This document shows, one piece after another, positions 1-64,000 of a stretch of 64,000 bases of DNA (its first letter is position 1; each line of letters starts with the position of its first letter). The translations under genes were made by a program, and so were the position numbers. The notes under the pieces are model-generated. The model was not told where the DNA came from. It saw only the letters and a list, made by a program, of their open reading frames with translations, and did not search any database. This stretch comes from Streptomyces sp. NBC_01454 (GTDB lineage Bacteria; Actinomycetota; Actinomycetes; Streptomycetales; Streptomycetaceae): assembly GCF_036227565.1 (NCBI RefSeq), contig NZ_CP109460.1:496001-560000 (forward strand), written 5' to 3'.

Positions 1-575
1 GCCTGTTCGGGGTCGGGGCAGTTGATGCCGCGGCGGGGGTCGAGGCCGTCCGAGCCGAGGAAGGCGAGATCCGGGGTGAGCCGGCGCAGCGCCTGTTCGG
101 TCCGGGTGCCCAGCAGGGACTCGCCGGGGCGCCGCAGCCGGCCGCCGAGCACCTCGACCGCCACCTCGGCGTCGGCCAGTTCGACCAGCGTGGCCAGGCT
201 GTTGGTGACGATGGTGAGGTCGCGGCGGGCGCGCAGTGCACGGGCCAGCCGGGCGACGGCGCTGCCCGCGTCTAGGAGCACGATGTCGCCGCTGCGCACC
301 AGCCCGGCCGCGGCGTGGGCGAGGGCGTCCTTCTCGCCTTGCCGTGCCCGGTCCTTGTCGTGCCGGGAGCGCTCCGCCGCCCGGTGGTCGACCGCGCCGC
401 CGTACGTGCGGGTGATGTGCCCGAGGGCGGCCAGCGTGGCGAGGTCGCGGCGGACGGTGGACAGCGAGACATCGAATGCGGCGGCGAGGTCGTGCACGCT
501 GATGTCCCCGGCGCCGAGCAGTTCCACCATCCGCGCACGCCGTTGCCGGGTGGCCGGGCGTTCCCCACTGGTCAC
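1..575 (-). CDS. DeoR-family transcriptional regulator, 3' end cut by window edge
   Basis: About 191 codons are visible; the C-terminus lies left of the window. The N-terminus carries a DeoR-type helix-turn-helix (ARMVELLGAG, then SVHDLAAAFDVSLSTVRRDL, residues about 14-45), followed by the family's TYGGAV motif and the start of the sugar-phosphate-sensing domain (VRSGDIVLLDAGSAVARLAR, then IVTNS). DeoR proteins usually repress nearby sugar or nucleoside catabolic genes and are released by a phosphorylated sugar. The GTG at 575 is chosen because the upstream in-frame codons give no better start; no strong ribosome site is visible. The target genes probably lie left of the window. Family is clear; ligand unknown. 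Confidence 0.85.
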   Translation of the reverse strand, partial: MTSGERPATRQRRARMVELLGAGDISVHDLAAAFDVSLSTVRRDLATLAALGHITRTYGGAVDHRAAERSRHDKDRARQGEKDALAHAAAGLVRSGDIVLLDAGSAVARLARALRARRDLTIVTNSLATLVELADAEVAVEVLGGRLRRPGESLLGTRTEQALRRLTPDLAFLGSDGLDPRRGINCPDPEQ

Positions 576-710
576 GTCACTCCCGCCTCTGTCTGCCGGT
601 CGACCGGGCGGCGCCCTCGCGGGCACCTCGCGCACGTTGCGCGTTTCGCGCAATTCGAGGCTAGCAGTCGGGCGGACAGCGGCGGGCGGTCCTCCGTCGT
701 GACCTGGTGG

Positions 711-1106
711 TCAGGCGAGTACCTTCGCCTTGGCCTTCTGGAACTCCTCTTCGGTGATGTCCCCGTGGTTCTTCAGTTCGGCGAGCTTCGCCAGGGAATC
801 CGCGTGCCGGGCCGTCTCGTCACCGGTCCCGACGGTGTCCCGGAGATAGCTCTGCAGCTGCTTTTGCTGCCGTTCGGCCTGCGCGTAATCCCGCTCACTC
901 ATTTCGTGGCCGCGCGCGATCACATAGATGAAGACGCCCAGGAAGGGCAGCACGATCACCAGGACGAGCCAGCCCGTCTTGGCCCAGTTGTTGATGTCAC
1001 GGCTCCGGAAGATGTCACCGATGATCCTGAAGAGCAGGATCAGCCACAGAATCCACAGAAAGATCAGGCACATCGTCCAGAACGCGTTGAGCAGCGGATA
1101 GTCCAT
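711..1106 (-). CDS. PLDc_N / SHOCT domain membrane protein
   Basis: A 131-residue protein. Two hydrophobic segments near the N-terminus (about residues 8-28 and 45-63) with the NWAKTGWLVLVIVLPFLG pattern match the PLDc_N (phospholipase D nuclease N-terminal) membrane module. The C-terminus ends in a SHOCT-like motif (LAELKNHGDITEEEFQKAKAK), a short domain found at the ends of many bacterial membrane proteins. No catalytic HKD motif is present, so it is not a phospholipase. AGGAGG lies 5 nt before the ATG at 1106 but only 2 nt before an adjacent GTG, so the ATG is preferred. Function unknown; membrane location likely. Confidence 0.85.
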   Translation of the reverse strand: MDYPLLNAFWTMCLIFLWILWLILLFRIIGDIFRSRDINNWAKTGWLVLVIVLPFLGVFIYVIARGHEMSERDYAQAERQQKQLQSYLRDTVGTGDETARHADSLAKLAELKNHGDITEEEFQKAKAKVLA

Positions 1107-1155
1107 CACGGCCTCCTCGTGACGCTTGGAGCCCCGAGCTCATCCGTCCCTCACC

Positions 1156-3888
1156 TCAAGGATCGTCGAGGTCGACGTCCAGCGCGAGCAGATCGACGCC
1201 GGTGAGCGCCTGCTCCGTCCAGATCACCTTGCCGCCGGTGGTGTAGCGGGTTCCCCAGCGCTCGGCCAATTGGGCGACGAGGAAGAGTCCGCGGCCGCCC
1301 TCGTCGGTGGTGGCGGCCTGCCGCAGATGCGGCGAGGTACTGCTGCGGTCGGAGACCTCGCAGATCAGGGCGGTGTCGCGGATCAGCCGCACGCCGATGG
1401 GACCGGCCGCGTACCGGATGGAGTTGGTGACCAGCTCGCTGAGGATCAGCTCGGCGGTGAACGCCGCGTCCGCCAGGCCCCATTCGATCAGCTTGCGGAC
1501 CGCCGTGGCGCGTATGTGGGCCACGGCCGAGGGGTCCGGCGGCACCTCCCACTCGGCGACGTGCGCGGTGTCCAGCACCTGGGTGCGGGCGACGAGCAGG
1601 GCGATGTCGTCGCTGGGGCGCTCCGGCAGCAGCGCGCTCAGCGCGGCCTCACAGGTCTCCTCCGGCGTCCGCGCCGGGTGGTCGGCCAGCGTACGGCTCA
1701 GCAGCGCCATGCCCTCGTCGAGGTCGCGGTTGCGGTCCTCGACGAGCCCGTCGGTGAACAGCACCAGTCGGCTCGCCTCGGGCAGCTGCTGGTGCCAGGT
1801 CTCGAACGGCAGCCCGCCGAGCCCGAGGGGCGGACCGCCGGGCACATCGGCGATCTCGGCGGTGCCGTCCGGCCGCAGCAGCAGGGGCTGGACGTGCCCG
1901 GCGCGCGCCATGGTGCAGTTCCCGGACGCCGGGTCGTAGATGGCGTAGAGGCAGGTGGCGCCGGTGACCGAACCCTCGGCGCCCTCGTCCTGGTCGATGC
2001 GGGTGACGAGTTCGTCGAGGTGCCAGAGGATTTCGTCGGGCGGCAGGTCCAGATTGGCGAAGTTGTGGACCGCGGTGCGCAGCCGTCCCATCGTGGCGGC
2101 GGCGTGCAGCCCGTGCCCCACGACGTCCCCCACGACCAGCGCCACCCGGGCGCCGGGCAGCGGAATGATGTCGAACCAGTCGCCGCCGACGCCGCCGAGT
2201 CCGCCGCGCCCCGCCTGGGCGGGCAGATAGCGGTAGGCCGCCTCGACGGCGTTCTGCTCCGGCAGGGCACGCGGCAGGAGGCTGCGCTGCAGGGTGACGG
2301 CCATGGTGTGCTCGCGGGTGTAGCGGCGGGCGTTGTCGATGCTCACCGCGGCGCGGGCGACCAGTTCCTCGGCGACGGACAGGTCCTCGTCCTCGAACGG
2401 CTCGGGGACGTTGGAGCGCCAGAAGATGGCCACGCCCAGGATGACGCCACGGGCCCGCAACGGCACCGCGATCCTGGAGTGGATGCCGTGCTGGACTATC
2501 TTTCTGGCCCGGTCGGGGCTCTGCAGATGCCAGCCGGTGAACGCCGCCAGATCCGCCTCCAGGGCCGCCTGCCCGCTCAGCAGACTGGCGCCGAGGGTGG
2601 TGGCCGGCTCGAAGCGGATCAGCCGGCCGACGGGGTAGAGGCCGCTCTCGGGCGGCGCGCCGCTGAGCGCCGTCCGCCGCATCTCCACGACCGCGCTGGA
2701 GGGCACGGTCGGTTCCTCACCGATCAGCACGTCCTCGGCCAGATCGACGGTGACGATGTCGGCGAAGCGGCTGGCGCCGAACTCCGCGAGCTCCTCACAG
2801 GTGCGCACCACGTCGAGGGTGGTGCCGATCTCCGTACCGGCGTCGTAGAGCAGCTTGAGGCGGCCTCGGGCCACATCGGCCCGGCCGGTGAGCGCCCGCA
2901 GCTCGGTGGTGTCCCGCAGCGTCGTGACGCTGCCCGGCGGTCCCCCCGCCTGGTCCGTCGAGCGCTGGTTGACGGCCAGCAGCCGGTCGCCGACCGGGTG
3001 GACCTCGTCGGTGACGACCCGGCCGGAGGCCAGCAGATGGGCGGTGGCGGGGTCGAGTCCGAGCTCGGTGACCGGCCGCCCCTCGACCTCGGGCGGCAGG
3101 TCGAGCAGCCGGCGCGCCTCGTCGTTGGCGAGCAGCAGACAGCCGTCACCGCCGACGATGATCACGCCCTCGCGTACGGCGTGCAGCACCGCGTCGTGGT
3201 GTTCGTACATCCGGGTCATCTCGGCCGGGCCGAGGCCGTGGGTCTGCCGCCGCAGGCGCCTGCTGACCAGTGCGGTGCCGCCGGTGGCCACGAGGAGGAC
3301 TCCGGCCGCGGCGCCGAACAGCAGCGGGAACTGGTTGTCGACGACGCCGCTGACGCGATTGACGGTGATACCGGCCGAGACCAGCCCGATGACCTTGCCG
3401 TTGCGGCCGAAGACCGGCACCACGGCCTGCACCAGGGGCCCGATGGTGCCGGTGATCCGCTCGGTGACCACCCCGCCGGCCAGCGCCGGTTTGATCGTGC
3501 CGACGAACTTCTTGCCGATGCGGTTGGGGATGGGGTGGGTGTAGCGGATGCCCTGCGTGTTCATCACGACGATGAAGTCGACCTCGGAGCTTTTGCGCGC
3601 GGCTTCCGTCCGCGGCTGCAGTACCGCGGTGGGATCGGCGCTCCGCAGGGCGGCTTCGATGCCCGGCGCATTCGCGAAGGCCTCGGCGACCGCGACCGAC
3701 CGGTTGCGGGCCTCACGGTCTCCGTCGGCCCTGGATTGCAGCACGAGGGCCGCGATGGCGGCGGCGACGAGCAACACCACGATCGCCACCTGCAGGAGAA
3801 AGACCTGACCTGCGACAGTTCGCATCCTGAGAACCGAACGCGGGCGGCCGTAGCGTCCGGCCATGTCCTCTTTGTACACCTCCCGCAT
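1156..3888 (-). CDS. Membrane sensor PP2C (SpoIIE) phosphatase with sCache, PAS, GAF and HATPase domains
   Basis: A 910-residue multidomain regulator. Order: TM1 (about 30-51), extracellular sCache-like sensor (55-180, with HPIPNRIGKKFVGTI), TM2 (188-208), PAS (230-330), GAF (350-520), SpoIIE-type PP2C phosphatase (about 555-765, with GGDWFD and GDVVGHG metal-binding motifs) and a C-terminal HATPase_c anti-sigma-kinase-like domain (about 775-895). The architecture suggests a partner-switching regulator: the phosphatase dephosphorylates an anti-sigma antagonist while the ATPase domain may phosphorylate one. No antagonist gene is adjacent. The start could also be the ATG at 3864 (MAGRYGRP); neither has an ideally spaced ribosome site. 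Family certain; signal and target unknown. Confidence 0.92.
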   Translation of the reverse strand: MREVYKEDMAGRYGRPRSVLRMRTVAGQVFLLQVAIVVLLVAAAIAALVLQSRADGDREARNRSVAVAEAFANAPGIEAALRSADPTAVLQPRTEAARKSSEVDFIVVMNTQGIRYTHPIPNRIGKKFVGTIKPALAGGVVTERITGTIGPLVQAVVPVFGRNGKVIGLVSAGITVNRVSGVVDNQFPLLFGAAAGVLLVATGGTALVSRRLRRQTHGLGPAEMTRMYEHHDAVLHAVREGVIIVGGDGCLLLANDEARRLLDLPPEVEGRPVTELGLDPATAHLLASGRVVTDEVHPVGDRLLAVNQRSTDQAGGPPGSVTTLRDTTELRALTGRADVARGRLKLLYDAGTEIGTTLDVVRTCEELAEFGASRFADIVTVDLAEDVLIGEEPTVPSSAVVEMRRTALSGAPPESGLYPVGRLIRFEPATTLGASLLSGQAALEADLAAFTGWHLQSPDRARKIVQHGIHSRIAVPLRARGVILGVAIFWRSNVPEPFEDEDLSVAEELVARAAVSIDNARRYTREHTMAVTLQRSLLPRALPEQNAVEAAYRYLPAQAGRGGLGGVGGDWFDIIPLPGARVALVVGDVVGHGLHAAATMGRLRTAVHNFANLDLPPDEILWHLDELVTRIDQDEGAEGSVTGATCLYAIYDPASGNCTMARAGHVQPLLLRPDGTAEIADVPGGPPLGLGGLPFETWHQQLPEASRLVLFTDGLVEDRNRDLDEGMALLSRTLADHPARTPEETCEAALSALLPERPSDDIALLVARTQVLDTAHVAEWEVPPDPSAVAHIRATAVRKLIEWGLADAAFTAELILSELVTNSIRYAAGPIGVRLIRDTALICEVSDRSSTSPHLRQAATTDEGGRGLFLVAQLAERWGTRYTTGGKVIWTEQALTGVDLLALDVDLDDP

Positions 3889-4308
3889 ACGGTGGGCGAG
3901 CCGCGCGATGCGGAGCGCAGCAGCAGCGAGCGCCCGCGCTGCTGCCGGGCGGCCTCACGGGCTGTCAGAGGATCGTCCCGTGATCCGGGGCCGGGCGCCA
4001 GAGGGCGGAAAGTCTCCCGGGTAGGTTTTACTGGTACGCATATGCGAACCTCTTCGACGAAGAGGACATACACGGCGCTCGCGAGGCGCCGCGGTACGGG
4101 GAACAAATCGCCCATGGTCCGGACGGTTCATGTAACTCTTCCCACAAGGCCGGACGCTTGCCTGATCGGCGCCGGGCGCCCATGTGAGTCCGGCCTAAGC
4201 ACGATATGCCTGGTCAGCCGCGCTCGCCAGGCGAGCGGATCCGCCCCTGAGGTGGTACCGGGGCGCCCCCTGCCGTGACAGGGGCGGGCGCGACGGTATG
4301 AGACGTTC
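3889..4308. other. Divergent intergenic region with palindromes
   Basis: This 420-base gap separates the leftward phosphatase gene from the rightward 114-residue gene. No convincing coding frame is seen. It contains the two adjacent palindromes at 4037-4065, listed separately. Confidence 0.6.
4037..4065. promoter_or_regulatory. Two adjacent palindromes, candidate operator
   Basis: CGCATATGCG (4037-4046) is a perfect 10-bp palindrome. Three bases further on is CCTCTTCG-A-CGAAGAGG (4049-4065), a perfect 8-bp inverted repeat with a one-base centre. The pair sits about 150 bp upstream of the sensor phosphatase start, between divergent genes. The short centre fits a dimeric DNA-binding protein site better than a terminator. 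The regulator is unknown. Confidence 0.45.
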
Positions 4309-4653
4309 GTGGGCATGCATGTTCCCGAGGAGATCCGTGCCGAGGCGGCCGCGCTCATCGACCACCACGCGCTCGGGCTGTGGAAGCCGAATGACGCCGA
4401 CCGGCGAGCCGCCGTGGCGCTGTACCGCTTCCTCGAAACCGGTGTGCCGCTCACGAGCGAGCAGATCCGGGCCGCCCTTGCGCACGCGGAACCGCCGGCC
4501 GGGCTGCACGAGCGGCTGCTGACGCTGCTGCAGGCGACCGCCGGCCTGCTCGACGACGCAGCGGTGTCCGAGAGCTCCGCCGGCCGGGACGCCGTCGACC
4601 ACGTATGCCTGCTGCTGGACGCGCTCGCGCTCTCCGGGCTCTCCGGGCAGTAA
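4309..4653 (+). CDS. Small conserved-looking hypothetical protein
   Basis: A soluble, mostly helical protein of 114 residues with no membrane segment or signal peptide. It is rich in Ala and Leu and has regular amphipathic stretches (EEIRAEAAALIDHHAL, LHERLLTLLQATAGLL). I do not recognise the family. The GTG at 4309 or the ATG at 4315 could be the start; no clear ribosome site decides between them. It ends seven bases before a strong bidirectional hairpin shared with the convergent permease gene. Codon use looks like normal coding for this genome. Confidence 0.6.
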   Translation: MGMHVPEEIRAEAAALIDHHALGLWKPNDADRRAAVALYRFLETGVPLTSEQIRAALAHAEPPAGLHERLLTLLQATAGLLDDAAVSESSAGRDAVDHVCLLLDALALSGLSGQ

Positions 4654-4660
4654 GAAGAAG

Positions 4661-4689
4661 GCCCGCCCGGGCAAGCGCTCCGGGCGGGC
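4661..4689. terminator. Bidirectional hairpin terminator
   Basis: GCCCGCCCGG (4661-4670), a 9-nt loop and CCGGGCGGGC (4680-4689) form a perfect 10-bp GC stem between convergent genes. There is no T-tract, which is common for Streptomyces terminators. Confidence 0.8.
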
Positions 4690-4709
4690 GGTTCCGGGCC
4701 GTGAAGGCG

Positions 4710-6164
4710 CTATTCGGACAGCGGGGCGGACGCCGTCATGGCGGGGGCCTGCTCGTCCTCGGGCACCGAGATCACCCAGTGCGTCTCCTGGCGGGGGCGC
4801 AGGTAGATCACCCAGTACCCGGCGGCGGCCAGCACGATCGCGCCGGTGATGACCAGGCTCTCGGTGCTCTGCTGGTAGAGCACCCACGCCAGCACCACGA
4901 TCAGCAGCGCCGGGATCGCCGGCCACAGCGGCATCCGCCAGGCCAGCCGGTGCTTGTGCTCGCCGCGGCGCGAGACCAGGGCGCCCAGGGCGACGAAGAC
5001 GTACATCGCGGCGACGGCCACTCCGGTGACCTCGCTGAGGGTGTCGAGGTTGACGAAGCACAGGGCCGCACCGGGCACGCCGACCGCGAGGGTCGCCGCC
5101 CAGGGGGAGCCGAAGCGCCGGCCGACGTGCGAGAAGATGCGGTTGACGGGGGTCGGCCAGGCGGCGTCGCGCGCCGAGGAGAAGACCACCCGGGAGTTCT
5201 GGATCACCATCACGATCGCCGCGTTGATGATCGCCAGGGCGATACAGAGGCTGACGAAGGTACCGACGCCCGAGTTGCTCCAGTCCCGCACCATGCCGGC
5301 GACGTCACCGGCGCCGAGGGTCTTCAGGTCGGGGGCGCCCAGGGTGATGGCGATGACCGGGATCAGGACGACGGCCGCGCCGATGGCGAGGGTCCACAGC
5401 ACGGTGCGCGAGACGTTGCGGCGGGGGTTGTCCATCTCCTCGGCCAGGTACACGGCGGTGGAGAAGCCCTGCAGGATGAAGAGCGCGGTGGCCAGTCCGG
5501 CCACGATGAGGCCCCCGGTGACCGCGGCGCTGTGCCCGTTCCCGGCATCGAGGACGGGGTGGACGAGGACGGACGCGGGCCGCTGGGTGTGGGTGAAGCC
5601 GAGGAAGGCGACGACCGCGCAGGCCACGACCTCCAGCACCAGGAAGATGCCGGTGATCCAGGCGTTGGCGCGCAGATCGAGCAGCCCCATGGCGGTGGCC
5701 AGCAGCATCACCGCGGCGGCGGTCCACTGCGGATCCAGATGCACGATCGGGGCCAGATAGTCGGCGGTGCCCAGCGCGATGATGGGCGGCACGATCATGA
5801 CGACGATCAGCGAGAGTATGAAAACCAGCCAGCCGGCGAGACGGCCCATGAGCGTGCCGACCATGGCGTATTCGCCGCCGGAGCTCGGTATCAGCGTGCC
5901 GAGTTCCGAGTAGGTGAAGGCCACGCCGACACACAGCAGCGCCGCGATGGCGATGGTCAGTGCGGTGCCCGTGCCCAGGGTGGCGAAGGAGTCCGGAACG
6001 ATCACGAAGAGCGAGGACGCCGGGGTCAGACAGGACAGCGTGAGCAGGGTGCCGCCGACCACACCGATCGACCGGGTGAGTTTGGGGCTGGTCGCGGCGT
6101 CCCCCTCCGTCGCCGCGCGGGTGTCCCGCTCAGGCGCTGCGGAGGCAACAGGCGTGTAGGGCAT
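4710..6164 (-). CDS. APC-superfamily amino acid permease
   Basis: A 484-residue integral membrane protein with about twelve hydrophobic segments. The start of TM1 carries the APC-family glycine-rich signature (RSIGVVGGTLLTLSCLTPASS), and the later SSGGEYAMVG and NPRRNVSRTV motifs are typical of amino acid/polyamine/organocation transporters. It is expected to import an amino acid or amine by cation symport or exchange; the substrate cannot be read from sequence. The ATG at 6164 is chosen because the family's short cytoplasmic N-terminus begins there, although the frame is open further upstream. It is a single-gene unit ending at the shared terminator. A promoter-like pair lies upstream at 6360-6388. 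Confidence 0.9.
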   Translation of the reverse strand: MPYTPVASAAPERDTRAATEGDAATSPKLTRSIGVVGGTLLTLSCLTPASSLFVIVPDSFATLGTGTALTIAIAALLCVGVAFTYSELGTLIPSSGGEYAMVGTLMGRLAGWLVFILSLIVVMIVPPIIALGTADYLAPIVHLDPQWTAAAVMLLATAMGLLDLRANAWITGIFLVLEVVACAVVAFLGFTHTQRPASVLVHPVLDAGNGHSAAVTGGLIVAGLATALFILQGFSTAVYLAEEMDNPRRNVSRTVLWTLAIGAAVVLIPVIAITLGAPDLKTLGAGDVAGMVRDWSNSGVGTFVSLCIALAIINAAIVMVIQNSRVVFSSARDAAWPTPVNRIFSHVGRRFGSPWAATLAVGVPGAALCFVNLDTLSEVTGVAVAAMYVFVALGALVSRRGEHKHRLAWRMPLWPAIPALLIVVLAWVLYQQSTESLVITGAIVLAAAGYWVIYLRPRQETHWVISVPEDEQAPAMTASAPLSE

Positions 6165-6476
6165 CTCGGTATCCGTATCCCATCGGTGCTGGCGGCATGA
6201 GGGGTGGCGCATGCGGGGGAACGCCGCAAAGCGGCCTGAACCCGGACGACCGAGCGCCCGCTTTGGTGACCGAATAAAACCCCTGCCGACGACTCCCGTC
6301 AAGACCCCGTTAAAGGCGTGAGACAACGAAATCCGCAGCATTGCTGGCTACTTGGAACGCTTATCCATGATCTGCCTGCGGAATTCAAGCGGATTTCGCG
6401 GCTGGACGGGGCGGTGGGAGAGGCCCGTGGGCACCGCCGAATCCGTTGCGGTCCCGGCGGATCCGCGCCCGTCCCG
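6165..6476. other. Intergenic region upstream of permease
   Basis: These 312 bases lie between the permease start and the stop of the next leftward gene. The only feature I see is a possible leftward promoter at 6360-6388. Confidence 0.6.
6360..6388 (-). promoter_or_regulatory. Putative promoter for the APC permease
   Basis: Read leftward, TTGAAT (6388-6383), a 17-nt spacer and GATAAG (6365-6360) resemble a housekeeping-sigma promoter. It would give a leader of about 190 nt before the permease start. Confidence 0.35.
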
Positions 6477-8561
6477 TCATCCCTTGTGCGCGTGCACGCG
6501 GGCGATCAGCAGCGCCACGTCGTCGTGATCGTGCTCGTCGCGCAGGGCGGCCAGCAGGCGGTCGCAGAGCACCTCCAGATCCTGCTCGGGCTCCGCCAGC
6601 AGTTCCAGCAGGGTGTCCAGACGGGCGTCTATCGGCTGGTCGCGGGTTTCGATCAGCCCGTCGGTGTAGAGCACCAGCTGATCACCGTCGCGCAGCGGGA
6701 CCGTGGTCTGCTCGAAGGGGACGCCACCGACGCCGAGCGGCGCGCCGGTGGGCAGGTCCAGCAGCTCGGGCGGCCGGTCCGGCCGCACCACGATCGGTGG
6801 CAGATGCCCGGCGACGGCGACCCGGCACTCGGTGCGGTGCGGGTCGTACACGGCGTACAGGCAGGTGGCGAATGCCGGGTCGAGGCCGACGGCGATGTGG
6901 TCGAGATGGCGCAGCACCTCGTCCGGGTCGAGGTCGAGGTCGGCCAGGGCGCGGGCGGTGGTGCGCAGCTGACCCATGGTGGCGGCGGCGTTGATGCCGC
7001 TTCCCATGACGTCGCCGACGACCAGCGCGGTCTTGTCCCCGGCCACGGGTATCGCGTCGAACCAGTCGCCGCCGACCTCGCTGGCCGCCTGGGCGGGCTG
7101 ATAGCGGTAGGCGATCTCCATGGCCGTGGGCTGCGGGGGCCGGTGGTTCATCAGATGGCGCTGGAGGGTGAGCGCGGTGCGGCGTTCGCTCTGATAGGAA
7201 CGCGCGTTGTCGATGCAGACCGCCGCCCGGGCGGCCAGTTCCACGGCGAGCACCGCGTCGTCCTCGTCGAACGGCTCCGGATTGCGCACGCGGTAGAGCG
7301 ACAACGCGCCGAGGACCTCACCCCGGGCGATCAGCGGGACGGCCAGATAGGAGTGCAGCCCCGCCTTCTTCAGAAGGGCGGCCCCTCGCAGGTCCGCGGC
7401 GATGTGCGGCAGATCTTCCTCGTCCACCTGGGAGACGAGCACCGGGCGCGCCTCGGTCACACACCGGGTGATCAGCCGGTCGGTCTCGTAGGAGGCGATC
7501 TGGCCGGTGGGATCGGCGGCGCTGACGGCCTCGGTGGAGTAGGCCGTGGAGACGGCGAGCGCCCGGAAGCGGGCCGGGCCGCCGCGGGAGAGCGAGGTCG
7601 GCCGGCGGCCGTCCAGGACGGCGTCGAGGACGTCGACGGCTGCCATGTCCGCCAGTTCGGGGACGATGACGTCGGCCAGTTCGTGTGCGGTCTGGTCGAC
7701 GTCGAGGGTGGTGCCGACGGTGGCGGAGGCGTCGGCGATGACGGCCAGCCGCCTGCGGGCGCGGGCCGCCTCGATGGCGGCCCGGTGCTGCTCGGTGACG
7801 TCCACGACCGAGGTGGCCAGCCCCAGCACCCGGCCGTGGGCGTCCTCCAGCCGGTAGTACGACACCGACCAGGCCTTGTCGGCATGGGGGTCGGAGGCGG
7901 TGCGCACGAGGGTGAACTGGTCGAGCATCGGCGTACCGGTGTCGAGGACCTCGCGCATGCCGGCCACGATGGTGTCGGTGTCCAGGAAGGAGAGGGCCTC
8001 GCGGACCTCGTGGCCGATGTGCTGGTCGGCCGGCAGCTCGTTGATGCGCTCCAGTGCGGGGTTGACCATGACGAAGCGCAGCGAGGTGTCGAGGACCGCC
8101 AGGCCGATCGGCGACTGGGCCACCAGGCGGACGGACAGCGCCAGATCGCGCTCCACCCGCCGCAGCACGGCCTGGTCGGTGGCGATGCCCAGGGCGTAGG
8201 ACTCGCCGCGCTCGTCCAGCAGCCGCATGTTGCGGAATTCGACGAGCCGGGTGCTGCCGTCCTTGTGCTGGACCGGGAAGACCCCTGCCCAGCTCTCGCC
8301 GCCCGCCATGACCTCGGTGAACAGGTTCAGCACCAGATCGAAGTGCTCCGGTCCCACCAGCAGCTGCGCGGCGGTCCGGCCGAGCGCTTCCTGCGCGCTC
8401 CAGCCGAACAGCGCCTCGGCCTGCGGGCTCCACAGGGTGATCCGTCCGTCCGCGTCCAGCATCACGGCGGCCACGCCGAGCACGTCCAGCAGGCCGCCAG
8501 GCTGCCCCGGTGCGGCCCCTACCCGGGCCGCACCCTCGGGGAACGCGTCGGTCGCACCCAT
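6477..8561 (-). CDS. Cytoplasmic PAS-PAS-GAF SpoIIE-type PP2C phosphatase
   Basis: A 694-residue soluble protein. Two PAS domains (about 25-140, beginning GVAAVMLDADGRITLWSP, and about 150-260, with SPIGLAVLDTSLRFVMVNPA) are followed by a GAF domain (about 285-440) and a SpoIIE-type PP2C phosphatase (about 465-690, with EVGGDWFDAIPV, VVGDVMGSGINAAATMGQ and LVLYTDGLIE). Unlike the phosphatase at 1156-3888 it has no membrane segments and no ATPase domain. It probably dephosphorylates an anti-sigma antagonist in response to an internal signal such as a ligand or redox state. GGAAGGAG lies 7 nt before the ATG at 8561, which settles the start against several upstream in-frame candidates. Confidence 0.93.
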   Translation of the reverse strand: MGATDAFPEGAARVGAAPGQPGGLLDVLGVAAVMLDADGRITLWSPQAEALFGWSAQEALGRTAAQLLVGPEHFDLVLNLFTEVMAGGESWAGVFPVQHKDGSTRLVEFRNMRLLDERGESYALGIATDQAVLRRVERDLALSVRLVAQSPIGLAVLDTSLRFVMVNPALERINELPADQHIGHEVREALSFLDTDTIVAGMREVLDTGTPMLDQFTLVRTASDPHADKAWSVSYYRLEDAHGRVLGLATSVVDVTEQHRAAIEAARARRRLAVIADASATVGTTLDVDQTAHELADVIVPELADMAAVDVLDAVLDGRRPTSLSRGGPARFRALAVSTAYSTEAVSAADPTGQIASYETDRLITRCVTEARPVLVSQVDEEDLPHIAADLRGAALLKKAGLHSYLAVPLIARGEVLGALSLYRVRNPEPFDEDDAVLAVELAARAAVCIDNARSYQSERRTALTLQRHLMNHRPPQPTAMEIAYRYQPAQAASEVGGDWFDAIPVAGDKTALVVGDVMGSGINAAATMGQLRTTARALADLDLDPDEVLRHLDHIAVGLDPAFATCLYAVYDPHRTECRVAVAGHLPPIVVRPDRPPELLDLPTGAPLGVGGVPFEQTTVPLRDGDQLVLYTDGLIETRDQPIDARLDTLLELLAEPEQDLEVLCDRLLAALRDEHDHDDVALLIARVHAHKG

Positions 8562-8873
8562 CCAGGCACTCCTTCCGCCGGTCATCGCAGACCGACAGCC
8601 GTGGCGCTCTCCGTACATCGGCCGATTCTCACTGTGCTTCCGCTGGTCTCCATCATCTCTCGACACGGGACGGACCTGCAGGGAGAGCGAGATCCGCAGG
8701 GCGTCCGCGACCCGTGCGCGAGCGAGCATTATCCGACGCCGTTCGCAGGTCGGCGACCTTGTTGGCGATATTCACAGTGAGGTTTCCGGCCGGGTTCCAC
8801 GGCGGAAATGCGGGCGCCGGCCACATTCCGGTCGCCGACTGCCCGCGCGGCCGGCGTGCGGCACCTTTCCGAC

Positions 8874-8902
8874 TTGGAGTTGTTGATCACAAGGGCTACG
8901 CT
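8874..8902 (+). promoter_or_regulatory. Putative promoter for the acyl-CoA ligase
   Basis: TTGGAG (8874-8879), a 17-nt spacer and TACGCT (8897-8902) are a reasonable sigma-70-like pair for Streptomyces. The expected transcription start (about 8909) falls at the edge of the palindrome at 8911-8931. Confidence 0.5.
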
Positions 8903-8910
8903 GAGCATGC

Positions 8911-8931
8911 TTGGTTGCCTCCAGCAACTAA
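8911..8931. promoter_or_regulatory. Palindromic operator over the ligase transcription start
   Basis: TTGGTTGC-CTCCA-GCAACTAA is an inverted repeat with 8-bp arms (7 of 8 paired) and a 5-bp centre. It lies just past the predicted -10 box, where a bound repressor would block initiation. The TTGC/GCAA form and arm spacing resemble MarR-family sites. No MarR gene is adjacent, so the regulator would act from elsewhere. Confidence 0.55.
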
Positions 8932-8994
8932 TTTCGCGACACCGCACCGGCGCAGAGCACTGCGCCCGCCGCCGTCAGGAGGAAGCCCGACATC

Positions 8995-10542
8995 ATGCCC
9001 AGCACCGCCCCGACATTCCGCACCTACGTGGAGGAGAACCTCGATGTCCTTAGTGCCGACCCGGCGCGCGAGGCCCTGGTCCACCAGGGCCGCCGCGTCA
9101 CCGCGGGTGAGTTCCGCACGCTCGTCCACCGCCTGGCCCGCGCCCTGCGCGCCCGCGGCGTCGACCGCGGCACCACCGTCACCCTGCTGAGCGGCAACCT
9201 CCCGGAGACCCTCGCCGCCCGTTACGCGGCCAATCTGCTCGGCGCCCGGGTCAACTTCCTCTACAACAAGCTGTCCGCCGAGTCCCAGGCCGCCATCGTC
9301 CGCGATGTCGAGACCCGTGCCCTGATCGTCGACCCGCGGCTGGCCGACCGGGCCGCCGAGGTCACCGCGCTGGCACCGGTGCCGGACGTCCTCGTGCTCG
9401 GCCCGGCCAAGACGGGCGCGGATCTGCTGGAGCTGGCGGCCGGCGAGTCCGACGAGCCGTTCGCGAGCCGGGCCCGGCCCGATGATGTGTGCACCATCCG
9501 CCACACCGGCGGCACCACCGGCCACCCCAAGGGCATCTGCACGACCTTCACGCAGGCCCGCTGGTTTCACGGAGCGCTCCGGCTGGAGGCGGAGCACGAG
9601 CGCCGGCAGCTGGTCTGCACGACCCTCGCGCACGCGGCGGGTGTGATGGCCGACAGCACCCTGCACGCGGGCGGCACGGTCGTCCTGCTCGACGACTTCG
9701 ACCCCGCGACCGCGCTCGCCACCATCGAACGCGAGCGCATCACCGACCTCTTCCTGCTGCCGCCGCTGCTCTACCAGCTGATGGACCACCCGGACGCGCA
9801 GCACACCGACACCTCCAGCCTGCGACTGGTGACGTACGGCGGCTGCCAGGCGTCCCCGGCGCGGATAGCCGACGCGGTACGGATGTTCGGCCCGGTGCTG
9901 GTGCAGGGTTACGGGCAGAACGAGGCCGGCGGCATCAGCACGCTCGCCCAGGAAGACCACGACCCCGAGCGCCCCGACCGGCTGCGGTCCGCGGGCAAGG
10001 TCCTGCCGGGCGTCGAGGTGGCGATCCGCGACGAGGCGGGCCGCGACCTGCCGGCCGGTGAGCACGGCGAGGTCTGTGTGCGCTCCGACATGATCATGAA
10101 GGGGTACTGGAAGCAGCCCGAGCTGACCGCCGAGGTGCTGCGGGACGGCTGGCTGCACACCGGGGACATCGGATTCCTCGACGCGGAGGGGTACCTGACC
10201 ATCGTCGACCGGATCAAGGACATGATCGTCGTGGTCGGCGGCCATGTGTACACCACGGAGCTGGAGGACCTGCTGAACTCGCACCCGCAGGTACTCCAGA
10301 GCGCCGTGTTCGGCGTCCGGGACGCCGACCGCATGGAGCGGGTGCACGCCGCCGTCGTACGGGCGCCGGGCGGCACCGTCGACGCCGCGCAGCTGGGCGC
10401 GATGGTGCGGACGGAGCGCGGCGCGATGTACGAGCCCGCACGGCTCACGTTCGTCGAGGCGCTGCCGCTGACCGACGCCGGCAAGCCGGACAAGAAGGAA
10501 CTGCGCCGGCAGGCCGAGCAGGAGGCCGGCACCGCCGGATGA
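8995..10542 (+). CDS. Acyl-CoA ligase / AMP-dependent synthetase (ANL family)
   Basis: A 515-residue adenylate-forming enzyme. The phosphate-binding loop IRHTGGTTGHPKG (about residues 166-178), the GYGQNEAGG adenine motif, the HTGDIGFLDAEGYLTIVDR block and the C-terminal catalytic lysine region (GKPDKKELRR) are all present and intact. Such enzymes activate a carboxylic acid as acyl-AMP and transfer it to CoA; the substrate, fatty or aromatic acid, cannot be set from sequence. AGGAGG lies 12 nt before the ATG, rather far. It is a single-gene unit with its own promoter and operator and ends at a hairpin at 10550-10586. There is no adjacent carrier protein or beta-oxidation gene. Confidence 0.9.
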   Translation: MPSTAPTFRTYVEENLDVLSADPAREALVHQGRRVTAGEFRTLVHRLARALRARGVDRGTTVTLLSGNLPETLAARYAANLLGARVNFLYNKLSAESQAAIVRDVETRALIVDPRLADRAAEVTALAPVPDVLVLGPAKTGADLLELAAGESDEPFASRARPDDVCTIRHTGGTTGHPKGICTTFTQARWFHGALRLEAEHERRQLVCTTLAHAAGVMADSTLHAGGTVVLLDDFDPATALATIERERITDLFLLPPLLYQLMDHPDAQHTDTSSLRLVTYGGCQASPARIADAVRMFGPVLVQGYGQNEAGGISTLAQEDHDPERPDRLRSAGKVLPGVEVAIRDEAGRDLPAGEHGEVCVRSDMIMKGYWKQPELTAEVLRDGWLHTGDIGFLDAEGYLTIVDRIKDMIVVVGGHVYTTELEDLLNSHPQVLQSAVFGVRDADRMERVHAAVVRAPGGTVDAAQLGAMVRTERGAMYEPARLTFVEALPLTDAGKPDKKELRRQAEQEAGTAG

Positions 10543-10549
10543 CCGCAGC

Positions 10550-10586
10550 GACGGGCCGCCGCAGCTGAGCGCCACGACGGCCCGTC
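10550..10586. terminator. Hairpin between convergent genes
   Basis: GACGGGCCG (10550-10558) pairs with CGGCCCGTC (10578-10586) across a 19-nt loop, immediately after the ligase stop and followed by TGTTCTG. Confidence 0.55.
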
Positions 10587-10600
10587 TGTTCTGCTGCTGA

Positions 10601-10882
10601 TCAGAGGATGCCCAGCAGACCGAAACCGAACGGGAAACCGAACAGCCCGCCGAAGCCGAAGCCGCCACGACCGAAGCCGCCACGACCGAAATCACCACGA
10701 CCGAAACCACCACGGCGACCACCTTCGAATCCGCGGTCGAAACCGCGGTGGTGGCAGCTGTGGCGGTGGTTGTTGCGGCCATGGTCGGCCTGGGGAGCGG
10801 CAGAAGCGATGCCGGCGAGCGGGACAACGGTGGCAGCGGCGATCGCCGCAGCAGCCACGGAGCGGCCTATGAACTTGCGCAT
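10601..10882 (-). CDS. Small secreted Gly/Phe-rich protein
   Basis: A 93-residue protein with a classical signal peptide (RK, hydrophobic AAAAIAAATVVPLAGIA, cleavage probably after ASA at residue 29). The short mature region has a His-rich stretch (DHGRNNHRHSCHH) and then repeats of the GRGGFG type ending in a hydrophobic Phe/Gly tail (FGFPFGFGLLGIL). I do not recognise a named family; the repeats suggest a wall-associated or self-associating surface protein. AGGAG lies 7 nt before the ATG at 10882. The repetitive Gly-Phe codons give the DNA an unusual GGTTTCGGTCGT-type pattern. Confidence 0.8.
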   Translation of the reverse strand: MRKFIGRSVAAAAIAAATVVPLAGIASAAPQADHGRNNHRHSCHHRGFDRGFEGGRRGGFGRGDFGRGGFGRGGFGFGGLFGFPFGFGLLGIL

Positions 10883-11036
10883 TGCGTTTCTCCTGTTTGG
10901 CAGGAAATCGGACAATCGATGAGTACCGCGCACCGGCCAAAACCTCGCAGACACGGCGAACAGCCACTCCAACGGCCCCGGGAATTGCTCCGGTCGCGCT
11001 AACGAACGGGGGCCGGCGGTCCCGCCGCCGCGCCGG

Positions 11037-12263
11037 TCAGAGCCGGATGATGACGAGAGCCGCGTCGTCGGTGGCGCCGCTGGGCGGCAGCAGCTCCACC
11101 AGCAGCGCGTCGGCCAGCTCCTCGGCACCGGCCCCGAGGTGCCGGGTGAGCGCCGCCGCCAGCCGCGCCAGGCCGACGTCGATGTCCTCGTGGCGGCGCT
11201 CAATCAGCCCGTCGGTGTACAGGACCAGCACCGCCCCCTCCTCGAAGGCGAGCTCCGCCTCGGGGCGGGCCACATGCTCGGGGCGCGCGCCCAGCGGCGG
11301 GTCGGTCGCCCCGTCCAGCAGCTCCACCGTGCCGTCCGGGTGCAGCAGGGCCGGCGGCGGATGGCCGGCGCTGCTGTAGGCCAGGGTGTTCGTGGACCAG
11401 TCGATGATCGCCTGCACCGCGGTGGTGGACTCGGCGCCCTCCACCGACCGGGCATAGATGCCGAGCACCTCAAGGGCCTGGGCAGGGCCCCCGGTGACCC
11501 GGGTGGCGGCGCTCAGCGCGCTGCGCAGCTGGCCCATGACACAGGCGGCGTCCAGCCCGTGGCCGACCACATCGCCGACGGCCACCGCCATCCGGTCGCC
11601 GGGCAGTTCGGCCAGGTCGTACCAGTCGCCGCAGACATTGAGCGCGCCGACCGCCGGCCGGTAGCGCACCGCCGCCCGGTGGTGCCCCACGAGCCGCGGC
11701 GCGGGCAGCATCGCTTCCTGGAGGGCCAGCACCACCTCCCGCTCCCGGTCGTGGGAGCGCCGCAGCCGGTCGTTGACCTCCTGGAGTTCCTGGGCACGGC
11801 GGAAGAGCTCGGCCTCCATCCGCTCCCGGTCGTCGCCGTGGTGGCGGGCGCCGGCCCGGACGATCTCGGTGACCTCCTCGACCCGGTGCACGATCAGCCG
11901 CACCTGCCCGTCGGGGCCGAGCACCGGTGCGTTGACCGGGCTCCAGTACCGCTCCTCGAACACGCCCGGCCGGCCGGGCGGCTCGACGTCGTAGCGCTGC
12001 AGCGCCATGGTGTCGCACCGGCCGGTGGCCAGCACCCGTTCCAGGGACGCCCGGAGGTTGCGCATCCCGGTCGCGCCGGGGTCGTCGGGGTTGTCGGGGA
12101 ACGCGTCGAAGAGGTGGCGGCCGACCAGCTCGCCGCGTTCCCGCCCGGCCCGCTGCAGCAGCGCCTCGTTCACCTCGGCGATCACCAACTCCGGGGTGAG
12201 CAGCAGCACTCCGCCCGGCAGCGCCTGGAACACCGCCGCGTAGTCGATCGGCGGGCCGCTCAT
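11037..12263 (-). CDS. PAS-containing SpoIIE-type PP2C phosphatase, coupled to an exporter gene
   Basis: A 408-residue protein: PAS (about 5-135, starting YAAVFQALPGGVLLLTPELVI), a short coiled coil (about 145-175, EAELFRRAQELQEVNDRLRR) and a SpoIIE-type PP2C domain (about 185-405, with NVCGDWYDLAELP, AVGDVVGHGLDAACVMGQ and LYTDGLIER). Metal-binding aspartates look intact. Its ATG overlaps the stop codon of the upstream DHA2 exporter gene as ATGA, so the two are probably translationally coupled. This pairing is unusual, because such phosphatases normally sit alone or with anti-sigma factors. Target unknown. Confidence 0.92.
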   Translation of the reverse strand: MSGPPIDYAAVFQALPGGVLLLTPELVIAEVNEALLQRAGRERGELVGRHLFDAFPDNPDDPGATGMRNLRASLERVLATGRCDTMALQRYDVEPPGRPGVFEERYWSPVNAPVLGPDGQVRLIVHRVEEVTEIVRAGARHHGDDRERMEAELFRRAQELQEVNDRLRRSHDREREVVLALQEAMLPAPRLVGHHRAAVRYRPAVGALNVCGDWYDLAELPGDRMAVAVGDVVGHGLDAACVMGQLRSALSAATRVTGGPAQALEVLGIYARSVEGAESTTAVQAIIDWSTNTLAYSSAGHPPPALLHPDGTVELLDGATDPPLGARPEHVARPEAELAFEEGAVLVLYTDGLIERRHEDIDVGLARLAAALTRHLGAGAEELADALLVELLPPSGATDDAALVIIRL

Positions 12264-13915
12264 GTGCGCCCCGTGCCCGGGGGTGGGATCGGCATGCGCC
12301 GGGTCCCGGGATGCAGGTGGGCGCAGAGGAACGCCACGGCCAGCGCGGCGGCCATCCCGTAGAAGACCGCCCGGTTGCCCTCGGCGAAGTCCATCCGCAC
12401 CGCGTCCAGGACCGAGGGCGGCAGCCGCGAGGCGCTGTCCCCGGCCGGTGGCCGGCCGCCCTGGCCGGCGAGGGAGCCGGTCAGGCCGTGGGCCAGTTCG
12501 CGGGAGGTGGCGGTGGACAGGCCGCGGTCCTTGAGGCTCTCGACGATCCGGTCGGTGGTGACGCGCGCCAACACCGTGCCCAGGACGGCCAGGCCCAGGC
12601 CGGCGGCGTAGCTGCGGACGGTCTGGGTGACGCCGGTGACCTCGCCGTAGGACGTGCCGACCGCCCGGCTGACGGCATCGGTCGAGGCGGGCGCGAGCAG
12701 CAGCCCGATGCCGGCTCCGGCCAGCACGATGTAGGGCCACTGGGCGCTCAGCGACAGGTCCGTCATCTCGTGCGCCCACAGCGCGAAGCCCACGGCGGCC
12801 AGCGCGGTACCGAGCCGGAGCGCCGGCCGGGCGCCGCGCCGGTCGAGGATCCAGCCGCCGAGCTGCGCCGCGATGCCGAAGCCCGCGAAGAAGACCAGGA
12901 GATACAGCCCGGCCTCGTTGGGCGACGAGCCGAGGGCGACCTGTGCGTAGACCGAGGCGAAGAAGAACACCGGGACGAACGCCGTCATCGCGAAGAACAG
13001 CACGACGACATCGGCGACGAAGGCGCGGTCGCGGAAGACCCGCAGGCTGATCAGCGGGTGACGGGTGCGCAGTTCGAGGCGGACGAAGACCACCAGCACC
13101 AGCAACCCGCCGAGGGTGCACGCCCAAGTGGCCGGGGCGGCCCAGCCCCAGGTGGCGGCCTGCTGGAGGCCCAGCACGCTCAGGACCGTACCGGCGGCGA
13201 GCAGGAGCGCACCGCGCCCGTCCAGGCTGCCGCGGCGGGCGTCGTCGGGGATGTGCGCCAGCAGCGTCAGGGCGACGGCGACCACCGCGACCGGCACATT
13301 GACCCAGAAGACGGCCCGCCAGGTCCAGGTGGTGAGCCAGCCGCCGAGGACCGGTCCGAGGGCGGTCAGCGCACCGGAGAGCCCGAAGAACAGGGCCAGG
13401 GCCCGCCCCCGGCGCTCGGCGGGAAAGACCATGACCACCACGGCGAGCGCCGCCGGGAACATCAGGGCCGCGCCGATGCCCTGCCCGGCCCGGCACACGA
13501 TCAGCCAGGTCAGTGCGGCGTCCCCGTGCGGCACGGCGCCGCACAGCGCGGCGGCGAGGAGGAAGACCACGGTGCCCACGAGCATGATGCGGCGGTGGCC
13601 GAGCAGATCGGCCAGCCGCCCGCCCAGCGCGAAGCACGCCGCGAGGGCGAGCAGATAGGCGTTGACGACCCATCGGATGCCGGCGGCGGTGAGGCCCAGA
13701 TCCTCGGCGATCCGCGGCGCCGCGATGGACACGAGCGTCTGGTCGATGAAGGTCATCGACACCGCGAAGAGCATGGCCGCGAGCGAGAGCGTCCGGTGCG
13801 CCGCTCCCGGCCCGGCCGCCCGCTGTGCCTCCGGCGCGCGCCGGCGGTTCGCCTCCGGTGCGTTCCTGTCGTGCGCCACGTGCGAAATATTCCCGTCCGG
13901 GCGGGGCGGGCGCAT
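12260..13915 (-). CDS. DHA2-family (14-TM) MFS drug/proton antiporter
   Basis: A 551-residue permease with about fourteen hydrophobic segments. Motif A-like GGRLADLLGHRRIM and the FIDQTLVSIAAPRI sequence in TM1 are typical of the DHA2 (EmrB/QacA) exporters, which expel hydrophobic compounds by proton exchange. A GPVLGGWLTT motif in TM5 (motif C) marks it as an antiporter. The start may instead be the GTG at 13879 (residue 13), since neither site has a good ribosome-binding sequence. It is the first gene of a two-gene unit with the PAS-PP2C phosphatase (ATGA overlap). No TetR or MarR regulator is adjacent. Confidence 0.88.
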   Translation of the reverse strand: MRPPRPDGNISHVAHDRNAPEANRRRAPEAQRAAGPGAAHRTLSLAAMLFAVSMTFIDQTLVSIAAPRIAEDLGLTAAGIRWVVNAYLLALAACFALGGRLADLLGHRRIMLVGTVVFLLAAALCGAVPHGDAALTWLIVCRAGQGIGAALMFPAALAVVVMVFPAERRGRALALFFGLSGALTALGPVLGGWLTTWTWRAVFWVNVPVAVVAVALTLLAHIPDDARRGSLDGRGALLLAAGTVLSVLGLQQAATWGWAAPATWACTLGGLLVLVVFVRLELRTRHPLISLRVFRDRAFVADVVVLFFAMTAFVPVFFFASVYAQVALGSSPNEAGLYLLVFFAGFGIAAQLGGWILDRRGARPALRLGTALAAVGFALWAHEMTDLSLSAQWPYIVLAGAGIGLLLAPASTDAVSRAVGTSYGEVTGVTQTVRSYAAGLGLAVLGTVLARVTTDRIVESLKDRGLSTATSRELAHGLTGSLAGQGGRPPAGDSASRLPPSVLDAVRMDFAEGNRAVFYGMAAALAVAFLCAHLHPGTRRMPIPPPGTGRT

Positions 13916-14097
13916 GCCGGGGACGGGGGACGGCCCGCCGTCGGCACCCGGACGACGGGGCCGGTGCGGACCTGTGGGCGCCGTGGGCGGGTACGGCCGT
14001 TCGGGTCAGGCCGCCCGGCGCCGACGCGTGCGGCGGGGCCACCGGTCGCCGGGGCCGGTGTCCGGCCGGCACCCGCCGGGCCGGCGCCGGCCCGCGC

Positions 14098-15111
14098 TCA
14101 CCGCTTACGGGCCCGGCTCGGCTGCACCCGGGACGGCTCCCCCGGCATCTTCGGGTGGTCGGGCGGATAGGGCATGTCCCCCAGCCCTTCGTCCGTCTCC
14201 TGCCGGTCCGCGGCTTCCAGGACGGATTCCAGGCCGAAGGCGTGGTCGGCCATGTCGGCGTGCACATCGCCGAGTTCCGCGAAACGCGGTGGCACCGTCC
14301 GCAGGTCGAAGTCCTCGGGTGCGGCGTCGGACAGCTCGTCCCAGCGCAGCGGGGTGGAGACGGTCGCCCGCGGCCGGGCGCGCAGCGAGTAGGCGGAGGC
14401 GATGGTCCGGTCCCGGGCCATCTGGTTGTAGTCGACGAAGACCTTCTCGCCGCGCTCCTCCTTCCACCAGGCCGAGGTCACCTGGTCCGGCATCCGGCGC
14501 TCCAGCTCCCGGGCCACGGTGATGGCGGCGCGCCGGACCTCGGTGAACGTCCAGTGGGGCCGGAGCGGCACATAGACGTGCACCCCGCGGCCGCCGGACG
14601 TCTTGGGCCAGCCGCGCAGCCCGTGCTCGGTCAGCAGCTCCCGCAGGGCGTGAGCGACCCGGACGGCGTCGGCGAAGCCGGTGCCGGGCTGCGGGTCGAG
14701 GTCGATCCGCAGTTCGTCGGGGTGCTCGGTGTCGGTCCGGCGGACGGGCCACGGATGGAACGTCAGACACCCCAGGTTGGCCGCCCAGAGCACGGCCGCG
14801 GGCTCGGTGGGGCACATCTCGTCGGCGAACCGCCCGCTGGGGAAGGCGATCCGGGCGGTGGGCAGCCAGTCGGGCAGTCCCTTGGGCGCCCGCTTCTGGT
14901 AGAAGAACTCGCCCTCCACGCCGTCGGGAAAGCGCTGCATGGTGGTGGGCCGGTCGCGCAGGCCCCGCAGCACCCCGTCGGCGACGGCGAGGTAGTACTG
15001 CGCGACATCCAGCTTGGTGAAGCCGCGCTCCGGGTAATACGTCTTGTCGGGGTGCGACAGGCGCACCGTGCGCCCCGCGACGTCCAGCTCGACAGCTCCG
15101 CCTCCGGCCAT
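14098..15111 (-). CDS. LigD-type DNA polymerase/primase domain protein (NHEJ)
   Basis: A stand-alone 337-residue protein of the LigD polymerase (archaeo-eukaryotic primase) family, which fills gaps and adds ribonucleotides at double-strand breaks before ligation. Catalytic aspartates are visible in RIDLDPQ (D137, D139), along with the family motifs RFPDGVEGEFFYQKRAPKG and KTSGGRGVHVYVP. Length matches polymerase domains not fused to a ligase. It is divergent from an ATP-dependent ligase gene with a 102-bp gap, so the two activities fused in the classic Mycobacterium LigD are split here. No Ku gene is in the window. The basic C-tail (PSRVQPSRARKR) may bind DNA. Confidence 0.92.
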   Translation of the reverse strand: MAGGGAVELDVAGRTVRLSHPDKTYYPERGFTKLDVAQYYLAVADGVLRGLRDRPTTMQRFPDGVEGEFFYQKRAPKGLPDWLPTARIAFPSGRFADEMCPTEPAAVLWAANLGCLTFHPWPVRRTDTEHPDELRIDLDPQPGTGFADAVRVAHALRELLTEHGLRGWPKTSGGRGVHVYVPLRPHWTFTEVRRAAITVARELERRMPDQVTSAWWKEERGEKVFVDYNQMARDRTIASAYSLRARPRATVSTPLRWDELSDAAPEDFDLRTVPPRFAELGDVHADMADHAFGLESVLEAADRQETDEGLGDMPYPPDHPKMPGEPSRVQPSRARKR

Positions 15112-15213
15112 GACTCCACGTTAGGTTCCGTGCCGCGGCGCCGCGCGCCGGGCGAACGGTGTGCCGCCCGCATCCGGCGCGCGGGAAGCGCCGCCGGCCG
15201 TCAGGATCGGGAC

Positions 15214-16275
15214 ATGGATCTGCCCGTGATGCCCCCGGTCTCCCCGATGCTCGCGAAGCTGGTGACCGACATTCCCGCCGGCATGCAGTACGAGGCCAAG
15301 TGGGACGGCTTCCGCGTCATCGTCTTCCGGGACGGCGACGACGTCGAGATCACCAGCCGCACCACGAAGCCGCTCACCCGCTACTTCCCCGAAGTGGTCA
15401 CGGCGGTGCGGGCCGAGCTGCCGCGGCGCTGTGTCCTCGACGGCGAGATCGTCATCGCCCATGACGGCCGGCTGCACTTCGAGGAGCTGCTGGAGCGCAT
15501 CCACCCGGCCGACTCCCGGGTCCGGACCCTCGCCGAGCGCACACCCGCCTCGCTCGTCGCCTTCGACCTGCTGGCGCTGGACAACGCCGCGCTGGTGCAC
15601 GAGCCGCAGACGGCGCGCCGGGAGGCCCTGGTCGAGGCGCTGCGCCCGGCCCGTGCCCCGGTGTACACCGCGCCCGCCACCACGGATCAGGAGCTGGCGC
15701 GCCGCTGGTTCACCCAGTTCGAGGGGGCGGGGCTGGACGGGGTCGTCGCCAAGCCGCTCGATCTGCCGTACCGGCCCGGTGACCGCGCGATGTTCAAGAT
15801 CAAACATGCCCGGACCGCGGACTGTGTGGTCGCGGGGTACCGGCTGCACAAGAGCGGGCCGGTGGTCGGCTCCCTGCTGCTCGGCCTGCACGACGACGCC
15901 GGGCACCTGCAGCACGTCGGGGTGTGCGCGTCGTTCCCCATGGCCAGGCGGCGCGCGCTGGTCGAGGAGCTGGCGCCGCTGCGGATGGCGGACGCCGCGG
16001 GGCATCCGTGGGGCGCGTGGACCGACGAGGCGGCGCATGCCTCGCGGCGGATGCCGGGCGGGCCCAGCCGCTGGAGCGGCGGCAAGGACCTGTCGTGGGT
16101 GCCGTTGCGCCCGGAGCGGGTGTGCGAGGTCGCCTATGACCACATGGAGGGCGACAGATTCCGGCACACCGCCCAGTTCCGCCACTGGCGCCCGGACCGT
16201 ACGCCGGAGAGCTGCACCTACGCCCAGCTGGAGGAGCCGGTGCACTACGACCTGGGGGAGCTGCTGCGGGGCTGA
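15214..16275 (+). CDS. ATP-dependent DNA ligase (LigC/LigD-ligase type)
   Basis: A 353-residue ligase. The adenylated lysine is K29 in EAKWDGFR, with the supporting motifs LDGEIVI, GVVAKPLDLPY and MFKIKHARTADCVV in order. An OB-fold domain follows (about residues 220-350), and no nuclease domain is present. It seals nicks using ATP; with the divergent polymerase gene it probably acts in non-homologous end joining or base-excision-type repair. The start is the ATG at 15214 (MDLPVMPPV) with AGGA about 7 nt upstream; the frame is open far upstream but without family sequence. It converges on the MASE1 gene 39 nt away. Confidence 0.92.
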   Translation: MDLPVMPPVSPMLAKLVTDIPAGMQYEAKWDGFRVIVFRDGDDVEITSRTTKPLTRYFPEVVTAVRAELPRRCVLDGEIVIAHDGRLHFEELLERIHPADSRVRTLAERTPASLVAFDLLALDNAALVHEPQTARREALVEALRPARAPVYTAPATTDQELARRWFTQFEGAGLDGVVAKPLDLPYRPGDRAMFKIKHARTADCVVAGYRLHKSGPVVGSLLLGLHDDAGHLQHVGVCASFPMARRRALVEELAPLRMADAAGHPWGAWTDEAAHASRRMPGGPSRWSGGKDLSWVPLRPERVCEVAYDHMEGDRFRHTAQFRHWRPDRTPESCTYAQLEEPVHYDLGELLRG

Positions 16276-16314
16276 CCGCGGGAGCGGGCCGGTGCCGTGC
16301 CGGGCGCGGGCCGT

Positions 16315-17307
16315 TCAGTGGTCGTTCTCCGGGGGCCAGCGGCGCCGGGTCTCCCCCGGCGCGAGGCGGTCGACGACCTCCGCGAGTTCCCGGCAGGCGT
16401 ACTCGATCTTGTGGCGGATGCTGTACTGCTCGGCGATGACCGCCGACAGCAGCAGCGCGGTGAGCGCCGCGGACGCGTTGAGGGCCTGGAGGTTGATCAT
16501 CGCCTCCAGCAGACTCTGTCCCCGGAACGGTCCCCGGCGGCCGTTCGCCGCCGTGATGGCCAGGACGGACACCAGCAGCACGATCGGGGCCGCGCCCGCC
16601 AGCTGGAAACGCAGCGCCGCCCACACGATCAGCGGAAAGACCAGGAACAGCAGCGAGAGTTCACTGGTGACCGCCACATACGTGACCACGACCGAGGCGG
16701 TCAGCAGGATCGCCGCCTCGGCCCACCGGTAGCCGGGTACGTCCCGGGGCCGGCGGAGCGTACGGCAGGCGAGGAGCAGCGGGGTGACGACGAGGATGCC
16801 CATCGCGTCGCCCACCCACCACGCCGCCCAGGTCTTCCAGAAGCCGCCGGCCGGCAGCACCCCGCTCAGGAGAAGCGTCCCGGTGCCCACCGTGGCGCTG
16901 ATCAGCATTCCGGCGAACGCGCCGAGGGCGACCAGCGCCACCCCGTCGCGCAGCCGGTCGAGTGCGGTGCGAAAGCCCACCCTGCGCAGCATCCAGTAGG
17001 CGCACACCGGGGCCAGGGTGTTGCCCGCCATGATGCCGATGACGGAGACCTGGAGATCGCTGATCGAGGCGACGACCAGGAGGGTGCCGAGCGCGATGCC
17101 GGGCCAGGTCCGCAGGCCCAGCAGGAGCAGACAGCTCAGCGAGATGCCCGTGGGCGGCCAGAGCGGCGTGACCTGGGCACCGGCGATCACCACCTGCTCC
17201 AGCAGGCCGATCCGTGCGGAGGCGTAGTAGACGCCGGCGAGGACAAGGATCGTCAGGGCTACCGGTGCGAGACGGCGGAGTTCCTCGGTGCGCACCACAC
17301 CGGCCAT
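16315..17307 (-). CDS. MASE1-domain integral membrane sensor protein
   Basis: A protein of about 330 residues with eight or so membrane segments. The GLLEQVVIAGAQVTPLWPP and ISLSCLLLLGLRTWPGIALG blocks fit the MASE1 sensory membrane domain. MASE1 usually precedes a kinase or cyclic-di-GMP output domain, but here the protein ends shortly after the last helix with a charged tail, so the output is missing. The gene lies directly downstream of, and in line with, a bare SpoIIE-type phosphatase. The pair could therefore be a split sensor/output unit. An upstream GTG at 17364 would add 19 residues; the ATG at 17307 is preferred, though without a strong ribosome site. Confidence 0.8.
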   Translation of the reverse strand: MAGVVRTEELRRLAPVALTILVLAGVYYASARIGLLEQVVIAGAQVTPLWPPTGISLSCLLLLGLRTWPGIALGTLLVVASISDLQVSVIGIMAGNTLAPVCAYWMLRRVGFRTALDRLRDGVALVALGAFAGMLISATVGTGTLLLSGVLPAGGFWKTWAAWWVGDAMGILVVTPLLLACRTLRRPRDVPGYRWAEAAILLTASVVVTYVAVTSELSLLFLVFPLIVWAALRFQLAGAAPIVLLVSVLAITAANGRRGPFRGQSLLEAMINLQALNASAALTALLLSAVIAEQYSIRHKIEYACRELAEVVDRLAPGETRRRWPPENDH

Positions 17308-17380
17308 CAGACAACGCCGGTGGCCGGGCACCGGCCGCGACACGCGGCCGTGCGCTCCGGCCACACGCCCGGCCCGCGCT

Positions 17381-18214
17381 TCACCCGGCTCTGGGCGCCG
17401 CCGCGTCGAAGCGCAGCACGATCACCGCGGAGTCGTCGGTGTGCCCGGTGAATTCGGCCACGCTCATCGCCACGTCGGCCACCGTGGCCGGGTCGCCGCC
17501 GGCATTGGCGCTGACCAGCCGGGTCACCTGAGCCAGCCCGGCCTCGATCGGGAACGAGGGCCCCTCGACCACCCCGTCGGTGAGCAGGACGAATGCGCCC
17601 GCCGTGGTGAACCGCCGGCGGGTCACCGGATAGTCCTCCCCCGCGACGATGCCGAGCGGCAGGCCCCCGGGGTCGTCGGCGAGGCCGTGCCGGCCGTCGG
17701 TGGTGGCCCAGATGCCGGGCACATGACCGGCCCGGGCGCTGGACAGCTCCCAGGCGACCGGGTCGAAGCGGACGAAGGTGCAGGTCGCGAAGAGCCCGCA
17801 GTCGACCGAGAGCAGCAGGTCGTTGGCCCGCCTCAGCACCTCCCCCGGGTCGGGGGCGTGGACGGCGACGGCGCGCAGCCCGAAGCGGATCTGGCCCATG
17901 AAGGCGGCCGCCTCGACGTCGTGCCCCTGCACATCGCCGATGCAGAAGGCGAGCGAGCCGTCGGGCAGCGGGAAGCCGTCGTACCAGTCGCCCCCGATGT
18001 CCAGTCCGTGCCGGGCGGGGGCGTACGTGGCGGCGGCGCGCAGGCCCGGTACCACGGGCAGGACGGTCGGCAGCATGTCGTGCTGGAGCGCCTCGGCCAG
18101 CTCCACCCGGGCCCGCTGCTTCTCGGCGCCCTCCCGCGCCTGGGCGGTCAGCCGGCCGAGCGTGGTCAGCAGATCGTCGGCGCTCGCGGACCGCGGGGGA
18201 CGACGCCGCAGCAT
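17381..18214 (-). CDS. Stand-alone SpoIIE-type PP2C phosphatase
   Basis: A 277-residue protein, essentially one PP2C domain after a short helical N-terminus (TTLGRLTAQAREGAEKQRAR). Motifs LDIGGDWYDGFPLPDG, CIGDVQGHDVEAAAFMGQ and LLTDGVVEG contain the metal-binding aspartates. GHTDDSAVIVLRF closes the fold. No sensor domain is present. GGAG lies 7 nt before the ATG at 18214, setting the start. The next gene downstream in the same direction encodes a MASE1 membrane sensor without an output domain, suggesting that the two work together (inference). Confidence 0.9.
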   Translation of the reverse strand: MLRRRPPRSASADDLLTTLGRLTAQAREGAEKQRARVELAEALQHDMLPTVLPVVPGLRAAATYAPARHGLDIGGDWYDGFPLPDGSLAFCIGDVQGHDVEAAAFMGQIRFGLRAVAVHAPDPGEVLRRANDLLLSVDCGLFATCTFVRFDPVAWELSSARAGHVPGIWATTDGRHGLADDPGGLPLGIVAGEDYPVTRRRFTTAGAFVLLTDGVVEGPSFPIEAGLAQVTRLVSANAGGDPATVADVAMSVAEFTGHTDDSAVIVLRFDAAAPRAG

Positions 18215-18367
18215 GGATCGCTCCAAGGTGCGTCGGTGCAGGAGCCGCCGCGGGGCCACACTCCGTGCGGTGCTCCGCGTGGGCCGTCTGACCTGGCTTC
18301 ATGGGGACCCCTGGGGGGTCCGCCTTTCCGGGTTCATCTTATTTCTGCGGTCCGACTTCCGCTTGAC

Positions 18368-18402
18368 GGCCGTCCGGCGGGGCGCACTCCCGCCGGACGG
18401 CC
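18368..18402 (-). terminator. Strong hairpin terminator after the APC permease
   Basis: GGCCGTCCGGCGGG (18368-18381) and CCCGCCGGACGGCC (18389-18402) form a perfect 14-bp stem with a 7-nt loop, 16 nt beyond the leftward permease stop codon. Confidence 0.85.
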
Positions 18403-18417
18403 GGTCCCGCGCCGGGC

Positions 18418-20064
18418 TCAGGCGGTGGCCGCCGCGCGGGGTGCCTGCAGATGCCGGACGCCGGACCGTACCGCCCAGAAGAAGACCGCGAGCGCGAGGG
18501 CGGCGACGGTGAGGGAGTCGTACGGGGCGGGCAGCCGGCCGGAGCCCTCGAAGGTGCCCAGCCAGGAGAGCAGCGTCAGGGCGACGAGGTAGACCACCAG
18601 CCAGGCGCCGGTGCGGAGTTCGGCACCGAGCGGGCGGCGCGGGCCGGCGCCGTCGGCCTCCGGGGCGTCCTGGTCGGCCCGGGCGGCGGGGCGGCGCATG
18701 GCCAGGAAGATCAGCAGGCCGCCGAGGACGAGCGGCAGCGCGAGCCGCAGGTCCTGCCAGCCCGACCAGTAGACGAACTCGCTGGACACCACGAAGCTGA
18801 GCGGCGCGATCCAGCGCAGCCCCGGGACCCAGCCCGCGGTGTGGCCGCCCGGCTCGGCGCGGAAGACGGCGACCGCGACCGCGGAGGCGGCGTAGATCAG
18901 CAGATACATGTCGCCCATGACGCTGACGATGTCCTGCCAGCCGCCGAACGGCAGCAGGAAGACCACGATGACGACGAGGTTGATCACCAGGGCCCGGCGC
19001 GGGATGCCGAACCGCTGGTTGACCTTCATGAAGTACCGGGGAATGGTGCCGTTCTTGGCGAGCGCGTAGGTGTGCCGGGCGTCGATCGCCACGCCCACGT
19101 ACGCCGAGCCGCCGGGCGAGACCACCGCGTCCGCGTAGAGCAGGCTGGACAGCCAGTGCAGGTTGAGGATCAGGGCGAGCTGTCCGAACGGCGAGTCGAA
19201 GGAGACCCCCTGCCAGCCGTGGCCGAGCAGGTTCTCCGGGACGGTGAAGAGGAACGCCAGCTGCAGGGCCAGGTACATCAGGACGGCGAGGCCGATCCCG
19301 CTGAGGACGGCGCCGGGGATGGTCCGGCGGGGGTTGCGGGTCTCGCCGGAGAAGTCCAGCGGCGCCTGGAAGCCGTTGACGGAGTAGACGATGCCGCCGC
19401 CGGCCAGCGCGGTCAGGCAGGCGACATAGCCGTACGGCGCGAATCCGCCGTGGTCCGTCAGCCGGCCGGAGTGCCAGCCCGAGGCGATCAGCGCGATCAC
19501 GGTGACCACCGGGACGACGATCTTGAACACCGAGACCAGGTTGTTGAGCGTGGCGAACATCCGCACCGCGAACCAGTTCAGCACCGTCAGCAGCACGCTG
19601 AGCCCGGCGGCCAGGGCCAGCCCGGAGAGGGTGAGGGTGTGGCCGTTGTAGAGGCCCGGGAGGTAGTGCGCGGCGTACTGCATGATCGCGCTGATCTCGG
19701 CCGCGGTGCCGCCCACCGACAGCAGCGTGGACCAGCCGATGAGGGTGCCGACGAGCCGGCCGCTGGCGAACAGCGGCCAGCGGACCGTGCCGCCGCCCTC
19801 CGGCCGGGACGCGCCGAGCTCGATCATCACCAGGGCGACCAGTGCGCACAGCACGCCGGCGCCCACCCAGGACAGCAGTGCGGCGGGGCCGGCGGTCTGT
19901 GCCGCGTACATGGCGGCGAACAGCCAGCCGGAGCCGACGATATTGGAGAAGCCGATGCCCGTCAGCCCCCAGAAGCCCAGGTCACGGCGCAATCGGCGCT
20001 CCTGCGCCTGCACTTCCGGCGCGCCGGCGCCCTCTCCCCCGGCTGATACCTGACGCTCCGTCAC
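18418..20064 (-). CDS. APC-superfamily amino acid permease
   Basis: A 548-residue permease with twelve core membrane segments plus two near the C-terminus (TGAWLVVYLVALTLLSWLG and DSLTVAALALAVFFWAV). The first helix carries GFWGLTGIGFSNIVGSGWLF, the APC G-S/A-G signature, and helix 6 carries VYSVNGFQAPLDFSGETRNP. It probably transports amino acids or related compounds; substrate unknown. It starts with GTG at 20064, with AAGGAGG 9 nt upstream. It is about 50 residues longer than the permease at 4710-6164 and not closely similar to it. Single-gene unit with its own strong terminator. Confidence 0.9.
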   Translation of the reverse strand: MTERQVSAGGEGAGAPEVQAQERRLRRDLGFWGLTGIGFSNIVGSGWLFAAMYAAQTAGPAALLSWVGAGVLCALVALVMIELGASRPEGGGTVRWPLFASGRLVGTLIGWSTLLSVGGTAAEISAIMQYAAHYLPGLYNGHTLTLSGLALAAGLSVLLTVLNWFAVRMFATLNNLVSVFKIVVPVVTVIALIASGWHSGRLTDHGGFAPYGYVACLTALAGGGIVYSVNGFQAPLDFSGETRNPRRTIPGAVLSGIGLAVLMYLALQLAFLFTVPENLLGHGWQGVSFDSPFGQLALILNLHWLSSLLYADAVVSPGGSAYVGVAIDARHTYALAKNGTIPRYFMKVNQRFGIPRRALVINLVVIVVFLLPFGGWQDIVSVMGDMYLLIYAASAVAVAVFRAEPGGHTAGWVPGLRWIAPLSFVVSSEFVYWSGWQDLRLALPLVLGGLLIFLAMRRPAARADQDAPEADGAGPRRPLGAELRTGAWLVVYLVALTLLSWLGTFEGSGRLPAPYDSLTVAALALAVFFWAVRSGVRHLQAPRAAATA

Positions 20065-20126
20065 GGAAAACGGCCTCCTTGATTCACTGTTCCGGCTCGC
20101 CGGACCCTACTCGACCGGCGGCGAGC

Positions 20127-20157
20127 GGAAATGTCCCGCTCCACCAGCGGACACTTC
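20127..20157. repeat. Imperfect inverted repeat
   Basis: GGAAATGTCCCGCT and AGCGGACACTTCC pair with one bulge and one mismatch around a 4-5 nt loop. It lies between the stop of the ArsR-type gene and the start of the permease gene, so it may be a terminator for the former or part of the latter's control region. Confidence 0.35.
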
Positions 20158-20324
20158 CTCCACACGGCGTGCCGCCACGGCGCCGGAGCGTGCGGCGTCC
20201 GGCCGGGAGGGCAGCGACCGGACGCAGGGGAACGCGGGAGCGCACGGCCGCGCGGGGCGCAGCCGACACAAAGAATTCATATGGCGAGCGACACCCGGCG
20301 GACCGCAGCGGACCGCGGCGGCAC

Positions 20325-21056
20325 TCACGCCAGCCGATCCGCCGGAATGCCGAAGGTCGCCGCCAGCCCCGCCCGGCCGGCCTCGGTGAGGTGGACGACG
20401 CGGCGGTACTTCCCGTGGCGGAGCCACTCCAGGGCGAACATCCGAGCGGTGAGCGCGGCACCGAGCCCGCCGGCGAGGTGGTGGCGCCGCTCCGCCCAGT
20501 CGACGCAGTAGCGGACGGACGCCCGGCGGCGCGGGAGCCGTTCGGTGTCGACACCGAAGGCGGTCAGCTCCGTGTGGCCGTGCGGGGTGAGCACGTAGAC
20601 GGGGTCGGCGGGATCGACGGCGTCGTCCCCGGCCGGCTCGGCGGTGAGGATGCCCTGCACCTGGAGGGCGCTCATCACGGCGACGCCCAGCCGGCCCGCG
20701 AGGTGGTCGTAGCAGAGCCGGGCGCGCAGCAGGGCCTTGGCGCGGGTGTCGGCGTTCAGCGAGCGGACCGGCAGCGGGCGGGCGATCAGGGCGAGTTGTT
20801 CCAGGGCGCGGGCGACGTCCGTCGTGGCGAGCCGGTAGTAGCGGTGGCGGCCGTCGAGTTCGACGGTCAGCAGCCGGGCGTCGAGGAGCTTGGCGAGATG
20901 TCCGCTGATGGTGGAGTTGCTGACGCCGGCCTCGGCGGCCAGGGCGCTGGCCGGCAGCGCACCGCCGCCGGCCAGCGCCAGCAGCACCCTGGCCCGGGAG
21001 GGGTCGCCGATCACCGCCGCGACCTGGGCTATATCGGCTTCGCTGCGCACATCCAT
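20325..21056 (-). CDS. ArsR-type winged-helix transcriptional regulator
   Basis: A 243-residue regulator. The N-terminal half is an ArsR/SmtB-like winged helix (IAQVAAVIGDPSRARVLLAL, then ALAAEAGVSNSTISGHLAKL and the wing LDGRHRYYRLA). The C-terminal half is an unassigned domain ending in TEAGRAGLAATFGIPADRL. No CxC-type metal-binding pair is seen in the recognition helix, so it is probably not a metal sensor. It is divergent from an MFS exporter with a 150-bp gap, the usual layout of a local repressor and its transporter. The start is at MDVRSE; upstream there is almost no ribosome site. Confidence 0.88.
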   Translation of the reverse strand: MDVRSEADIAQVAAVIGDPSRARVLLALAGGGALPASALAAEAGVSNSTISGHLAKLLDARLLTVELDGRHRYYRLATTDVARALEQLALIARPLPVRSLNADTRAKALLRARLCYDHLAGRLGVAVMSALQVQGILTAEPAGDDAVDPADPVYVLTPHGHTELTAFGVDTERLPRRRASVRYCVDWAERRHHLAGGLGAALTARMFALEWLRHGKYRRVVHLTEAGRAGLAATFGIPADRLA

Positions 21057-21206
21057 GATTTCGACGGTACGCCGGGGATGCTTCGGCAGACAGCGAAAGG
21101 TCGCCGTACGGGTCCCGCCCCCCGGCTCCCCCCGGCTCCCACCCGGGTCCCGTACGGCGAGCACGCTTCGGCCGCCGCCGTACCGACCCGGCTCGACACT
21201 GGCCGT

Positions 21207-22613
21207 ATGCCGACGATCTGCCCGCCCGCCGCGCCCCCACGGACCACGAGCCGGAGCCCGACACTGCCGCTGGTGGCCCTCTGCCTGGGCTACTTCATGG
21301 TCATTCTGGACGTCACCGTCGTCACGGTGGCCCTCCCGGTGATCGGCACCTCCCTGCACGCCGGGGTGACCGGACTCCAGTGGGTGGTGGACGGCTACAC
21401 CGTGGTGTGCGCGGGGCTGTTGCTGTTCTGCGGCGGGCTCGGCGACCGGCTGGGCGGCAAGGCGGTGTTCCTGGGCGGGCTGCTGGTGTTCACCCTCGCC
21501 TCCGCGGGGTGCGCACTCGCCCCCACCGTCACGGTGCTGGTCGTGGCGCGGCTGGTGCAGGGCCTGGGGGCGGCGCTGATGGTGCCGGCTTCGCTGGCGC
21601 TGCTGCGGACGGCGTATCCCGAACGGGCCGCGCGCGCCCGGGCGTTCGGCGTCTGGGGCACCGTCGCGGGCCTGGCCGCCGGGGCCGGGCCGGTCCTGGG
21701 CGGCGTGCTGGTCACCGGTCTCGGCTGGCGGTCGGTCTTCCTCCTCAATCTGCCCGTCGGCCTCGCCGCGCTGCTCCTGACCGTGCGTCACGTACCGCAC
21801 TCCCCCGCCGGCCGCGCCCGCCGCGGCCTGGACCTGCCGGCGCAGGCCGCGGCGGCGGTGGCGCTGGCCGCCCTGGCCACGGGGTGCATCGAGGCCGGGG
21901 CGCTGGGCTGGACCCGTCCGGCCGTTCTCGGCGCCTTCGCGGCCTCCGTGTGCGGAGCCCTCGCGTTCCTGGTCCTGGAGCGGCGTGCCCGGGCGCCGAT
22001 GCTGCCGCTCGCGCTCTTCCGCGTCCGCGCCTTCTCGGCCTCCGCGGTCATCGGCGTCCTGCTCAACGCGGGTTTCTACGGGCTGCTGTTCCTCGCCCCG
22101 CTGTACTTCCAGCAGGTGCACCACTACAGCGCACTGCGCACGGGCTGTGCGCTGCTGCCGGCCGTGGGAGTGGTGGCCCTCGGCTCCGCGCTGGCCGGAC
22201 GGCTCACGGCGCGCACCGGACCGCGGCTGCCCATGGTGGCCGGGCTGCTGGTGGGCGCGGCCGGGCTCCTCGGCTGGCTGGCGGCGGGCCCGGACACGCC
22301 CTGGGCCGCGCTGGCGGCCCCCATGGCCTGCGTCGGTTTCGGTACCGCGCTGACCATGCCGGCCTCGACCGCGGCGGTGATGGAGGCCGCGCCCGGCGAA
22401 CGCGGTGGCGTGGCGGCCGCGGTGTTCAACGCCGCACGGCAGACCGGCAGCGCCCTGGGCGTCGCGCTCTTCGGCACGCTGGTGGCCCCCGGGCTCGTAC
22501 CGGGCCTGCATCTCTCGGTGCTGATCGGCGCCGCGGGCTTCCTCACCGCGGCGGCGCTCGCCGCACGCCGGATCCCGGGCAGCGGCCGGGCGGGCGCGGC
22601 GGACCGGGGGTGA
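21207..22613 (+). CDS. MFS (DHA2-type) multidrug efflux transporter
   Basis: A 468-residue exporter. TM1 holds ILDVTVVTVALPVI, motif A-like is GGLGDRLGGKAVF, and TM5 has the antiporter motif GAGPVLGGVLV. About fourteen hydrophobic segments are countable. It likely exports a drug-like compound that is also sensed by the divergent ArsR-type regulator (inference from arrangement). The ATG at 21207 has no recognisable ribosome site, so the mRNA may be leaderless, which is common in Streptomyces. A longer open frame upstream lacks family sequence. Confidence 0.9.
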   Translation: MPTICPPAAPPRTTSRSPTLPLVALCLGYFMVILDVTVVTVALPVIGTSLHAGVTGLQWVVDGYTVVCAGLLLFCGGLGDRLGGKAVFLGGLLVFTLASAGCALAPTVTVLVVARLVQGLGAALMVPASLALLRTAYPERAARARAFGVWGTVAGLAAGAGPVLGGVLVTGLGWRSVFLLNLPVGLAALLLTVRHVPHSPAGRARRGLDLPAQAAAAVALAALATGCIEAGALGWTRPAVLGAFAASVCGALAFLVLERRARAPMLPLALFRVRAFSASAVIGVLLNAGFYGLLFLAPLYFQQVHHYSALRTGCALLPAVGVVALGSALAGRLTARTGPRLPMVAGLLVGAAGLLGWLAAGPDTPWAALAAPMACVGFGTALTMPASTAAVMEAAPGERGGVAAAVFNAARQTGSALGVALFGTLVAPGLVPGLHLSVLIGAAGFLTAAALAARRIPGSGRAGAADRG

Positions 22614-22752
22614 CCACGCGCCCGGCGTCCGCACCGGCAGGCCCGTAGGCATCTTTCGCCGGGGCGGGGTAGGAGTCGCCCGGGGAGGCCGCATCGGCAC
22701 ACGGGAGTGCCGGCGTCCCCGGGCATGCTGTAACGAGGCGAGGAGCGGACGT

Positions 22753-23007
22753 ATGACACTGCCGTGGCGGGAGAACGAGGACTGGCGCCGCCGGTATCCG
22801 CAGCCCGGTCCCGACTGGACGCAGGGCATGCCGCAGGGGCCGACGGATCCGCTGACGCCCATGGGACGAGTCGACCAGTACGGCCGGATGGGGAGCGCGC
22901 TGCGCGGTGGCGCGCTGTCGTCCTGGCAGCGGAAGGTGATCGCCGGGTTCGTCATCGGCGCGGTCGCGGTCGCCGTGGGGGCGGTCCTGCTGGCCCTCTT
23001 CGGCTGA
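22753..23007 (+). CDS. Small single-pass membrane protein
   Basis: An 84-residue protein with a polar, Pro-rich N-terminus (RENEDWRRRYPQPGPDW) and one C-terminal membrane helix (KVIAGFVIGAVAVAVGAVLLALFG). The orientation is probably N-in, tail-anchored. I do not recognise a family. GAGGAG lies 8 nt before the ATG. It converges on the AccE-like gene with a gap of about 100 nt. Function unknown. Confidence 0.75.
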   Translation: MTLPWRENEDWRRRYPQPGPDWTQGMPQGPTDPLTPMGRVDQYGRMGSALRGGALSSWQRKVIAGFVIGAVAVAVGAVLLALFG

Positions 23008-23104
23008 CCGGCCGACGGACGGTCCGGGAGCGGACGGCCGGCCCGCGGGAACCGTCCGCCGGGGAGCCCGGGAGTGCCCCAAGACCCGCCACGGCCACGC
23101 CCGT

Positions 23105-23554
23105 TCAGCAGCTCCAGCAGCCCGACCAGCAGGCCGACCGGTGGGGGCGGTGACGCCGTGCGTGGAGCCGGCCGGCGGGCCGTTCGTCCGCGTCGACGGG
23201 CGCGGCGAGGGCGCGCAGCGCGGCGATCCGCTCGCACAGCACGACGCTGAGGGCGGCGATCTCTTCCGGCCCGGCACTGCCCTTCTCGATGCGCAGCCAG
23301 GACTCGGGCACCTCCTCGGGCACCGGACAGCCGTCGGCGGGCGGCACGGCGATGCCGGCGGCCGGGCTCCCGTCACGGGGCGTGCGCTCGACCGTGGGAG
23401 TGCCCGCACCGACGGTGGCCGTGCCCGCGGCGGTGGGTGGGTGCTCCACGAGGGGGGCGGTGGCAGCGATGAGGGGGCCGGCGACGGTGGAGACGTCCGT
23501 GCCGACGGGTCCGGCCTCGCCGGTGACGGTGCTCGCGTCCGTGGTGGTGCTCAT
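23105..23554 (-). CDS. Protein with acyl-CoA carboxylase epsilon-subunit-like motif
   Basis: A protein of about 149 residues. A long Thr/Ala/Pro-rich N-terminus is followed by ESWLRIEKGSAGPEEIAAL, which resembles the conserved core of actinobacterial acyl-CoA carboxylase epsilon subunits (G-x-P-x-x-E-E-x-A-A-L). Those subunits are small and bridge the biotin and carboxyltransferase chains. No carboxylase beta subunit is adjacent, so the match is weak on context. The C-terminus is Cys/Trp-rich (ACWSGCWSC), which is unusual for the family. The start is taken at MSTTTD (23554); no ribosome site is evident. Confidence 0.5.
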   Translation of the reverse strand: MSTTTDASTVTGEAGPVGTDVSTVAGPLIAATAPLVEHPPTAAGTATVGAGTPTVERTPRDGSPAAGIAVPPADGCPVPEEVPESWLRIEKGSAGPEEIAALSVVLCERIAALRALAAPVDADERPAGRLHARRHRPHRSACWSGCWSC

Positions 23555-23846
23555 GTCTGGGGTCCATGGGCTAGGCGACGGTGCGTGGCGCATGACGGGC
23601 CGCCCCGGCGTCGCGCTGGTGCCGCGTGCGGACAGGTCACCGTCCCGACGCTACGAGCGCTCCGGGGCGGTGTCGCGCGGGGGGCGCCCCGCCTGCGCCA
23701 TTCGGACGACCCCGCCGCGGTCCCAGGCGTGATATCCGGGGCCGGGACCGTGTTGCTCCCGGCCCTCGCACCCCGGGCGACGAGCATCGCGGCCAGGGAT
23801 GTGCAGGCACGCGGCTGCCGGATGACGCAGTCAGGATGGCGGGACG

Positions 23847-25106
23847 ATGAGACGTGACCAGGCCGACGACGGGCGTGCGCCGACGCGGGACGAGGGGCGC
23901 CGGGGCTTTTTGAAGTGCGCGGCGGGGATGGCGGGTGCGGCGGCCGCCGTGGGACTCGGCGGGGAGGCCGCCGCCGTCCCCGCGTCCCGGCCGGCAACCG
24001 CCCTGCGCGAGGACCCGCAGCTGCCCGACCGGATCGCCTTCCACGGGCAGCACCAGGCCGGCATCGTGACTCCGCAGCAGCTCTTCGCCGGGTTCGTCGG
24101 CTTCGATGTGCTGGCCGAGAACCGGGAGCGCCTGAGCGAGCTGTTGCAGCGGCTCACCAAGCGGTCACGCATCCTGGCGGCGGGGGTGAAGCCGCAGGAC
24201 GAGCTGGTCGCCAAGGAGGCCCCGACCCCCGACTCGCTGACCATCACCGTCGGGGTCGGCGCCTCCCTCTTCGACGACCGGTTCGGGCTCTCCGGGCACA
24301 AGCCCCGGCATCTCAAGGCCATGCCGGCCTTCCCCGACGACCGGCTGGAGCCGGCCCGCTGCCACGGTGATCTGTCGCTGCAGATCTGCGCCCAGCACCC
24401 CGACGCGATCGTCCATGTGCTGCGCGATCTGACCCGTGAGACGGAGGGGCTGCTGCGGCCCCGCTGGCGCGCGGACGCCTTCCTCAACCCCTCGCGGCCC
24501 TCGGGGTCGCCCCGTACCTTCATCGGCTTCAAGGACGGGATCGTCAACCCGGACACCGGATCGGCCCGGGAGATGGACCGGCTGATGTGGGTGACCCCGC
24601 CCTGCGGCGAGCCGGAGTGGGCCCTGGGCGGCAGCTATCAGGTGCTGCGTCTGATCCGCTTTCACGTCGAGAAGTGGGACAAGCTGCCGGTGGACCGCCA
24701 GGAGCGGATCTTCGGCCGGCGCAAGGCGAGCGGTGCCCCCCTCGACGGCCGGAACGAGAGGGATGTGCCGCGCTACCACGACGATCCCAACGGCAAGAAG
24801 ATCCCGCTCGACTCCCACATCCGGCTGGCCAACCCCCGCACCGAGAAGACCGACAACTCCCGCTTTCTGCGCCGTAGTTACAACTATGACGCCGGTTTCG
24901 ACCGCAGCGGGAAGATGGACCTCGGGCTGGTCTTCTGCGGCTACCAGCAGAACCCGGAGCGGCAGTTCGCGACGGTGCAGCGGCGCCTGCGGCACGAGCC
25001 GCTGTCCGAGTTCGTCACCCCCATCGGGGGCGGCTACTTCTTCAACCTGCCCGGGGTGCGGGACGCCGACGACTGGTTCGGCTCCCGGCTGCTGGAGAAG
25101 ATCTGA
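23847..25106 (+). CDS. Tat-exported Dyp-type haem peroxidase (EfeB-like)
   Basis: A 419-residue peroxidase with an N-terminal twin-arginine signal (RRGFLKCAAGMAGAAAAVG, residues about 18-36), so it folds with haem in the cytoplasm and is exported. The DyP signature GFKDGIVNP (GxxDG; Asp is catalytic) is near residue 230, and the haem-ligand histidine is likely in LDSHIRLANPR. Such enzymes oxidise dyes, lignin-like phenolics or porphyrinogens using H2O2. The companion iron-transport genes efeU and efeO are not present, so this is an orphan. It shares an 18-bp-stem terminator with the convergent hydrogenase operon. Confidence 0.92.
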   Translation: MRRDQADDGRAPTRDEGRRGFLKCAAGMAGAAAAVGLGGEAAAVPASRPATALREDPQLPDRIAFHGQHQAGIVTPQQLFAGFVGFDVLAENRERLSELLQRLTKRSRILAAGVKPQDELVAKEAPTPDSLTITVGVGASLFDDRFGLSGHKPRHLKAMPAFPDDRLEPARCHGDLSLQICAQHPDAIVHVLRDLTRETEGLLRPRWRADAFLNPSRPSGSPRTFIGFKDGIVNPDTGSAREMDRLMWVTPPCGEPEWALGGSYQVLRLIRFHVEKWDKLPVDRQERIFGRRKASGAPLDGRNERDVPRYHDDPNGKKIPLDSHIRLANPRTEKTDNSRFLRRSYNYDAGFDRSGKMDLGLVFCGYQQNPERQFATVQRRLRHEPLSEFVTPIGGGYFFNLPGVRDADDWFGSRLLEKI

Positions 25107-25113
25107 GCGAAGC

Positions 25114-25156
25114 GGTGGCGGTGCCCCGGCGCCTGTGACGCCGGGGCACCGCCACC
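25114..25156. terminator. Bidirectional terminator of DyP gene and hydrogenase operon
   Basis: GGTGGCGGTGCCCCGGCG (25114-25131) and CGCCGGGGCACCGCCACC (25139-25156) form a perfect 18-bp stem with a 7-nt loop between convergent genes. Confidence 0.9.
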
Positions 25157-25169
25157 GTGCGACCGCCCC

Positions 25170-26279
25170 TCAGCAGATCCGCGGCAGCTGCTCGCCCAGC
25201 GGCAGATCGACCACCCGGGTGCCGCCCAGCGGGGTGCGGGCGACGACCATGCCGGGGTGGGTCTCGACGGTCTCGCCGATGACCGCGGCGCCGGCGCCCA
25301 GCGGGTGCGCACGCATCGCGTCCAGTACGGCGTCGGCGTGGGCACGCGGGACGAACGCCACGAGCTTGCCCTCGTTGGCGACGTACATCGGGTCCAGGCC
25401 GAGGATCGCGCAGGCGTTGGCGACGGCCGAGGGGACGGGTACGGCGCGTTCCTCGATGACGATGCCGGTACAGGAGGCGGTGGCGATCTCGCACAGCGCC
25501 GCGGCCAGTCCGCCCCGGGTGGGGTCGCGCAGCACATGCAGATCGGGGGTGACGGCGAGCATGGTCTCGACGAGGCCGCCGAGTGCCGCGCAGTCGCTCT
25601 CGATCTCCACGCCGAATTCCAGGCCCTCCCGCACACTCATGATCGCCACGCCGTGCAGGCCGATGTCACCGCTGACGATCACCACGTCGCCGGGGACGAC
25701 ACGCTGCGGCCGCAGATCGACGCCCGCCGGGATCAGTCCGATGCCGGCGGTGTTGAGGTAGACGCCGTCGCCGTGGCCGGCCTCGACGACCTTGGTGTCG
25801 CCGGTGGCCACCTCGACACCGGCCGCCCGCGCGGCCACGCCCATGGCGTCGGCGACCCCGGCGACCACCGGCATCTCGACGCCTTCCTCCAGGATGAAGC
25901 CGCAGGAGAGATAGGCGGCCCTGGCGCCGCTCATGGCGAGGTCGTTGACCGTGCCGTTGACGGCGAGATCGCCGATACAGCCGCCCGGGAAGAACAGCGG
26001 CCGCACGACGTAGGAGTCGGTGGAGAACGCCAGGCGTACGCCGCCGAGGGAGACCGCCGCGGAGTCGCCGAGCTGGGCGAGGATCTCGCCGCCGAAGGCC
26101 GGGGCGAAGATCTGCTGGACGAGTTCGGCGGACAGCGCGCCGCCACCGCCGTGCCCCATGACGACCCGGGGCTGGTCGCGGACCGGGGTGGGGCAGGTCC
26201 AGCCGGAGATGTCGACGGTGGGCAGGCCGCGGTCGGCCGGGGTGGGGGCTCCGTGGGCGGATCGGGTGGTGTCAGGCAA
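25170..26279 (-). CDS. hypE: Hydrogenase maturation protein HypE
   Basis: A 369-residue protein of the HypE/PurM-like family. With HypF it converts a carbamoyl group on its C-terminal cysteine into the CN ligand of the NiFe active site; the protein ends exactly in the required PRIC. N-terminal MGHGGGG and STDSYVV motifs bind ATP, and the [15 protein letters not shown] block is intact. A TTG at 26279 is the likely start: AGGAGG lies 9 nt upstream, and the codon overlaps the hypD stop by 8 nt, while the open frame further upstream lacks family sequence. It is the last gene of the hydrogenase operon. Confidence 0.93.
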
Positions 26280-27396
26280 CGGGGCTCGCCTCCTGCGGGG
26301 TGGACGGGGTGCCGAGTCGGCGGTAGAGGTAGTAGGCGGCGCAGGCGCCCTCGCTGGAGACCATGGTGGCGCCGAGCGGGCTGCGCGGGGTGCAGGTGGC
26401 GCCGAAGGCCTCGCACTCATGCGGCTTGATCAGCCCCTGGAGGACCTCCCCGCTGCGGCAGGCGGCGGGTTCACGCGTGGTGATGCCGTCGACGGAGAAG
26501 CGGTACTCGGCGTCGTATGCGCGGTAGCGCTCCGAGAGCCGCCAGCCGCTGGCCGCAATGGTGCCGATCCCGCGCCAGGCGCGGTCGGTGACCTCGAAGA
26601 CATCGGCGAGCATGGCCTGGGCCGCCGGGTTGCCCTCGGGGCGTACGGCGCGCGGATAGGCGTTGTCGACGGTGTGCTCGCCGCGCTCCAGCTGGCGCAC
26701 GGTGCGGCGGATGCCCTCCAGGATGTCCAAGGGCTCGAAGCCGGTCACCACGATCGGCACCCGGAACCGTTCGGCCAGCTCCGGGTACTCCTGGGTGCCC
26801 ATCACGCTGCACACGTGGCCGGCGGCCAGGAAGGCCTGGACCCGGCAGCTGGGCGACGTCATGATCGCTTCGATGGCGGGCGGCACCCGGACGTGCGAGA
26901 CCAGCAGGCTGAAGTTGGGGATGCCGAGCTTGCGGGCCTGATGCACCGTCATGGCGTTCGGCGGTGCGGTGGTTTCGAAGCCGATGCCGAAGAACACCAC
27001 CTCGCGGTGCGGATTCTGCTGGGCGATCTTCAGGGCGTCGAGCGGGGAGTAGACGACGCGTACGTCGCCGCCGTGGCTGCGCACCTGGAACAGATCGCGG
27101 TCACTGCCGGGCACCCGGAGCATGTCGCCGAAGGAACAGAAGATCACGTCGGGGCGGGAGGCGATCTCCAGCGCCTTGTCGATGACCTCCAGCGGCGTCA
27201 CACACACCGGGCAGCCCGGTCCGTGGATCAACTCCACGTTGTCGGGCAGCAGTTGGTCGATGCCGTGGCGGATGATGGTGTGGGTCTGGCCGCCGCAGAC
27301 CTCCATCAGGGCCCAGGGCCGGGTCACCGTGGCCCGGATCTCGTCGAGCAGCCGGCGGGCCAGCTGGGGGTCCTGGAATTCGTCGAGGTACTTCAC
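26272..27396 (-). CDS. hypD: Hydrogenase maturation protein HypD
   Basis: A 374-residue [4Fe-4S] scaffold protein that, with HypC, holds the Fe(CN)2CO unit during NiFe active-site assembly. The family motifs are intact: [38 protein letters not shown] and the C-terminal cluster cysteines around [20 protein letters not shown]. Length is normal. It starts with GTG, overlapping the hypC stop as GTGA, which predicts translational coupling of these two interacting partners. Confidence 0.96.
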
Positions 27397-27743
27397 CGGC
27401 TCGCCTCCGTCACGCCGTCTCCGAGCGCGGCCGCCGGTGCACCGCCGGCCGCGGCGACTGCCCCGTCACCGCCCTGGGAGGCGGCAGCCGCCTCCCAGGG
27501 GTCGCCGAACTCCTCCTGCAGCAGGCCCAGTTCCTCGAACAGGGCGAGGGTGTGCCGGGCGGATTCCTCGTCCAGTCGCTGCAGTGCGAAGCCGACATGG
27601 ACGATGGCGTACTCGCCGACCCGCAGATCGGGGACGTACTCCAGGCACACCTCCTTGACCACCCCGCCGAAATCGACGGTGGCCATGCGGGTGCCGTCCC
27701 GTTCCTCGATGTCCAATACCTTGCCGGGTACCGCCAGGCACAT
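27393..27743 (-). CDS. hypC: Hydrogenase maturation chaperone HypC
   Basis: A 116-residue protein. It begins MCLAVPGKV, where Cys2 binds the Fe(CN)2CO unit together with HypD and delivers it to the large-subunit precursor. The [17 protein letters not shown] core and [18 protein letters not shown] match the family OB fold. The protein is longer than usual (about 75-90 residues) because of an Ala/Gly-rich tail after residue 82. A 50-nt gap separates it from hypF upstream, and a GAGGAG ribosome site is present. The stop overlaps the hypD start. Confidence 0.95.
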
Positions 27744-27793
27744 GGGCCTCTCCTCGTCATGGGTGCGTTGCGTCTGCCTCGTCGGGGCACCGC

Positions 27794-30220
27794 TCAGGGC
27801 ACGCCCACCCCGCCGAACACGGGTACCGTGCGGGCCGCCACGACGACCTGGCCGAGCGCCAGTCCGCCGTCGTTGGGCGGGACGCGGCGGTGGCGCAGGA
27901 CGGTGAACCCGTCTTCCCGCAGGAGGCGGGCGGTGGCCTCGGCCAGCAGGGTGTTGGCGAAGACACCACCGGTCAGCGCCACGGTCGTCAGGCCGGCACG
28001 CTGCCGGGCCAGCACACAGCAGCGCCGCACGAGGTGGGCGACCGCGGTGTGGAAGCGGGCCGCGATCAGCGCCGGGGCGGTGCCCGCACGGAGGTCCTCG
28101 ACGATGGCGGTGAACACCGGGGCCGGGTCGGCGACGGTGTCGGCGCCGCCCTGGCCCGTCGGCGCGTCGTGCAGCGCGAAGGTGTAGCCGGGGCCGTGGT
28201 CCTCGCCCGCGCCGAGCGCCGCGGCCTCGAGGGCGACGGCGGCCTGGGCCTCGTATCCGGCGTGGTGGCAGATCCCGGCCAGCGAGGAGACGGCGTCGAA
28301 GAGCCGGCCCATGCTGGAGGTGGGCACGCAGTTGAGGTGGCGCTCCAACTGCCGTGCCAGCAGTGGTCGTTCCTCGGGCGGGCAGGCCGCCACCGGGGGC
28401 AGATCGGCGGCCCAGTCGAGGCCGGCGGCGCGCAGGTGGGACAGGGCCATCCGGTAGGGGCGCCGTACGGTGGTGTCGCCGCCGGGCAGCGGCACATAGG
28501 CGAGCTGTCCGAAGCGGCGGTACCCGTCGTAGTCGGCGAGCAGGATCTCGCCGCCCCACACGGCGTGGTCGTCGCCGTAGCCGGTGCCGTCGAAGGCGAC
28601 GCCGATGACCGGCCGGCGGTCGCCGAGTCCGTGTTCGGCCATGGCCGCGGCGATGTGCGCGTGGTGGTGCTGGACGCGTACCAGCGCCCGGCCGGCGGTG
28701 TGGCCCTCGGCCCAGCGGCCGGAGCGGTAGCCGGGATGCCGGTCGGCGGCCAGGAGTTGGGGGCGCACCCCGGTGACCGTCTCCAGATGCGCCTCGGCCT
28801 TCTCGAACGCGAGCTGGGTCGCCAGGTCGTCCATGTCGCCGATGTGCGCGGACAGCCAGGCGCGGCGTCCCTCGGCGACGCAGAGCACGTTCTTCAGGTC
28901 GCCGCCGGCCGCCAGTGCGGGCCGCACCGCTACCGGGAGCGGGACGGGCAACGGCGCATAGCCGCGCGAGCGGCGGACGAACAGCGGCTCCCCGTCACTG
29001 ATGCGGACCACGGAGTCGTCGCACGGGAGGTGGATCGGCCGGTCATGGGTGAGCCAGGCGTCCGCCAGCCGCGCCAGCCGCGCCACGGCCTCGTCGTCGT
29101 CGGTGACGATCGGTTCGCCCGCGAGGTTGCCGCTGGTCATGACGAGCAGCCGGGGGCCGGGCGGGTCGCCGGGCAGGCCGAGCAGCAGATGGTGCAGCGG
29201 GGTGTACGGCAGCATGACGCCGAGGTCGGGGCTGCCGGGGGCGACGGCGTCCGAGAGCGCGGGCGCGCCGGGGGGCGGGGCGGGGTGCGGGGCGCGGCGC
29301 AGCAGCACGATGGGGCGTACCGGCCCGGTGAGCAGCGCGCGCTCCTCGTCGCCCGGCCGCACCAGGTGCTCGACATCGGCGAGTTGACGGGCCATCAGGG
29401 CGAAGGGTTTGTCGCCGCGGGACTTGCGGCGGCGCAGCGTGGTGACGGCGGTGTCATCGGCGGCGTCGCAGACCAGGTGGTAGCCGCCGAGGCCCTTGAC
29501 GGCGACGATCGCGCCGTCGGCGAGCAGCCGGCGGGCGTCGGCGACCGGGTCGGGGCCGGTCGCCGGGCGCGGGGGGCGGGTGCGGTCGTCGGGATCCGCG
29601 GTCAGCAGTCGCAGCCGGGGGCCGCAGTCGTGGCAGGCGATGGGCTGGGCGTGGAAGCGCCGGTCGGCCGGGTCCGCGTACTCGCGCGCACAGCGGGCGC
29701 ACATCGGGAAGCGGGCCATGGTCGTCAGGGCACGGTCGTAGGGGACCGCGGTGACGATGGTGAAGCGCGGCCCGCAGTGCGTGCAGGTGAGGAAGGGGTG
29801 CCGGTGGCGTCGGTCGGCCGGGTCGGTCAGCTCGGCGAGACAGGCCGCGCAGGTGGCGGCGTCCGGGGAGACCAGGGTGCGCGAGGGGCCGTCGGCACGG
29901 GAGGGGAGGATACGGAACCCGGCGTCGCGGGCCAGCGCGATGTCCGCGCCGTCGACGGACTCCACCACGGCCAGCGGGGGCGCCTCGGCGCCGATCCGTT
30001 CCCCGAAGCGGGCGAGCGCGGCGGGGTCTCCCTCGACCTCGGCGACCACGCCGTCACCGGTGTTGGTGACATGGCCCGTCAGGCCCAGCTCGGTGGCGAG
30101 GGTGTGGACGAACGGGCGGAAGCCCACGCCCTGGACGACGCCGCGCACGGTGATCCGGCGGCGGGCGGCGGCTGCCGCGGGGGCCGTCGCGAGGGCCCCG
30201 TCGACCTGCCCTGTGGTCAT
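27794..30220 (-). CDS. hypF: Carbamoyltransferase HypF
   Basis: An 808-residue enzyme that makes carbamoyl-AMP from carbamoyl phosphate and loads HypE. Domains in order: acylphosphatase-like (about 20-105, VRGVVQGVGFRPFVH), two zinc-finger pairs (CAAC/CTHC and CARC/CHDC, about 125-205), YrdC-like nucleotide-binding domain (about 230-400, VKGLGGYHLVCDA) and a Kae1-like carbamoyltransferase domain (about 420-800, with VQHHHAHIAAAMAEHG and LTGGVFANTLL). All key histidines and cysteines look present. Its ATG overlaps the hypB stop as ATGA. Confidence 0.96.
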   Translation of the reverse strand: MTTGQVDGALATAPAAAAARRRITVRGVVQGVGFRPFVHTLATELGLTGHVTNTGDGVVAEVEGDPAALARFGERIGAEAPPLAVVESVDGADIALARDAGFRILPSRADGPSRTLVSPDAATCAACLAELTDPADRRHRHPFLTCTHCGPRFTIVTAVPYDRALTTMARFPMCARCAREYADPADRRFHAQPIACHDCGPRLRLLTADPDDRTRPPRPATGPDPVADARRLLADGAIVAVKGLGGYHLVCDAADDTAVTTLRRRKSRGDKPFALMARQLADVEHLVRPGDEERALLTGPVRPIVLLRRAPHPAPPPGAPALSDAVAPGSPDLGVMLPYTPLHHLLLGLPGDPPGPRLLVMTSGNLAGEPIVTDDDEAVARLARLADAWLTHDRPIHLPCDDSVVRISDGEPLFVRRSRGYAPLPVPLPVAVRPALAAGGDLKNVLCVAEGRRAWLSAHIGDMDDLATQLAFEKAEAHLETVTGVRPQLLAADRHPGYRSGRWAEGHTAGRALVRVQHHHAHIAAAMAEHGLGDRRPVIGVAFDGTGYGDDHAVWGGEILLADYDGYRRFGQLAYVPLPGGDTTVRRPYRMALSHLRAAGLDWAADLPPVAACPPEERPLLARQLERHLNCVPTSSMGRLFDAVSSLAGICHHAGYEAQAAVALEAAALGAGEDHGPGYTFALHDAPTGQGGADTVADPAPVFTAIVEDLRAGTAPALIAARFHTAVAHLVRRCCVLARQRAGLTTVALTGGVFANTLLAEATARLLREDGFTVLRHRRVPPNDGGLALGQVVVAARTVPVFGGVGVP

Positions 30221-31092
30221 GAGCGGCTCGACGCCACGGTGTCGGAGCCGGTCGGGTGCGGATGGCCGCCGTGTGCCCGCGGCGCGTGGGTGTGCTCGCC
30301 GTCGTGGGGGTGCTCGTCGTGGGTGTGGCCGCCGTCGTGGGGGTGATCGTGCGGGTGGCCCGCCTCGTACGGCCGGCCGTCCTCGACGTCGTGCACATGG
30401 TGGGACTTGCGGGTCATCACCGGGATGTGGACCGGCGCTCCGTCGCGCGCCGCGAGCGCCCGGTCCAGCAGCGCCCCGTCGCCGGTGCCGCCGCGGGCCG
30501 AGGTGAGCACGACCTCGACACCGGGGTTGATCCGTTCGACGTTGGCGCGGAACTCCGCCTCGTCGAAGGAGACCGCGCCGGCGATGTCCATCTTGGTGAC
30601 CACGACCAGATGCGCGAGTCCGAAGGCGGTGGGGTACTTCAGCGGTTTGTCCTCGCCCTCGGTGACCGACGCCAGCACGACGCGCAGCGTCTCCCCCAGG
30701 TCGTAGGAGGCCGGGCAGACCAGATTCCCGACGTTCTCGATGAACAGCAGTCTGGTGTCGGCGGGGAGCCAGCCGTGGAGGTGCCCGCCCAGCATCTCCG
30801 CTTCCAGGTGGCACAGCCCGTCGGTGAGCACCTGTTTGACGGGGACCCGGGAACGGGCCAGCCGCACCGCGTCGTTCTCCGTCGCGAGGTCGGCGGTGAG
30901 CGCGGCGACCGGGATGTCCCGGCTGCGGGCGAGGGTGAGTTCCCGTTCCAGGAGGGCGGTCTTGCCGCTTCCGGGGCTGGAGAGCAGATTGACCAGCGCG
31001 GTGCCGCGGGCGGCGAGGTCCTCGCGCAGGGTGTGGGCGCAGGCGTCGTTCTTGGCAAGGACCGCCTGTTGCAGGTCGACGACACGGCACAT
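30217..31092 (-). CDS. hypB: Nickel-insertion GTPase HypB with C-terminal His-rich tail
   Basis: A 291-residue GTPase that drives nickel delivery with HypA. The P-loop is SSPGSGKT (about 38-45), and the metal site in the G domain is formed by C94, H95 and C126 (GLCHLE and GNLVCP). VVTKMD is the base-specificity motif. HypB proteins often carry a nickel-storing His stretch at the N-terminus; here it lies at the C-terminus, with 16 histidines between residues 231 and 279. The N-terminal CCGC metal motif of E. coli HypB is absent. It starts 3 nt after the hypA stop and overlaps hypF. Confidence 0.96.
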   Translation of the reverse strand: MCRVVDLQQAVLAKNDACAHTLREDLAARGTALVNLLSSPGSGKTALLERELTLARSRDIPVAALTADLATENDAVRLARSRVPVKQVLTDGLCHLEAEMLGGHLHGWLPADTRLLFIENVGNLVCPASYDLGETLRVVLASVTEGEDKPLKYPTAFGLAHLVVVTKMDIAGAVSFDEAEFRANVERINPGVEVVLTSARGGTGDGALLDRALAARDGAPVHIPVMTRKSHHVHDVEDGRPYEAGHPHDHPHDGGHTHDEHPHDGEHTHAPRAHGGHPHPTGSDTVASSRS

Positions 31093-31095
31093 GGT

Positions 31096-31476
31096 TCAGC
31101 GCTCCTCGTGAGTCGGTGGGTGTGCCGGGGCGTCGTTCCAGCACACGCTGACGATCTGCAGTTCGCGGCCGGAGAGCAGCTCGGCGCTCGCCCCGCCGCA
31201 GCCCGGACAGCTCAGCTGCGGGGGCATGCCCACCGGCCAGGTGTCGGCACAGGGACCGCAGCGGGCGCGCGCGGGAACGGGCTCCGTGACCAGTTCCGCG
31301 CCCTCCAGCACGGTTCCGGCACAGGCGAGGGAAAAGGAGAAGGCCAGCGCGTCGGAGACCACGCCGGCCAGTTCGCCGACCTGCAGCCGGACGCTGTGGA
31401 CCGTGCCGGCCCCGTCCGGCCGGGCCGCGCCGGCGACCTGGTCCACGACCGCAAGCGCGATGGACATCTCGTGCAT
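31096..31476 (-). CDS. hypA: Nickel metallochaperone HypA
   Basis: A 126-residue protein. The N-terminal MHEMSIA supplies the nickel-binding H2, and the structural zinc site is C73-x2-C76 and C90-x2-C93 (RCGPC and SCPGC). It acts with HypB to insert nickel into the large subunit. AGAGGG lies 4 nt before the ATG at 31476. It leads the hypABFCDE part of the operon; a 127-nt gap upstream, the largest within the run, leaves room for a second internal promoter. Confidence 0.95.
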   Translation of the reverse strand: MHEMSIALAVVDQVAGAARPDGAGTVHSVRLQVGELAGVVSDALAFSFSLACAGTVLEGAELVTEPVPARARCGPCADTWPVGMPPQLSCPGCGGASAELLSGRELQIVSVCWNDAPAHPPTHEER

Positions 31477-31603
31477 CGGTCCCTCTCTGGTACGGGGACG
31501 ACCGGGGCCGCTCGGCTTCATTAGACGGCGCGTCCAGAGACCGGCCGGGGTGCCTCGCCGGGGCGGCGCGGCGGCGTACACCGTTCGGTGCAGCGCCACC
31601 CGG

Positions 31604-31708
31604 TCACATGGCGCGCATCCGCATGTAGCGCTTGATGTCGGGGAGTACGGCCCTCATGACGACGGCGAGCGCGGCGGCGAGCACCCCGCTCATGGCGAGC
31701 TTCAGCAT
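31604..31708 (-). CDS. 34-residue miniprotein (DUF6893-like) in the hydrogenase operon
   Basis: A 34-codon ORF with one N-terminal hydrophobic helix (LKLAMSGVLAAALAVVMRAV) and a basic tail LPDIKRYMRMRAM. From memory the LPD-x-(R/K)RY-x-x-MR pattern matches the very small actinobacterial family annotated DUF6893; this is not checked. AGAGGAA lies about 10 nt before the ATG. The start overlaps the protease-gene stop by 7 nt, so it is translated as part of the operon. A membrane-inserted peptide with a cationic cytoplasmic end is likely. The role is unknown; anchoring the otherwise soluble hydrogenase is one possibility. Confidence 0.75.
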   Translation of the reverse strand: MLKLAMSGVLAAALAVVMRAVLPDIKRYMRMRAM

Positions 31709-32265
31709 GATGTCGAGTTCCTCTCACTGGTGTGCGGTCCGGCGGCCGACGGTGTCGGCTCCGCCGCGCCGACGAGTTGCAGGATCAGCCCCACGGCCTC
31801 GTCGACCGCGGCGGCGACCGGTGCGCTGAGTCCGATGCCTTCGGCGACATCGGCGGGTTCGCAGCCGACGACCAGCACCCGGTCCGGGCGCCGGCTGCCG
31901 GTGCCCGCGCTGAGCGTGTCGAGCAGCGCGAGCACGGTGTCGGGGGTCATGTGGTGGCCATCGAGCGCGGTGGCCTGCGGGCGGGCGGTGGCCGGGTCGG
32001 TGGCGTCGAGGAGGTGGACGGTGCCGGGTTCGCCGCCGCGCGCGGCGGCGTCCACCAGGAGCACCGTGTGGTAGCCGTCGAGCATCCGGTAGGCGAGGTG
32101 GACACCGCGGACGCCGATGTCGACGACCTCGACGCCCTCGGGGAGTTCGTGCTCCCCGAGCCGGCGAACGGCCTCGACGCCGAATCCGTCGTCGCCGAGG
32201 AAGATGTTGCCGACGCCGGCGATCAGCGTCTTCACGGGCGGCTTGCCTGCCGCTGTCGCGCTCAC
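31702..32265 (-). CDS. Hydrogenase maturation endopeptidase (HycI/HupD type)
   Basis: A 187-residue nickel-dependent protease of the HycI/HyaD/HupD family that removes the C-terminal peptide of the large subunit after nickel insertion. IAGVGNIFLGDDGFGVEAV contains the N-terminal metal-binding acid, and the IGVRGVHLAY and DGHHMTPDTVL blocks supply the other ligands. Its substrate is almost certainly the large subunit in the same operon, which has a 23-residue extension beyond the last active-site motif. GTG start with GGAGG 4 nt upstream; it overlaps the preceding gene as GTGA. Confidence 0.93.
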   Translation of the reverse strand: MSATAAGKPPVKTLIAGVGNIFLGDDGFGVEAVRRLGEHELPEGVEVVDIGVRGVHLAYRMLDGYHTVLLVDAAARGGEPGTVHLLDATDPATARPQATALDGHHMTPDTVLALLDTLSAGTGSRRPDRVLVVGCEPADVAEGIGLSAPVAAAVDEAVGLILQLVGAAEPTPSAAGPHTSERNSTSC

Positions 32266-33692
32266 GCGTCCTCCAGAGGGGCGATCTCGTCGGGTTGGAA
32301 GTACAGGAAGCGGCCCTGCTCCCGCCGGATGTCGGCGCCCGGGTCGCCCTCCACGGTCACCGCGAGATGCACCCCGCCGTCGACGTCGTGCAGCACGGCC
32401 TCCACGTGGGCGGTGCGGCCCTGGAGGAAGAGGTCCTGGGCGTCGGTGCGCCGCAGGCCCGGCCGCAGCAGCACCCGGCTGCCGGCGCCGACCGACCGCC
32501 CGTCGACGGTGATCCGGTCGCGTACGGGGTCGACGCTGCGGTCGCTCTCCGGGTCCCACCAGGGGGTGTCCGGGCGGGTGCCCGGCACCTCGGGAGCGAG
32601 GCCGTCGGGGGCGTCGGGGGCGGCCGGCCCGGGGCCGGTGACCTCGCGCAACGCCCGGACGGCGCCGTGCAGGCGCTCCAGTACCTCGGGGGGCATGGTG
32701 TCGGCGAGTTCGATGACCTCGGCGGCGCGCGGGTCGGTGCCGCGGGCCTCGCGCTTCTCCTGGTCGGTGAGGGCCGCGGTGCGCAGGGCGAGGATCTCGT
32801 CGATCTCCAGGGCGTCGTAGAGGGCACCGGGGCTCTCGGGGGCGATGGCCGGGTGGTCCTCCAGGATGATCGGGGCGGACAGCAGGACGTCGCCGCGTCC
32901 GTCGGCGCCGGCCAGTACCGGCCAGGCGTGCTCGTTGCGGCAGGCCGCGACGGCGCCCCGGGCCCACTCCGGCGGGTCGGTCATGGACAGGAACGACCCC
33001 GCGCTCAGGCCGAGCAGGAGGTGCGCGCCGACCAGGCAGTGGGGCAGCGCCGCGGTGCGATCCGCGCCGGCCGCGTCCGGTTCCCAGCCGCTGGTGTTCT
33101 CGACGGTCGCGGTCAGCCGCAGCGCCGCGTAGGGGCCGTCGATCGCGTGCGCGGTCAGCCGCACCCGGCCGTCGACTGGCGCGCAGCGGCGCACCAGCCG
33201 GCCGACGAGCCGTCCCTCGGCGTCGTGCACCGGCTCGGTCTCCTCCCGCGCGGGCCGGGTGAAGGGCACGGTGACGCCCTCGCCGGTCAGCTTGGAGACA
33301 TCGGCCACCAGCGTGACGCGTTCCTCGGCGCCCTCGTCCCAGGGGACGAGCACCCGGTCGGGCAGTTCGAGTTCCTCGACGGTCTCGAACCCGCCGTCGG
33401 GGCAGCGGCGTTGGACGGTGCGCCGCTGTGCGTGCAGGAACCGCAGTTCGGCCGAGAGCCGGGCGCCGGAGCGGGGCTCCATGAGGCATTCGGTGCGCTG
33501 GAAGGAGTGCTCGGCGCTGTCCGTTCCCCAGGCGGGCGGTACGAGGACGCCGAACTGCCAGCGCAGTCTGTTCTTGGCGGCGGAGGCCCGGTAGGGGTAG
33601 AGGACATAGCCCTCGAACAGCACGGCGTCCGCCACCTGGCGGGCGGTGGCGAAGGGGTCCGCCGTCTCGTCGGGCAGGACACCGGTCGTCAT
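32262..33692 (-). CDS. Hydrogenase-operon accessory protein, 476 residues, unknown function
   Basis: A 476-residue soluble protein with no signal peptide or membrane helix. Early motifs are VLFEGYVLYPYRASAAKNRL and RWQFGVLVPP. A middle part resembles a beta-rich domain (RLTAHAIDGPYAALRLTATV, then ENTSGWEP), followed by ILEDHPAIAPESPGALYDAL and EIDEILALRTAALTDQEK. I recognise no enzyme family. The gene is fixed between a DUF6084-like gene (ATGA overlap) and the maturation protease (GTGA overlap), so it is made in fixed ratio with them. Comparable large uncharacterised genes occur in group 1h hydrogenase loci (recalled, not checked). A maturation or assembly role is an inference. Confidence 0.85.
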   Translation of the reverse strand: MTTGVLPDETADPFATARQVADAVLFEGYVLYPYRASAAKNRLRWQFGVLVPPAWGTDSAEHSFQRTECLMEPRSGARLSAELRFLHAQRRTVQRRCPDGGFETVEELELPDRVLVPWDEGAEERVTLVADVSKLTGEGVTVPFTRPAREETEPVHDAEGRLVGRLVRRCAPVDGRVRLTAHAIDGPYAALRLTATVENTSGWEPDAAGADRTAALPHCLVGAHLLLGLSAGSFLSMTDPPEWARGAVAACRNEHAWPVLAGADGRGDVLLSAPIILEDHPAIAPESPGALYDALEIDEILALRTAALTDQEKREARGTDPRAAEVIELADTMPPEVLERLHGAVRALREVTGPGPAAPDAPDGLAPEVPGTRPDTPWWDPESDRSVDPVRDRITVDGRSVGAGSRVLLRPGLRRTDAQDLFLQGRTAHVEAVLHDVDGGVHLAVTVEGDPGADIRREQGRFLYFQPDEIAPLEDA

Positions 33693-34396
33693 GGCGCGGT
33701 CCTCTCGCTGACGGTACGGGCACGGGCGGCGCCGCGCAGCAGCCGGGCGTCCGGTGTGGCCGGCCCGGTGTCCCCGGCGGATGCCAGCAGGGACTCGACG
33801 GCGGCCTGCCAGGAGGGGAGGGCGCGGCGGGAGCGGTAGGCGAGCAGGGCGTCGAGGGTTTCGTTCGGCAGCCGGAGCCAGCCGCAACCGGGGAAGTGCG
33901 CCTCGGTCATCTCCTGCCAGACGGCCACCGGCATCCGCACGGCCGCTTCCTTGTCCCAGGACACCGGCTGGACCTGGAAGCCGCCGGCGCCGGCGAACAC
34001 CGTGCCGGAGAAGAGCAGCAGCAGCGGCACCTCTCCGTCGTGCAGCGCCCGGAAGTAGCGGCCGGCGGCGACCTCCAGGTCGTAGCCGCAGGGGACGGCG
34101 AGGTCCACCTCGGTCTCCCCGGTGAAGCCGGGGACGACCTGGGAGACCTGGGCGAACTGCAGCGGGTGCAGGGTGCTGCCCCAGCGGGCCCGCTCGCCGA
34201 AGAGGTCGGACAGCGCCTCGGCCTCGTCGGCCCGGTAGCCGCGCCGGGCCGGTTCGATGCGGATCTGGCAGCGCAGCGCGATGGCGTGCACCCGGGTGGC
34301 CTCGGGGGCGGTCAGGCGCAGGCGGAAGAGGAGGGTGGGCGCGGCGGCGTAGCGGTCCGCCCGCACCCCGGTGCACTCGAAGGACAGCTCGGTCAC
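33689..34396 (-). CDS. Hydrogenase-operon accessory protein (DUF6084-like)
   Basis: A 235-residue soluble protein. It starts VTELSFECTGVRADRYAAAP and contains LRCQIRIEPARRGY, RWGSTLHPLQFAQVSQVVPGF and CGYDLEVAAGRYFRALHDGE. The regular beta-strand pattern suggests a beta-sandwich fold. It resembles what I remember as DUF6084, found beside group 1h hydrogenase genes; this was not checked. GTG start with AAGGAGG 10 nt upstream. It overlaps its neighbours on both sides by 4 nt. Function unknown; an assembly role is inferred from context only. Confidence 0.82.
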   Translation of the reverse strand: MTELSFECTGVRADRYAAAPTLLFRLRLTAPEATRVHAIALRCQIRIEPARRGYRADEAEALSDLFGERARWGSTLHPLQFAQVSQVVPGFTGETEVDLAVPCGYDLEVAAGRYFRALHDGEVPLLLLFSGTVFAGAGGFQVQPVSWDKEAAVRMPVAVWQEMTEAHFPGCGWLRLPNETLDALLAYRSRRALPSWQAAVESLLASAGDTGPATPDARLLRGAARARTVSERTAP

Positions 34397-35055
34397 GGCC
34401 GGTCGTCCTCCTTGGCTTCGCGGGCCCGTCGGGCGACCGTGGCGAAGAAGTCGGCGAGGGCGGCGCGGGCCTCGGCGCCGCCGTCGAAGCCCTGCCACAG
34501 CAGCCGCATCCGGCCGACGAGTTCGTAGCAGACGTCGACGGGCACGAGATAGCAGTCGATCCGGCCCTCGAAGCGGCGCAGCAGCAGCGCCTCCACGTCG
34601 GGCTCGAGGAGGGCGGAGAGCCGGCTGGCGCCGAGCACGGTCTGCCAGGTCGACGGGTCGAGTTCGCTCTCGGTGGCGCCGGCCGGGCTGGGGTAGAGCG
34701 CGACCAGCCGGTCCAGGTCGGCGTTGCGCAGGAAGAAGGCGACGCCGACGGGGATCTGGAGCAGTTCCCAGGCCGCGTCGTCCAGGGTGTGGCCGGAGTC
34801 GACGAGGTAGCGGGCGGGGACGGTGCGGAACTGTCCCCCGCCGGAGCCCGGCCGGTCGAAGAGCAGCGCACAGGGGGTACAGGCGCAGGCCAGCGCCCGG
34901 CGCTTGGTGTCCACCAGGTGGCGGTGGTTGTGCTCGGCGAGCACCACGCCGCACAGTTCGCAGCGTTCCGGGGCCGGCGGCGTCGGTGCGCGGAAGCGGC
35001 GCAGGCCGCGGTGGGCGGCCTGCGGCCCCAGGCGGGTGGGCGCCGGGCCGCTCAC
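34393..35055 (-). CDS. Cys-rich hydrogenase-operon protein (DUF5947-like)
   Basis: A 220-residue protein. Near the N-terminus it has a metal-site-like set: C32-x2-C35 (CELCG), H42, H44, H46 (EHNHRHLVD) and C57-x-C59-x2-C62 (CACTPC). The rest is alpha/beta with FRTVPARYLVD and LLRRFEGRIDCYLVPVDVCYELVG. I believe it corresponds to the family annotated DUF5947, seen next to actinobacterial hydrogenases, but this is unverified. The cysteine set could hold zinc or an iron-sulfur cluster. The GTG start at 35055 overlaps the NifU-like stop as GTGA, which settles it over an upstream ATG. Confidence 0.82.
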   Translation of the reverse strand: MSGPAPTRLGPQAAHRGLRRFRAPTPPAPERCELCGVVLAEHNHRHLVDTKRRALACACTPCALLFDRPGSGGGQFRTVPARYLVDSGHTLDDAAWELLQIPVGVAFFLRNADLDRLVALYPSPAGATESELDPSTWQTVLGASRLSALLEPDVEALLLRRFEGRIDCYLVPVDVCYELVGRMRLLWQGFDGGAEARAALADFFATVARRAREAKEDDRP

Positions 35056-35660
35056 GGGGCGCCGGCGCCGGTCGGGGGCCGGCGGGAGATCTGCAGCAGC
35101 GCCGGCTCGGGCTCGGCGCCCGCCGTCTCCCACTGCACGGAGGTCACTTCGGGCGCGTAGCAGGCGACGGCGGCCTCGACGGCCTGGTGGGCCCCGTCCG
35201 CCGTGCTCGGGCAGCCGCAGCCGCCGGAGTCGCCCGCCCGCAGGCGCAGCGCCCCGGTGCCGGCGTCGAACGCGGCGACCTGCGCGGCGTGCTGACGGCG
35301 GACGCTGTCCAGGGCGCGGTCGATGCGGGTGGCGGCGTCCTCGGGGTGCAGATCGTGCAACACCAGGAGGCTGGTGACCAGTTCGTCGCGCAGCAGTGCC
35401 GGCCGCGGGCCGTCGTCGCCGGCGCCCAGGTGGTGCATGATCCGGGCGAGTCCGGCGCCGTAGAAGTCCATCAGGACGCTGACCAGTTCCTCCGCGGCGG
35501 CGATGGTCTCACCGTCGCCACGCTGCGCGAGACGGTCCAGGACGTCCTCGACGCGCCGGCCGGTCGCCTCGGCGTTCGGCGCGGTGCCGTGGGACGCGGT
35601 GCCCTGGGGGACCCCGGCCTGCGGTGCGGCGGCCGGTGCCGCGGTGGTCCGGGCGGTCAT
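35052..35660 (-). CDS. NifU C-terminal-like protein of the hydrogenase operon
   Basis: A 202-residue protein. An Ala/Pro-rich N-terminus precedes VEDVLDRLAQRGDGETIAAAEELVSVLMDFY, followed by a Nfu-like domain ending GGCGCPSTADGAHQAVEAAV. Nfu domains carry and transfer [4Fe-4S] clusters through a CxxC pair. Here only C148-G-C150 is present (CxC), so cluster binding may differ. The position right after the large-subunit gene (ATGA overlap) suggests a dedicated Fe-S supplier for the small subunit. Note that the helical N-terminal half is not standard NifU sequence. Confidence 0.85.
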   Translation of the reverse strand: MTARTTAAPAAAPQAGVPQGTASHGTAPNAEATGRRVEDVLDRLAQRGDGETIAAAEELVSVLMDFYGAGLARIMHHLGAGDDGPRPALLRDELVTSLLVLHDLHPEDAATRIDRALDSVRRQHAAQVAAFDAGTGALRLRAGDSGGCGCPSTADGAHQAVEAAVACYAPEVTSVQWETAGAEPEPALLQISRRPPTGAGAP

Positions 35661-37441
35661 CCGCCCAGTCCGCTCAGACCGGTGGGCACATGCATCTTCT
35701 GTACGGACTTGCCGTCGCCGACGTACATGTGGACGCCGCAGGGCAGACAGGGGTCGAAGCTGCGCACCGTGCGCATGATGTCGATGCCCTTGAAGTTCTC
35801 CGGGGAGTTCTCCTCGAAGATCGGGGTGTTCTGGACCGCGTCCTCATACGGGCCGGGGGTGCCGTAGCTGTCGCGGGTGGAGGCGTTCCACGGGGTCGGC
35901 GGATAGGGGTGGTAGTTGGCGATCTTCCCGTCCCGGATGACCATGTGGTGCGAGAGGACGCCGCGCACCGCCTCGGTGAAGCCGCAGCCGATGGACTCGT
36001 CGGGGACCTCGAACTTCTCCCAGGTCTGGGTGCGTCCGGCGCGGACCTCGTTCAGGCCCTGCTCCGCGAAGTGCAGCGCCATGGCGGCCGAGTAGGCCTG
36101 GAAGTAGGTGCGGGCCCGGTTGCGCTCCAGGGCGTTGCTCCACTTCGGGATCTTCCACTCGAAGCGCGCCTCGGGCTTGGTCATGGAGCGGGGCAGGTCG
36201 ATGACGACGCTCTGGCCGGTGGCCTTGACGTACGGGGTGTCGACGAGCCCGGACAGCGCGGTCGACCACAGCCGGGCGATCGGGCCGCCGCCGGTGTCCA
36301 GCGCCAGGTGCTCCTTGCCGTCGAACCAGCGCGGCGACATCACCCAGCTGTACTTGTCGTTGAAGTCCCGCTTCTGGGGGGCGGGGATGGTGTGCTGGTT
36401 CCACGGGTGGCGCGGGTCGACGGGGTTGCCGAGCGGGTCATGGGTGACGAACCGCTCCTGGCCTTCCCAGTCCTGGTAGTAGGAGCTGCCCAGCAGGATG
36501 CGGATGCCGAGGTTGATCTCGGTGAGGTCGTTGGTGACCAGCTTGCCGTCCACGATGACGCCCGGGGTGACGAACATCTTCCGTCCCCAGTCCGTCATGT
36601 TGCGGTAGGTGAAGTCGCAGTGCTCCGGGTCGTTGAGCGCGCCCCAGCAGCCCAGCAGCACCCGCCGCCGGCCGACCTCCTCGTAGCCGGGCAGCGCCTC
36701 GTAGAAGAAGTCGAACAGGTCGTCGTGGAGCGGGACGACGCGCTTCATGAACTCGACGTAGCGCATCAGCCGGCTCATGTAGTCGGTGAAGAGCTGGACG
36801 CTGGCCACGGTGCCGACGCCGCCCGGGTAGAGCGTGGAGGGGTGCACATGGCGGCCCTCCATGAGGCAGAACATCTCCCGGGTGTAGCGGCTGACCTGGA
36901 GGGCCTCGCGGTAGAACTCGCCCTCGAGAGGGTTGAGGGAGCTCATGATGTCGGCGATGGTGCGGTAGCCGTGGTCGGCCGCGTGGGGCGCCTCGGTGCG
37001 CTGGGCGAGTTCCCAGACCCCGGGGTTGGTCTCGCGGACCATCTTCTCGCAGTAGTCGACCCCGACCAGATTCTCCTGGAAGATGTTGTGGTCGAACATG
37101 TACTCGGCGGACTCGCCGAGGTTGATGATCCACTCCCCCAGGTGCGGGGGCTTCACCCCGTAGGCCATGTTCTGTGCGTACACCGAGCAGGTGGCGTGGT
37201 TGTCACCGCAGATGCCGCAGATCCGGCTGGTGATGAAGTGGGCGTCGCGCGGGTCCTTGCCCCGCATGAAGACGCTGTAGCCGCGGAAGACGGACGAGGT
37301 GCTGTAGCACTCCGCGACCCGCTTCTGCTTGAAGTCGATTTTGGTGTGGATACCGAGGCTGCCCACGATCCGGGTGATCGGATCCCAGGACATCTCCGTC
37401 AGACCGCTGCCGTCACCGGCCGCCTTTGTCGTCGGTGCCAT
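35657..37441 (-). CDS. hhyL: [NiFe] hydrogenase large subunit, group 1h (high-affinity)
   Basis: A 594-residue catalytic subunit. The active-site cysteines are C75 and C78 in RICGICGDNH and C565 and C568 in DPCLPCGVH. A 23-residue extension beyond H571 is the expected cleavage peptide for the operon's endopeptidase. The L1/L2 context, VFRGYSVFMRGKDPRDAHF, and gene order fit the group 1h (formerly group 5) enzymes of Streptomyces and other soil actinobacteria that oxidise atmospheric H2, usually during sporulation or starvation. It follows the small-subunit gene after 101 nt and overlaps the NifU-like gene. Confidence 0.95.
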   Translation of the reverse strand: MAPTTKAAGDGSGLTEMSWDPITRIVGSLGIHTKIDFKQKRVAECYSTSSVFRGYSVFMRGKDPRDAHFITSRICGICGDNHATCSVYAQNMAYGVKPPHLGEWIINLGESAEYMFDHNIFQENLVGVDYCEKMVRETNPGVWELAQRTEAPHAADHGYRTIADIMSSLNPLEGEFYREALQVSRYTREMFCLMEGRHVHPSTLYPGGVGTVASVQLFTDYMSRLMRYVEFMKRVVPLHDDLFDFFYEALPGYEEVGRRRVLLGCWGALNDPEHCDFTYRNMTDWGRKMFVTPGVIVDGKLVTNDLTEINLGIRILLGSSYYQDWEGQERFVTHDPLGNPVDPRHPWNQHTIPAPQKRDFNDKYSWVMSPRWFDGKEHLALDTGGGPIARLWSTALSGLVDTPYVKATGQSVVIDLPRSMTKPEARFEWKIPKWSNALERNRARTYFQAYSAAMALHFAEQGLNEVRAGRTQTWEKFEVPDESIGCGFTEAVRGVLSHHMVIRDGKIANYHPYPPTPWNASTRDSYGTPGPYEDAVQNTPIFEENSPENFKGIDIMRTVRSFDPCLPCGVHMYVGDGKSVQKMHVPTGLSGLGG

Positions 37442-37542
37442 CGTGAATGCCGTGCCCTTCTCTGCGCGCGGGAATGGGGGTCATACGGAGAATCCGGGGC
37501 GTCCGGGGGCGTCCGGGTGTCCGGACGGCTACGGGTGTGCGG

Positions 37543-38631
37543 TCACCACGGTTTCCGGTAACCGGTGGTCAGCTGATCGCCGCGATGGCGCCACTTGGGC
37601 TCGCTGTCGACGGTCTTGGCCGTGATGCCGCGCAGCCGGCGGACGACGCTGCCGTACGCGGCGCTGGCGGTGCTGGAGACCCTGCCGCCGGGCGGCTCGT
37701 CCATGAACGGCATGAACTTGTCGGGGAAGCCGGGCATGGTGCAGGCGATACAGATACCGCCGACGTTCGGACAGCCGCCGATGCCGTCCATCCAGCCCCG
37801 CTTGGGCACGTTGCATTTGACCACGGGACCCCAGCATCCGAGCTTCACCGAGCACTTGGGCGAGTCGTAGGTGGTCGCGAACTGACCCTGCTCGTAGTAA
37901 CCGGCACGGTCACAGCCCTCGTGCACGGTCGTCCCGAAGAGCCAGGTCGGCCGCAGCTGGTCGTCCAGCGGGATCATCGGAGCCGAACCGGCCGCCTGGT
38001 AGAGCAGATAGGTCAGCGTCTCCGAGAAGTTGTCCGGCTTGATCGGGCAGCCGGGCACGCACACGATCGGGATCCCGGCCTTGGAGGTCCAGTCCCAGCC
38101 GAGGTAGTCGGGCACGCCCATGGCTCCGGTCGGGTTGCCGGCCATCGCGTGAATGCCGCCGTACGTGGCGCAGGTGCCGATCGCGACCACGGCCAGGGCC
38201 TTGGGGGCGAGGCGGTCGATCCACTCGCTGGTGGTGATCGGCTGGCCGGTCTCGGGGTCGTCACCGAAGCCGCACCAGTAGCCCTCCGGCTTGATCGATT
38301 CGTTGGGGATGGACCCCTCGATGACCAGCACGAACGGGTCGATCTCGCCGCGCTCGCCCTTGAAGAACCACTCGATGAAGTTGTCCGCGCCCTGGACCGG
38401 GCCGCATTCGAAGTCGATCAGTGGCCAGTGGACGGCGATCTTGGGCAGCCCCGGCAGCACACTGAGCGCGATCTCCTCGATGCTCGGCTGGGTCGCGGCG
38501 GTGAGCGCCACGGAGTCACCATCGCAGCTCAGGCCGGCATTGATCCAAAGGACGTGGATCGGGGACTCGTCCTCGGCGGACGGCTTTCCGTTGGCAGCGA
38601 CCTGAGTGGCCGCACGCGAAGCTGCGGACAT
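37543..38631 (-). CDS. hhyS: [NiFe] hydrogenase small subunit, group 1h (high-affinity)
   Basis: A 362-residue Fe-S electron-transfer subunit. Proximal-cluster ligands are C36, C154 and C195, while the fourth position is D39 (SCDGDS instead of CxGC). This three-Cys/one-Asp pattern is a known trait of group 1h enzymes. Distal and medial ligands include H237, C240, C260, C266 and others up to C297. There is no Tat signal, so the enzyme faces the cytoplasm or is attached by another protein. AGGAGA lies 8 nt before the ATG at 38631, preferred over an ATG twelve codons upstream. First gene of the operon. Confidence 0.95.
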   Translation of the reverse strand: MSAASRAATQVAANGKPSAEDESPIHVLWINAGLSCDGDSVALTAATQPSIEEIALSVLPGLPKIAVHWPLIDFECGPVQGADNFIEWFFKGERGEIDPFVLVIEGSIPNESIKPEGYWCGFGDDPETGQPITTSEWIDRLAPKALAVVAIGTCATYGGIHAMAGNPTGAMGVPDYLGWDWTSKAGIPIVCVPGCPIKPDNFSETLTYLLYQAAGSAPMIPLDDQLRPTWLFGTTVHEGCDRAGYYEQGQFATTYDSPKCSVKLGCWGPVVKCNVPKRGWMDGIGGCPNVGGICIACTMPGFPDKFMPFMDEPPGGRVSSTASAAYGSVVRRLRGITAKTVDSEPKWRHRGDQLTTGYRKPW

Positions 38632-38647
38632 GGGAATGTCTCCTAGG

Positions 38648-38682
38648 CAGATATGCAACGAAAGCACTCATTCAAGGCTTTC
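38648..38682 (-). promoter_or_regulatory. Putative hydrogenase promoter with overlapping inverted repeat
   Basis: Read leftward, TTGAAT (38675-38670), a 16-nt spacer and TATCTG (38653-38648) form a promoter-like pair ending 17 nt before the hhyS start. GAAAGC (38660-38665) and GCTTTC (38677-38682) make a 6-bp inverted repeat around the -35 box, a possible operator. Confidence 0.45.
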
Positions 38683-38859
38683 ATCCACCTTGGTAACACC
38701 GATCCCGGGGGAAAGGGCGGTCGCAAGGGGCCGTTGTGGTGACGTGCCACCCGACCGCCCGCGCCGAGGGGTGGATCACCGGCCGGCGGGTGACCGCCCT
38801 GGAGTGACCGCCCCCCTCGGCACGCCGTGGAAGCCCGTACTGCCGGCCGCATGACGGAC

Positions 38860-38901
38860 GACGGCACGCCCCCGGCGTTCGTTCGCCGGGGGCGTGCCGT
38901 C
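38860..38901 (-). terminator. Very strong hairpin after the lipoprotein gene
   Basis: GACGGCACGCCCCCGGCG (38860-38877) and CGCCGGGGGCGTGCCGTC (38884-38901) form a perfect 18-bp stem with a 6-nt loop, downstream of the leftward gene ending at 39044. It also insulates the hydrogenase promoter from read-through. Confidence 0.88.
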
Positions 38902-38943
38902 GTGCGGGGAGGGCCGTCGTGCGGGAGGGCCGTCGTGCGGGAG
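38897..38943. repeat. Three-copy 14-17 bp tandem repeat
   Basis: CCGTCGTGCGGGGAGGG, CCGTCGTGCGGGAGGG and CCGTCGTGCGGGAG follow each other directly, starting inside the right arm of the hairpin. It probably arose by slippage. Confidence 0.7.
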
Positions 38944-39043
38944 CGCTGCCGCGTGGTGGCGGGCGTGCGGGCCGCTCCCTTCCGGCGGGCCGCCCTCGGT
39001 CCGGTTTGCCGTCCGGTCCGTGGTCCGCCCCGCTCTCCGGTCG

Positions 39044-39772
39044 TCAGCCCAGGGATCCGGGCTCCACGGCGGTCACGTCGAACCGTCCGCCGCACACCCG
39101 CAGCCCGTCACTGCCCGTGGTCATCGACTCCTTGGAGCCGGGCGGGTAGACGTAGACGATCTGCGACTTGGCCCAGCACGGGGTGTCCGAGACGCCCTCG
39201 TTGACGGTGTGCAGCACAGCGTGTGCGCTCTGCCCGGGCTGGAGCCGGACGACACCGCCGACGCCGCCCGCGCGGGTGGCGGGCTCGCCGACCGCCGAGC
39301 CGTCCCGGTTGATCAGCGACACCCCGGGGAATCCGCGCAGCGAGCAGGCCTTCTTGCCCTTGTTCGTGAAGACGAGGGGGTAACGGATGTTACCCGCACC
39401 GATGTCGGCGCGGCCCAGCCGCAGCGACATGGCGGCGGCGGTGCAACGGTCCGATGCCGCCATCGCCGAGCTGTGGGACTGGGTGGTCCGCGGGACCGTG
39501 CCCTTCGGGGTCACGCTGGGTGCGGCCGAGGGCCGGTGGCCGCCCGGCGCGGAGGACTGCGGCTTGGCGCCGGGCGAGTGTCCGCTGCCGGACGCCTGCG
39601 CGCCGCTGCCGTGACCGGTGTCGCTGGACGTGGCGGAGGCGGCGGCCGACGACGAGTGGGATGCGGCATCGGTCCCGCCCTTGCAGGCGGTGAGCCCGAG
39701 CGCCGCGACGGCGATCAGCGATCCTGCGGCGACACGGCGGCCGCGGCCGGGCTTCTTGATGATGAGCGACAT
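39044..39772 (-). CDS. DUF4232-like secreted lipoprotein
   Basis: A 242-residue lipoprotein. After a charged N-terminus (IIKKPGRGRR) and a hydrophobic stretch comes the lipobox LTAC (Cys30), then a long Ser/Ala/Gly/His linker that would cross the wall. The C-terminal domain (about 107-240) starts DRCTAAAMSLRLG and ends GLRVCGGRFDVTAV, with four cysteines likely forming disulfides; it resembles the DUF4232 domain common in Streptomyces lipoproteins. The function of that family is unknown. GAGGGGG lies 7-8 nt before the ATG. Three 11-bp-phased direct repeats lie about 95 nt upstream of the start. Confidence 0.88.
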   Translation of the reverse strand: MSLIIKKPGRGRRVAAGSLIAVAALGLTACKGGTDAASHSSSAAASATSSDTGHGSGAQASGSGHSPGAKPQSSAPGGHRPSAAPSVTPKGTVPRTTQSHSSAMAASDRCTAAAMSLRLGRADIGAGNIRYPLVFTNKGKKACSLRGFPGVSLINRDGSAVGEPATRAGGVGGVVRLQPGQSAHAVLHTVNEGVSDTPCWAKSQIVYVYPPGSKESMTTGSDGLRVCGGRFDVTAVEPGSLG

Positions 39773-40662
39773 AAGTGTCCCCCTCGTCTGGTAGGTGCGA
39801 GCGGTCGTGGAAGGTGTGCGGTCCGTCCGTTGCCTCTTTCCAGCGTGGCCCCGGTCACTGCTGGTCCGCTAACGAGGCACTAACACACCGCTAACGACTC
39901 TGTGCGCCCGGCACGCCGATGACGCCGGCAACCGGCCGTGACCAGCCCGGATTGCGGGCGTGCCGCTCAGACTCGCAGAAAACTCCCGAGTTGCGGACAG
40001 GGCACCACCGGGTTCGGCCGTTCCGCGGAACGGGTTCCTCCGACCCACCACCCCCGACCGCCCCATCGGCCCCGGGAGCTCAGCCGGTGGCCGGTTCCGC
40101 TACGCCCCCTGCCCCCGGCCGGCCCCGGCGTTCGGCGGATCGGGAACCGGATCGCCGCGGAAGTCGCACTCACCCCCGCCGGGGACGGGTACGCCCGCCC
40201 CCGGAGCCGGAGAGCCGGCGCGCAACCGCGCACGGTGGGGCGGCCGGGAGCGCCGGCTAGCCGTCCCCGGGCGGGGCATGGCGAGTGGGGCGGCGCGGCG
40301 AGTGGCCCCTCTACCCCGGCGGACGGCCCATGGACCATGGCGGCGGCGACCGCACGCTTGAGGGTGACCACCTGATTGCCGGAGATCCGCTCCAGCACCC
40401 CCGTCCGGTCCGGTGCGCGCCGTGCCGCGGGGACGGCGCAGCAGCCCGGGCGGACTTGGCGGTCTCCGGCATCGCCGGCCCCCGCACCTCGACGAACTCC
40501 CCGACGAAGGCGCGCTCGCCGGGCGGCGCTGACACTGCATCAGCAGCAGGTACGGCATGCCCGTCTCCGCTGTCCCGGGCGGCCCTCCGATGGCGGGGCC
40601 ATGACCGCAGCACCGCCCGACCCGGATCCGGCAGGAGGGGGCCGGATCCGGCAGCGGTTGCG
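39773..40662. other. 890-base region without a convincing gene
   Basis: No frame here has consistent coding character or a family motif. The left end contains the 11-bp-phased repeats at 39866-39897. A faint trace, MPYLLLMQ on the minus strand near 40560, looks like the start of a YCII-type protein but falls out of frame at once. Confidence 0.5.
39866..39897 (-). promoter_or_regulatory. Three direct repeats at 11-bp spacing upstream of the lipoprotein gene
   Basis: GCTAAC, ACTAAC and GCTAAC start at 39868, 39879 and 39890, exactly 11 bp apart; the outer two sit in the identical decamer CCGCTAACGA. Read toward the gene, the unit is GTTAG(C/T)G. Direct repeats phased by 11 bp are the binding mode of SARP activators and of PhoP-type response regulators in Streptomyces. 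The sequence matches neither standard core exactly. Confidence 0.5.
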
Positions 40663-43125
40663 TCAGGCAGTGGCCGCCGGCGGCTGGGTGAGGTCCAGGT
40701 CGAGGAACTCTTCGGCGCCGCCGGCGAGGGATATCGGTGCGGCGTGCGGCGGATATCCGGCTGCCGTGAGGGTGTAGTGACTGCCGCTCAGCTCGGCGAA
40801 GGCGAAGGCGCCGTCCGGGCCGGTGACCGTGTGCCCGGCGACCGTGCCGTCCTCGACGAGGGTCACGGCGGCATCGGCGAGTGGCCGGCCGCCCGGGCCC
40901 CGCACCGTGCCACGGACCGTTGCGGCCGGCTGCAGCCGGGCATCCTGCCGATCCGGCGCGCCGCCGGACAGGTGCAGCGCACGGGCCTGCGGGCGGTGCC
41001 CCGGGGCACTGAGGACCAGGGTGTACGAGCCGGGCGGCAGCTGCGTGACCTCCCAGCGTCCTTCGGCGCCGGAAGTCGTACGGGCCACCACCTCGCCCCG
41101 GGCGTCGGTGACGATGACGCTCCCGCCGTCCAGCGCGTTGCCGTCCGGGCCGCCGGACAGGGTGCCGTGCAGCCGGCCGGTGCCGGTGAGGGTCAGGTCG
41201 ACCCGGGGCCGGGCCTGCGCGCCGCGGCTGATGGCGGAGGCCGCGTGCGGGGCGTGGCCGGGCGCGGCGGCGGTCAGGACATAGGTGCCGGCCGCGGGGG
41301 CGTCGAGTGCATAGCGGCCGTCGGCGCCGGCCGTGGTGACGCCGGCCTGGCGGCCCTGACGGTCGATCAGGGTGACGCTCGCGCCCGGGACCGGAATGCC
41401 GGAGGCGTCGGCCACCATCCCGTGGAATCCCGACGCACGATCGGCCACCCGGACGTCCGCGGTCTGCGTCCGGGACGGCGCCGGAATCCCCGCCGAGGCG
41501 GCCGGTGCGGCGGATGCGGGCGAGACCACGGACGCGGGCGAGGCGCCCGCCGTCGGCACCGCCGTCACGGCCTGCGGGCGCGGCGTGCCGGTCACCACAT
41601 CGTGGTGCTCCGCGCCCACCGCATCGTCCGTGCCCTGCGCGACCAGGGCCGGGCGGGACGTCTTCAGCTGCGACGGCAGGAAGGACGCCAGGGCGACGCC
41701 GACCAGGACCGCGGCCGTGGCGATCAGGAAGGAGACCCGGAAACCGGCCATCGTGGGCACCGTGACCCGTCCGACGCTCGTGGACATATGGGCCAGCACC
41801 ATGCCGATGACCGCGCTGGACACCGAGGTGCCGATCGAACGCATCAGGGTGTTCAGGCCGTTGGCCGCGCCGGTCTCGGAGGGATCGACGGCGCCGATGA
41901 TCAGTGCGGGCAGCGAGGAGTACGCCAGCCCGATGCCGGCGCCGAGGACCACGGCGATGATGACGGTCTGCCAGGCGGCGTTCATCAGGCCCATGCCCGC
42001 GCCGTAGCCGATCGCGATGACCAGCATGCCCAGCAGCAGCGAGACCTTGGGGCCGCGTCGAGCGGCGATCCGCGCATACAACGGGGCTACGCACATCATC
42101 GTCAGACCCAGCGGCGCCATGCACAATCCGGCCACCACCATCGACTGGCCCAGGCCGTATCCGGTGGACGTGGGCAGCTGGAGCAGCTGCGGCAGCACCA
42201 GGGAGACCGCGTAGAACGCCACACCGACCGTGATCGAGGCGAGGTTGGTCAGCAGCACCTCACGCCGGGCGGTGGTCCGCAGATCGACCAGCGGATCGGG
42301 CAGGCGCAGCTCCATCACGGCCCACAGCACCAGGATCAGCGCGGCGAGGCCGAACAATCCGAGGGTGGTGGGTGAACCCCAGCCCCAGTCGCCGCCCTTG
42401 GTGATGGGCAGCAGTAGCGCCACCAGCCCGGCCGACAGTCCGAGGGCGCCGGCCACGTCGAAGCGCCCGTGGGCGCGTACCGCGCTCTCCGGTACGACGA
42501 GGAGGGTGAGCACTATCGACAGCACACCGAGCCCGGCGGCGCCGAAGAACAGGGTGTGCCAGTCGGCGTGTTGGGCGACCAGGGCCGCGACCGGCAGCGC
42601 GAGTCCGCCGCCGACCCCGATCGAGGAGCTCATCAACCCCATCGCCGAACCGAGCCGTTCACGCGGCAGCTCGTCGCGCATGATGCCGATGCCGAGGGGT
42701 ATGGCGCCCATGGCGAAGCCCTGGAGCGCCCGGCCCACGATCATGGTGACCAGGTCGTCGGTGAATCCGCAGACGAGCGAGCCGACGACCATGATGGCGA
42801 GGCTGGTCAGCAGCATTCGCCGCTTGCCGTTCAGGTCGCCGAGGCGTCCCATGATCGGCGTCGCGACGGCACCGGCGAGGAGAGTGGCGGTCAGGACCCA
42901 CGTGGCGTTGCTGGGTGCCGTGTTGAGCAGCACCGGCAGGTCCTTGATGACCGGCACGAGCAGCGTCTGCATCACCGCGACGACGATGCCGGCGAAGGCC
43001 AGCACGGGGACGATGGCACCGCCGGCTCTGCGCTGCCCGCCCGTGGCCGGGTCGGCGGGCACCGGGGGCGCCGCGGCGAGGGTCGCCGTCCTTCCGGCTG
43101 GCTGGTCCGTCGTCGTCCGGGTCAT
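40663..43125 (-). CDS. MFS exporter fused to three carboxypeptidase-regulatory-like domains
   Basis: An 820-residue protein. Residues about 35-490 are a 14-helix DHA2-type MFS permease (GRLGDLNGKRRM motif A, and GSAMGLMSSSIGVGGGLALPV). After a Pro/Ala/Ser linker come three repeats of a carboxypeptidase-D-regulatory-like beta-sandwich: FHGMVADASGIPVPGASVTL, LHGTLSGGPDGNALDGGSV and VRGTVRGPGGRPLADAAVTL, each followed by a GRYAL/GRWEV/GAFAF strand and a PAGTYVLTA-type strand. With an even helix count the tail would face the cytoplasm. This fusion is uncommon; the domains may bind substrate or a partner. GGAGG lies 8 nt before the ATG. Confidence 0.88.
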   Translation of the reverse strand: MTRTTTDQPAGRTATLAAAPPVPADPATGGQRRAGGAIVPVLAFAGIVVAVMQTLLVPVIKDLPVLLNTAPSNATWVLTATLLAGAVATPIMGRLGDLNGKRRMLLTSLAIMVVGSLVCGFTDDLVTMIVGRALQGFAMGAIPLGIGIMRDELPRERLGSAMGLMSSSIGVGGGLALPVAALVAQHADWHTLFFGAAGLGVLSIVLTLLVVPESAVRAHGRFDVAGALGLSAGLVALLLPITKGGDWGWGSPTTLGLFGLAALILVLWAVMELRLPDPLVDLRTTARREVLLTNLASITVGVAFYAVSLVLPQLLQLPTSTGYGLGQSMVVAGLCMAPLGLTMMCVAPLYARIAARRGPKVSLLLGMLVIAIGYGAGMGLMNAAWQTVIIAVVLGAGIGLAYSSLPALIIGAVDPSETGAANGLNTLMRSIGTSVSSAVIGMVLAHMSTSVGRVTVPTMAGFRVSFLIATAAVLVGVALASFLPSQLKTSRPALVAQGTDDAVGAEHHDVVTGTPRPQAVTAVPTAGASPASVVSPASAAPAASAGIPAPSRTQTADVRVADRASGFHGMVADASGIPVPGASVTLIDRQGRQAGVTTAGADGRYALDAPAAGTYVLTAAAPGHAPHAASAISRGAQARPRVDLTLTGTGRLHGTLSGGPDGNALDGGSVIVTDARGEVVARTTSGAEGRWEVTQLPPGSYTLVLSAPGHRPQARALHLSGGAPDRQDARLQPAATVRGTVRGPGGRPLADAAVTLVEDGTVAGHTVTGPDGAFAFAELSGSHYTLTAAGYPPHAAPISLAGGAEEFLDLDLTQPPAATA

Positions 43126-43860
43126 GCGGGTGGCCTCCAGGGCGGCAGAGAGGAGCGCGGTGTCATCAGGCGTGGCAGAGCGGAGTGAGCAGGATGCGCA
43201 GGGGCGAGTGGCGGTGGTGGGAGGGCAGGGAGGAGCGGCGGGCGTGCGAGGTGTGGGGCGTCGCCCTCGGGCAGCGACCCGGTCAGGCCATTGATACGTG
43301 CATGACGAACGCGTTATCCCGGAGCACTATTCCGCCACACCGGCCGGTTTCTCCTCCACGCGGTCGTGATCTGCCTCACGCGACAGCGCCCCGCGCTCTC
43401 CCCCACCCCGTTCATCGGGCCTCCCCCGGCCTCGTCGGGAACGCGGAATCCACCGACCCCGCACATCCAGTGAACCGCACACCACTGACAGTCCGCCCGG
43501 AAAGCGATCGCCGCACCTCGCGCCCGCGTGCAGGGTGCGGCGCCCACTGGTGCACCCGTCAACAGCGAGAGGCGCCGCGGTTCTTCCGCGACGCCTCCCA
43601 CTCCGGCCCACACCCCACCGACCTGCACACTTCGCACACGACTCGGCCACGCGCCCGGCATACAACACCGACTACGCGGTATTTTTCAGCCGCCCTGAAT
43701 GCGCTGCATTTCCTTCACACCCTGAACTGAACTGAATTGACCTGAACCGACCCGAACCGATCTGAACCGACCCGAACTGCCGCGAGTACGCGGAGCCTTC
43801 CCGTCAGACCGACTCGCCCCGAACCGCGTCGCCCCGCCCCCACCCGGCCGACGCCGGGGC
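43126..43860. other. 735-base intergenic region with decamer repeats
   Basis: No credible gene is seen. The right part has a six-copy decamer repeat (43721-43780). Near 43292-43318 there is a GATACG...CGTTATC imperfect inverted repeat upstream of the exporter, which could be an operator. Confidence 0.5.
43721..43780. repeat. Six tandem decamers, period exactly 10
   Basis: Six successive 10-mers fit the consensus NCYGAAYYGA (e.g. CCTGAACCGA, CCCGAACCGA, TCTGAACCGA). The period equals about one helical turn, so the copies would lie on one face of the DNA. The array is 80 nt beyond the stop of the gamma-butyrolactone receptor gene. Confidence 0.8.
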
Positions 43861-44535
43861 TCAACTCACCGCGATCTCGGCCTCGACGGCCCCGCGGCCC
43901 TTGCGCTGCAGCGCGGCATCGAGTTCCGCGCCGCGTTCCGGATCCAGTTTGAGCTTGGCGAGCACGGCGGGCACCGCGATGCTGGGGAGGGTGTGCTCGA
44001 AGAACACCGTCAGGCGGTGACTGAGGTCGGCCTGGTTGGTCAGGGCGTTCGACATCAGCTGCAGACCGGCGAACGCGCCGACGAAGAGCTCGGCGGTCTC
44101 GGTGACCACGACGCTCTCCAGAACCTCACCGCGATCCCTCGCCTGGTTCAGCAGATCCTCGACGAACCGCGTCCAAGCGATCATCCCCTGCTTGCGGTCG
44201 AGGTGGTTGGAGCCCTGCTCCACCGCCAACCGGGCCGCCCCGCGCTGGATCGGGTCACTGCGCAGCCGGTAGGCGAGCACCTGCCCCGCGTCGACGAACT
44301 CCTGGAGTTTGATCTTCTGCGGCTCCACGGCGATATCCGTCACATGCTCATCGAGCACGGCCAGGGCGAGCTGTTCCTTCGAGGCGAAGTGGAAATACAA
44401 GGCGCCCTTCGTCACGCCGGCGCGCTCGAGGACCTCGGCGATGGTCGCACGGTCGTAGCCGAGGTCGTCGAAGACCGAAGCGGCTGCCTCCAGGATCAGT
44501 CGCCGGGTCCGGATAGCGCGGTCCTGTTGTGCCAC
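43861..44535 (-). CDS. Gamma-butyrolactone receptor, TetR family (ArpA/ScbR type)
   Basis: A 224-residue repressor. The DNA-binding half (TRRLILEAAASVFDDLGYDRATIAEVLERAGVT, then GALYFHFASKEQLALAVL; about 10-62) is the characteristic ArpA/ScbR/BarA form. W121 (GMIAWTRFVEDLL) aligns by position with the ligand-contacting Trp119 of ArpA, which favours a true receptor over a pseudo-receptor. It should bind the afsA-linked operator and leave it when the gamma-butyrolactone accumulates, switching on antibiotic production or development. GTG start with AGGAGG 6 nt upstream; divergent from the afsA homologue. Confidence 0.93.
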   Translation of the reverse strand: MAQQDRAIRTRRLILEAAASVFDDLGYDRATIAEVLERAGVTKGALYFHFASKEQLALAVLDEHVTDIAVEPQKIKLQEFVDAGQVLAYRLRSDPIQRGAARLAVEQGSNHLDRKQGMIAWTRFVEDLLNQARDRGEVLESVVVTETAELFVGAFAGLQLMSNALTNQADLSHRLTVFFEHTLPSIAVPAVLAKLKLDPERGAELDAALQRKGRGAVEAEIAVS

Positions 44536-44637
44536 AGGACGCCTCCTGTCTCTTGATGTTTTTTCACGTTCCGCATCAGTTAGCTACCGCTCAAGTCGCC
44601 GCTGAGCCAGCTACTTGCTCCGTTTCGCCGCCCGGCA

Positions 44638-44667
44638 TTGAAAATAAAACCGGATGGTACGTATCTT
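44638..44667 (+). promoter_or_regulatory. Autoregulatory element (ARE) overlapping the afsA-homologue promoter
   Basis: The reverse complement of 44641-44667 reads AAGATACGTACCATCCGGTT followed by TTATTTT. This matches the BarA-type ARE as I remember it (AGATACATACCAACCGGTTC...) at nearly every position. The same bases contain a promoter-like TTGAAA (44638-44643), an 18-nt spacer and TATCTT (44662-44667), so receptor binding would block RNA polymerase. The element lies 44 nt before the afsA-homologue start. Confidence 0.75.
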
Positions 44668-44710
44668 AACAGCGCCGGACCTCATCCCATTGAGACGCCT
44701 GGGGGCAGTC

Positions 44711-45691
44711 ATGAGCGACACGATGCACGTCAGCGGCACTGTTCCACCCAGGGCTCCACATCAGTCATCCCTGCACCGAAACCAGGCCGCATCCGGGGAC
44801 CACCGAGGCCCTTGTATTCCCCGGGAGTTCGTGCACCGCCCGCGCGTCGACGACATTCTGGTCACCTCATGGCGCCGGCGGGACACCTCCCACTTCTCGC
44901 TGACCGCCCAGTGGCCGCACGACCACGGGTACTTCACCCCGGTACACGGCCGCCATCACCTCATTCTCACCGGCGAGACCATCCGCCAGGCAGGGCTGCT
45001 GCTGTGCCACACCGAGCTGGGCGTACCGGTCGGGCACCATTTCATCCTCGGTGACCTGGTATACACAACTCATCCCGAGCATCTGGCCGTTGGCCAGGGA
45101 CCGACCCGGCTGACGGTCGAGGTCCGCTGCAGCCGGATGCGCTTCCGGTCCGGCACGCTCACCAGTGGCCACTTCGACATGACCATCCGCAGGGCGGACC
45201 GGATCGTCGCGACGGGCCACTCCGACGTCACCGTCACCTCCCCGGCCGTCTACCGCCGGATCCGCGGTGCGCGGCTGACCGCGCGCCACGCCCTCGCCCC
45301 GCTCCCCGCACCCATCCCGCATCAGCTGACCGGCAGCGCCCATGACAGCGATGTCCTGCTCTCCCCCACCGGCCGGCCCGATCGCTGGCAGCTGCGCATC
45401 CCGCCCGGCCACGCCGCGATGGTCAACCCGGCCAACGACCACATCCCGGGGATGCTGCTGCTCGATGCCGCACAGCAGGCCGCCCGCACGCTGGCCGCTC
45501 CCCAGGCTTTGATCCCCTACGCCTTCGGCACGGAATTCCGCCGCTACGCGGAACACGGCACCCCCTGCATCATCGAGGCGCGGCGCGTCCCGTCCGCGCT
45601 CCCCTGCACCACGACCGTCCAGGTCACCGGCTCCCAGGACGGCGAGCCGGTGTTCATCTCCACCTTGACGGCGCTGGACGCACGCCCCTGA
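44711..45691 (+). CDS. AfsA/ScbA-family gamma-butyrolactone biosynthesis protein
   Basis: A 326-residue enzyme with two hotdog-like A-factor repeats. The first has FVHRPRVDDILVTSW and GETIRQAGLLLCHTELGVP. The second has NPANDHIPGMLLLDAAQQAAR and a final TEFRRYAEHG block. AfsA enzymes condense a beta-ketoacyl chain from ACP with dihydroxyacetone phosphate, the first committed step to the signalling lactone. The ATG at 44711 is taken as the start because the open frame upstream runs through the operator. GGGGGCA lies about 5 nt upstream. It is divergent from the receptor gene and followed by a reductase. Confidence 0.92.
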   Translation: MSDTMHVSGTVPPRAPHQSSLHRNQAASGDHRGPCIPREFVHRPRVDDILVTSWRRRDTSHFSLTAQWPHDHGYFTPVHGRHHLILTGETIRQAGLLLCHTELGVPVGHHFILGDLVYTTHPEHLAVGQGPTRLTVEVRCSRMRFRSGTLTSGHFDMTIRRADRIVATGHSDVTVTSPAVYRRIRGARLTARHALAPLPAPIPHQLTGSAHDSDVLLSPTGRPDRWQLRIPPGHAAMVNPANDHIPGMLLLDAAQQAARTLAAPQALIPYAFGTEFRRYAEHGTPCIIEARRVPSALPCTTTVQVTGSQDGEPVFISTLTALDARP

Positions 45692-45800
45692 ACGGACCGC
45701 CCGCGGGCGTCCTGGGCACCGACAGCCACCTCACGCCCCTCCCGTCCACGTCGGGGGCGGCAGCATGTTCATCTCAGCACAGGAAAGGCCCTCACACATC

Positions 45801-46565
45801 ATGGGTGACCTCACGGGAAAGACCGCACTGGTGACGGGAGCCAGCCGTGGCATCGGCCGGGGCATCGCCCAGCGACTCGCCGGGGACGGCGCGCTGATCG
45901 CCGTCCACTACGGCAGCAATGACGCCGCGGCCAAGGAAACCGTCGAAAGCATCAGCAGCGCGGGCGGCCGGGCCTTCACGGTGGGAGCGGAACTGGGGGC
46001 TCCGGGTGCTGTCGAAGCCCTCTTCGCCGCCTTCGACGCCGAACTCGCGGCCGCCGGTGCGGAACCCGGCCTCGACATCCTCGTCAACAACGCGGCGCTC
46101 AACTTCCCCGGGCGCATCGACGAGGTGACGTACGAGGAGTTCGACCGCACCGTCGCGGTCAACATCAGGGCCCCGTTCTTCCTCGCCCAGCACGGTCTGC
46201 GCCGGATGCGGGACGGCGGACGCATCATCAACATCTCGTCGGCGGTGACGAGTACGGCGCACCCGGCACAGATCGCGTACAGCGTCTCCAAGGGCGGGCT
46301 GGACACCCTCACGCGCACCCTCGCCAAGGACCTCGGCGCACGCGGGATCACGGTCAACACCCTCGCCCCCGGCTGGGTCGAGACCGATGTGACCGCGTCG
46401 CGCAGGGCCACACCCGAGGGACGGGCCGCGCTGGCGGCCTATTCGGTGTTCAACCGGATCGGCCGCCCGGCGGACATCGCGGACGTCGCCGCGTTTCTGG
46501 CCTCGGATGACTCCCGTTGGATCACCGGCCAGCGCCTCGACGTCACCGGCGGCTCCATGCTCTGA
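45801..46565 (+). CDS. Short-chain dehydrogenase/reductase
   Basis: A 254-residue classical SDR. TGASRGIG (residues 12-19) binds NAD(P), NNAA follows, and the catalytic set is Ser in NISSAV plus Y-x3-K in YSVSK. GWVETDV and the C-terminal GQRLDVTGG are typical of 3-oxoacyl-ACP-reductase-like members. It lies 109 nt downstream of the afsA homologue in the same direction and could reduce the 6-keto group of the butyrolactone, as BarS1 does for virginiae butanolide (inference from position). An upstream ATG at 45765 would add 12 residues; the MGDLTGK start fits the family better. Confidence 0.88.
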   Translation: MGDLTGKTALVTGASRGIGRGIAQRLAGDGALIAVHYGSNDAAAKETVESISSAGGRAFTVGAELGAPGAVEALFAAFDAELAAAGAEPGLDILVNNAALNFPGRIDEVTYEEFDRTVAVNIRAPFFLAQHGLRRMRDGGRIINISSAVTSTAHPAQIAYSVSKGGLDTLTRTLAKDLGARGITVNTLAPGWVETDVTASRRATPEGRAALAAYSVFNRIGRPADIADVAAFLASDDSRWITGQRLDVTGGSML

Positions 46566-46640
46566 CCCGCCGGGCCGGTGGCGCCCCGGGCTCCCGGGCT
46601 CCCGGGCTCCCGGGGCCGCGCCAGCGGGCCCGGAACGGCT

Positions 46641-47381
46641 TCAGGCGTCGTGGAAGACCAGGCCCAGGGAGTGCCGGTGGCCCGAGCGGACGATGCTCAC
46701 ACCGTGGCGTACGGGACCGGCCGACCAGCCGCGGGCCGAGCGGACGGGGCGGTCGCGGGTCGTGAAGATCAGGCCGTGGCCCTGCGGCAGGACGGTGGCG
46801 GTGCCGCGGGACTGTGCGCGCGGCCGCTGCTCGACGAGGAGGAACTCGCCGCCGGTGTAGTCGGTGCCCTGCTCGTTCAGGCCGATGACGACCTGAAGCG
46901 GGAAGACCATCTCCCCGAAGAGGTCGCGGTGCAGCGCGTTCCAGTCGCCCGCCCCGTAACGCAGCAGGATCTGGGCGGACTTGCGCTGTCCGGCCTGGTG
47001 GCACATGGTGAGCCACTCCTCCAGGGTGTCCGGCCAGGGCGCCGGCCGGCCGAGCTTGTCCGCCCAGTCCCGGGCGATCGTCAGCAGGTGCGGGTAGAAC
47101 GCCTCGCGCAGGGCCTGGACCGGGGCGGGCGGCGGGTCGGCGAAGTAGCGGTAGCGGCCCGAGCCGAAGCGGTGCCGCGCCATGTCGACGGTCGAGCGGA
47201 AGTGCCGCTCCTCGTCGTAGTGCGCGATGAGGGCGCGGCAGTTGGCCGAGCCGAGCAGGCGTGGGGTCGGTGCGCAGCCCAGCTCGTCGAGTTCGCCGGT
47301 CAGGGCCGGCCAGTCGGCGGCCGCGACGCGCCGGGCGAGCGCGCCGGGACGGGTCCGGCGCTCGGGGGTGGTGAGGGTCAT
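46641..47381 (-). CDS. 2OG-Fe(II) oxygenase in alkylation-repair operon
   Basis: A 246-residue protein of the 2-oxoglutarate/Fe(II) dioxygenase superfamily. Iron ligands are likely H and D of LHRDLFGEM, with the distal His in VRHGVSIVRSGHRHS followed by an Arg-containing strand that binds 2-oxoglutarate. The YTGGEFLLVEQRPRAQSRG block matches prolyl-hydroxylase-like members more than AlkB. It is the last gene of a leftward set with an Ogt methyltransferase and an Ada-AlkA fusion, pointing to a role in repairing alkylation damage (inference). GGAGG lies 8 nt before the ATG. Confidence 0.85.
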   Translation of the reverse strand: MTLTTPERRTRPGALARRVAAADWPALTGELDELGCAPTPRLLGSANCRALIAHYDEERHFRSTVDMARHRFGSGRYRYFADPPPAPVQALREAFYPHLLTIARDWADKLGRPAPWPDTLEEWLTMCHQAGQRKSAQILLRYGAGDWNALHRDLFGEMVFPLQVVIGLNEQGTDYTGGEFLLVEQRPRAQSRGTATVLPQGHGLIFTTRDRPVRSARGWSAGPVRHGVSIVRSGHRHSLGLVFHDA

Positions 47382-47442
47382 GATGAGGTCCTCCAAGGGG
47401 CGTCGGGGCGGCTGACGGGGCCGCGGACGCGCACGGACGGGC

Positions 47443-47952
47443 TCAGGCGGCGTCCGGGCCGACGCCCTCGATGCCGAGGAGCTTCCGCTTGGGCACGGGT
47501 CCGGCCGCATAGCCGGACAGGGATCCGTCGGCGGCGATCACACGGTGGCAGGGCCGGACGATGAGCAGCGGGTTCGCGCCGATCGCCGTTCCGACGGCGC
47601 GCACCGCGCCGCGCGCCGCACCGATCTCGGCGGCGATCCCCCCGTAGGTGGTCGTGGTGCCGTACGGCACGGCCTCCAGGGCCTTCCACACCCGCTGCTG
47701 GAAGTCCGTGCCCCGGGTGAGGTGTTCGATGCTGAAGCGGGTCAGCGTCCCGTCGAAGTACGCGCGCAGCTGCTGGACGATCGCGGCGAAGGCGGCGGGG
47801 TCGCGCGTCCAGCCGTCCTGGACGGTGGCAGCGCCCTTCTGGCCGGGCAGGGACACCGAGGCGAGCGCGGTGCCGCCCGGTGCGGTGGCCGATTCCTCGC
47901 CCACCAGCAGAAGTTCGCCCAGCGGGCTGTCGAGGGTGGTGTAGAGCATCAT
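47443..47952 (-). CDS. ogt: Methylated-DNA-[protein]-cysteine S-methyltransferase (Ogt)
   Basis: A 169-residue suicide repair enzyme that moves a methyl group from O6-methylguanine to itself. The acceptor is C135 in IVRPCHRVIA, and the helix-turn-helix contains VWKALEAVPYGTTTTYG. The N-terminal domain is the short Ogt form. Start MM at 47952, overlapping the upstream Ada-AlkA stop as ATGA (47949-47952), so it is translationally coupled. Confidence 0.95.
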   Translation of the reverse strand: MMLYTTLDSPLGELLLVGEESATAPGGTALASVSLPGQKGAATVQDGWTRDPAAFAAIVQQLRAYFDGTLTRFSIEHLTRGTDFQQRVWKALEAVPYGTTTTYGGIAAEIGAARGAVRAVGTAIGANPLLIVRPCHRVIAADGSLSGYAAGPVPKRKLLGIEGVGPDAA

Positions 47953-49481
47953 GATCCTGTGCCTTCCGTAGTGGGTGGGCGGACAGTGGCCGGCTCCGTG
48001 GCCGGCATGTTCCAGAAGTGGTGCATCGCGTACGAGCGCCAGGGGCGCCAGCCGTGGGCGTGCGCCGCCAGAGCGTCCGCCGGGACCCCCGCCCGGCGCA
48101 TGCCGGCCCGTACGGCCACATCGCCGCTCAGCAGGACATCGGGGTCCCCGAGGGCGCGCATCCGGATGTAGCCGGCGGTCCACGGGCCGATGCCGCGCAG
48201 ACCGAGCAGTGCGTGCTCCGTACGGTCACGGTCGGCTCCGGCGTCCAGGATGACGGTGCCGTCGGCGAGTGCGGCGCCGAGGGTGCGCAGGGCCGCCCGC
48301 CGCGACTGCGGCATGCCGAGCTCCGCGAGCGTGGCCTGTGCCAGGTCTTCGGACCGCGGGAAGAGGTGGGTGAGCGCGCCGGCCGGTTCCGGCAGCGGTT
48401 CGCCGTGGGCGGCGACCAGCGCGCTGCCGAGGGTGCGCCCGGCCGCGACCGAGACCTGCTGGCCGAGCACGGCGCGGACGGCGAGTTCGTGCGGGTCGGG
48501 TGCGCCCGGCGCCCGCAGTCCGGGACGCTGCGCCACCAGCGGCGCCAGGACGGGGTCTTGGCCGAGCCGCTCGGCCACCGCGTAGGGGTCGGCGTCCAGG
48601 TCGAAGAGGCGGCGCACCCGCTGGCCGGCGGTGGTGAGATCGCGCAGCTCGGTCAGGCGCAGCCGGCAGTCGAGCCAGCCGTCGCCGGTCGCCTCGTCGA
48701 CCTCGGCGATTCCGGCGCCGTGCGGCAGCCGCAGGGTGCGCCGGTAGGTGCGGGCGCCCGCCTCGCCGCTGACGTCCTCGATGCCGGTGATCGCGCGCCG
48801 CTGGAGATGGTCGAAGAGCTGCCGCGCCGCATACGGGCCGCGGAAGGCCAGCCGCAACGGCAGCGTTCCCGCCGTGACGCCCGTCGCGACCGGGCCGTAT
48901 CGGGCTGTCCTCCCGGGGCGGGCGGCGCGCAGTTCGCTCGGGGTGAGGGCGTAGATCTCCTTGATCGTGTCGTTGAACTGGCGCACGCTGGCGAAGCCGG
49001 CCGCGAAGGCGATCTCGGCTGCCTGCAGGCCGGTGGTCTGCAGCAGGACCCGGGCGGTGTGGGCGCGCTGGGCCCGCGCCAGGGCCACGGGGCCCGCGCC
49101 CAGTTCGGCGTTCAGCTGCCGCTGGACCTGCCGGGCGCTGTAGCCGAGCCGGGCCGCGAGCCCGCGGACCCCTTCCCGGTCGACCACCCCCTCGCCGATC
49201 AGCCGCATCGCCCGCCCGACGACATCGGCGCGGGCATTCCACTCCGCGGAGCCGGGGACGGCATCGGGGCGGCAACGCCGGCAGGCACGGAAGCCGGAGC
49301 CCTGGGCGGCGGCGGAGGTCGGGAAGAAGGTGACATTACGGCGGCGGGGCGTGGTGGCGGGGCAGCTCGGCCGGCAGTAGATACCGGTCGTGGACACCGC
49401 GAAGAAGAAGGCGCCGTCGAATCTGGCGTCCCTGCTGCGCACCGCCTCGTACCTGCTGTCCTCGTTGCTCACGGTGTCCAC
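47949..49481 (-). CDS. Ada-AlkA fusion: methyl-sensing activator and 3-methyladenine DNA glycosylase
   Basis: A 510-residue bifunctional protein. An N-terminal Ada zinc domain has C36, C40, C67 and C70 (GIYCRPSC and RACRRC); C36 would accept methyl groups from DNA phosphotriesters and turn the protein into an activator. An AraC-type helix-turn-helix follows (about 80-185, ending SVRQFNDTIKEIYALTPSELR). The AlkA glycosylase domain (about 200-495) has the HhH motif GLRGIGPWTAGYI and catalytic Asp in LLSGDVAVRAG. It senses and repairs alkylation and probably induces its own operon. GTG start without a clear ribosome site. Confidence 0.94.
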   Translation of the reverse strand: MDTVSNEDSRYEAVRSRDARFDGAFFFAVSTTGIYCRPSCPATTPRRRNVTFFPTSAAAQGSGFRACRRCRPDAVPGSAEWNARADVVGRAMRLIGEGVVDREGVRGLAARLGYSARQVQRQLNAELGAGPVALARAQRAHTARVLLQTTGLQAAEIAFAAGFASVRQFNDTIKEIYALTPSELRAARPGRTARYGPVATGVTAGTLPLRLAFRGPYAARQLFDHLQRRAITGIEDVSGEAGARTYRRTLRLPHGAGIAEVDEATGDGWLDCRLRLTELRDLTTAGQRVRRLFDLDADPYAVAERLGQDPVLAPLVAQRPGLRAPGAPDPHELAVRAVLGQQVSVAAGRTLGSALVAAHGEPLPEPAGALTHLFPRSEDLAQATLAELGMPQSRRAALRTLGAALADGTVILDAGADRDRTEHALLGLRGIGPWTAGYIRMRALGDPDVLLSGDVAVRAGMRRAGVPADALAAHAHGWRPWRSYAMHHFWNMPATEPATVRPPTTEGTGS

Positions 49482-49899
49482 TGTGCCGCAGGTCAGGGCA
49501 TGGCGCTGGCGGAAATCGGACGTGGCGTTCGGGGGGCGAGCGTGCGCGGTGAAGCCGGGTGTCGCCGCGGCTGCCGTCCGGGCGTCGGGCTACGCCGGAG
49601 GGCCCGGCACCGTCCTGCTCAAGAGCGGGGACCGCTCCACGAACGGGCCGGCGGCCGATATCCGCGGACAACACCGGTCATCGGCAGGGCGATTGGCAGT
49701 GGAGGCGAGGGGCCGCAGCAGGAGGCGGTGGCCGCCGCCGGACGGACCCTCACCATCGGCCGGGCGCCCGCACCGACTCGACGTCGCGTCAGGAGCGGAC
49801 CGCCGCGAGGATCACCTGAAAGAGAAGCAGCGCGAAGGTCTCCCACCTGCCCGGCACATGGCATGCCGGGCGCGCTGACATCGTCGGTGGCGCGCCGCT
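49482..49899. other. Intergenic region upstream of ada-alkA
   Basis: 418 bases between the Ada-AlkA start and the stop of the next leftward gene. The Ada-AlkA promoter must lie in its left part. I see no gene or clear repeat. Confidence 0.5.
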
Positions 49900-50127
49900 T
49901 CAGGCCGGCGGCATCGGCCAGTCGTCCAGCGAGCCACCGCGCCATTCGACGAGGCCCGGGTCGTCGAGCGCGATGTCGTCGGCCTGGCCGGCGACGCCCG
50001 CGCGGCGGAGAAACTCGGCGACATCGCCTCGGCCGTGGGCCAGGCCGACGATCTGCCCACGTACGGTCACCCGCCGGCCACCGGACGGCGTCGGGGGGTG
50101 CACGATGACAGGCGGATGCTCGGTCAT
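49900..50127 (-). CDS. Small conserved Streptomyces hypothetical protein
   Basis: A 75-residue soluble protein beginning MTEHPPVIVHPPTPSGGRRVTVRG and ending in an acidic EWRGGSLDDWPMPPA segment. I recall near-identical small proteins as common in Streptomyces genomes without assigned function. The N-terminal PSGGRRVTVRGQIVG strand and the following VAEFLRRAGV helix suggest a compact alpha/beta fold. GGAGG is only one or two bases from the ATG at 50127, so translation may be weak. Lone gene. Confidence 0.75.
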   Translation of the reverse strand: MTEHPPVIVHPPTPSGGRRVTVRGQIVGLAHGRGDVAEFLRRAGVAGQADDIALDDPGLVEWRGGSLDDWPMPPA

Positions 50128-50481
50128 GCCTCCAGCGTGCGCCGGGCTCCGCGCTCCCGCACGTCGACGGCCGCCGTGGGCGTCACCCGTCGCCGGGCGC
50201 GTCAGCCGCCGTCGGTGGGGCAAGTCCTCGCCGGCCGGGGCCTGGCGGACAGCGGCCGTCGACGGCTGGACACGCGGAAGCCCCGGCCGGACGGGGGGAC
50301 CGGTCGGGGCGGTTCGCGGGTGAGCACTTCTTCAGCGCCCACACACAATTGAACGGTAAACAGAGCGTGGACGTTCCATGGAGGTCACGTGACGACGGTC
50401 ACTCCGGTGGGCGTCGCACCGGCGCGGGGAGCCGACAGCCACCCCCTCCCGGTCCACCCACCCACCGCGTCGGACCCCCCG
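50128..50481. other. Intergenic region
   Basis: 354 bases between the glyoxylate carboligase stop and the 75-residue gene. I see no gene and no strong hairpin. Confidence 0.5.
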
Positions 50482-52263
50482 TCAGACCTTGAGCGGCTTG
50501 ATCGCGGTGGGTGCGTGGCCCGGCTCGGTCGCGATCTCTTCCCACTCGTTCACCTTGTCGATCTCCGCGGCCGCCATGGAGATATTGGTGATCCGCTCCA
50601 GGATGGCCTCGACGACGACCGGGACGCGGTGTTCGGCCGCCAGCTTCTTGGCCTCCTCGAAGGCGGCGCCCAGTGCGCTCGGGTCGGTGACCCGGATGGC
50701 CTTGCAGCCCAGACCCTCGACGACCTTGACGTGGTCCACGCCGTAGACGCCCAGCTCCGGCGAGTTGATGTTCGCGAACTCCAGGTTCACCTGGAAGTTG
50801 ATGTCGAGCGTGCGCTGGGCCTGACGGATCAGGCCCAGGTAGGCGTTGTTCACCAGGACGTGGATGTACGGGATCCGGTGCTGGGCGCCGACGGCCAGCT
50901 CTTCGAGCATGAACTGGAAGTCGTAGTCACCGGAGAGCGCGACGACCGGCGCCGCCGGGTCGGCGGTGGCGACACCCAGCGCGGCCGGGATCGTCCAGCC
51001 GAGCGGGCCGGCCTGACCGCAGTTGATCCAGTGGCGGGGCCGGTAGACGTGCAGCATCTGCGCCCCGGCGATCTGGGACAGGCCGATGGTGGTGACGTAG
51101 CGGGTCTCCGGGCCGAACGCCTTGTTCATCTCCTCGTAGACGCGCTGCGGCTTCATCGGGATGTCGTCGAAGTGCGTACGGCGCTGCAGTTGGGCCTTGC
51201 GTTCCTGGGTGGAGGCGGCCCAGTCGCCGCGGTCGGGGAGTTCGCCGGCCGCCTTGAGCTCCTTGGCCACCTCGATGAACAGTTCCAGGGCGGCCCTGGC
51301 GTCCGAGGCGATGCCGTAGTCCGGAGCGAAGATCTTGCCGATCTGGGTGGGCTCGATGTCGACATGGACGAACGTGCGGCCGCGGGTGTAGACGTCCAGC
51401 TTGCCGGTGTGGCGGTTGGCCCAGCGGTTGCCGATGCCCAGCACGAAGTCGGATTCCAGGAAGTTCGCGTTGCCGTAGCGGTGGGAGGTCTGCAGGCCGA
51501 CCATGCCGGCGTTCAGCTCGTGATCGTCGGCGAGGATGCCCCAGCCCATCAGGGTGGGGACGACCGGCGTACCGGTCAGCTCGGCGAACTCGACCAGCAG
51601 CTCGGCGGCATCGGCGTTGATGACGCCGCCACCGGCGACGATCAGCGGCCGCTCGGACGCGCCGAGCAGCGTGAGCGCCTTCTCGATCTGGGCGCGGGTC
51701 GCGGCCGGCTTGAAGGCCGGCAGCGGCTCATACGTCTCCGGGTCGAAGTCGATCTCGGTCAGCTGGACATCGATCGGCAGGTCGATCAGGACCGGGCCGG
51801 GGCGGCCGGAACGCATCAGGTGGAACGCCTGCTGGAAGACGCCGGGGACCTGCGCGGCCTCCATCACGGTGGTCGCCGCCTTGGTGACCGGCTTGGCGAT
51901 CGCGGCGATGTCGACGGCCTGGAAGTCCTCCTTCTGGATCACCGCGGTCGGGGCCTGGCCGGTGAGGCACAGGATCGGGATCGAGTCGCCGATCGCGGAG
52001 TAGAGACCGGTGATCATGTCCGTCCCGGCCGGGCCGGAGGTGCCGATGCAGACGCCGATGTTGCCCGGGTGCGTCCGGGTGTAGCCCTCGGCCATGTGGG
52101 AGGCGCCCTCGACATGCCGCGCGAGGGTGTGGTCGATCCCGCCGGCGCCCTTGAGCGCCGCGTAGAAGGGGTTGATCGCGGCACCGGGCACGCCGAAGGC
52201 GTGGCGCACGCCCTCCCGCTTGAGGATCTCCACCGCGGCACGGGCGGCTGTCATTCGAGGCAT
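50482..52263 (-). CDS. gcl: Glyoxylate carboligase (tartronate-semialdehyde synthase)
   Basis: A 593-residue thiamine-diphosphate enzyme joining two glyoxylates to tartronate semialdehyde and CO2, used in allantoin, purine and glycolate use. Sequence closely follows E. coli Gcl ([27 protein letters not shown]). V51 replaces the glutamate otherwise universal in ThDP enzymes, the diagnostic trait of this family. The ThDP/Mg motif is in [15 protein letters not shown]...NNAYLG. AGGAG lies about 6 nt before the ATG at 52263. Partner genes hyi and glxR are not adjacent. A palindromic operator lies about 60 nt upstream. Confidence 0.95.
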
Positions 52264-52613
52264 CGCGTACTCCTGCATCGGCCTGTCACGGGCACGCTCC
52301 AGCGCAGGGCCGGAGGTTCTCAATTCCGCATAGCGGAATTAATGTTTTGCTTTATGGAAGGAACGTAGAGTGAGGCGTACCGCCCGTCAAGAGGTGCCCG
52401 ATGGGCAGCACGCACGGACCGGCCCCGGAAGCGCGAGAGCCGCGTACGGGCGGAGGCCCGCTACGCGGCTGAGCGGTGGACGTGCACGCCACCGGTCGGG
52501 GGGGGCGGGCGCACGGTGACGGACACCCGGCCCCCGCACACACGAAACCGCCTGCGCCCCTGACCTCACCTCGAGGCCGAGAGCGCCGGCGGCGCAGCAG
52601 AATTGACGGTGCG
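52264..52613. other. Intergenic region upstream of gcl
   Basis: 350 bases holding the gcl promoter region and the palindrome at 52322-52340. Otherwise I see no gene. Confidence 0.6.
52322..52340. promoter_or_regulatory. Perfect palindrome, operator for gcl
   Basis: AATTCCGC-ATA-GCGGAATT is a perfect 8-bp inverted repeat with a 3-bp centre, 59 nt upstream of the gcl start in an unusually A/T-rich stretch. TTCCGC-N3-GCGGAA fits IclR-family sites such as those controlling allantoin/glyoxylate genes. The regulator gene is not in the window. Confidence 0.7.
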
Positions 52614-53840
52614 TCAGCGAATCGGCATACCCGCCAGCGTCCGGGCGATCACCAGTCGCTGGATCTCGCTCGTGCCCTCAAAAATGGTGTAGATCGCGGC
52701 ATCGCGGTGCATCCGCTCGACCGGGTATTCGCGGGTGAAGCCGTTGCCGCCGAGGATCTGTACGGCCTGGGCGGTGACCTTCTTGGCGACCTCGCTGGCG
52801 AAGAGCTTGGACATGGAGCCCTCGGCCGACGTGAAGGGCTTGCCGGTCGCGGCCATCCAGGAGGCGCGCCAGACCAGCAGCCGGGCCGCGTCGATCTGGG
52901 TGCGCATATCGGCGAGCTGGAAGGCCACGCCCTGGTTGTCGATGATCGGGCGGCCGAACTGCGAGCGGGTCCTGGCGTACTCCAGGGCCTCTTCGTAGGC
53001 GGCGCGGGCGGTGCCGACCGCCATCGCGCCGACGGCGGGACGGGAGGCCTCGAAGGTGGCCATCGCGGCGTTCTTCACGCGCTCGCCGTCGCTCTTGGCC
53101 GTCTCACGGGCGCGGGCGAGCCGCTCGTCGAGCTTCTCCTTGCCGCCGAGCAGGCAGTGGCCGGGGACGCGGACGTCCTCCAGGACGACCTCGGCGGTGT
53201 GCGAGGCCCGGATGCCGTGCTTCTTGAACTTCTGCCCCTGGGAGAGGCCGGGAGTCTGCGGCGGGACGATGAAGGAGGCGTGGCCCTTGGAGCCCAGCTC
53301 GGCGTCGACGACCGCGACGACGACGTGGACGCCGGCGATGCCACCGTTGGTGGCCCAGGTCTTGGTGCCGTTGAGCACCCATTCGTCCTTGGCCTCGTCA
53401 TAGACCGCGCGGGTGCGCATCGAGGAGACGTCCGAGCCGGCGTCCGGTTCCGACGAGCAGAAGGCGGCCACCTTCACATCGTTCACATCGCCGTACATCT
53501 GCGGGACCCAGGTGCCGATCTGCTCCTCGGTGCCGTTCGCGAGCACACCGACGGCCGCGAGCCCGGTGCCCACGATCGACAGACCGATCCCGGCGTCGCC
53601 CCAGAACAGCTCCTCCAAGGCCATGGGGATGCCGAGGCCCGTGGGGTCGAAGAACTGCTGGGCATAGAAGTCCAGCGAGTACAGACCGATCTTGGCGGCC
53701 TCCTGGATGACCGGCCAGGGGGTCTCCTCGCGCTCGTCCCATTCGGCGGCGGCGGGGCGCATGACGTCCGCGGCGAAGCCGTGAATCCAGTCACGGACTT
53801 CCGTCTGCTCGTCGTTGAGCTCCATGGTGAACTCAGCCAT
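52614..53840 (-). CDS. Acyl-CoA dehydrogenase
   Basis: A 408-residue flavoprotein that makes trans-2-enoyl-CoA. VAAFCSSEPDAGSD and TKTWATNGGIAG bind FAD and substrate, RTRSQFGRPIIDNQGVAFQL is the family motif, and the catalytic base is the Glu in IYTIFEGTSEIQR (near residue 388). QILGGNGFTREYPVERMHRD is intact. GGAGGGGAC lies just before the ATG. It is divergent from a TetR regulator, with two palindromic sites between them, so it is probably repressed by that protein until an acyl-CoA ligand binds (inference). Confidence 0.94.
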   Translation of the reverse strand: MAEFTMELNDEQTEVRDWIHGFAADVMRPAAAEWDEREETPWPVIQEAAKIGLYSLDFYAQQFFDPTGLGIPMALEELFWGDAGIGLSIVGTGLAAVGVLANGTEEQIGTWVPQMYGDVNDVKVAAFCSSEPDAGSDVSSMRTRAVYDEAKDEWVLNGTKTWATNGGIAGVHVVVAVVDAELGSKGHASFIVPPQTPGLSQGQKFKKHGIRASHTAEVVLEDVRVPGHCLLGGKEKLDERLARARETAKSDGERVKNAAMATFEASRPAVGAMAVGTARAAYEEALEYARTRSQFGRPIIDNQGVAFQLADMRTQIDAARLLVWRASWMAATGKPFTSAEGSMSKLFASEVAKKVTAQAVQILGGNGFTREYPVERMHRDAAIYTIFEGTSEIQRLVIARTLAGMPIR

Positions 53841-53869
53841 GTCCCCTCCAGTGCTGCACGCCGTACGGT

Positions 53870-53907
53870 GTTACTAGCGGTAACCCGCAGTGTGTTACTC
53901 GCCAGTA
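53870..53907. promoter_or_regulatory. Two TetR-type operator palindromes
   Basis: GTTAC-TAGCG-GTAAC (53870-53884) is a perfect inverted repeat. TACT-CGCC-AGTA (53896-53907) is a second one, its centre about 24-25 bp away, with shared TTACT and GTA elements. They lie between the acyl-CoA dehydrogenase and the divergent TetR gene and resemble FadR-type TetR sites. Confidence 0.65.
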
Positions 53908-54001
53908 GGGGATGTCAACTCCCCTGCGGACGAATTCGCCGCGGAGAACGGGTGTTACGTTGCGCCAGCGCCACAGATTCACAAGGGTGGGGAGCACGAC
54001 C

Positions 54002-54649
54002 ATGGAACGCACCGAGCGCAGCGGCCGCCAGCAGTCGACGACCGAGCGCAGGCGGCGGGAGCTGTTGGAAGCCGCCGAGCGCATTGTGCTGCGCGACGGC
54101 CCGGACGCCTCGATGAACGCCATCGCCGCCGAGGCCGGCATCACCAAGCCGATCCTCTACCGGCACTTCGGGGACAAGGGCGGGCTCTACCGCGCGCTCG
54201 CCTTGCGGCACACGGATGCCCTGTTGGCCAATCTGGCCACCGCGCTGGACGCACCCGTCCTGCGCCGCGACCGCGTCGAGGCCACCCTCGACGCCTACCT
54301 GCTCGCGATCGAGAGCCAGCCGCAGGTCTACCGCTTCCTGATGCACCCCTCCGACGGGGACACCGCGTCCGAGACCGGTTTCGACGTGGGACGGCACTCC
54401 GCCCCGCTGCTGCGCCGGCTCGGCGAGGAGCTGGCCAAGGTGATCACCGACCGGCTGGACCTCGGGCCGGGCGGCGACCTGACGGCACGCGTCTGGGGAC
54501 ACGGCATCGTCGGCATGATGCACGGCGCCGGTGACTGGTGGCTGCGCGAACGCCCGTGCACCCGCGAGCAGTTGGTCACGCAGCTGGCCGATCTGCTCTG
54601 GGGGCAGCTGGCCGCGGTCAAGGACCGTGAGGGCGGCCCCGGCTTCTGA
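54002..54649 (+). CDS. TetR-family regulator of the divergent acyl-CoA dehydrogenase
   Basis: A 215-residue repressor. The helix-turn-helix is ELLEAAERIVLRDGPDASMNAIAAEAGITK followed by PILYRHFGDKGGLYRAL (about 18-65). The C-terminal ligand domain contains WGHGIVGMMHGAGDWWL, seen in TetR proteins controlling fatty-acid genes. It is probably released by an acyl-CoA. GGGGAG lies 7 nt before the ATG at 54002, although the frame extends upstream. It converges on the deformylase gene with 30 nt between. Confidence 0.9.
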   Translation: MERTERSGRQQSTTERRRRELLEAAERIVLRDGPDASMNAIAAEAGITKPILYRHFGDKGGLYRALALRHTDALLANLATALDAPVLRRDRVEATLDAYLLAIESQPQVYRFLMHPSDGDTASETGFDVGRHSAPLLRRLGEELAKVITDRLDLGPGGDLTARVWGHGIVGMMHGAGDWWLRERPCTREQLVTQLADLLWGQLAAVKDREGGPGF

Positions 54650-54679
54650 GCACCCGTCCGGCGGCGGGCCGCGCGTCGC

Positions 54680-55240
54680 TCAGCCGCCGGACGCCCCCGC
54701 CGCCGCGGCCCACGGGGCCCTGGCCGCCGCCCGCAGCGCCCGGCGCCGGCGCAGCCCGGTGAGGTGGTCGACGTACAGGCCGCCGTCGAGGTGGTCGCAC
54801 TCGTGCTGCAGACAGCGGGCGAAGAAGCCGGTGCCGGTCACCGTCCGGGGCTCACCGGTGACATCGGCCCCGGTCACGACGGTGTGGTCGTGGCGCGGGG
54901 TGCCGGCCTCGATGCCGGGGAGCGACAGACAGCCCTCGGGGCCGCGGAAGACCGGGCCGTCCGCTTCGACGAGCCGGGGGTTGACGAGATGACCGAGGTG
55001 ACGGCGGTCCTCGTCGTCGGGGCAGTCGTAGACGAAGACGCGCAGCGGCACGCCGATCTGGTTGGCGGCGAGGCCCACGCCCTGCGCGGCGTACATCGTC
55101 GCGAACATGTCCTCGACCAGCCGCCGCAGCACGCCGTCGAAGGCGGTGACCTCCTGGCAGGGCTCGGTCAGGGCCGGGTCGCCGAGCAGGCGCAGGGGCT
55201 GGACACGTCCGGAACTGCCCTGGATGGTGCGGGAACGCAT
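54680..55240 (-). CDS. def: Peptide deformylase
   Basis: A 186-residue metalloenzyme that removes the formyl group from new proteins. All three motifs are intact: GVGLAANQIG (54-63), EGCLSLPG with metal ligand C104, and QHECDHLDG with H146, E147 and H150. Tail after residue 160 is Arg/Ala-rich and not part of the catalytic fold. The CLSL motif and length are usual for the type I/actinobacterial form. The ATG at 55240 has a poor ribosome site. Confidence 0.96.
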   Translation of the reverse strand: MRSRTIQGSSGRVQPLRLLGDPALTEPCQEVTAFDGVLRRLVEDMFATMYAAQGVGLAANQIGVPLRVFVYDCPDDEDRRHLGHLVNPRLVEADGPVFRGPEGCLSLPGIEAGTPRHDHTVVTGADVTGEPRTVTGTGFFARCLQHECDHLDGGLYVDHLTGLRRRRALRAAARAPWAAAAGASGG

Positions 55241-55425
55241 GGGGGTAAGGGTACGGTCCGGCCCGCACCGGATGTCGCCGCACGGGTGGCGGGGTTCGGG
55301 CCCACCGCCGGATCTCGATAGGCTGATCCCCGACCGAAGCCCCGGCCGGTCATCGGCTGCGGAGGAGGCGTTCCACCGGCAGCGGTACGGCAGGGGGGCG
55401 CCGGATGCAAGGAGGATCAAGGACG

Positions 55426-56664
55426 ATGGCAGGCAACACGGACCCGCTGTCGCCGCGGGCCAAGCTGGCCGTGACGGCGGGCAAGGCCGCGGCGGCGGTA
55501 TCGCGCGCGGCGGGCCGCGGCAGCGGATCGGTGATCGGTGGCCGGGTGGCGCTCAAGCTCGACCCCGACCTGCTGGCGCGGCTGGCCGGACACTTGGACG
55601 TGATCCTGGTGTCGGCGACGAACGGCAAGACGACCACGACACGGCTGATCGCGGAGGCGCTGCGGGCCAGCGGCCCGGTGGTCTCCAACGCGCTCGGCGC
55701 CAACATGCCGGCCGGTATCACCTCGGCACTGGCCGGCGGGTCGGACGCCAAGTACGGCGTCATCGAGGTGGACGAGAAGTACCTCGCCGGTGTGGCGCGC
55801 GATGTGACGCCGAAGGCCATAGCGCTGCTGAACCTCTCGCGCGACCAGCTCGACCGCGCCGCGGAGACCCGGATGCTGGCCGAGCACTGGCGCGAGGGCC
55901 TGGCGGGCTCCAAGGCGCTGATCATCGCCAACGCGGACGACCCGCTGATCGTGTGGGCGGCCTCGTCGTCCGCGAATGTGGTGTGGGTCGCGGCCGGGCA
56001 GGAGTGGAAGGACGATGCCTGGTCCTGCCCCTCGTGCGGTGGTGTGATGCAGCGGCCGGGCGAGGACTGGTTCTGCGGCGAGTGCGGCTTCCGCCGTCCC
56101 ACGCCCAGCTGGGCGCTGTCCGGCGATCATGTGCTCGATCCGCACGGCAGCGCCTGGCCGATCAAGCTCCAGCTGCCGGGGCGCGCCAACAAGGCGAACG
56201 CCACCACGTCCGCCGCGGTCGCCGCCGCCTTCGGGGTGCCGCCGCAGGTGGCCCTGGAGCGGATGTTCTCGGTGCAGGCGGTGGCCGGCCGCTATGACGT
56301 GGTCACGTTCATGGAGCGGGAGCTGCGGCTCCTGCTGGCGAAGAACCCGGCCGGCTGGCTGGAGACGTTCTCGCTGATCGACCCGCCGCCGACCCCGGTG
56401 ATCATGTCGGTGAACGCGCGGGGCGCGGACGGCACGGACACCTCGTGGCTGTGGGACGTCGACTACACCCGGCTGGCCGGGCACCCGCTCTTCGTGCTGG
56501 GCGACCGCAAGCTGGACCTCGCGGTGCGCCTGGAGGTCGCGGGACTCGACTTCCATGTGTGCGAGAACCTCGACGAGGCGGCACGGATGGCGCCGCCCGG
56601 ACGGATCGAGGTCATCGCCAACTACACGGCCTTCCAGGACCTGCGCCGCCGCGTGGGCAACTGA
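55426..56664 (+). CDS. murT: Lipid II isoglutaminyl synthase, MurT subunit
   Basis: A 412-residue Mur-ligase-like protein that with GatD amidates the D-Glu of lipid II, a step needed for peptidoglycan cross-linking. The ATP loop is SATNGKTTTTRLIAEAL, and the MurT-specific four-Cys zinc ribbon is CPSCGG...CGECG near the middle. A C-terminal domain with the VIANYTAFQDLR end completes the family form. AAGGAGG lies 10 nt before the ATG at 55426, preferred over an ATG seven codons upstream. GatD follows after 38 nt. Confidence 0.95.
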   Translation: MAGNTDPLSPRAKLAVTAGKAAAAVSRAAGRGSGSVIGGRVALKLDPDLLARLAGHLDVILVSATNGKTTTTRLIAEALRASGPVVSNALGANMPAGITSALAGGSDAKYGVIEVDEKYLAGVARDVTPKAIALLNLSRDQLDRAAETRMLAEHWREGLAGSKALIIANADDPLIVWAASSSANVVWVAAGQEWKDDAWSCPSCGGVMQRPGEDWFCGECGFRRPTPSWALSGDHVLDPHGSAWPIKLQLPGRANKANATTSAAVAAAFGVPPQVALERMFSVQAVAGRYDVVTFMERELRLLLAKNPAGWLETFSLIDPPPTPVIMSVNARGADGTDTSWLWDVDYTRLAGHPLFVLGDRKLDLAVRLEVAGLDFHVCENLDEAARMAPPGRIEVIANYTAFQDLRRRVGN

Positions 56665-56702
56665 GTGCGGTCCACCGACCTTACGGACAAGGACGAGCGA
56701 GC

Positions 56703-57431
56703 ATGAGTGACAACAGCCTGCGCCTGGTGTGGATCTACCCGGACCTGCTGAGCACGTACGGCGACCAGGGCAACGCCCTGGTGGTGGAGCGTCGGGCGCG
56801 CCAGCGCGGTCTGGACGTACAGCGTCTGGACGTACGCTCCGACCAGCAGATCCCCACCTCCGGCGACATCTATCTGATCGGCGGCGGTGAGGACCGGCCG
56901 CAGCGGCTGGCCGCGGAGCGGCTGATCCGTGACGGCGGACTCGGCCGCGCGGTCTCCAACGGCGCGATCGTCTTCTCGGTCTGCGCCGGCTACCAGATCC
57001 TGGGCCACGAGTTCGTCAATGACCTCGGGGAGCGGCAGCAGGGCATGGGTCTGCTGGACGTGGTGAGCACCCGCGGCGAGGCGGAGCGCTGCGTCGGCGA
57101 CGTCCTCGCCGACATCGACCCGCAGTTGGGGCTGCCGCCCCTGACCGGCTTCGAGAACCACCAGGGCGTCACCCACCTGGGCAAGACGGCCCGGCCGTTC
57201 GCCAAGGTGCGGTTCGGCAACGGCAACGGCGTCGGCGACGGCTACGAGGGCGCGTACAGCGACACCGTCTTCGGCACGTACCTGCACGGTCCGGTGATGG
57301 CCCGCAACCCGCACATCGCCGATCTGCTGATCAAGCTGGCGCTGGATGTCAACGCACTGCCTCCGGTGGAGGACCGCTGGTACGAGGCGCTGCGCCAGGA
57401 GCGGATCGCGGCGGCCACCCAGCCCGCTTGA
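56703..57431 (+). CDS. gatD: Lipid II isoglutaminyl synthase, glutamine amidotransferase subunit GatD
   Basis: A 242-residue class I amidotransferase (CobB/CobQ-like). It hydrolyses glutamine and passes ammonia to MurT. The nucleophile is C94 in FSVCAGYQILG, and the matching His is H195 in TYLHGPV. ENHQGVTHLG is intact. Order murT-gatD with a 38-nt gap is the usual operon. It is followed by a hairpin terminator at 57500-57526. Confidence 0.95.
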   Translation: MSDNSLRLVWIYPDLLSTYGDQGNALVVERRARQRGLDVQRLDVRSDQQIPTSGDIYLIGGGEDRPQRLAAERLIRDGGLGRAVSNGAIVFSVCAGYQILGHEFVNDLGERQQGMGLLDVVSTRGEAERCVGDVLADIDPQLGLPPLTGFENHQGVTHLGKTARPFAKVRFGNGNGVGDGYEGAYSDTVFGTYLHGPVMARNPHIADLLIKLALDVNALPPVEDRWYEALRQERIAAATQPA

Positions 57432-57499
57432 TACCGGTTGACGGCACCTTCAGGCGATTCGCCCGCATGTGACGTTTGCCGGATTTGCACCCCTTTCGT

Positions 57500-57526
57500 A
57501 CGCCCGCAGTCCCGCACTGCGGGCGT
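57500..57526 (+). terminator. Hairpin terminator after gatD
   Basis: ACGCCCGCAGT (57500-57510), a 5-nt loop and ACTGCGGGCGT (57516-57526) make a perfect 11-bp stem, followed by TCGTGTG. Confidence 0.85.
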
Positions 57527-57622
57527 TCGTGTGCCCAGTGGCTCCGCGCTTGTAGGGTGAGCGGGATCCAACCGGACGACGGGGTCCGGGCCTCCGGTTG
57601 AGTTGCAGAGGGTTTTCGAGCA

Positions 57623-58648
57623 ATGCGTATTGGTGTCCTCACCTCCGGCGGCGACTGCCCCGGCCTGAACGCCGTCATCCGGTCCGTCGTCCACCGTGCC
57701 ACCGCTGATCACGGCGATGAGGTGATCGGTTTCCGCGATGGCTGGAAGGGCTTGCTGGAGTGCGATTACCGCAAGCTCGACCTCGATGCCGTCGGCGGCA
57801 TCCTGGCGCGCGGCGGTACCATCCTCGGCTCCTCACGGGTGCAGCCCGCCCATCTGCGGGACGGCGTGGAGCGGGCCCGCGGCCACGTCGCCGAGCTGGG
57901 CCTGGACGCGATCATCCCGATCGGCGGCGAGGGCACGCTGAAGGCGGCGCGGCTGCTGTCGGACGCGGGGCTGCCGATCGTCGGCGTACCGAAGACCATC
58001 GACAACGACATCGCGGTCACGGACGTGACGTTCGGCTTCGACACCGCGGTGGGCGTTGCCACCGAGGCGCTGGACCGGCTCAAGACCACCGCGGAGTCCC
58101 ATCAGCGGGTGATGATCGTCGAGGTGATGGGGCGGCACACCGGCTGGATCGCGCTGCACTCGGGGATGGCGGCCGGTGCGCACGCCATCGTGGTGCCGGA
58201 GCGGCCCTTCGACATCGACGAGCTGACCGCACGGGTGGCCGAGCGGTTCGAGGCCGGCAAGAAGTTCGCGATCGTGGTGGTCGCCGAGGGCGCCAAGCCG
58301 CGCGAGGGCAGCATGTCCTTCGACATCGGCGGCAAGGACATGTACGGCCACGAGCGCTTCGCCGGTGTCGCCCGGCAGCTCTCCGTGGAGCTGGAGGACC
58401 GCCTCGGCAAGGAGGCCCGCCCGGTCATCCTCGGCCATGTCCAGCGCGGCGGGACGCCGACCGCCTACGACCGGGTGCTCGCCACCCGCTTCGGCTGGCA
58501 CGCCGTCGAGGCCGCGCACCGCGGCGACTTCGGGATGATGACCGCGCTGCGCGGCACGGACATCACCCTGGTGCCGCTGGCCGAGGCGGTCGAGACGCTC
58601 AAGACGGTGCCCGTGGAACGCTATGACGAGGCCGAGTGCGTGCTGTGA
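57623..58648 (+). CDS. pfkA: 6-phosphofructokinase
   Basis: A 341-residue enzyme of the group III (actinobacterial) phosphofructokinases. SGGDCPGLN (8-16) binds phosphate, and GGEGT (101-105) and PKTIDND (123-129) form the active site. G104 predicts ATP as donor, while K124 is the residue typical of pyrophosphate-dependent enzymes; the mixed G/K pair is known in actinobacteria. MGRHTGWIA and GHVQRGGTPTAYDR are intact. GAGG lies about 10 nt before the ATG. Single-gene unit between two hairpin terminators. Confidence 0.95.
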   Translation: MRIGVLTSGGDCPGLNAVIRSVVHRATADHGDEVIGFRDGWKGLLECDYRKLDLDAVGGILARGGTILGSSRVQPAHLRDGVERARGHVAELGLDAIIPIGGEGTLKAARLLSDAGLPIVGVPKTIDNDIAVTDVTFGFDTAVGVATEALDRLKTTAESHQRVMIVEVMGRHTGWIALHSGMAAGAHAIVVPERPFDIDELTARVAERFEAGKKFAIVVVAEGAKPREGSMSFDIGGKDMYGHERFAGVARQLSVELEDRLGKEARPVILGHVQRGGTPTAYDRVLATRFGWHAVEAAHRGDFGMMTALRGTDITLVPLAEAVETLKTVPVERYDEAECVL

Positions 58649-58698
58649 GCACCGCACCCCCTGCACGTTAGGCAGGGTCCGCAACGCCCTGTCGCACG

Positions 58699-58734
58699 AA
58701 CCGCCCCCGGCCGATGTTCCGGCCGGGGGCGGTT
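58699..58734 (+). terminator. Hairpin terminator after pfkA
   Basis: AACCGCCCCCGGCC (58699-58712) and GGCCGGGGGCGGTT (58721-58734) form a perfect 14-bp stem with an 8-nt loop. Confidence 0.87.
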
Positions 58735-58778
58735 CTAGTCTTGTGGCCGGAGTATCGGTACGAATCAGGAGCGAGCGG

Positions 58779-59738
58779 ATGGATCACAGCGGGCACGGCA
58801 TGGACGGCATGAACATGGATCTGCCGCCGTTCACGCTGGGGCGGGGCCTGGAGTTCGGTGGTGATCCGTTCTTTCTCGTCGGCTGCCTGCTGGGACTCGG
58901 GCTGTACGGCTGGGCGGTGTTCCGGCTGCGGCGGCGGGGCGATGCCTGGCCGGTGGGCCGGACCGTCGCCTGGACACTGGGCATCCTGACGGTGGCGCTG
59001 GTGATGTGCACCAAGCTGAACGACTATGGCATGGCGATGTTCAGCGTCCACATGGTCCAGCACATGATCATCAGCATGCTCTCGCCGATCCTGCTGCTGC
59101 TCGGGGCGCCGGTGACGCTGGCACTGCGGGCGCTGCCGACCGCCGGGCGCGGCCGCAAGGGCCCGCGCGAGCTGCTGGTGGCGCTGCTGCACAGCCGCTA
59201 CATGCGGATCATCACGCACCCCGCCTTCACCATCCCCCTCTTCATCGCGAGCCTCTACGGGCTCTACTTCTCCCCGCTGTTCGACTTCCTGATGGAATCG
59301 CGGGCCGGGCACATCGGGATGATGGTGCACTTCCTCGCGGTCGGCCTGGTGTTCTTCTGGCCGATCATGGGCGTCGACCCGGGGCCGCACCGGCCGGGCC
59401 ATGTGATGCGGATTCTGGAGCTGTTCGCGGGCATGCCGTTCCACGCGTTCTTCGGGATCGCGCTGATGATGGCCTCGGAGCCGATGGTCGACACCTTCGT
59501 GCACCCGCCGGCCTCGCTCGGGATCGAGGCGCTGTCGGACCAGACGGCCGCCGGCGGCATCGCCTGGGCCTTCAGCGAGATCCCGTCCGTCGTGGTGCTG
59601 ATCGCGCTGGTCTTCCAGTGGTACCGGTCCGACGAGCGGCAGTCGCAGCGCGCGGACCGGGCCGCCGACCGCAACGGCGACAAGGATCTGGTCGAGTACA
59701 ACGCCTATCTCGCCTCGCTCCACGCACGGGGGCGTTGA
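58779..59738 (+). CDS. Cytochrome c oxidase assembly protein (caa3/CtaG type)
   Basis: A 319-residue membrane protein with about seven helices. VHMVQHMIISMLSPILLLLGAP and MMVHFLAVGLVFFWPIMGVDP carry the conserved histidines of the caa3_CtaG family, which assembles CuB or otherwise supports haem-copper oxidases. The N-terminus HSGHGMDGMNMD has a Met/His stretch that could bind copper outside the membrane. AGGAG lies 8 nt before the ATG at 58779. No oxidase subunit gene is in the window. A 52-residue membrane protein follows in the same direction. Confidence 0.9.
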   Translation: MDHSGHGMDGMNMDLPPFTLGRGLEFGGDPFFLVGCLLGLGLYGWAVFRLRRRGDAWPVGRTVAWTLGILTVALVMCTKLNDYGMAMFSVHMVQHMIISMLSPILLLLGAPVTLALRALPTAGRGRKGPRELLVALLHSRYMRIITHPAFTIPLFIASLYGLYFSPLFDFLMESRAGHIGMMVHFLAVGLVFFWPIMGVDPGPHRPGHVMRILELFAGMPFHAFFGIALMMASEPMVDTFVHPPASLGIEALSDQTAAGGIAWAFSEIPSVVVLIALVFQWYRSDERQSQRADRAADRNGDKDLVEYNAYLASLHARGR

Positions 59739-59842
59739 CGGCAGGTCGCCACTCTGGCGGTACGGGCCGCGGCCGGGGACGATGGTCCCATGGCCGCGGC
59801 CCGTGGCATGGACGCCCGGACCGCCGTGAGGAGGTTGCGGGT

Positions 59843-60001
59843 ATGCCCGGATCTGCTAGGACGATGGCCGTGTGCACGGTGGGCGGGCTGGTGGTGGCGA
59901 CCGCCTACACCGTGGCGTTGGGCGCCAATGGCTGGCTCTGGTTCTCCTGGGTGGTGCTGGCGCTGGTGACGATCGGGATGGTGGCCGCGCGACCCGTCTG
60001 A
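59843..60001 (+). CDS. 52-residue two-helix membrane protein
   Basis: A 52-codon gene with two hydrophobic segments: MAVCTVGGLVVATAYTVAL and WLWFSWVVLALVTIGMVAA. GAGGAGG lies 8 nt before the ATG, an excellent ribosome site, which supports it as real despite its size. It follows the CtaG-like gene by 104 nt and may belong to the same transcript. I do not recognise the family. Confidence 0.7.
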   Translation: MPGSARTMAVCTVGGLVVATAYTVALGANGWLWFSWVVLALVTIGMVAARPV

Positions 60002-60066
60002 GCGCCCCGCCCGGCCGGCGTACGGGACGGCGAGCGGTGCGCCGGGCGGGCCGAGCGCTGCCCGGC

Positions 60067-60480
60067 TCAGAAGCGGAAGACGGGCCCGGTGGCGGAGTCC
60101 ATCGTGCAGGCGTTGGGGAACTCCTTGCGCCAGTTCACCGGGCTGCCGTGCCAGGTGCCGGTCGCGGTGACGGTGACCGGGTCGAACTCCCGGGTGCAGC
60201 TGTGCGGCTCACCGGGCAGGGCGTCCAGGTCCCCGTGCGCCCAGGTCAGCGCTTCACAGGCGCCGCGCGCGTGCGGATGCCGGCGGTAGGCGTCGGGGCA
60301 GCTGAGCCGTACCCCGCGGACCCAGGTGTTGGCGGATCCCGACACGGTGAGCTGCAGGCCCTGGTCCACGGGCGGCTCATCGGCGCCGGCCGGGCCGGCG
60401 CAGAGCATGCCCAGCAGGGCCGTGGAGAGGGCGGCGAGCACGGCGGTACGGGCGGATCGGCGTCCACGGCTCACGGACAT
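60067..60480 (-). CDS. Secreted subtilisin-inhibitor-like protein (SSI family)
   Basis: A 137-residue exported protein with a signal peptide (about 1-33, ending AGA). The mature part matches the Streptomyces subtilisin inhibitor fold: the two disulfides would be C61-C75 and C95-C125. The reactive loop is CTREFDP, where P1 is R97; this predicts inhibition of trypsin-like as well as subtilisin-like proteases. SSI proteins control extracellular protease activity during aerial growth. AGGAG lies 6 nt before the ATG. Confidence 0.93.
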   Translation of the reverse strand: MSVSRGRRSARTAVLAALSTALLGMLCAGPAGADEPPVDQGLQLTVSGSANTWVRGVRLSCPDAYRRHPHARGACEALTWAHGDLDALPGEPHSCTREFDPVTVTATGTWHGSPVNWRKEFPNACTMDSATGPVFRF

Positions 60481-60635
60481 CGAGGTCTCCTGGAACGTCG
60501 GCGGGATCGAATGCGGGGCCCGACAGGGACGTGGCGCCCGGCGGCTTCAGGCCACCTCGCCGGACGCCGGCGGGCAAGCGGCCACGCCGTGAAGTCGCCC
60601 GTACGGGCCCTGGATCCACGCCCAGGAGACAAAAA

Positions 60636-60676
60636 GGTGACCGGCAACGAAGGAGGCGGCTCCGTTGCCGGTCACC
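60636..60676 (-). terminator. Intrinsic terminator with T-tract
   Basis: GGTGACCGGCAACG (60636-60649) pairs perfectly with CGTTGCCGGTCACC (60663-60676). Read leftward, the hairpin is followed directly by TTTTT (60635-60631), a classic Rho-independent signal for the gene ending at 60686. Confidence 0.92.
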
Positions 60677-60685
60677 GGACCGGGG

Positions 60686-61375
60686 TCACCCCACGCGCTC
60701 GATCCGGGCGTGCCGGATCAGGTTCTTCCCCTCCTCACGGACCTGCTCGAAGGCCGCGTTGTTCAGCAGCACACAGCTGCCCGAGGGGGAGGTCACGGAG
60801 ACGGTCGTCGACTTGTCGTTGTCCAGGTTGGTCACCTTCAGCTTGGTTCCGGCGGGGAACTGGCCGCTGGACGCCGCCGGTGCGCCGCCGTCGCCGGACA
60901 GGGTCACCGTCGAGCCGGGGCAGACCACATCGCCACCGCCGCCCGACGAACCACCCGCGGCGGGCGGGGCCGCGGAGGCGGAGGGGTCGCCCGAGGCGGA
61001 GGGGTCCGCCGAGCCGGGCGGCGCCGTCGAGGAGGCGGGCGGGGCGTCGCCGGCGGGTGGTTGCTGCGCCGGCGGAGCGCCGGCGGCCGCGTCCCCGCCC
61101 CCTTCCGCGGAGCAGCCGGCGGCCTTCTGCTTGACCTGGATCTCCTTGATCACGGCTTCCCGGTTGGCGATCCGTGCCGCCGACTGGGCGTCCGGGTGGG
61201 CCCGCTGGTCGGCGATGAACTTCTGGTTGTTGCTCAGGGCGGTGGACAGGCCGTCACAGGCCACCGATGCCTGGCTGGTGCCCGTGGTGGCGATGGCGAT
61301 GCCGCCGACCAGCGCCGCGGCACTGACGCAGACGACGATCTTCTGGCGCCGGCCGACTTTTTTCTTCCGGGACAT
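60686..61375 (-). CDS. Secreted or membrane-anchored protein of unknown function
   Basis: A 229-residue protein. A basic N-terminus (SRKKKVGRRQK) and a hydrophobic segment (IVVCVSAAALVGGIAIATTG) form a signal peptide or anchor; cleavage after SQAS is possible. The first domain (ACDGLSTALSNNQKFIADQR to CSAEG) is helical and has two cysteines likely disulfide-linked. A Pro/Ala/Ser/Gly-rich linker follows, then a beta-rich domain (VVCPGSTVTLSGDGG to SCVLLNNAAFEQVR) with two more cysteines. I do not recognise the family. AGGAG lies 7 nt before the ATG. Confidence 0.8.
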   Translation of the reverse strand: MSRKKKVGRRQKIVVCVSAAALVGGIAIATTGTSQASVACDGLSTALSNNQKFIADQRAHPDAQSAARIANREAVIKEIQVKQKAAGCSAEGGGDAAAGAPPAQQPPAGDAPPASSTAPPGSADPSASGDPSASAAPPAAGGSSGGGGDVVCPGSTVTLSGDGGAPAASSGQFPAGTKLKVTNLDNDKSTTVSVTSPSGSCVLLNNAAFEQVREEGKNLIRHARIERVG

Positions 61376-62096
61376 CTCTGCACTCCTGTTCTCGGCCTGG
61401 AACCGTGGATTCAGGCGCGGTTGCCGGACAGTACGACGCGCCAACCGGGCGTCGTTCAGCAGGAGTTGAAAGTTGTCCGCGGATGCCAAAGGGGATTCCG
61501 GACGGCGGGTACGTCTGCGAGGGTGCGGGGATGCGGGGCGCCGGCCGGGGGTGCGCCTGGGACGCCTTCCGGCCGGCGTGTCTGCGCGCTGCGGGCTGGG
61601 GACCGCGGACTGCGGCAGGTCCATGCGTCGCGTCGCAGGATCAGCCGGGCGCCCGCCGTCAGGACCTCTTCCGCCCGCTCCGGCGGGAGGGCCTCGGCGA
61701 GGAACGAGACCGCCCGGCCCAGCTGCTGACCGCTCTGGTAGGGGAAGGGCCGTCTCCGCCGGCCCGCGGTGCGCGGCGGCTTCCCGGCGCCCGTACGACT
61801 TCACACGCCGGAGGTTGCCCTCGCTCCACAGATGGGCGTGCACATCGGTCCGTATCTCCCCTCAGGTTCCCGCCGGGGCCCTGGGCTGTCCACCAGGGCC
61901 CCGGCGTCCAGGCGGCGGGGTGTGGCCGACACGCCTTCCGGTGTGGGCGCCGGACCCGGGCGGGCGTCAGCATCGATCCGGCCGAAGGTGGTTACAAGTA
62001 GCGGCATGTGCTCATAAACTCACTGACTGTCCCGGGCCCTCGTGACCTTGAGCGGCCTCATCGCTTGGCAACCCGACCGAAAGAGGGAGCTGCTCC
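61376..62096. other. 721-base divergent intergenic region
   Basis: It separates the leftward secreted-protein gene from the rightward acyltransferase. No frame shows family sequence or steady coding character. I see no strong hairpin or repeat. Confidence 0.5.
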
Positions 62097-62882
62097 GTGC
62101 TCTACCAGGTGCTGAAGTACCTCCTCCTCGGACCGCTGCTGCGGCTGGTGTTCCGACCACGGATCGAGGGACTGGAGCACATCCCGGAAGAGGGTGGAGC
62201 GATCATCGCGGGCAATCATCTGTCGTTCGCGGACCACTTCGTGATGCCCGCGATCGTGCCGCGCCGGGTGACCTTTCTGGCCAAAGCCGAGTACTTCACC
62301 GGCCCTGGCCTCAAGGGGCGGCTGACCGCGGCGTTCTTCCGCGGGGTGGGGCAGATTCCGGTGGACCGTTCCGGGGGCCGCGCTTCACGGGCGGCCCTGT
62401 CCTCGGGGCTCTCCGTCCTGCGCAAGGGCCACCTCCTGGGGATCTACCCGGAGGGCACCCGCTCGCACGACGGACGGCTCTACAAGGGGCGTACCGGGGT
62501 CGCCTCGATGGCCGTCATCGCGGGTGTGCCGGTGGTGCCGTGCGCGATGATCGGCACCTTCGAGGCACAGCCGACGGGCCGGCGGCTGCCGCGCGCGCGG
62601 CGGATCACCATCCGCTTCGGCGCACCGCTGGAGTTCGCGCGATACGAGGGCATGGAGGACGAACGCTTCATCCTGCGCGCCGTCACCGACGAGATCATGT
62701 ACGCGATCCTCTCGCTGTCCGGGCAGGAGTACGTCGACCGGTACGCGGGCGAGGCCAAGGCCGAGGCACAGGCCCAGGCGCGCGCACAGGGGCGGCGGGG
62801 GCAGGGGAAGGGCCAGGGGCAGGGCCAGGGGCAGGGCCAGGGGCAGGGGCAGGGGAAGAGCGCGGGTACGGACAAGGGATAG
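62097..62882 (+). CDS. 1-acyl-glycerol-3-phosphate acyltransferase (PlsC type)
   Basis: A 261-residue membrane-associated acyltransferase making phosphatidic acid. The catalytic NHLSFADH (HX4D, about 41-48) and YPEGTRS motifs are intact, and GRTGVASMAVIAGVPVVPC follows. A hydrophobic N-terminus (LKYLLLGPLLRLVF) would bind the membrane. The tail from residue about 222 is low complexity: QAQARAQG then repeated GQ pairs, encoded by a 12-bp DNA repeat. GTG start with AGGGAG about 7-8 nt upstream. Confidence 0.92.
   Translation: MLYQVLKYLLLGPLLRLVFRPRIEGLEHIPEEGGAIIAGNHLSFADHFVMPAIVPRRVTFLAKAEYFTGPGLKGRLTAAFFRGVGQIPVDRSGGRASRAALSSGLSVLRKGHLLGIYPEGTRSHDGRLYKGRTGVASMAVIAGVPVVPCAMIGTFEAQPTGRRLPRARRITIRFGAPLEFARYEGMEDERFILRAVTDEIMYAILSLSGQEYVDRYAGEAKAEAQAQARAQGRRGQGKGQGQGQGQGQGQGQGKSAGTDKG
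62801..62857 (+). repeat. In-frame GGGCCAGGGGCA-type tandem repeat
   Basis: Nearly pure repeats of a 12-bp unit encode a (Gly-Gln)n tail at the end of the PlsC-type protein. Copy number is likely to vary between strains. Confidence 0.8.
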
Positions 62883-62974
62883 GCGCAGCGGCCGGCCGGT
62901 CCCGCCCCCGCGAAACCTTGCGCCGAGGGCGAACCGTGCCGCGGCCGCCGTCCGGCCGTTCGTAGGGTCGCCGT

Positions 62975-64000
62975 ATGACATCAGGCAGGGCAGTGGTGGT
63001 CGGGGCGAGTGGACAGATCGGGCGCGCGGCGGTGCGGGCCCTGGCGCGGGACGGCTGGGAGGTGACGGCCGCGTCCCGGCGCGGCGGGCGTGCCGACTCC
63101 TGGCCCGCGGAGGTCCGTTCGGTGGCGGTGGACCGGGAGGACGACGCCGCGCTGGCCGGGCTGGTCGGCGAGGGCTGTGAGGTGCTGCTCGACTGTGTGG
63201 CCTACGGTGCCGCGCACGCCCGGCAGTTGACCGGCCTGGCGGACCGGATCGGTTCGGCCGTGGTGATCTCCAGCGGCGCGGTGTACGAGGACGACCGGGG
63301 GCGCAGCTTCGCCACCATGGGCGATCCCGGCGGCCACCCGGACTATCCGGTACCCCTCCCGGAGTCCCAGCCGACCGTGCCTCCCGGCGACGGGGACTAC
63401 GCCACCCGCAAGGTCGCCCTGGAGCGGGCGCTGCTGGCGCCGGGCGGCCGGCTGCCGGTGACGCTGCTGCGGGCCGGTGCGATTCACGGCCCCTACAGCC
63501 CGCTGCCGCGTGAGCTGTACTTCGTCAAGCGGGTGCTGGACGGACGGCGGGTGCGGGTGCTCGCCTACGGCGGCAGCAGCCGTTTCCATCCGGTGCATGT
63601 GGCCAACCTCGCCGAGCTGATCCGGCTGGCGGCGCGCCGTCCGGGTTCGCGGGTGCTCAACGCGGGCGATCCGCAGGCCCCGACGGTCGCCGAGATCTCG
63701 GCGGCGGTGGATGCGGCGATGGGCGCACCCCCGAGCGAGATCGTGGGGCCGGCCGGTGCCCCGGCGCCGTCCGGCGTCGGCACCACACCGTGGTCGACCC
63801 CGCACCCCATCGTGTACGACATGGCGGCGGCGGAGCGGGAGTTGGGCTACCGGGCGGTGACGACGTACGAGGAGTCGCTGCCGGAGACGGTGGCGTGGCT
63901 GGCCGACGAGATCCGGGGACGGAACTGGTGGGAGGCGTTCCCGACCATGGCCCGCCGCTATCCGGACGAGGAGTTGTTCGGCTATGCGGCCGAGGACCGC
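62975..64000 (+). CDS. NAD-dependent epimerase/dehydratase, 3' end cut by window edge
   Basis: 342 codons are visible with no stop. GASGQIG (residues about 10-16) is the NAD(P)-binding glycine motif, and YATRK supplies the catalytic Y-x3-K; ISSGAVYED precedes it. HPVHVANLAELIRLA and LRAGAIHGPYSPLP are typical extended-SDR elements. The substrate, probably a nucleotide sugar or other small molecule, cannot be set. AGGG lies 7-8 nt before the ATG at 62975. Confidence 0.88.
   Translation, partial: MTSGRAVVVGASGQIGRAAVRALARDGWEVTAASRRGGRADSWPAEVRSVAVDREDDAALAGLVGEGCEVLLDCVAYGAAHARQLTGLADRIGSAVVISSGAVYEDDRGRSFATMGDPGGHPDYPVPLPESQPTVPPGDGDYATRKVALERALLAPGGRLPVTLLRAGAIHGPYSPLPRELYFVKRVLDGRRVRVLAYGGSSRFHPVHVANLAELIRLAARRPGSRVLNAGDPQAPTVAEISAAVDAAMGAPPSEIVGPAGAPAPSGVGTTPWSTPHPIVYDMAAAERELGYRAVTTYEESLPETVAWLADEIRGRNWWEAFPTMARRYPDEELFGYAAEDR

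Follow-up and report, generated by a model that had tools for sequence, protein, structure and literature searches.

A putative gamma-butyrolactone-type signalling switch with a strongly conserved operator on its synthase promoter in Streptomyces sp. NBC_01454

We asked whether a receptor gene and a divergent signal-synthase gene of Streptomyces sp. NBC_01454 form a hormone switch in which the receptor represses synthesis of its own ligand, and whether such a switch reaches beyond its own locus. The window studied is a stretch of 64,000 nucleotides (contig NZ_CP109460.1, positions 496,001 to 560,000), and coordinates without a prefix refer to it. A first-pass annotation made from the letters alone had described a receptor with a ligand-pocket tryptophan, a divergent AfsA-type synthase, a downstream reductase and an ARE on the synthase promoter. 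Each of these was recovered; the locus is well supported as a canonical gamma-butyrolactone-type signalling switch, of a known and largely ordinary kind, and the operator already spotted in it is real and strongly conserved. The features of the locus are as follows:

40663-43125, minus strand: DHA2-type MFS transporter carrying a series of CarboxypepD_reg repeats at its C terminus (Pfam)
43602-43564, minus strand: hairpin with a 17-bp stem and no T tract, beyond the second palindrome and before the transporter gene
43665-43682, minus strand: second ARE-like palindrome, ATACCGCGTAGTCGGTGT, matching the AvaR1 consensus at 17/18 and placed 178 bp beyond the receptor stop
44535-43861, minus strand: ScbR-family autoregulator receptor, 224 aa, GTG start
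44638-44667, plus strand: synthase promoter TTGAAA-18-TATCTT (TTGAAA at 44638-44643, TATCTT at 44662-44667)
44647-44664, plus strand: ARE core, AAACCGGATGGTACGTAT, on the synthase promoter, found by consensus match, orthologue footprint and independent matrix
44711-45691, plus strand: ScbA/BarX-family (AfsA-type) signal synthase, 326 aa
45801-46565 (ORF from 45765), plus strand: short-chain dehydrogenase, probable signal ketoreductase (adh_short_C2, 190.5 bits)

The receptor and synthase genes are transcribed divergently from a gap of 175 bp. The locus is flanked by [NiFe] hydrogenase genes on one side and DNA-repair genes on the other, and no obvious antibiotic cluster was seen among the neighbouring genes scanned. 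Our literature search, whose coverage excluded most subscription papers, found no title or abstract describing this locus; in PMC10111032, on the orthologous species Streptomyces endophytica, the word butyrolactone occurs once.

Conservation was followed in 21 orthologous loci, i.e., 9 Streptomyces loci and 12 loci from the 391 genus genomes searched besides the window's own. The synthase encoded in these loci shows at least 62% identity, the other genomes listed reaching at most 47%. Counts over 22 rows include the window and leave out L032, a copy of it; the rows are not all independent, L026 and L038 as well as L030 and L041 being identical over the aligned stretch. The receptor lay opposite the synthase in all 21 orthologous loci, and the dehydrogenase followed the synthase in 19 of them, the exceptions being L039 and L040. 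The switch is thus conserved within a Streptomyces clade whose members include kronopolitis, sioyaensis, lydicus, nigrescens, endophytica and inhibens.

The receptor (receptor A below) gave a full-length match to the curated equivalog NF041196 (218.4 bits against a cut-off of 150, model positions 1-191 of 191). Its closest solved relative was AvaR1 (6wp7, E 1.3e-59), followed by 5xay, deposited as a gamma-butyrolactone receptor protein (E 6.3e-51). Trp121, the sole tryptophan of the protein, falls in the column of AvaR1 Trp127, as expected of the pocket residue named in the first-pass annotation, and the equivalents of the pocket Trp and of Gln165 of AvaR1 are both kept in 22/22 rows of the receptor alignment. 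AvaR1 Gln64 and Thr108 are not kept, the window receptor having His64 and Ala108; across the rows, column 64 is His (12/22) or Gln (10/22) and column 108 is Ala, with Ser in L040, and Ser or Ala also occurs at 108 in other receptor-like rows from distant loci. The AvaR1 residue roles are those given in PMC7347384, whose numbering shifts by one in places and which describes Gln64 and Thr108 as largely, not strictly, conserved in the receptor family. The pI of the receptor, 5.45, is in keeping with that of genuine receptors as described in PMC7480387.

The synthase matched the equivalog NF041195 over its full length (329.7 bits, cut-off 200) and carries two AfsA domains (PF03756, two stretches); no solved relative of it was found. 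ATG 44711 is a likelier start than ATG 44654, which lies inside the ARE, because ATG 44711 is kept in 22/22 rows. The dehydrogenase, in which the motifs TGASRGIG and YSVSK were seen by eye, probably begins at ATG 45801 rather than 45765, since the alignments of its orthologues start inside the ORF, at residues 4-13 (at residue 8 or later in 18 of 19). A part for this enzyme in finishing the signal is supported by its genomic link to signal clusters, seen both in the orthologous loci that have it and in the plasmid relatives examined. In a plasmid search Streptomyces sp. BHT-5-2 gave the best match, at its orthologous locus (74.9%); four of the other records were examined, of 25 listed (H2, H3, H4 and H10; 57-63% identity), and all four have the gene beside ScbR and/or ScbA family genes. 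Against such a part stand the huge size of the family (at least 5000 plasmid records match), the fact that the protein passes no NCBIfam cut-off among the matches listed, and its best solved relative, an antimycin-pathway ketoreductase. Its reaction, presumably that of a side-chain ketoreductase, is proposed by analogy with enzymes described in PMC5735094 and PMC12301235.

The ARE core was compared with two footprint-derived consensus sequences, AAACVGNNBVNNCSGTTT of SfbR (PMC7480387) and AWWCCRBBHDDNMSGTWT of AvaR1 (PMC5744401), and scored 16/18 and 17/18, respectively; its right half is imperfect, reading ACGTAT in place of CGGTTT. Scores as high were reached by 83 (SfbR) and 14 (AvaR1) of 3000 gap-length Markov sequences; a consensus match of one sequence alone would be only suggestive, and it is the addition of the orthologues that is decisive. 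Scores of 17/18 to the AvaR1 consensus were confined, within the window, to this site and the one at 43665, and in 80 kb taken from elsewhere in the genome to two sites at system C (see below) and a third, L022:17140-17157 (AATCCGGGTAGGCCGTTC), about 20 kb from system C. The pair TTGAAA-18-TATCTT is the only promoter-like pair in 43100-44760 (mean in shuffles 0.0, sd 0.2), and the ARE core occupies its spacer and overlaps its -10 box. The 27-bp site originally proposed, 44641-44667, was said to cover both promoter boxes: it does enclose the core and all of TATCTT, but only half of TTGAAA.

The exact core was found in 20 of the 22 rows, with a single change each in L028 and L039, and 16 of its 18 positions are invariant. 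Invariant columns number 29 of 34 in 44636-44669 against 8 of 76 in the flank 44560-44635; on average the rows are 97% identical to the window in the former stretch and 65% in the latter. More distant synthase promoters carry a related element, an AAAC-starting site in the same orientation being present upstream of the matched frame in 13 of 17 such loci. Nine distinct sites from those 13 loci, with nothing from the window or its orthologues, were used to build a matrix; L056-L059, whose best sites lack the AAAC start, were left out. It was scanned over both strands of 330,244 bases in 36 stretches, 20 of which had been chosen for holding an ARE-like pattern. With the directional matrix the window ARE came first among all positions scanned (26.8 bits), followed by the site upstream of synthase C (20.1 bits) and, in third place, by a position at 16.6 bits, the best off a synthase promoter. 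With the symmetric matrix a site in L095 (20.2), one of those 20 chosen stretches, stood above the window ARE (19.7, second). A symmetric-matrix match at 55701 (17.4) was taken as chance, as it lies inside a MurT-like gene, and an earlier matrix containing the sites under test was set aside as circular.

In the 9.46-Mb genome, both curated cut-offs are cleared by three receptor/synthase pairs:

System A: the window locus
System B: near C1:915,000
System C: near C1:1,991,000

Several synthases per genome are not unusual, many genus genomes having 2-4 matches. The two pairs besides that of the window, at L019:15044-17671 and L021:12553-17417, have HAD-type hydrolases nearby. The neighbours of system C include a pseudo-receptor-type TetR protein, below the receptor cut-off, and a ring-reductase-like ADH_N_2 oxidoreductase, and a phosphatase-type enzyme also lies beside its synthase/receptor pair. 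The earlier description of the window locus as a full signal-making module goes too far, as neither a ring reductase nor a phosphatase was found among its scanned neighbours. Three of 18 positions distinguish the site on the synthase C promoter from the window ARE, and the recognition helices of receptors A and C are alike except for one residue. The pattern AAACCNNATGGTNCGTAT was derived from these two sites and so matches them by construction; its informative result is the lack of a third exact match in the genome. One more place matched with two mismatches, and the reversed control gave no match. System B has no such site on its synthase in the region scanned (best 14/18 to AvaR1; its best SfbR score, 15/18, is inside the receptor gene). 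In the recognition helix, receptors A and C share Lys43 with AvaR1, where this residue contacts DNA (PMC7347384); receptor B has Ser at that position. With three systems and two near-identical synthase operators, cross-talk is directly testable.

Our preferred reading, to which we assign a probability of about 0.88, is that the receptor represses its own signal synthase through the ARE until the ligand appears, as in a canonical gamma-butyrolactone-type locus. Without signal, a receptor dimer would occupy 44647-44664 and block the synthase promoter, so that the synthase, and probably also the dehydrogenase behind it, which may be co-transcribed, would be made only slowly. The diffusible ligand would then accumulate and enter the pocket lined by Trp121, the receptor would release the ARE and synthesis would rise. 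Direct repression of this kind, predicted in the first-pass annotation, is supported at the sequence level by the curated family models, the promoter geometry, the orthologue footprint and the matrix made without the window site. Speaking against the canonical reading are the replacement of AvaR1 Gln64 and Thr108, the imperfect right half-site, the modest single-sequence chance figure and the unexplained site at L022:17140.

The same switch might instead respond to a butenolide (avenolide- or SRB-like) and not to a reduced gamma-butyrolactone. AvaR1, the best solved relative, is a butenolide receptor, the scanned neighbours include no ring reductase, and close relatives of the dehydrogenase lie beside ScbR, ScbA and P450 genes on pSGRIFU1, an arrangement that we take to be like the SRB locus of pSLA2-L. 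AfsA-type synthases, however, serve both ligand classes (PMC12301235), the ring-reductase-like ADH_N_2 gene of system C could act in trans, and the loss of Gln64 and Thr108 sets the pocket apart from that of AvaR1; a butenolide ligand is unlikely in our estimate. It is more improbable still that the ARE is real but is held in the cell mainly by receptor C or the pseudo-receptor-like protein, most of the action of receptor A lying elsewhere: the near-identity of the A and C operators and recognition helices would allow it, but the ARE is conserved together with the adjacent receptor in 21/21 orthologous loci. Nor does the coincidence of the conserved block with a -35/-10 pair make it just a strong promoter lacking an operator, a reading that we consider exceedingly improbable, since the 18-bp spacer is conserved as much as the boxes and the same spacer sequence recurs at synthase promoters whose proteins share less than 50% identity.

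The locus is close to several known systems. In ScbA/ScbR of Streptomyces coelicolor, synthase and receptor likewise diverge and the synthase promoter carries an operator (PMC2444045). There the receptor gene has an operator too, OR (PMC2444045), whereas no separate site above chance was found on the 5' side of the window receptor (best 14/18, the usual best of random sequence), and a palindrome lies past its stop. In SfbR/SfbA of Streptomyces filipinensis an 18-bp ARE overlaps the promoter boxes, as here (PMC7480387). On its own gene SfbR leaves a footprint far upstream of the start, at positions -136 to -164 (PMC7480387), which we count as a further likeness; on this analogy the window receptor gene might also respond to the synthase ARE, which lies about 110 bp upstream of its start. 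The SfbR/SfbA cluster differs in containing a pseudo-receptor and five ARE sites, the pseudo-receptor-like gene of the present genome being elsewhere, at system C. AvaR1/Aco, the avenolide system of Streptomyces avermitilis, provides the closest solved receptor and a consensus that the window ARE fits at 17/18, but the window synthase is AfsA-type, not Aco, and two pocket residues differ. BarS1, of the virginiae butanolide system of Streptomyces virginiae, is a short-chain dehydrogenase. That system, BarX/BarS1, resembles the window locus by its description as an AfsA-type synthase with a further signal-making enzyme (PMC7554373).

Control of a distant antibiotic cluster had also been suggested, together with a motif scan of the genome. 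The pattern AWACCGNNNNNNCGGTWT, allowing at most one mismatch, occurred at 23 places against 9 for the reversed-pattern control. Two of the 23 are the window and the system C synthase, the latter a near-identical operator, and the other 21 were covered by 20 stretches; a crude GC3 filter placed 11 of these 21 within an ORF, and one more, L101, falls within an ORF with a DAHP-synthase match. No antibiotic regulator was found among the ten neighbouring proteins scanned, which include a recombinase, an ERF-family protein, an SDR, a P450, a WXG100 protein and a PTPS protein. The genome has nine BTAD (SARP) matches, and their loci were part of the matrix scan. L106 was the only SARP locus among the best 22 rows per matrix. 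Its site, AAACAGGTCCCTGTCTTT (13.0 and 14.3 bits), precedes the likely start of a 656-aa SARP by about 160 bp, at C1:1798414, and polyketide-type tailoring genes are adjacent; the dyad within this site does not fall in register with an ARE, and the site is therefore a lead only. Control of a distant cluster by the window switch is thus unproven, this weak site being the sole candidate. As the locus combines synthesis, sensing and a precise operator, control of silent antibiotic clusters is testable by deleting one receptor. The surroundings of the 656-aa SARP, L116:5878-19187 (C1:1790877-1804186), encode SchA/CurD, halogenase/monooxygenase-like, methyltransferase and DegT proteins. A short SARP fragment (L112, C1:8241723-8241911; BTAD positions 84-146 in a 98-aa frame), lies near the contig end; some 1.7 kb away, at 8239980, an ORF matching DAHP synthase contains a near-perfect ARE-like palindrome.

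The second ARE-like palindrome is conserved too. The motif ATACCGN6CGGTGT was kept at 12/12 positions in 14 of the 22 rows and at 10-11/12 in L028, L036, L039 and L040, so that it is present in 18/22, always 72-178 bp past the receptor stop; it is borderline in L042 and absent from L035, L043 and L044. Its flanks have diverged among the orthologous loci. As an RNA hairpin it was rejected, folding little better than shuffles (z -1.47 and -1.40 for the two strands). The hairpin at 43602-43564 is a possible end of the receptor transcript: the folding energy of 43540-43620 is -45.7 kcal/mol (z -4.15), and the terminator scan of 43100-44760 did not call this hairpin. The sole terminator-like hit of that scan, inside the receptor gene and within chance, was dismissed.

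It is conceivable, although rather doubtful, that the receptor gene of this clade, lacking a separate 5' operator, is controlled jointly by the two sites that bracket it, the synthase ARE upstream and the palindrome past the stop, through DNA looping, a transcription roadblock or an ARE-controlled antisense or transporter promoter, and that receptor A also controls the system C synthase through its near-identical site, joining two hormone systems. The palindrome is cheap to test. Whether the transporter belongs to the switch is uncertain; most of the orthologous loci whose flanks reach far enough have it next to the receptor, an adjacency that alone says little because 199 of 246 genus genomes carry relatives of its MFS part. 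Upstream of the transporter, CTGTCAGTGGTGTGCGGTTCACTGG at 43467-43491 (minus strand) is conserved in 12 of 14 aligned loci and occurs once in the genome within three mismatches. We take it to resemble a TTGTCAGTG-type DNA-damage promoter; the DNA-repair genes flank the locus at its opposite end.
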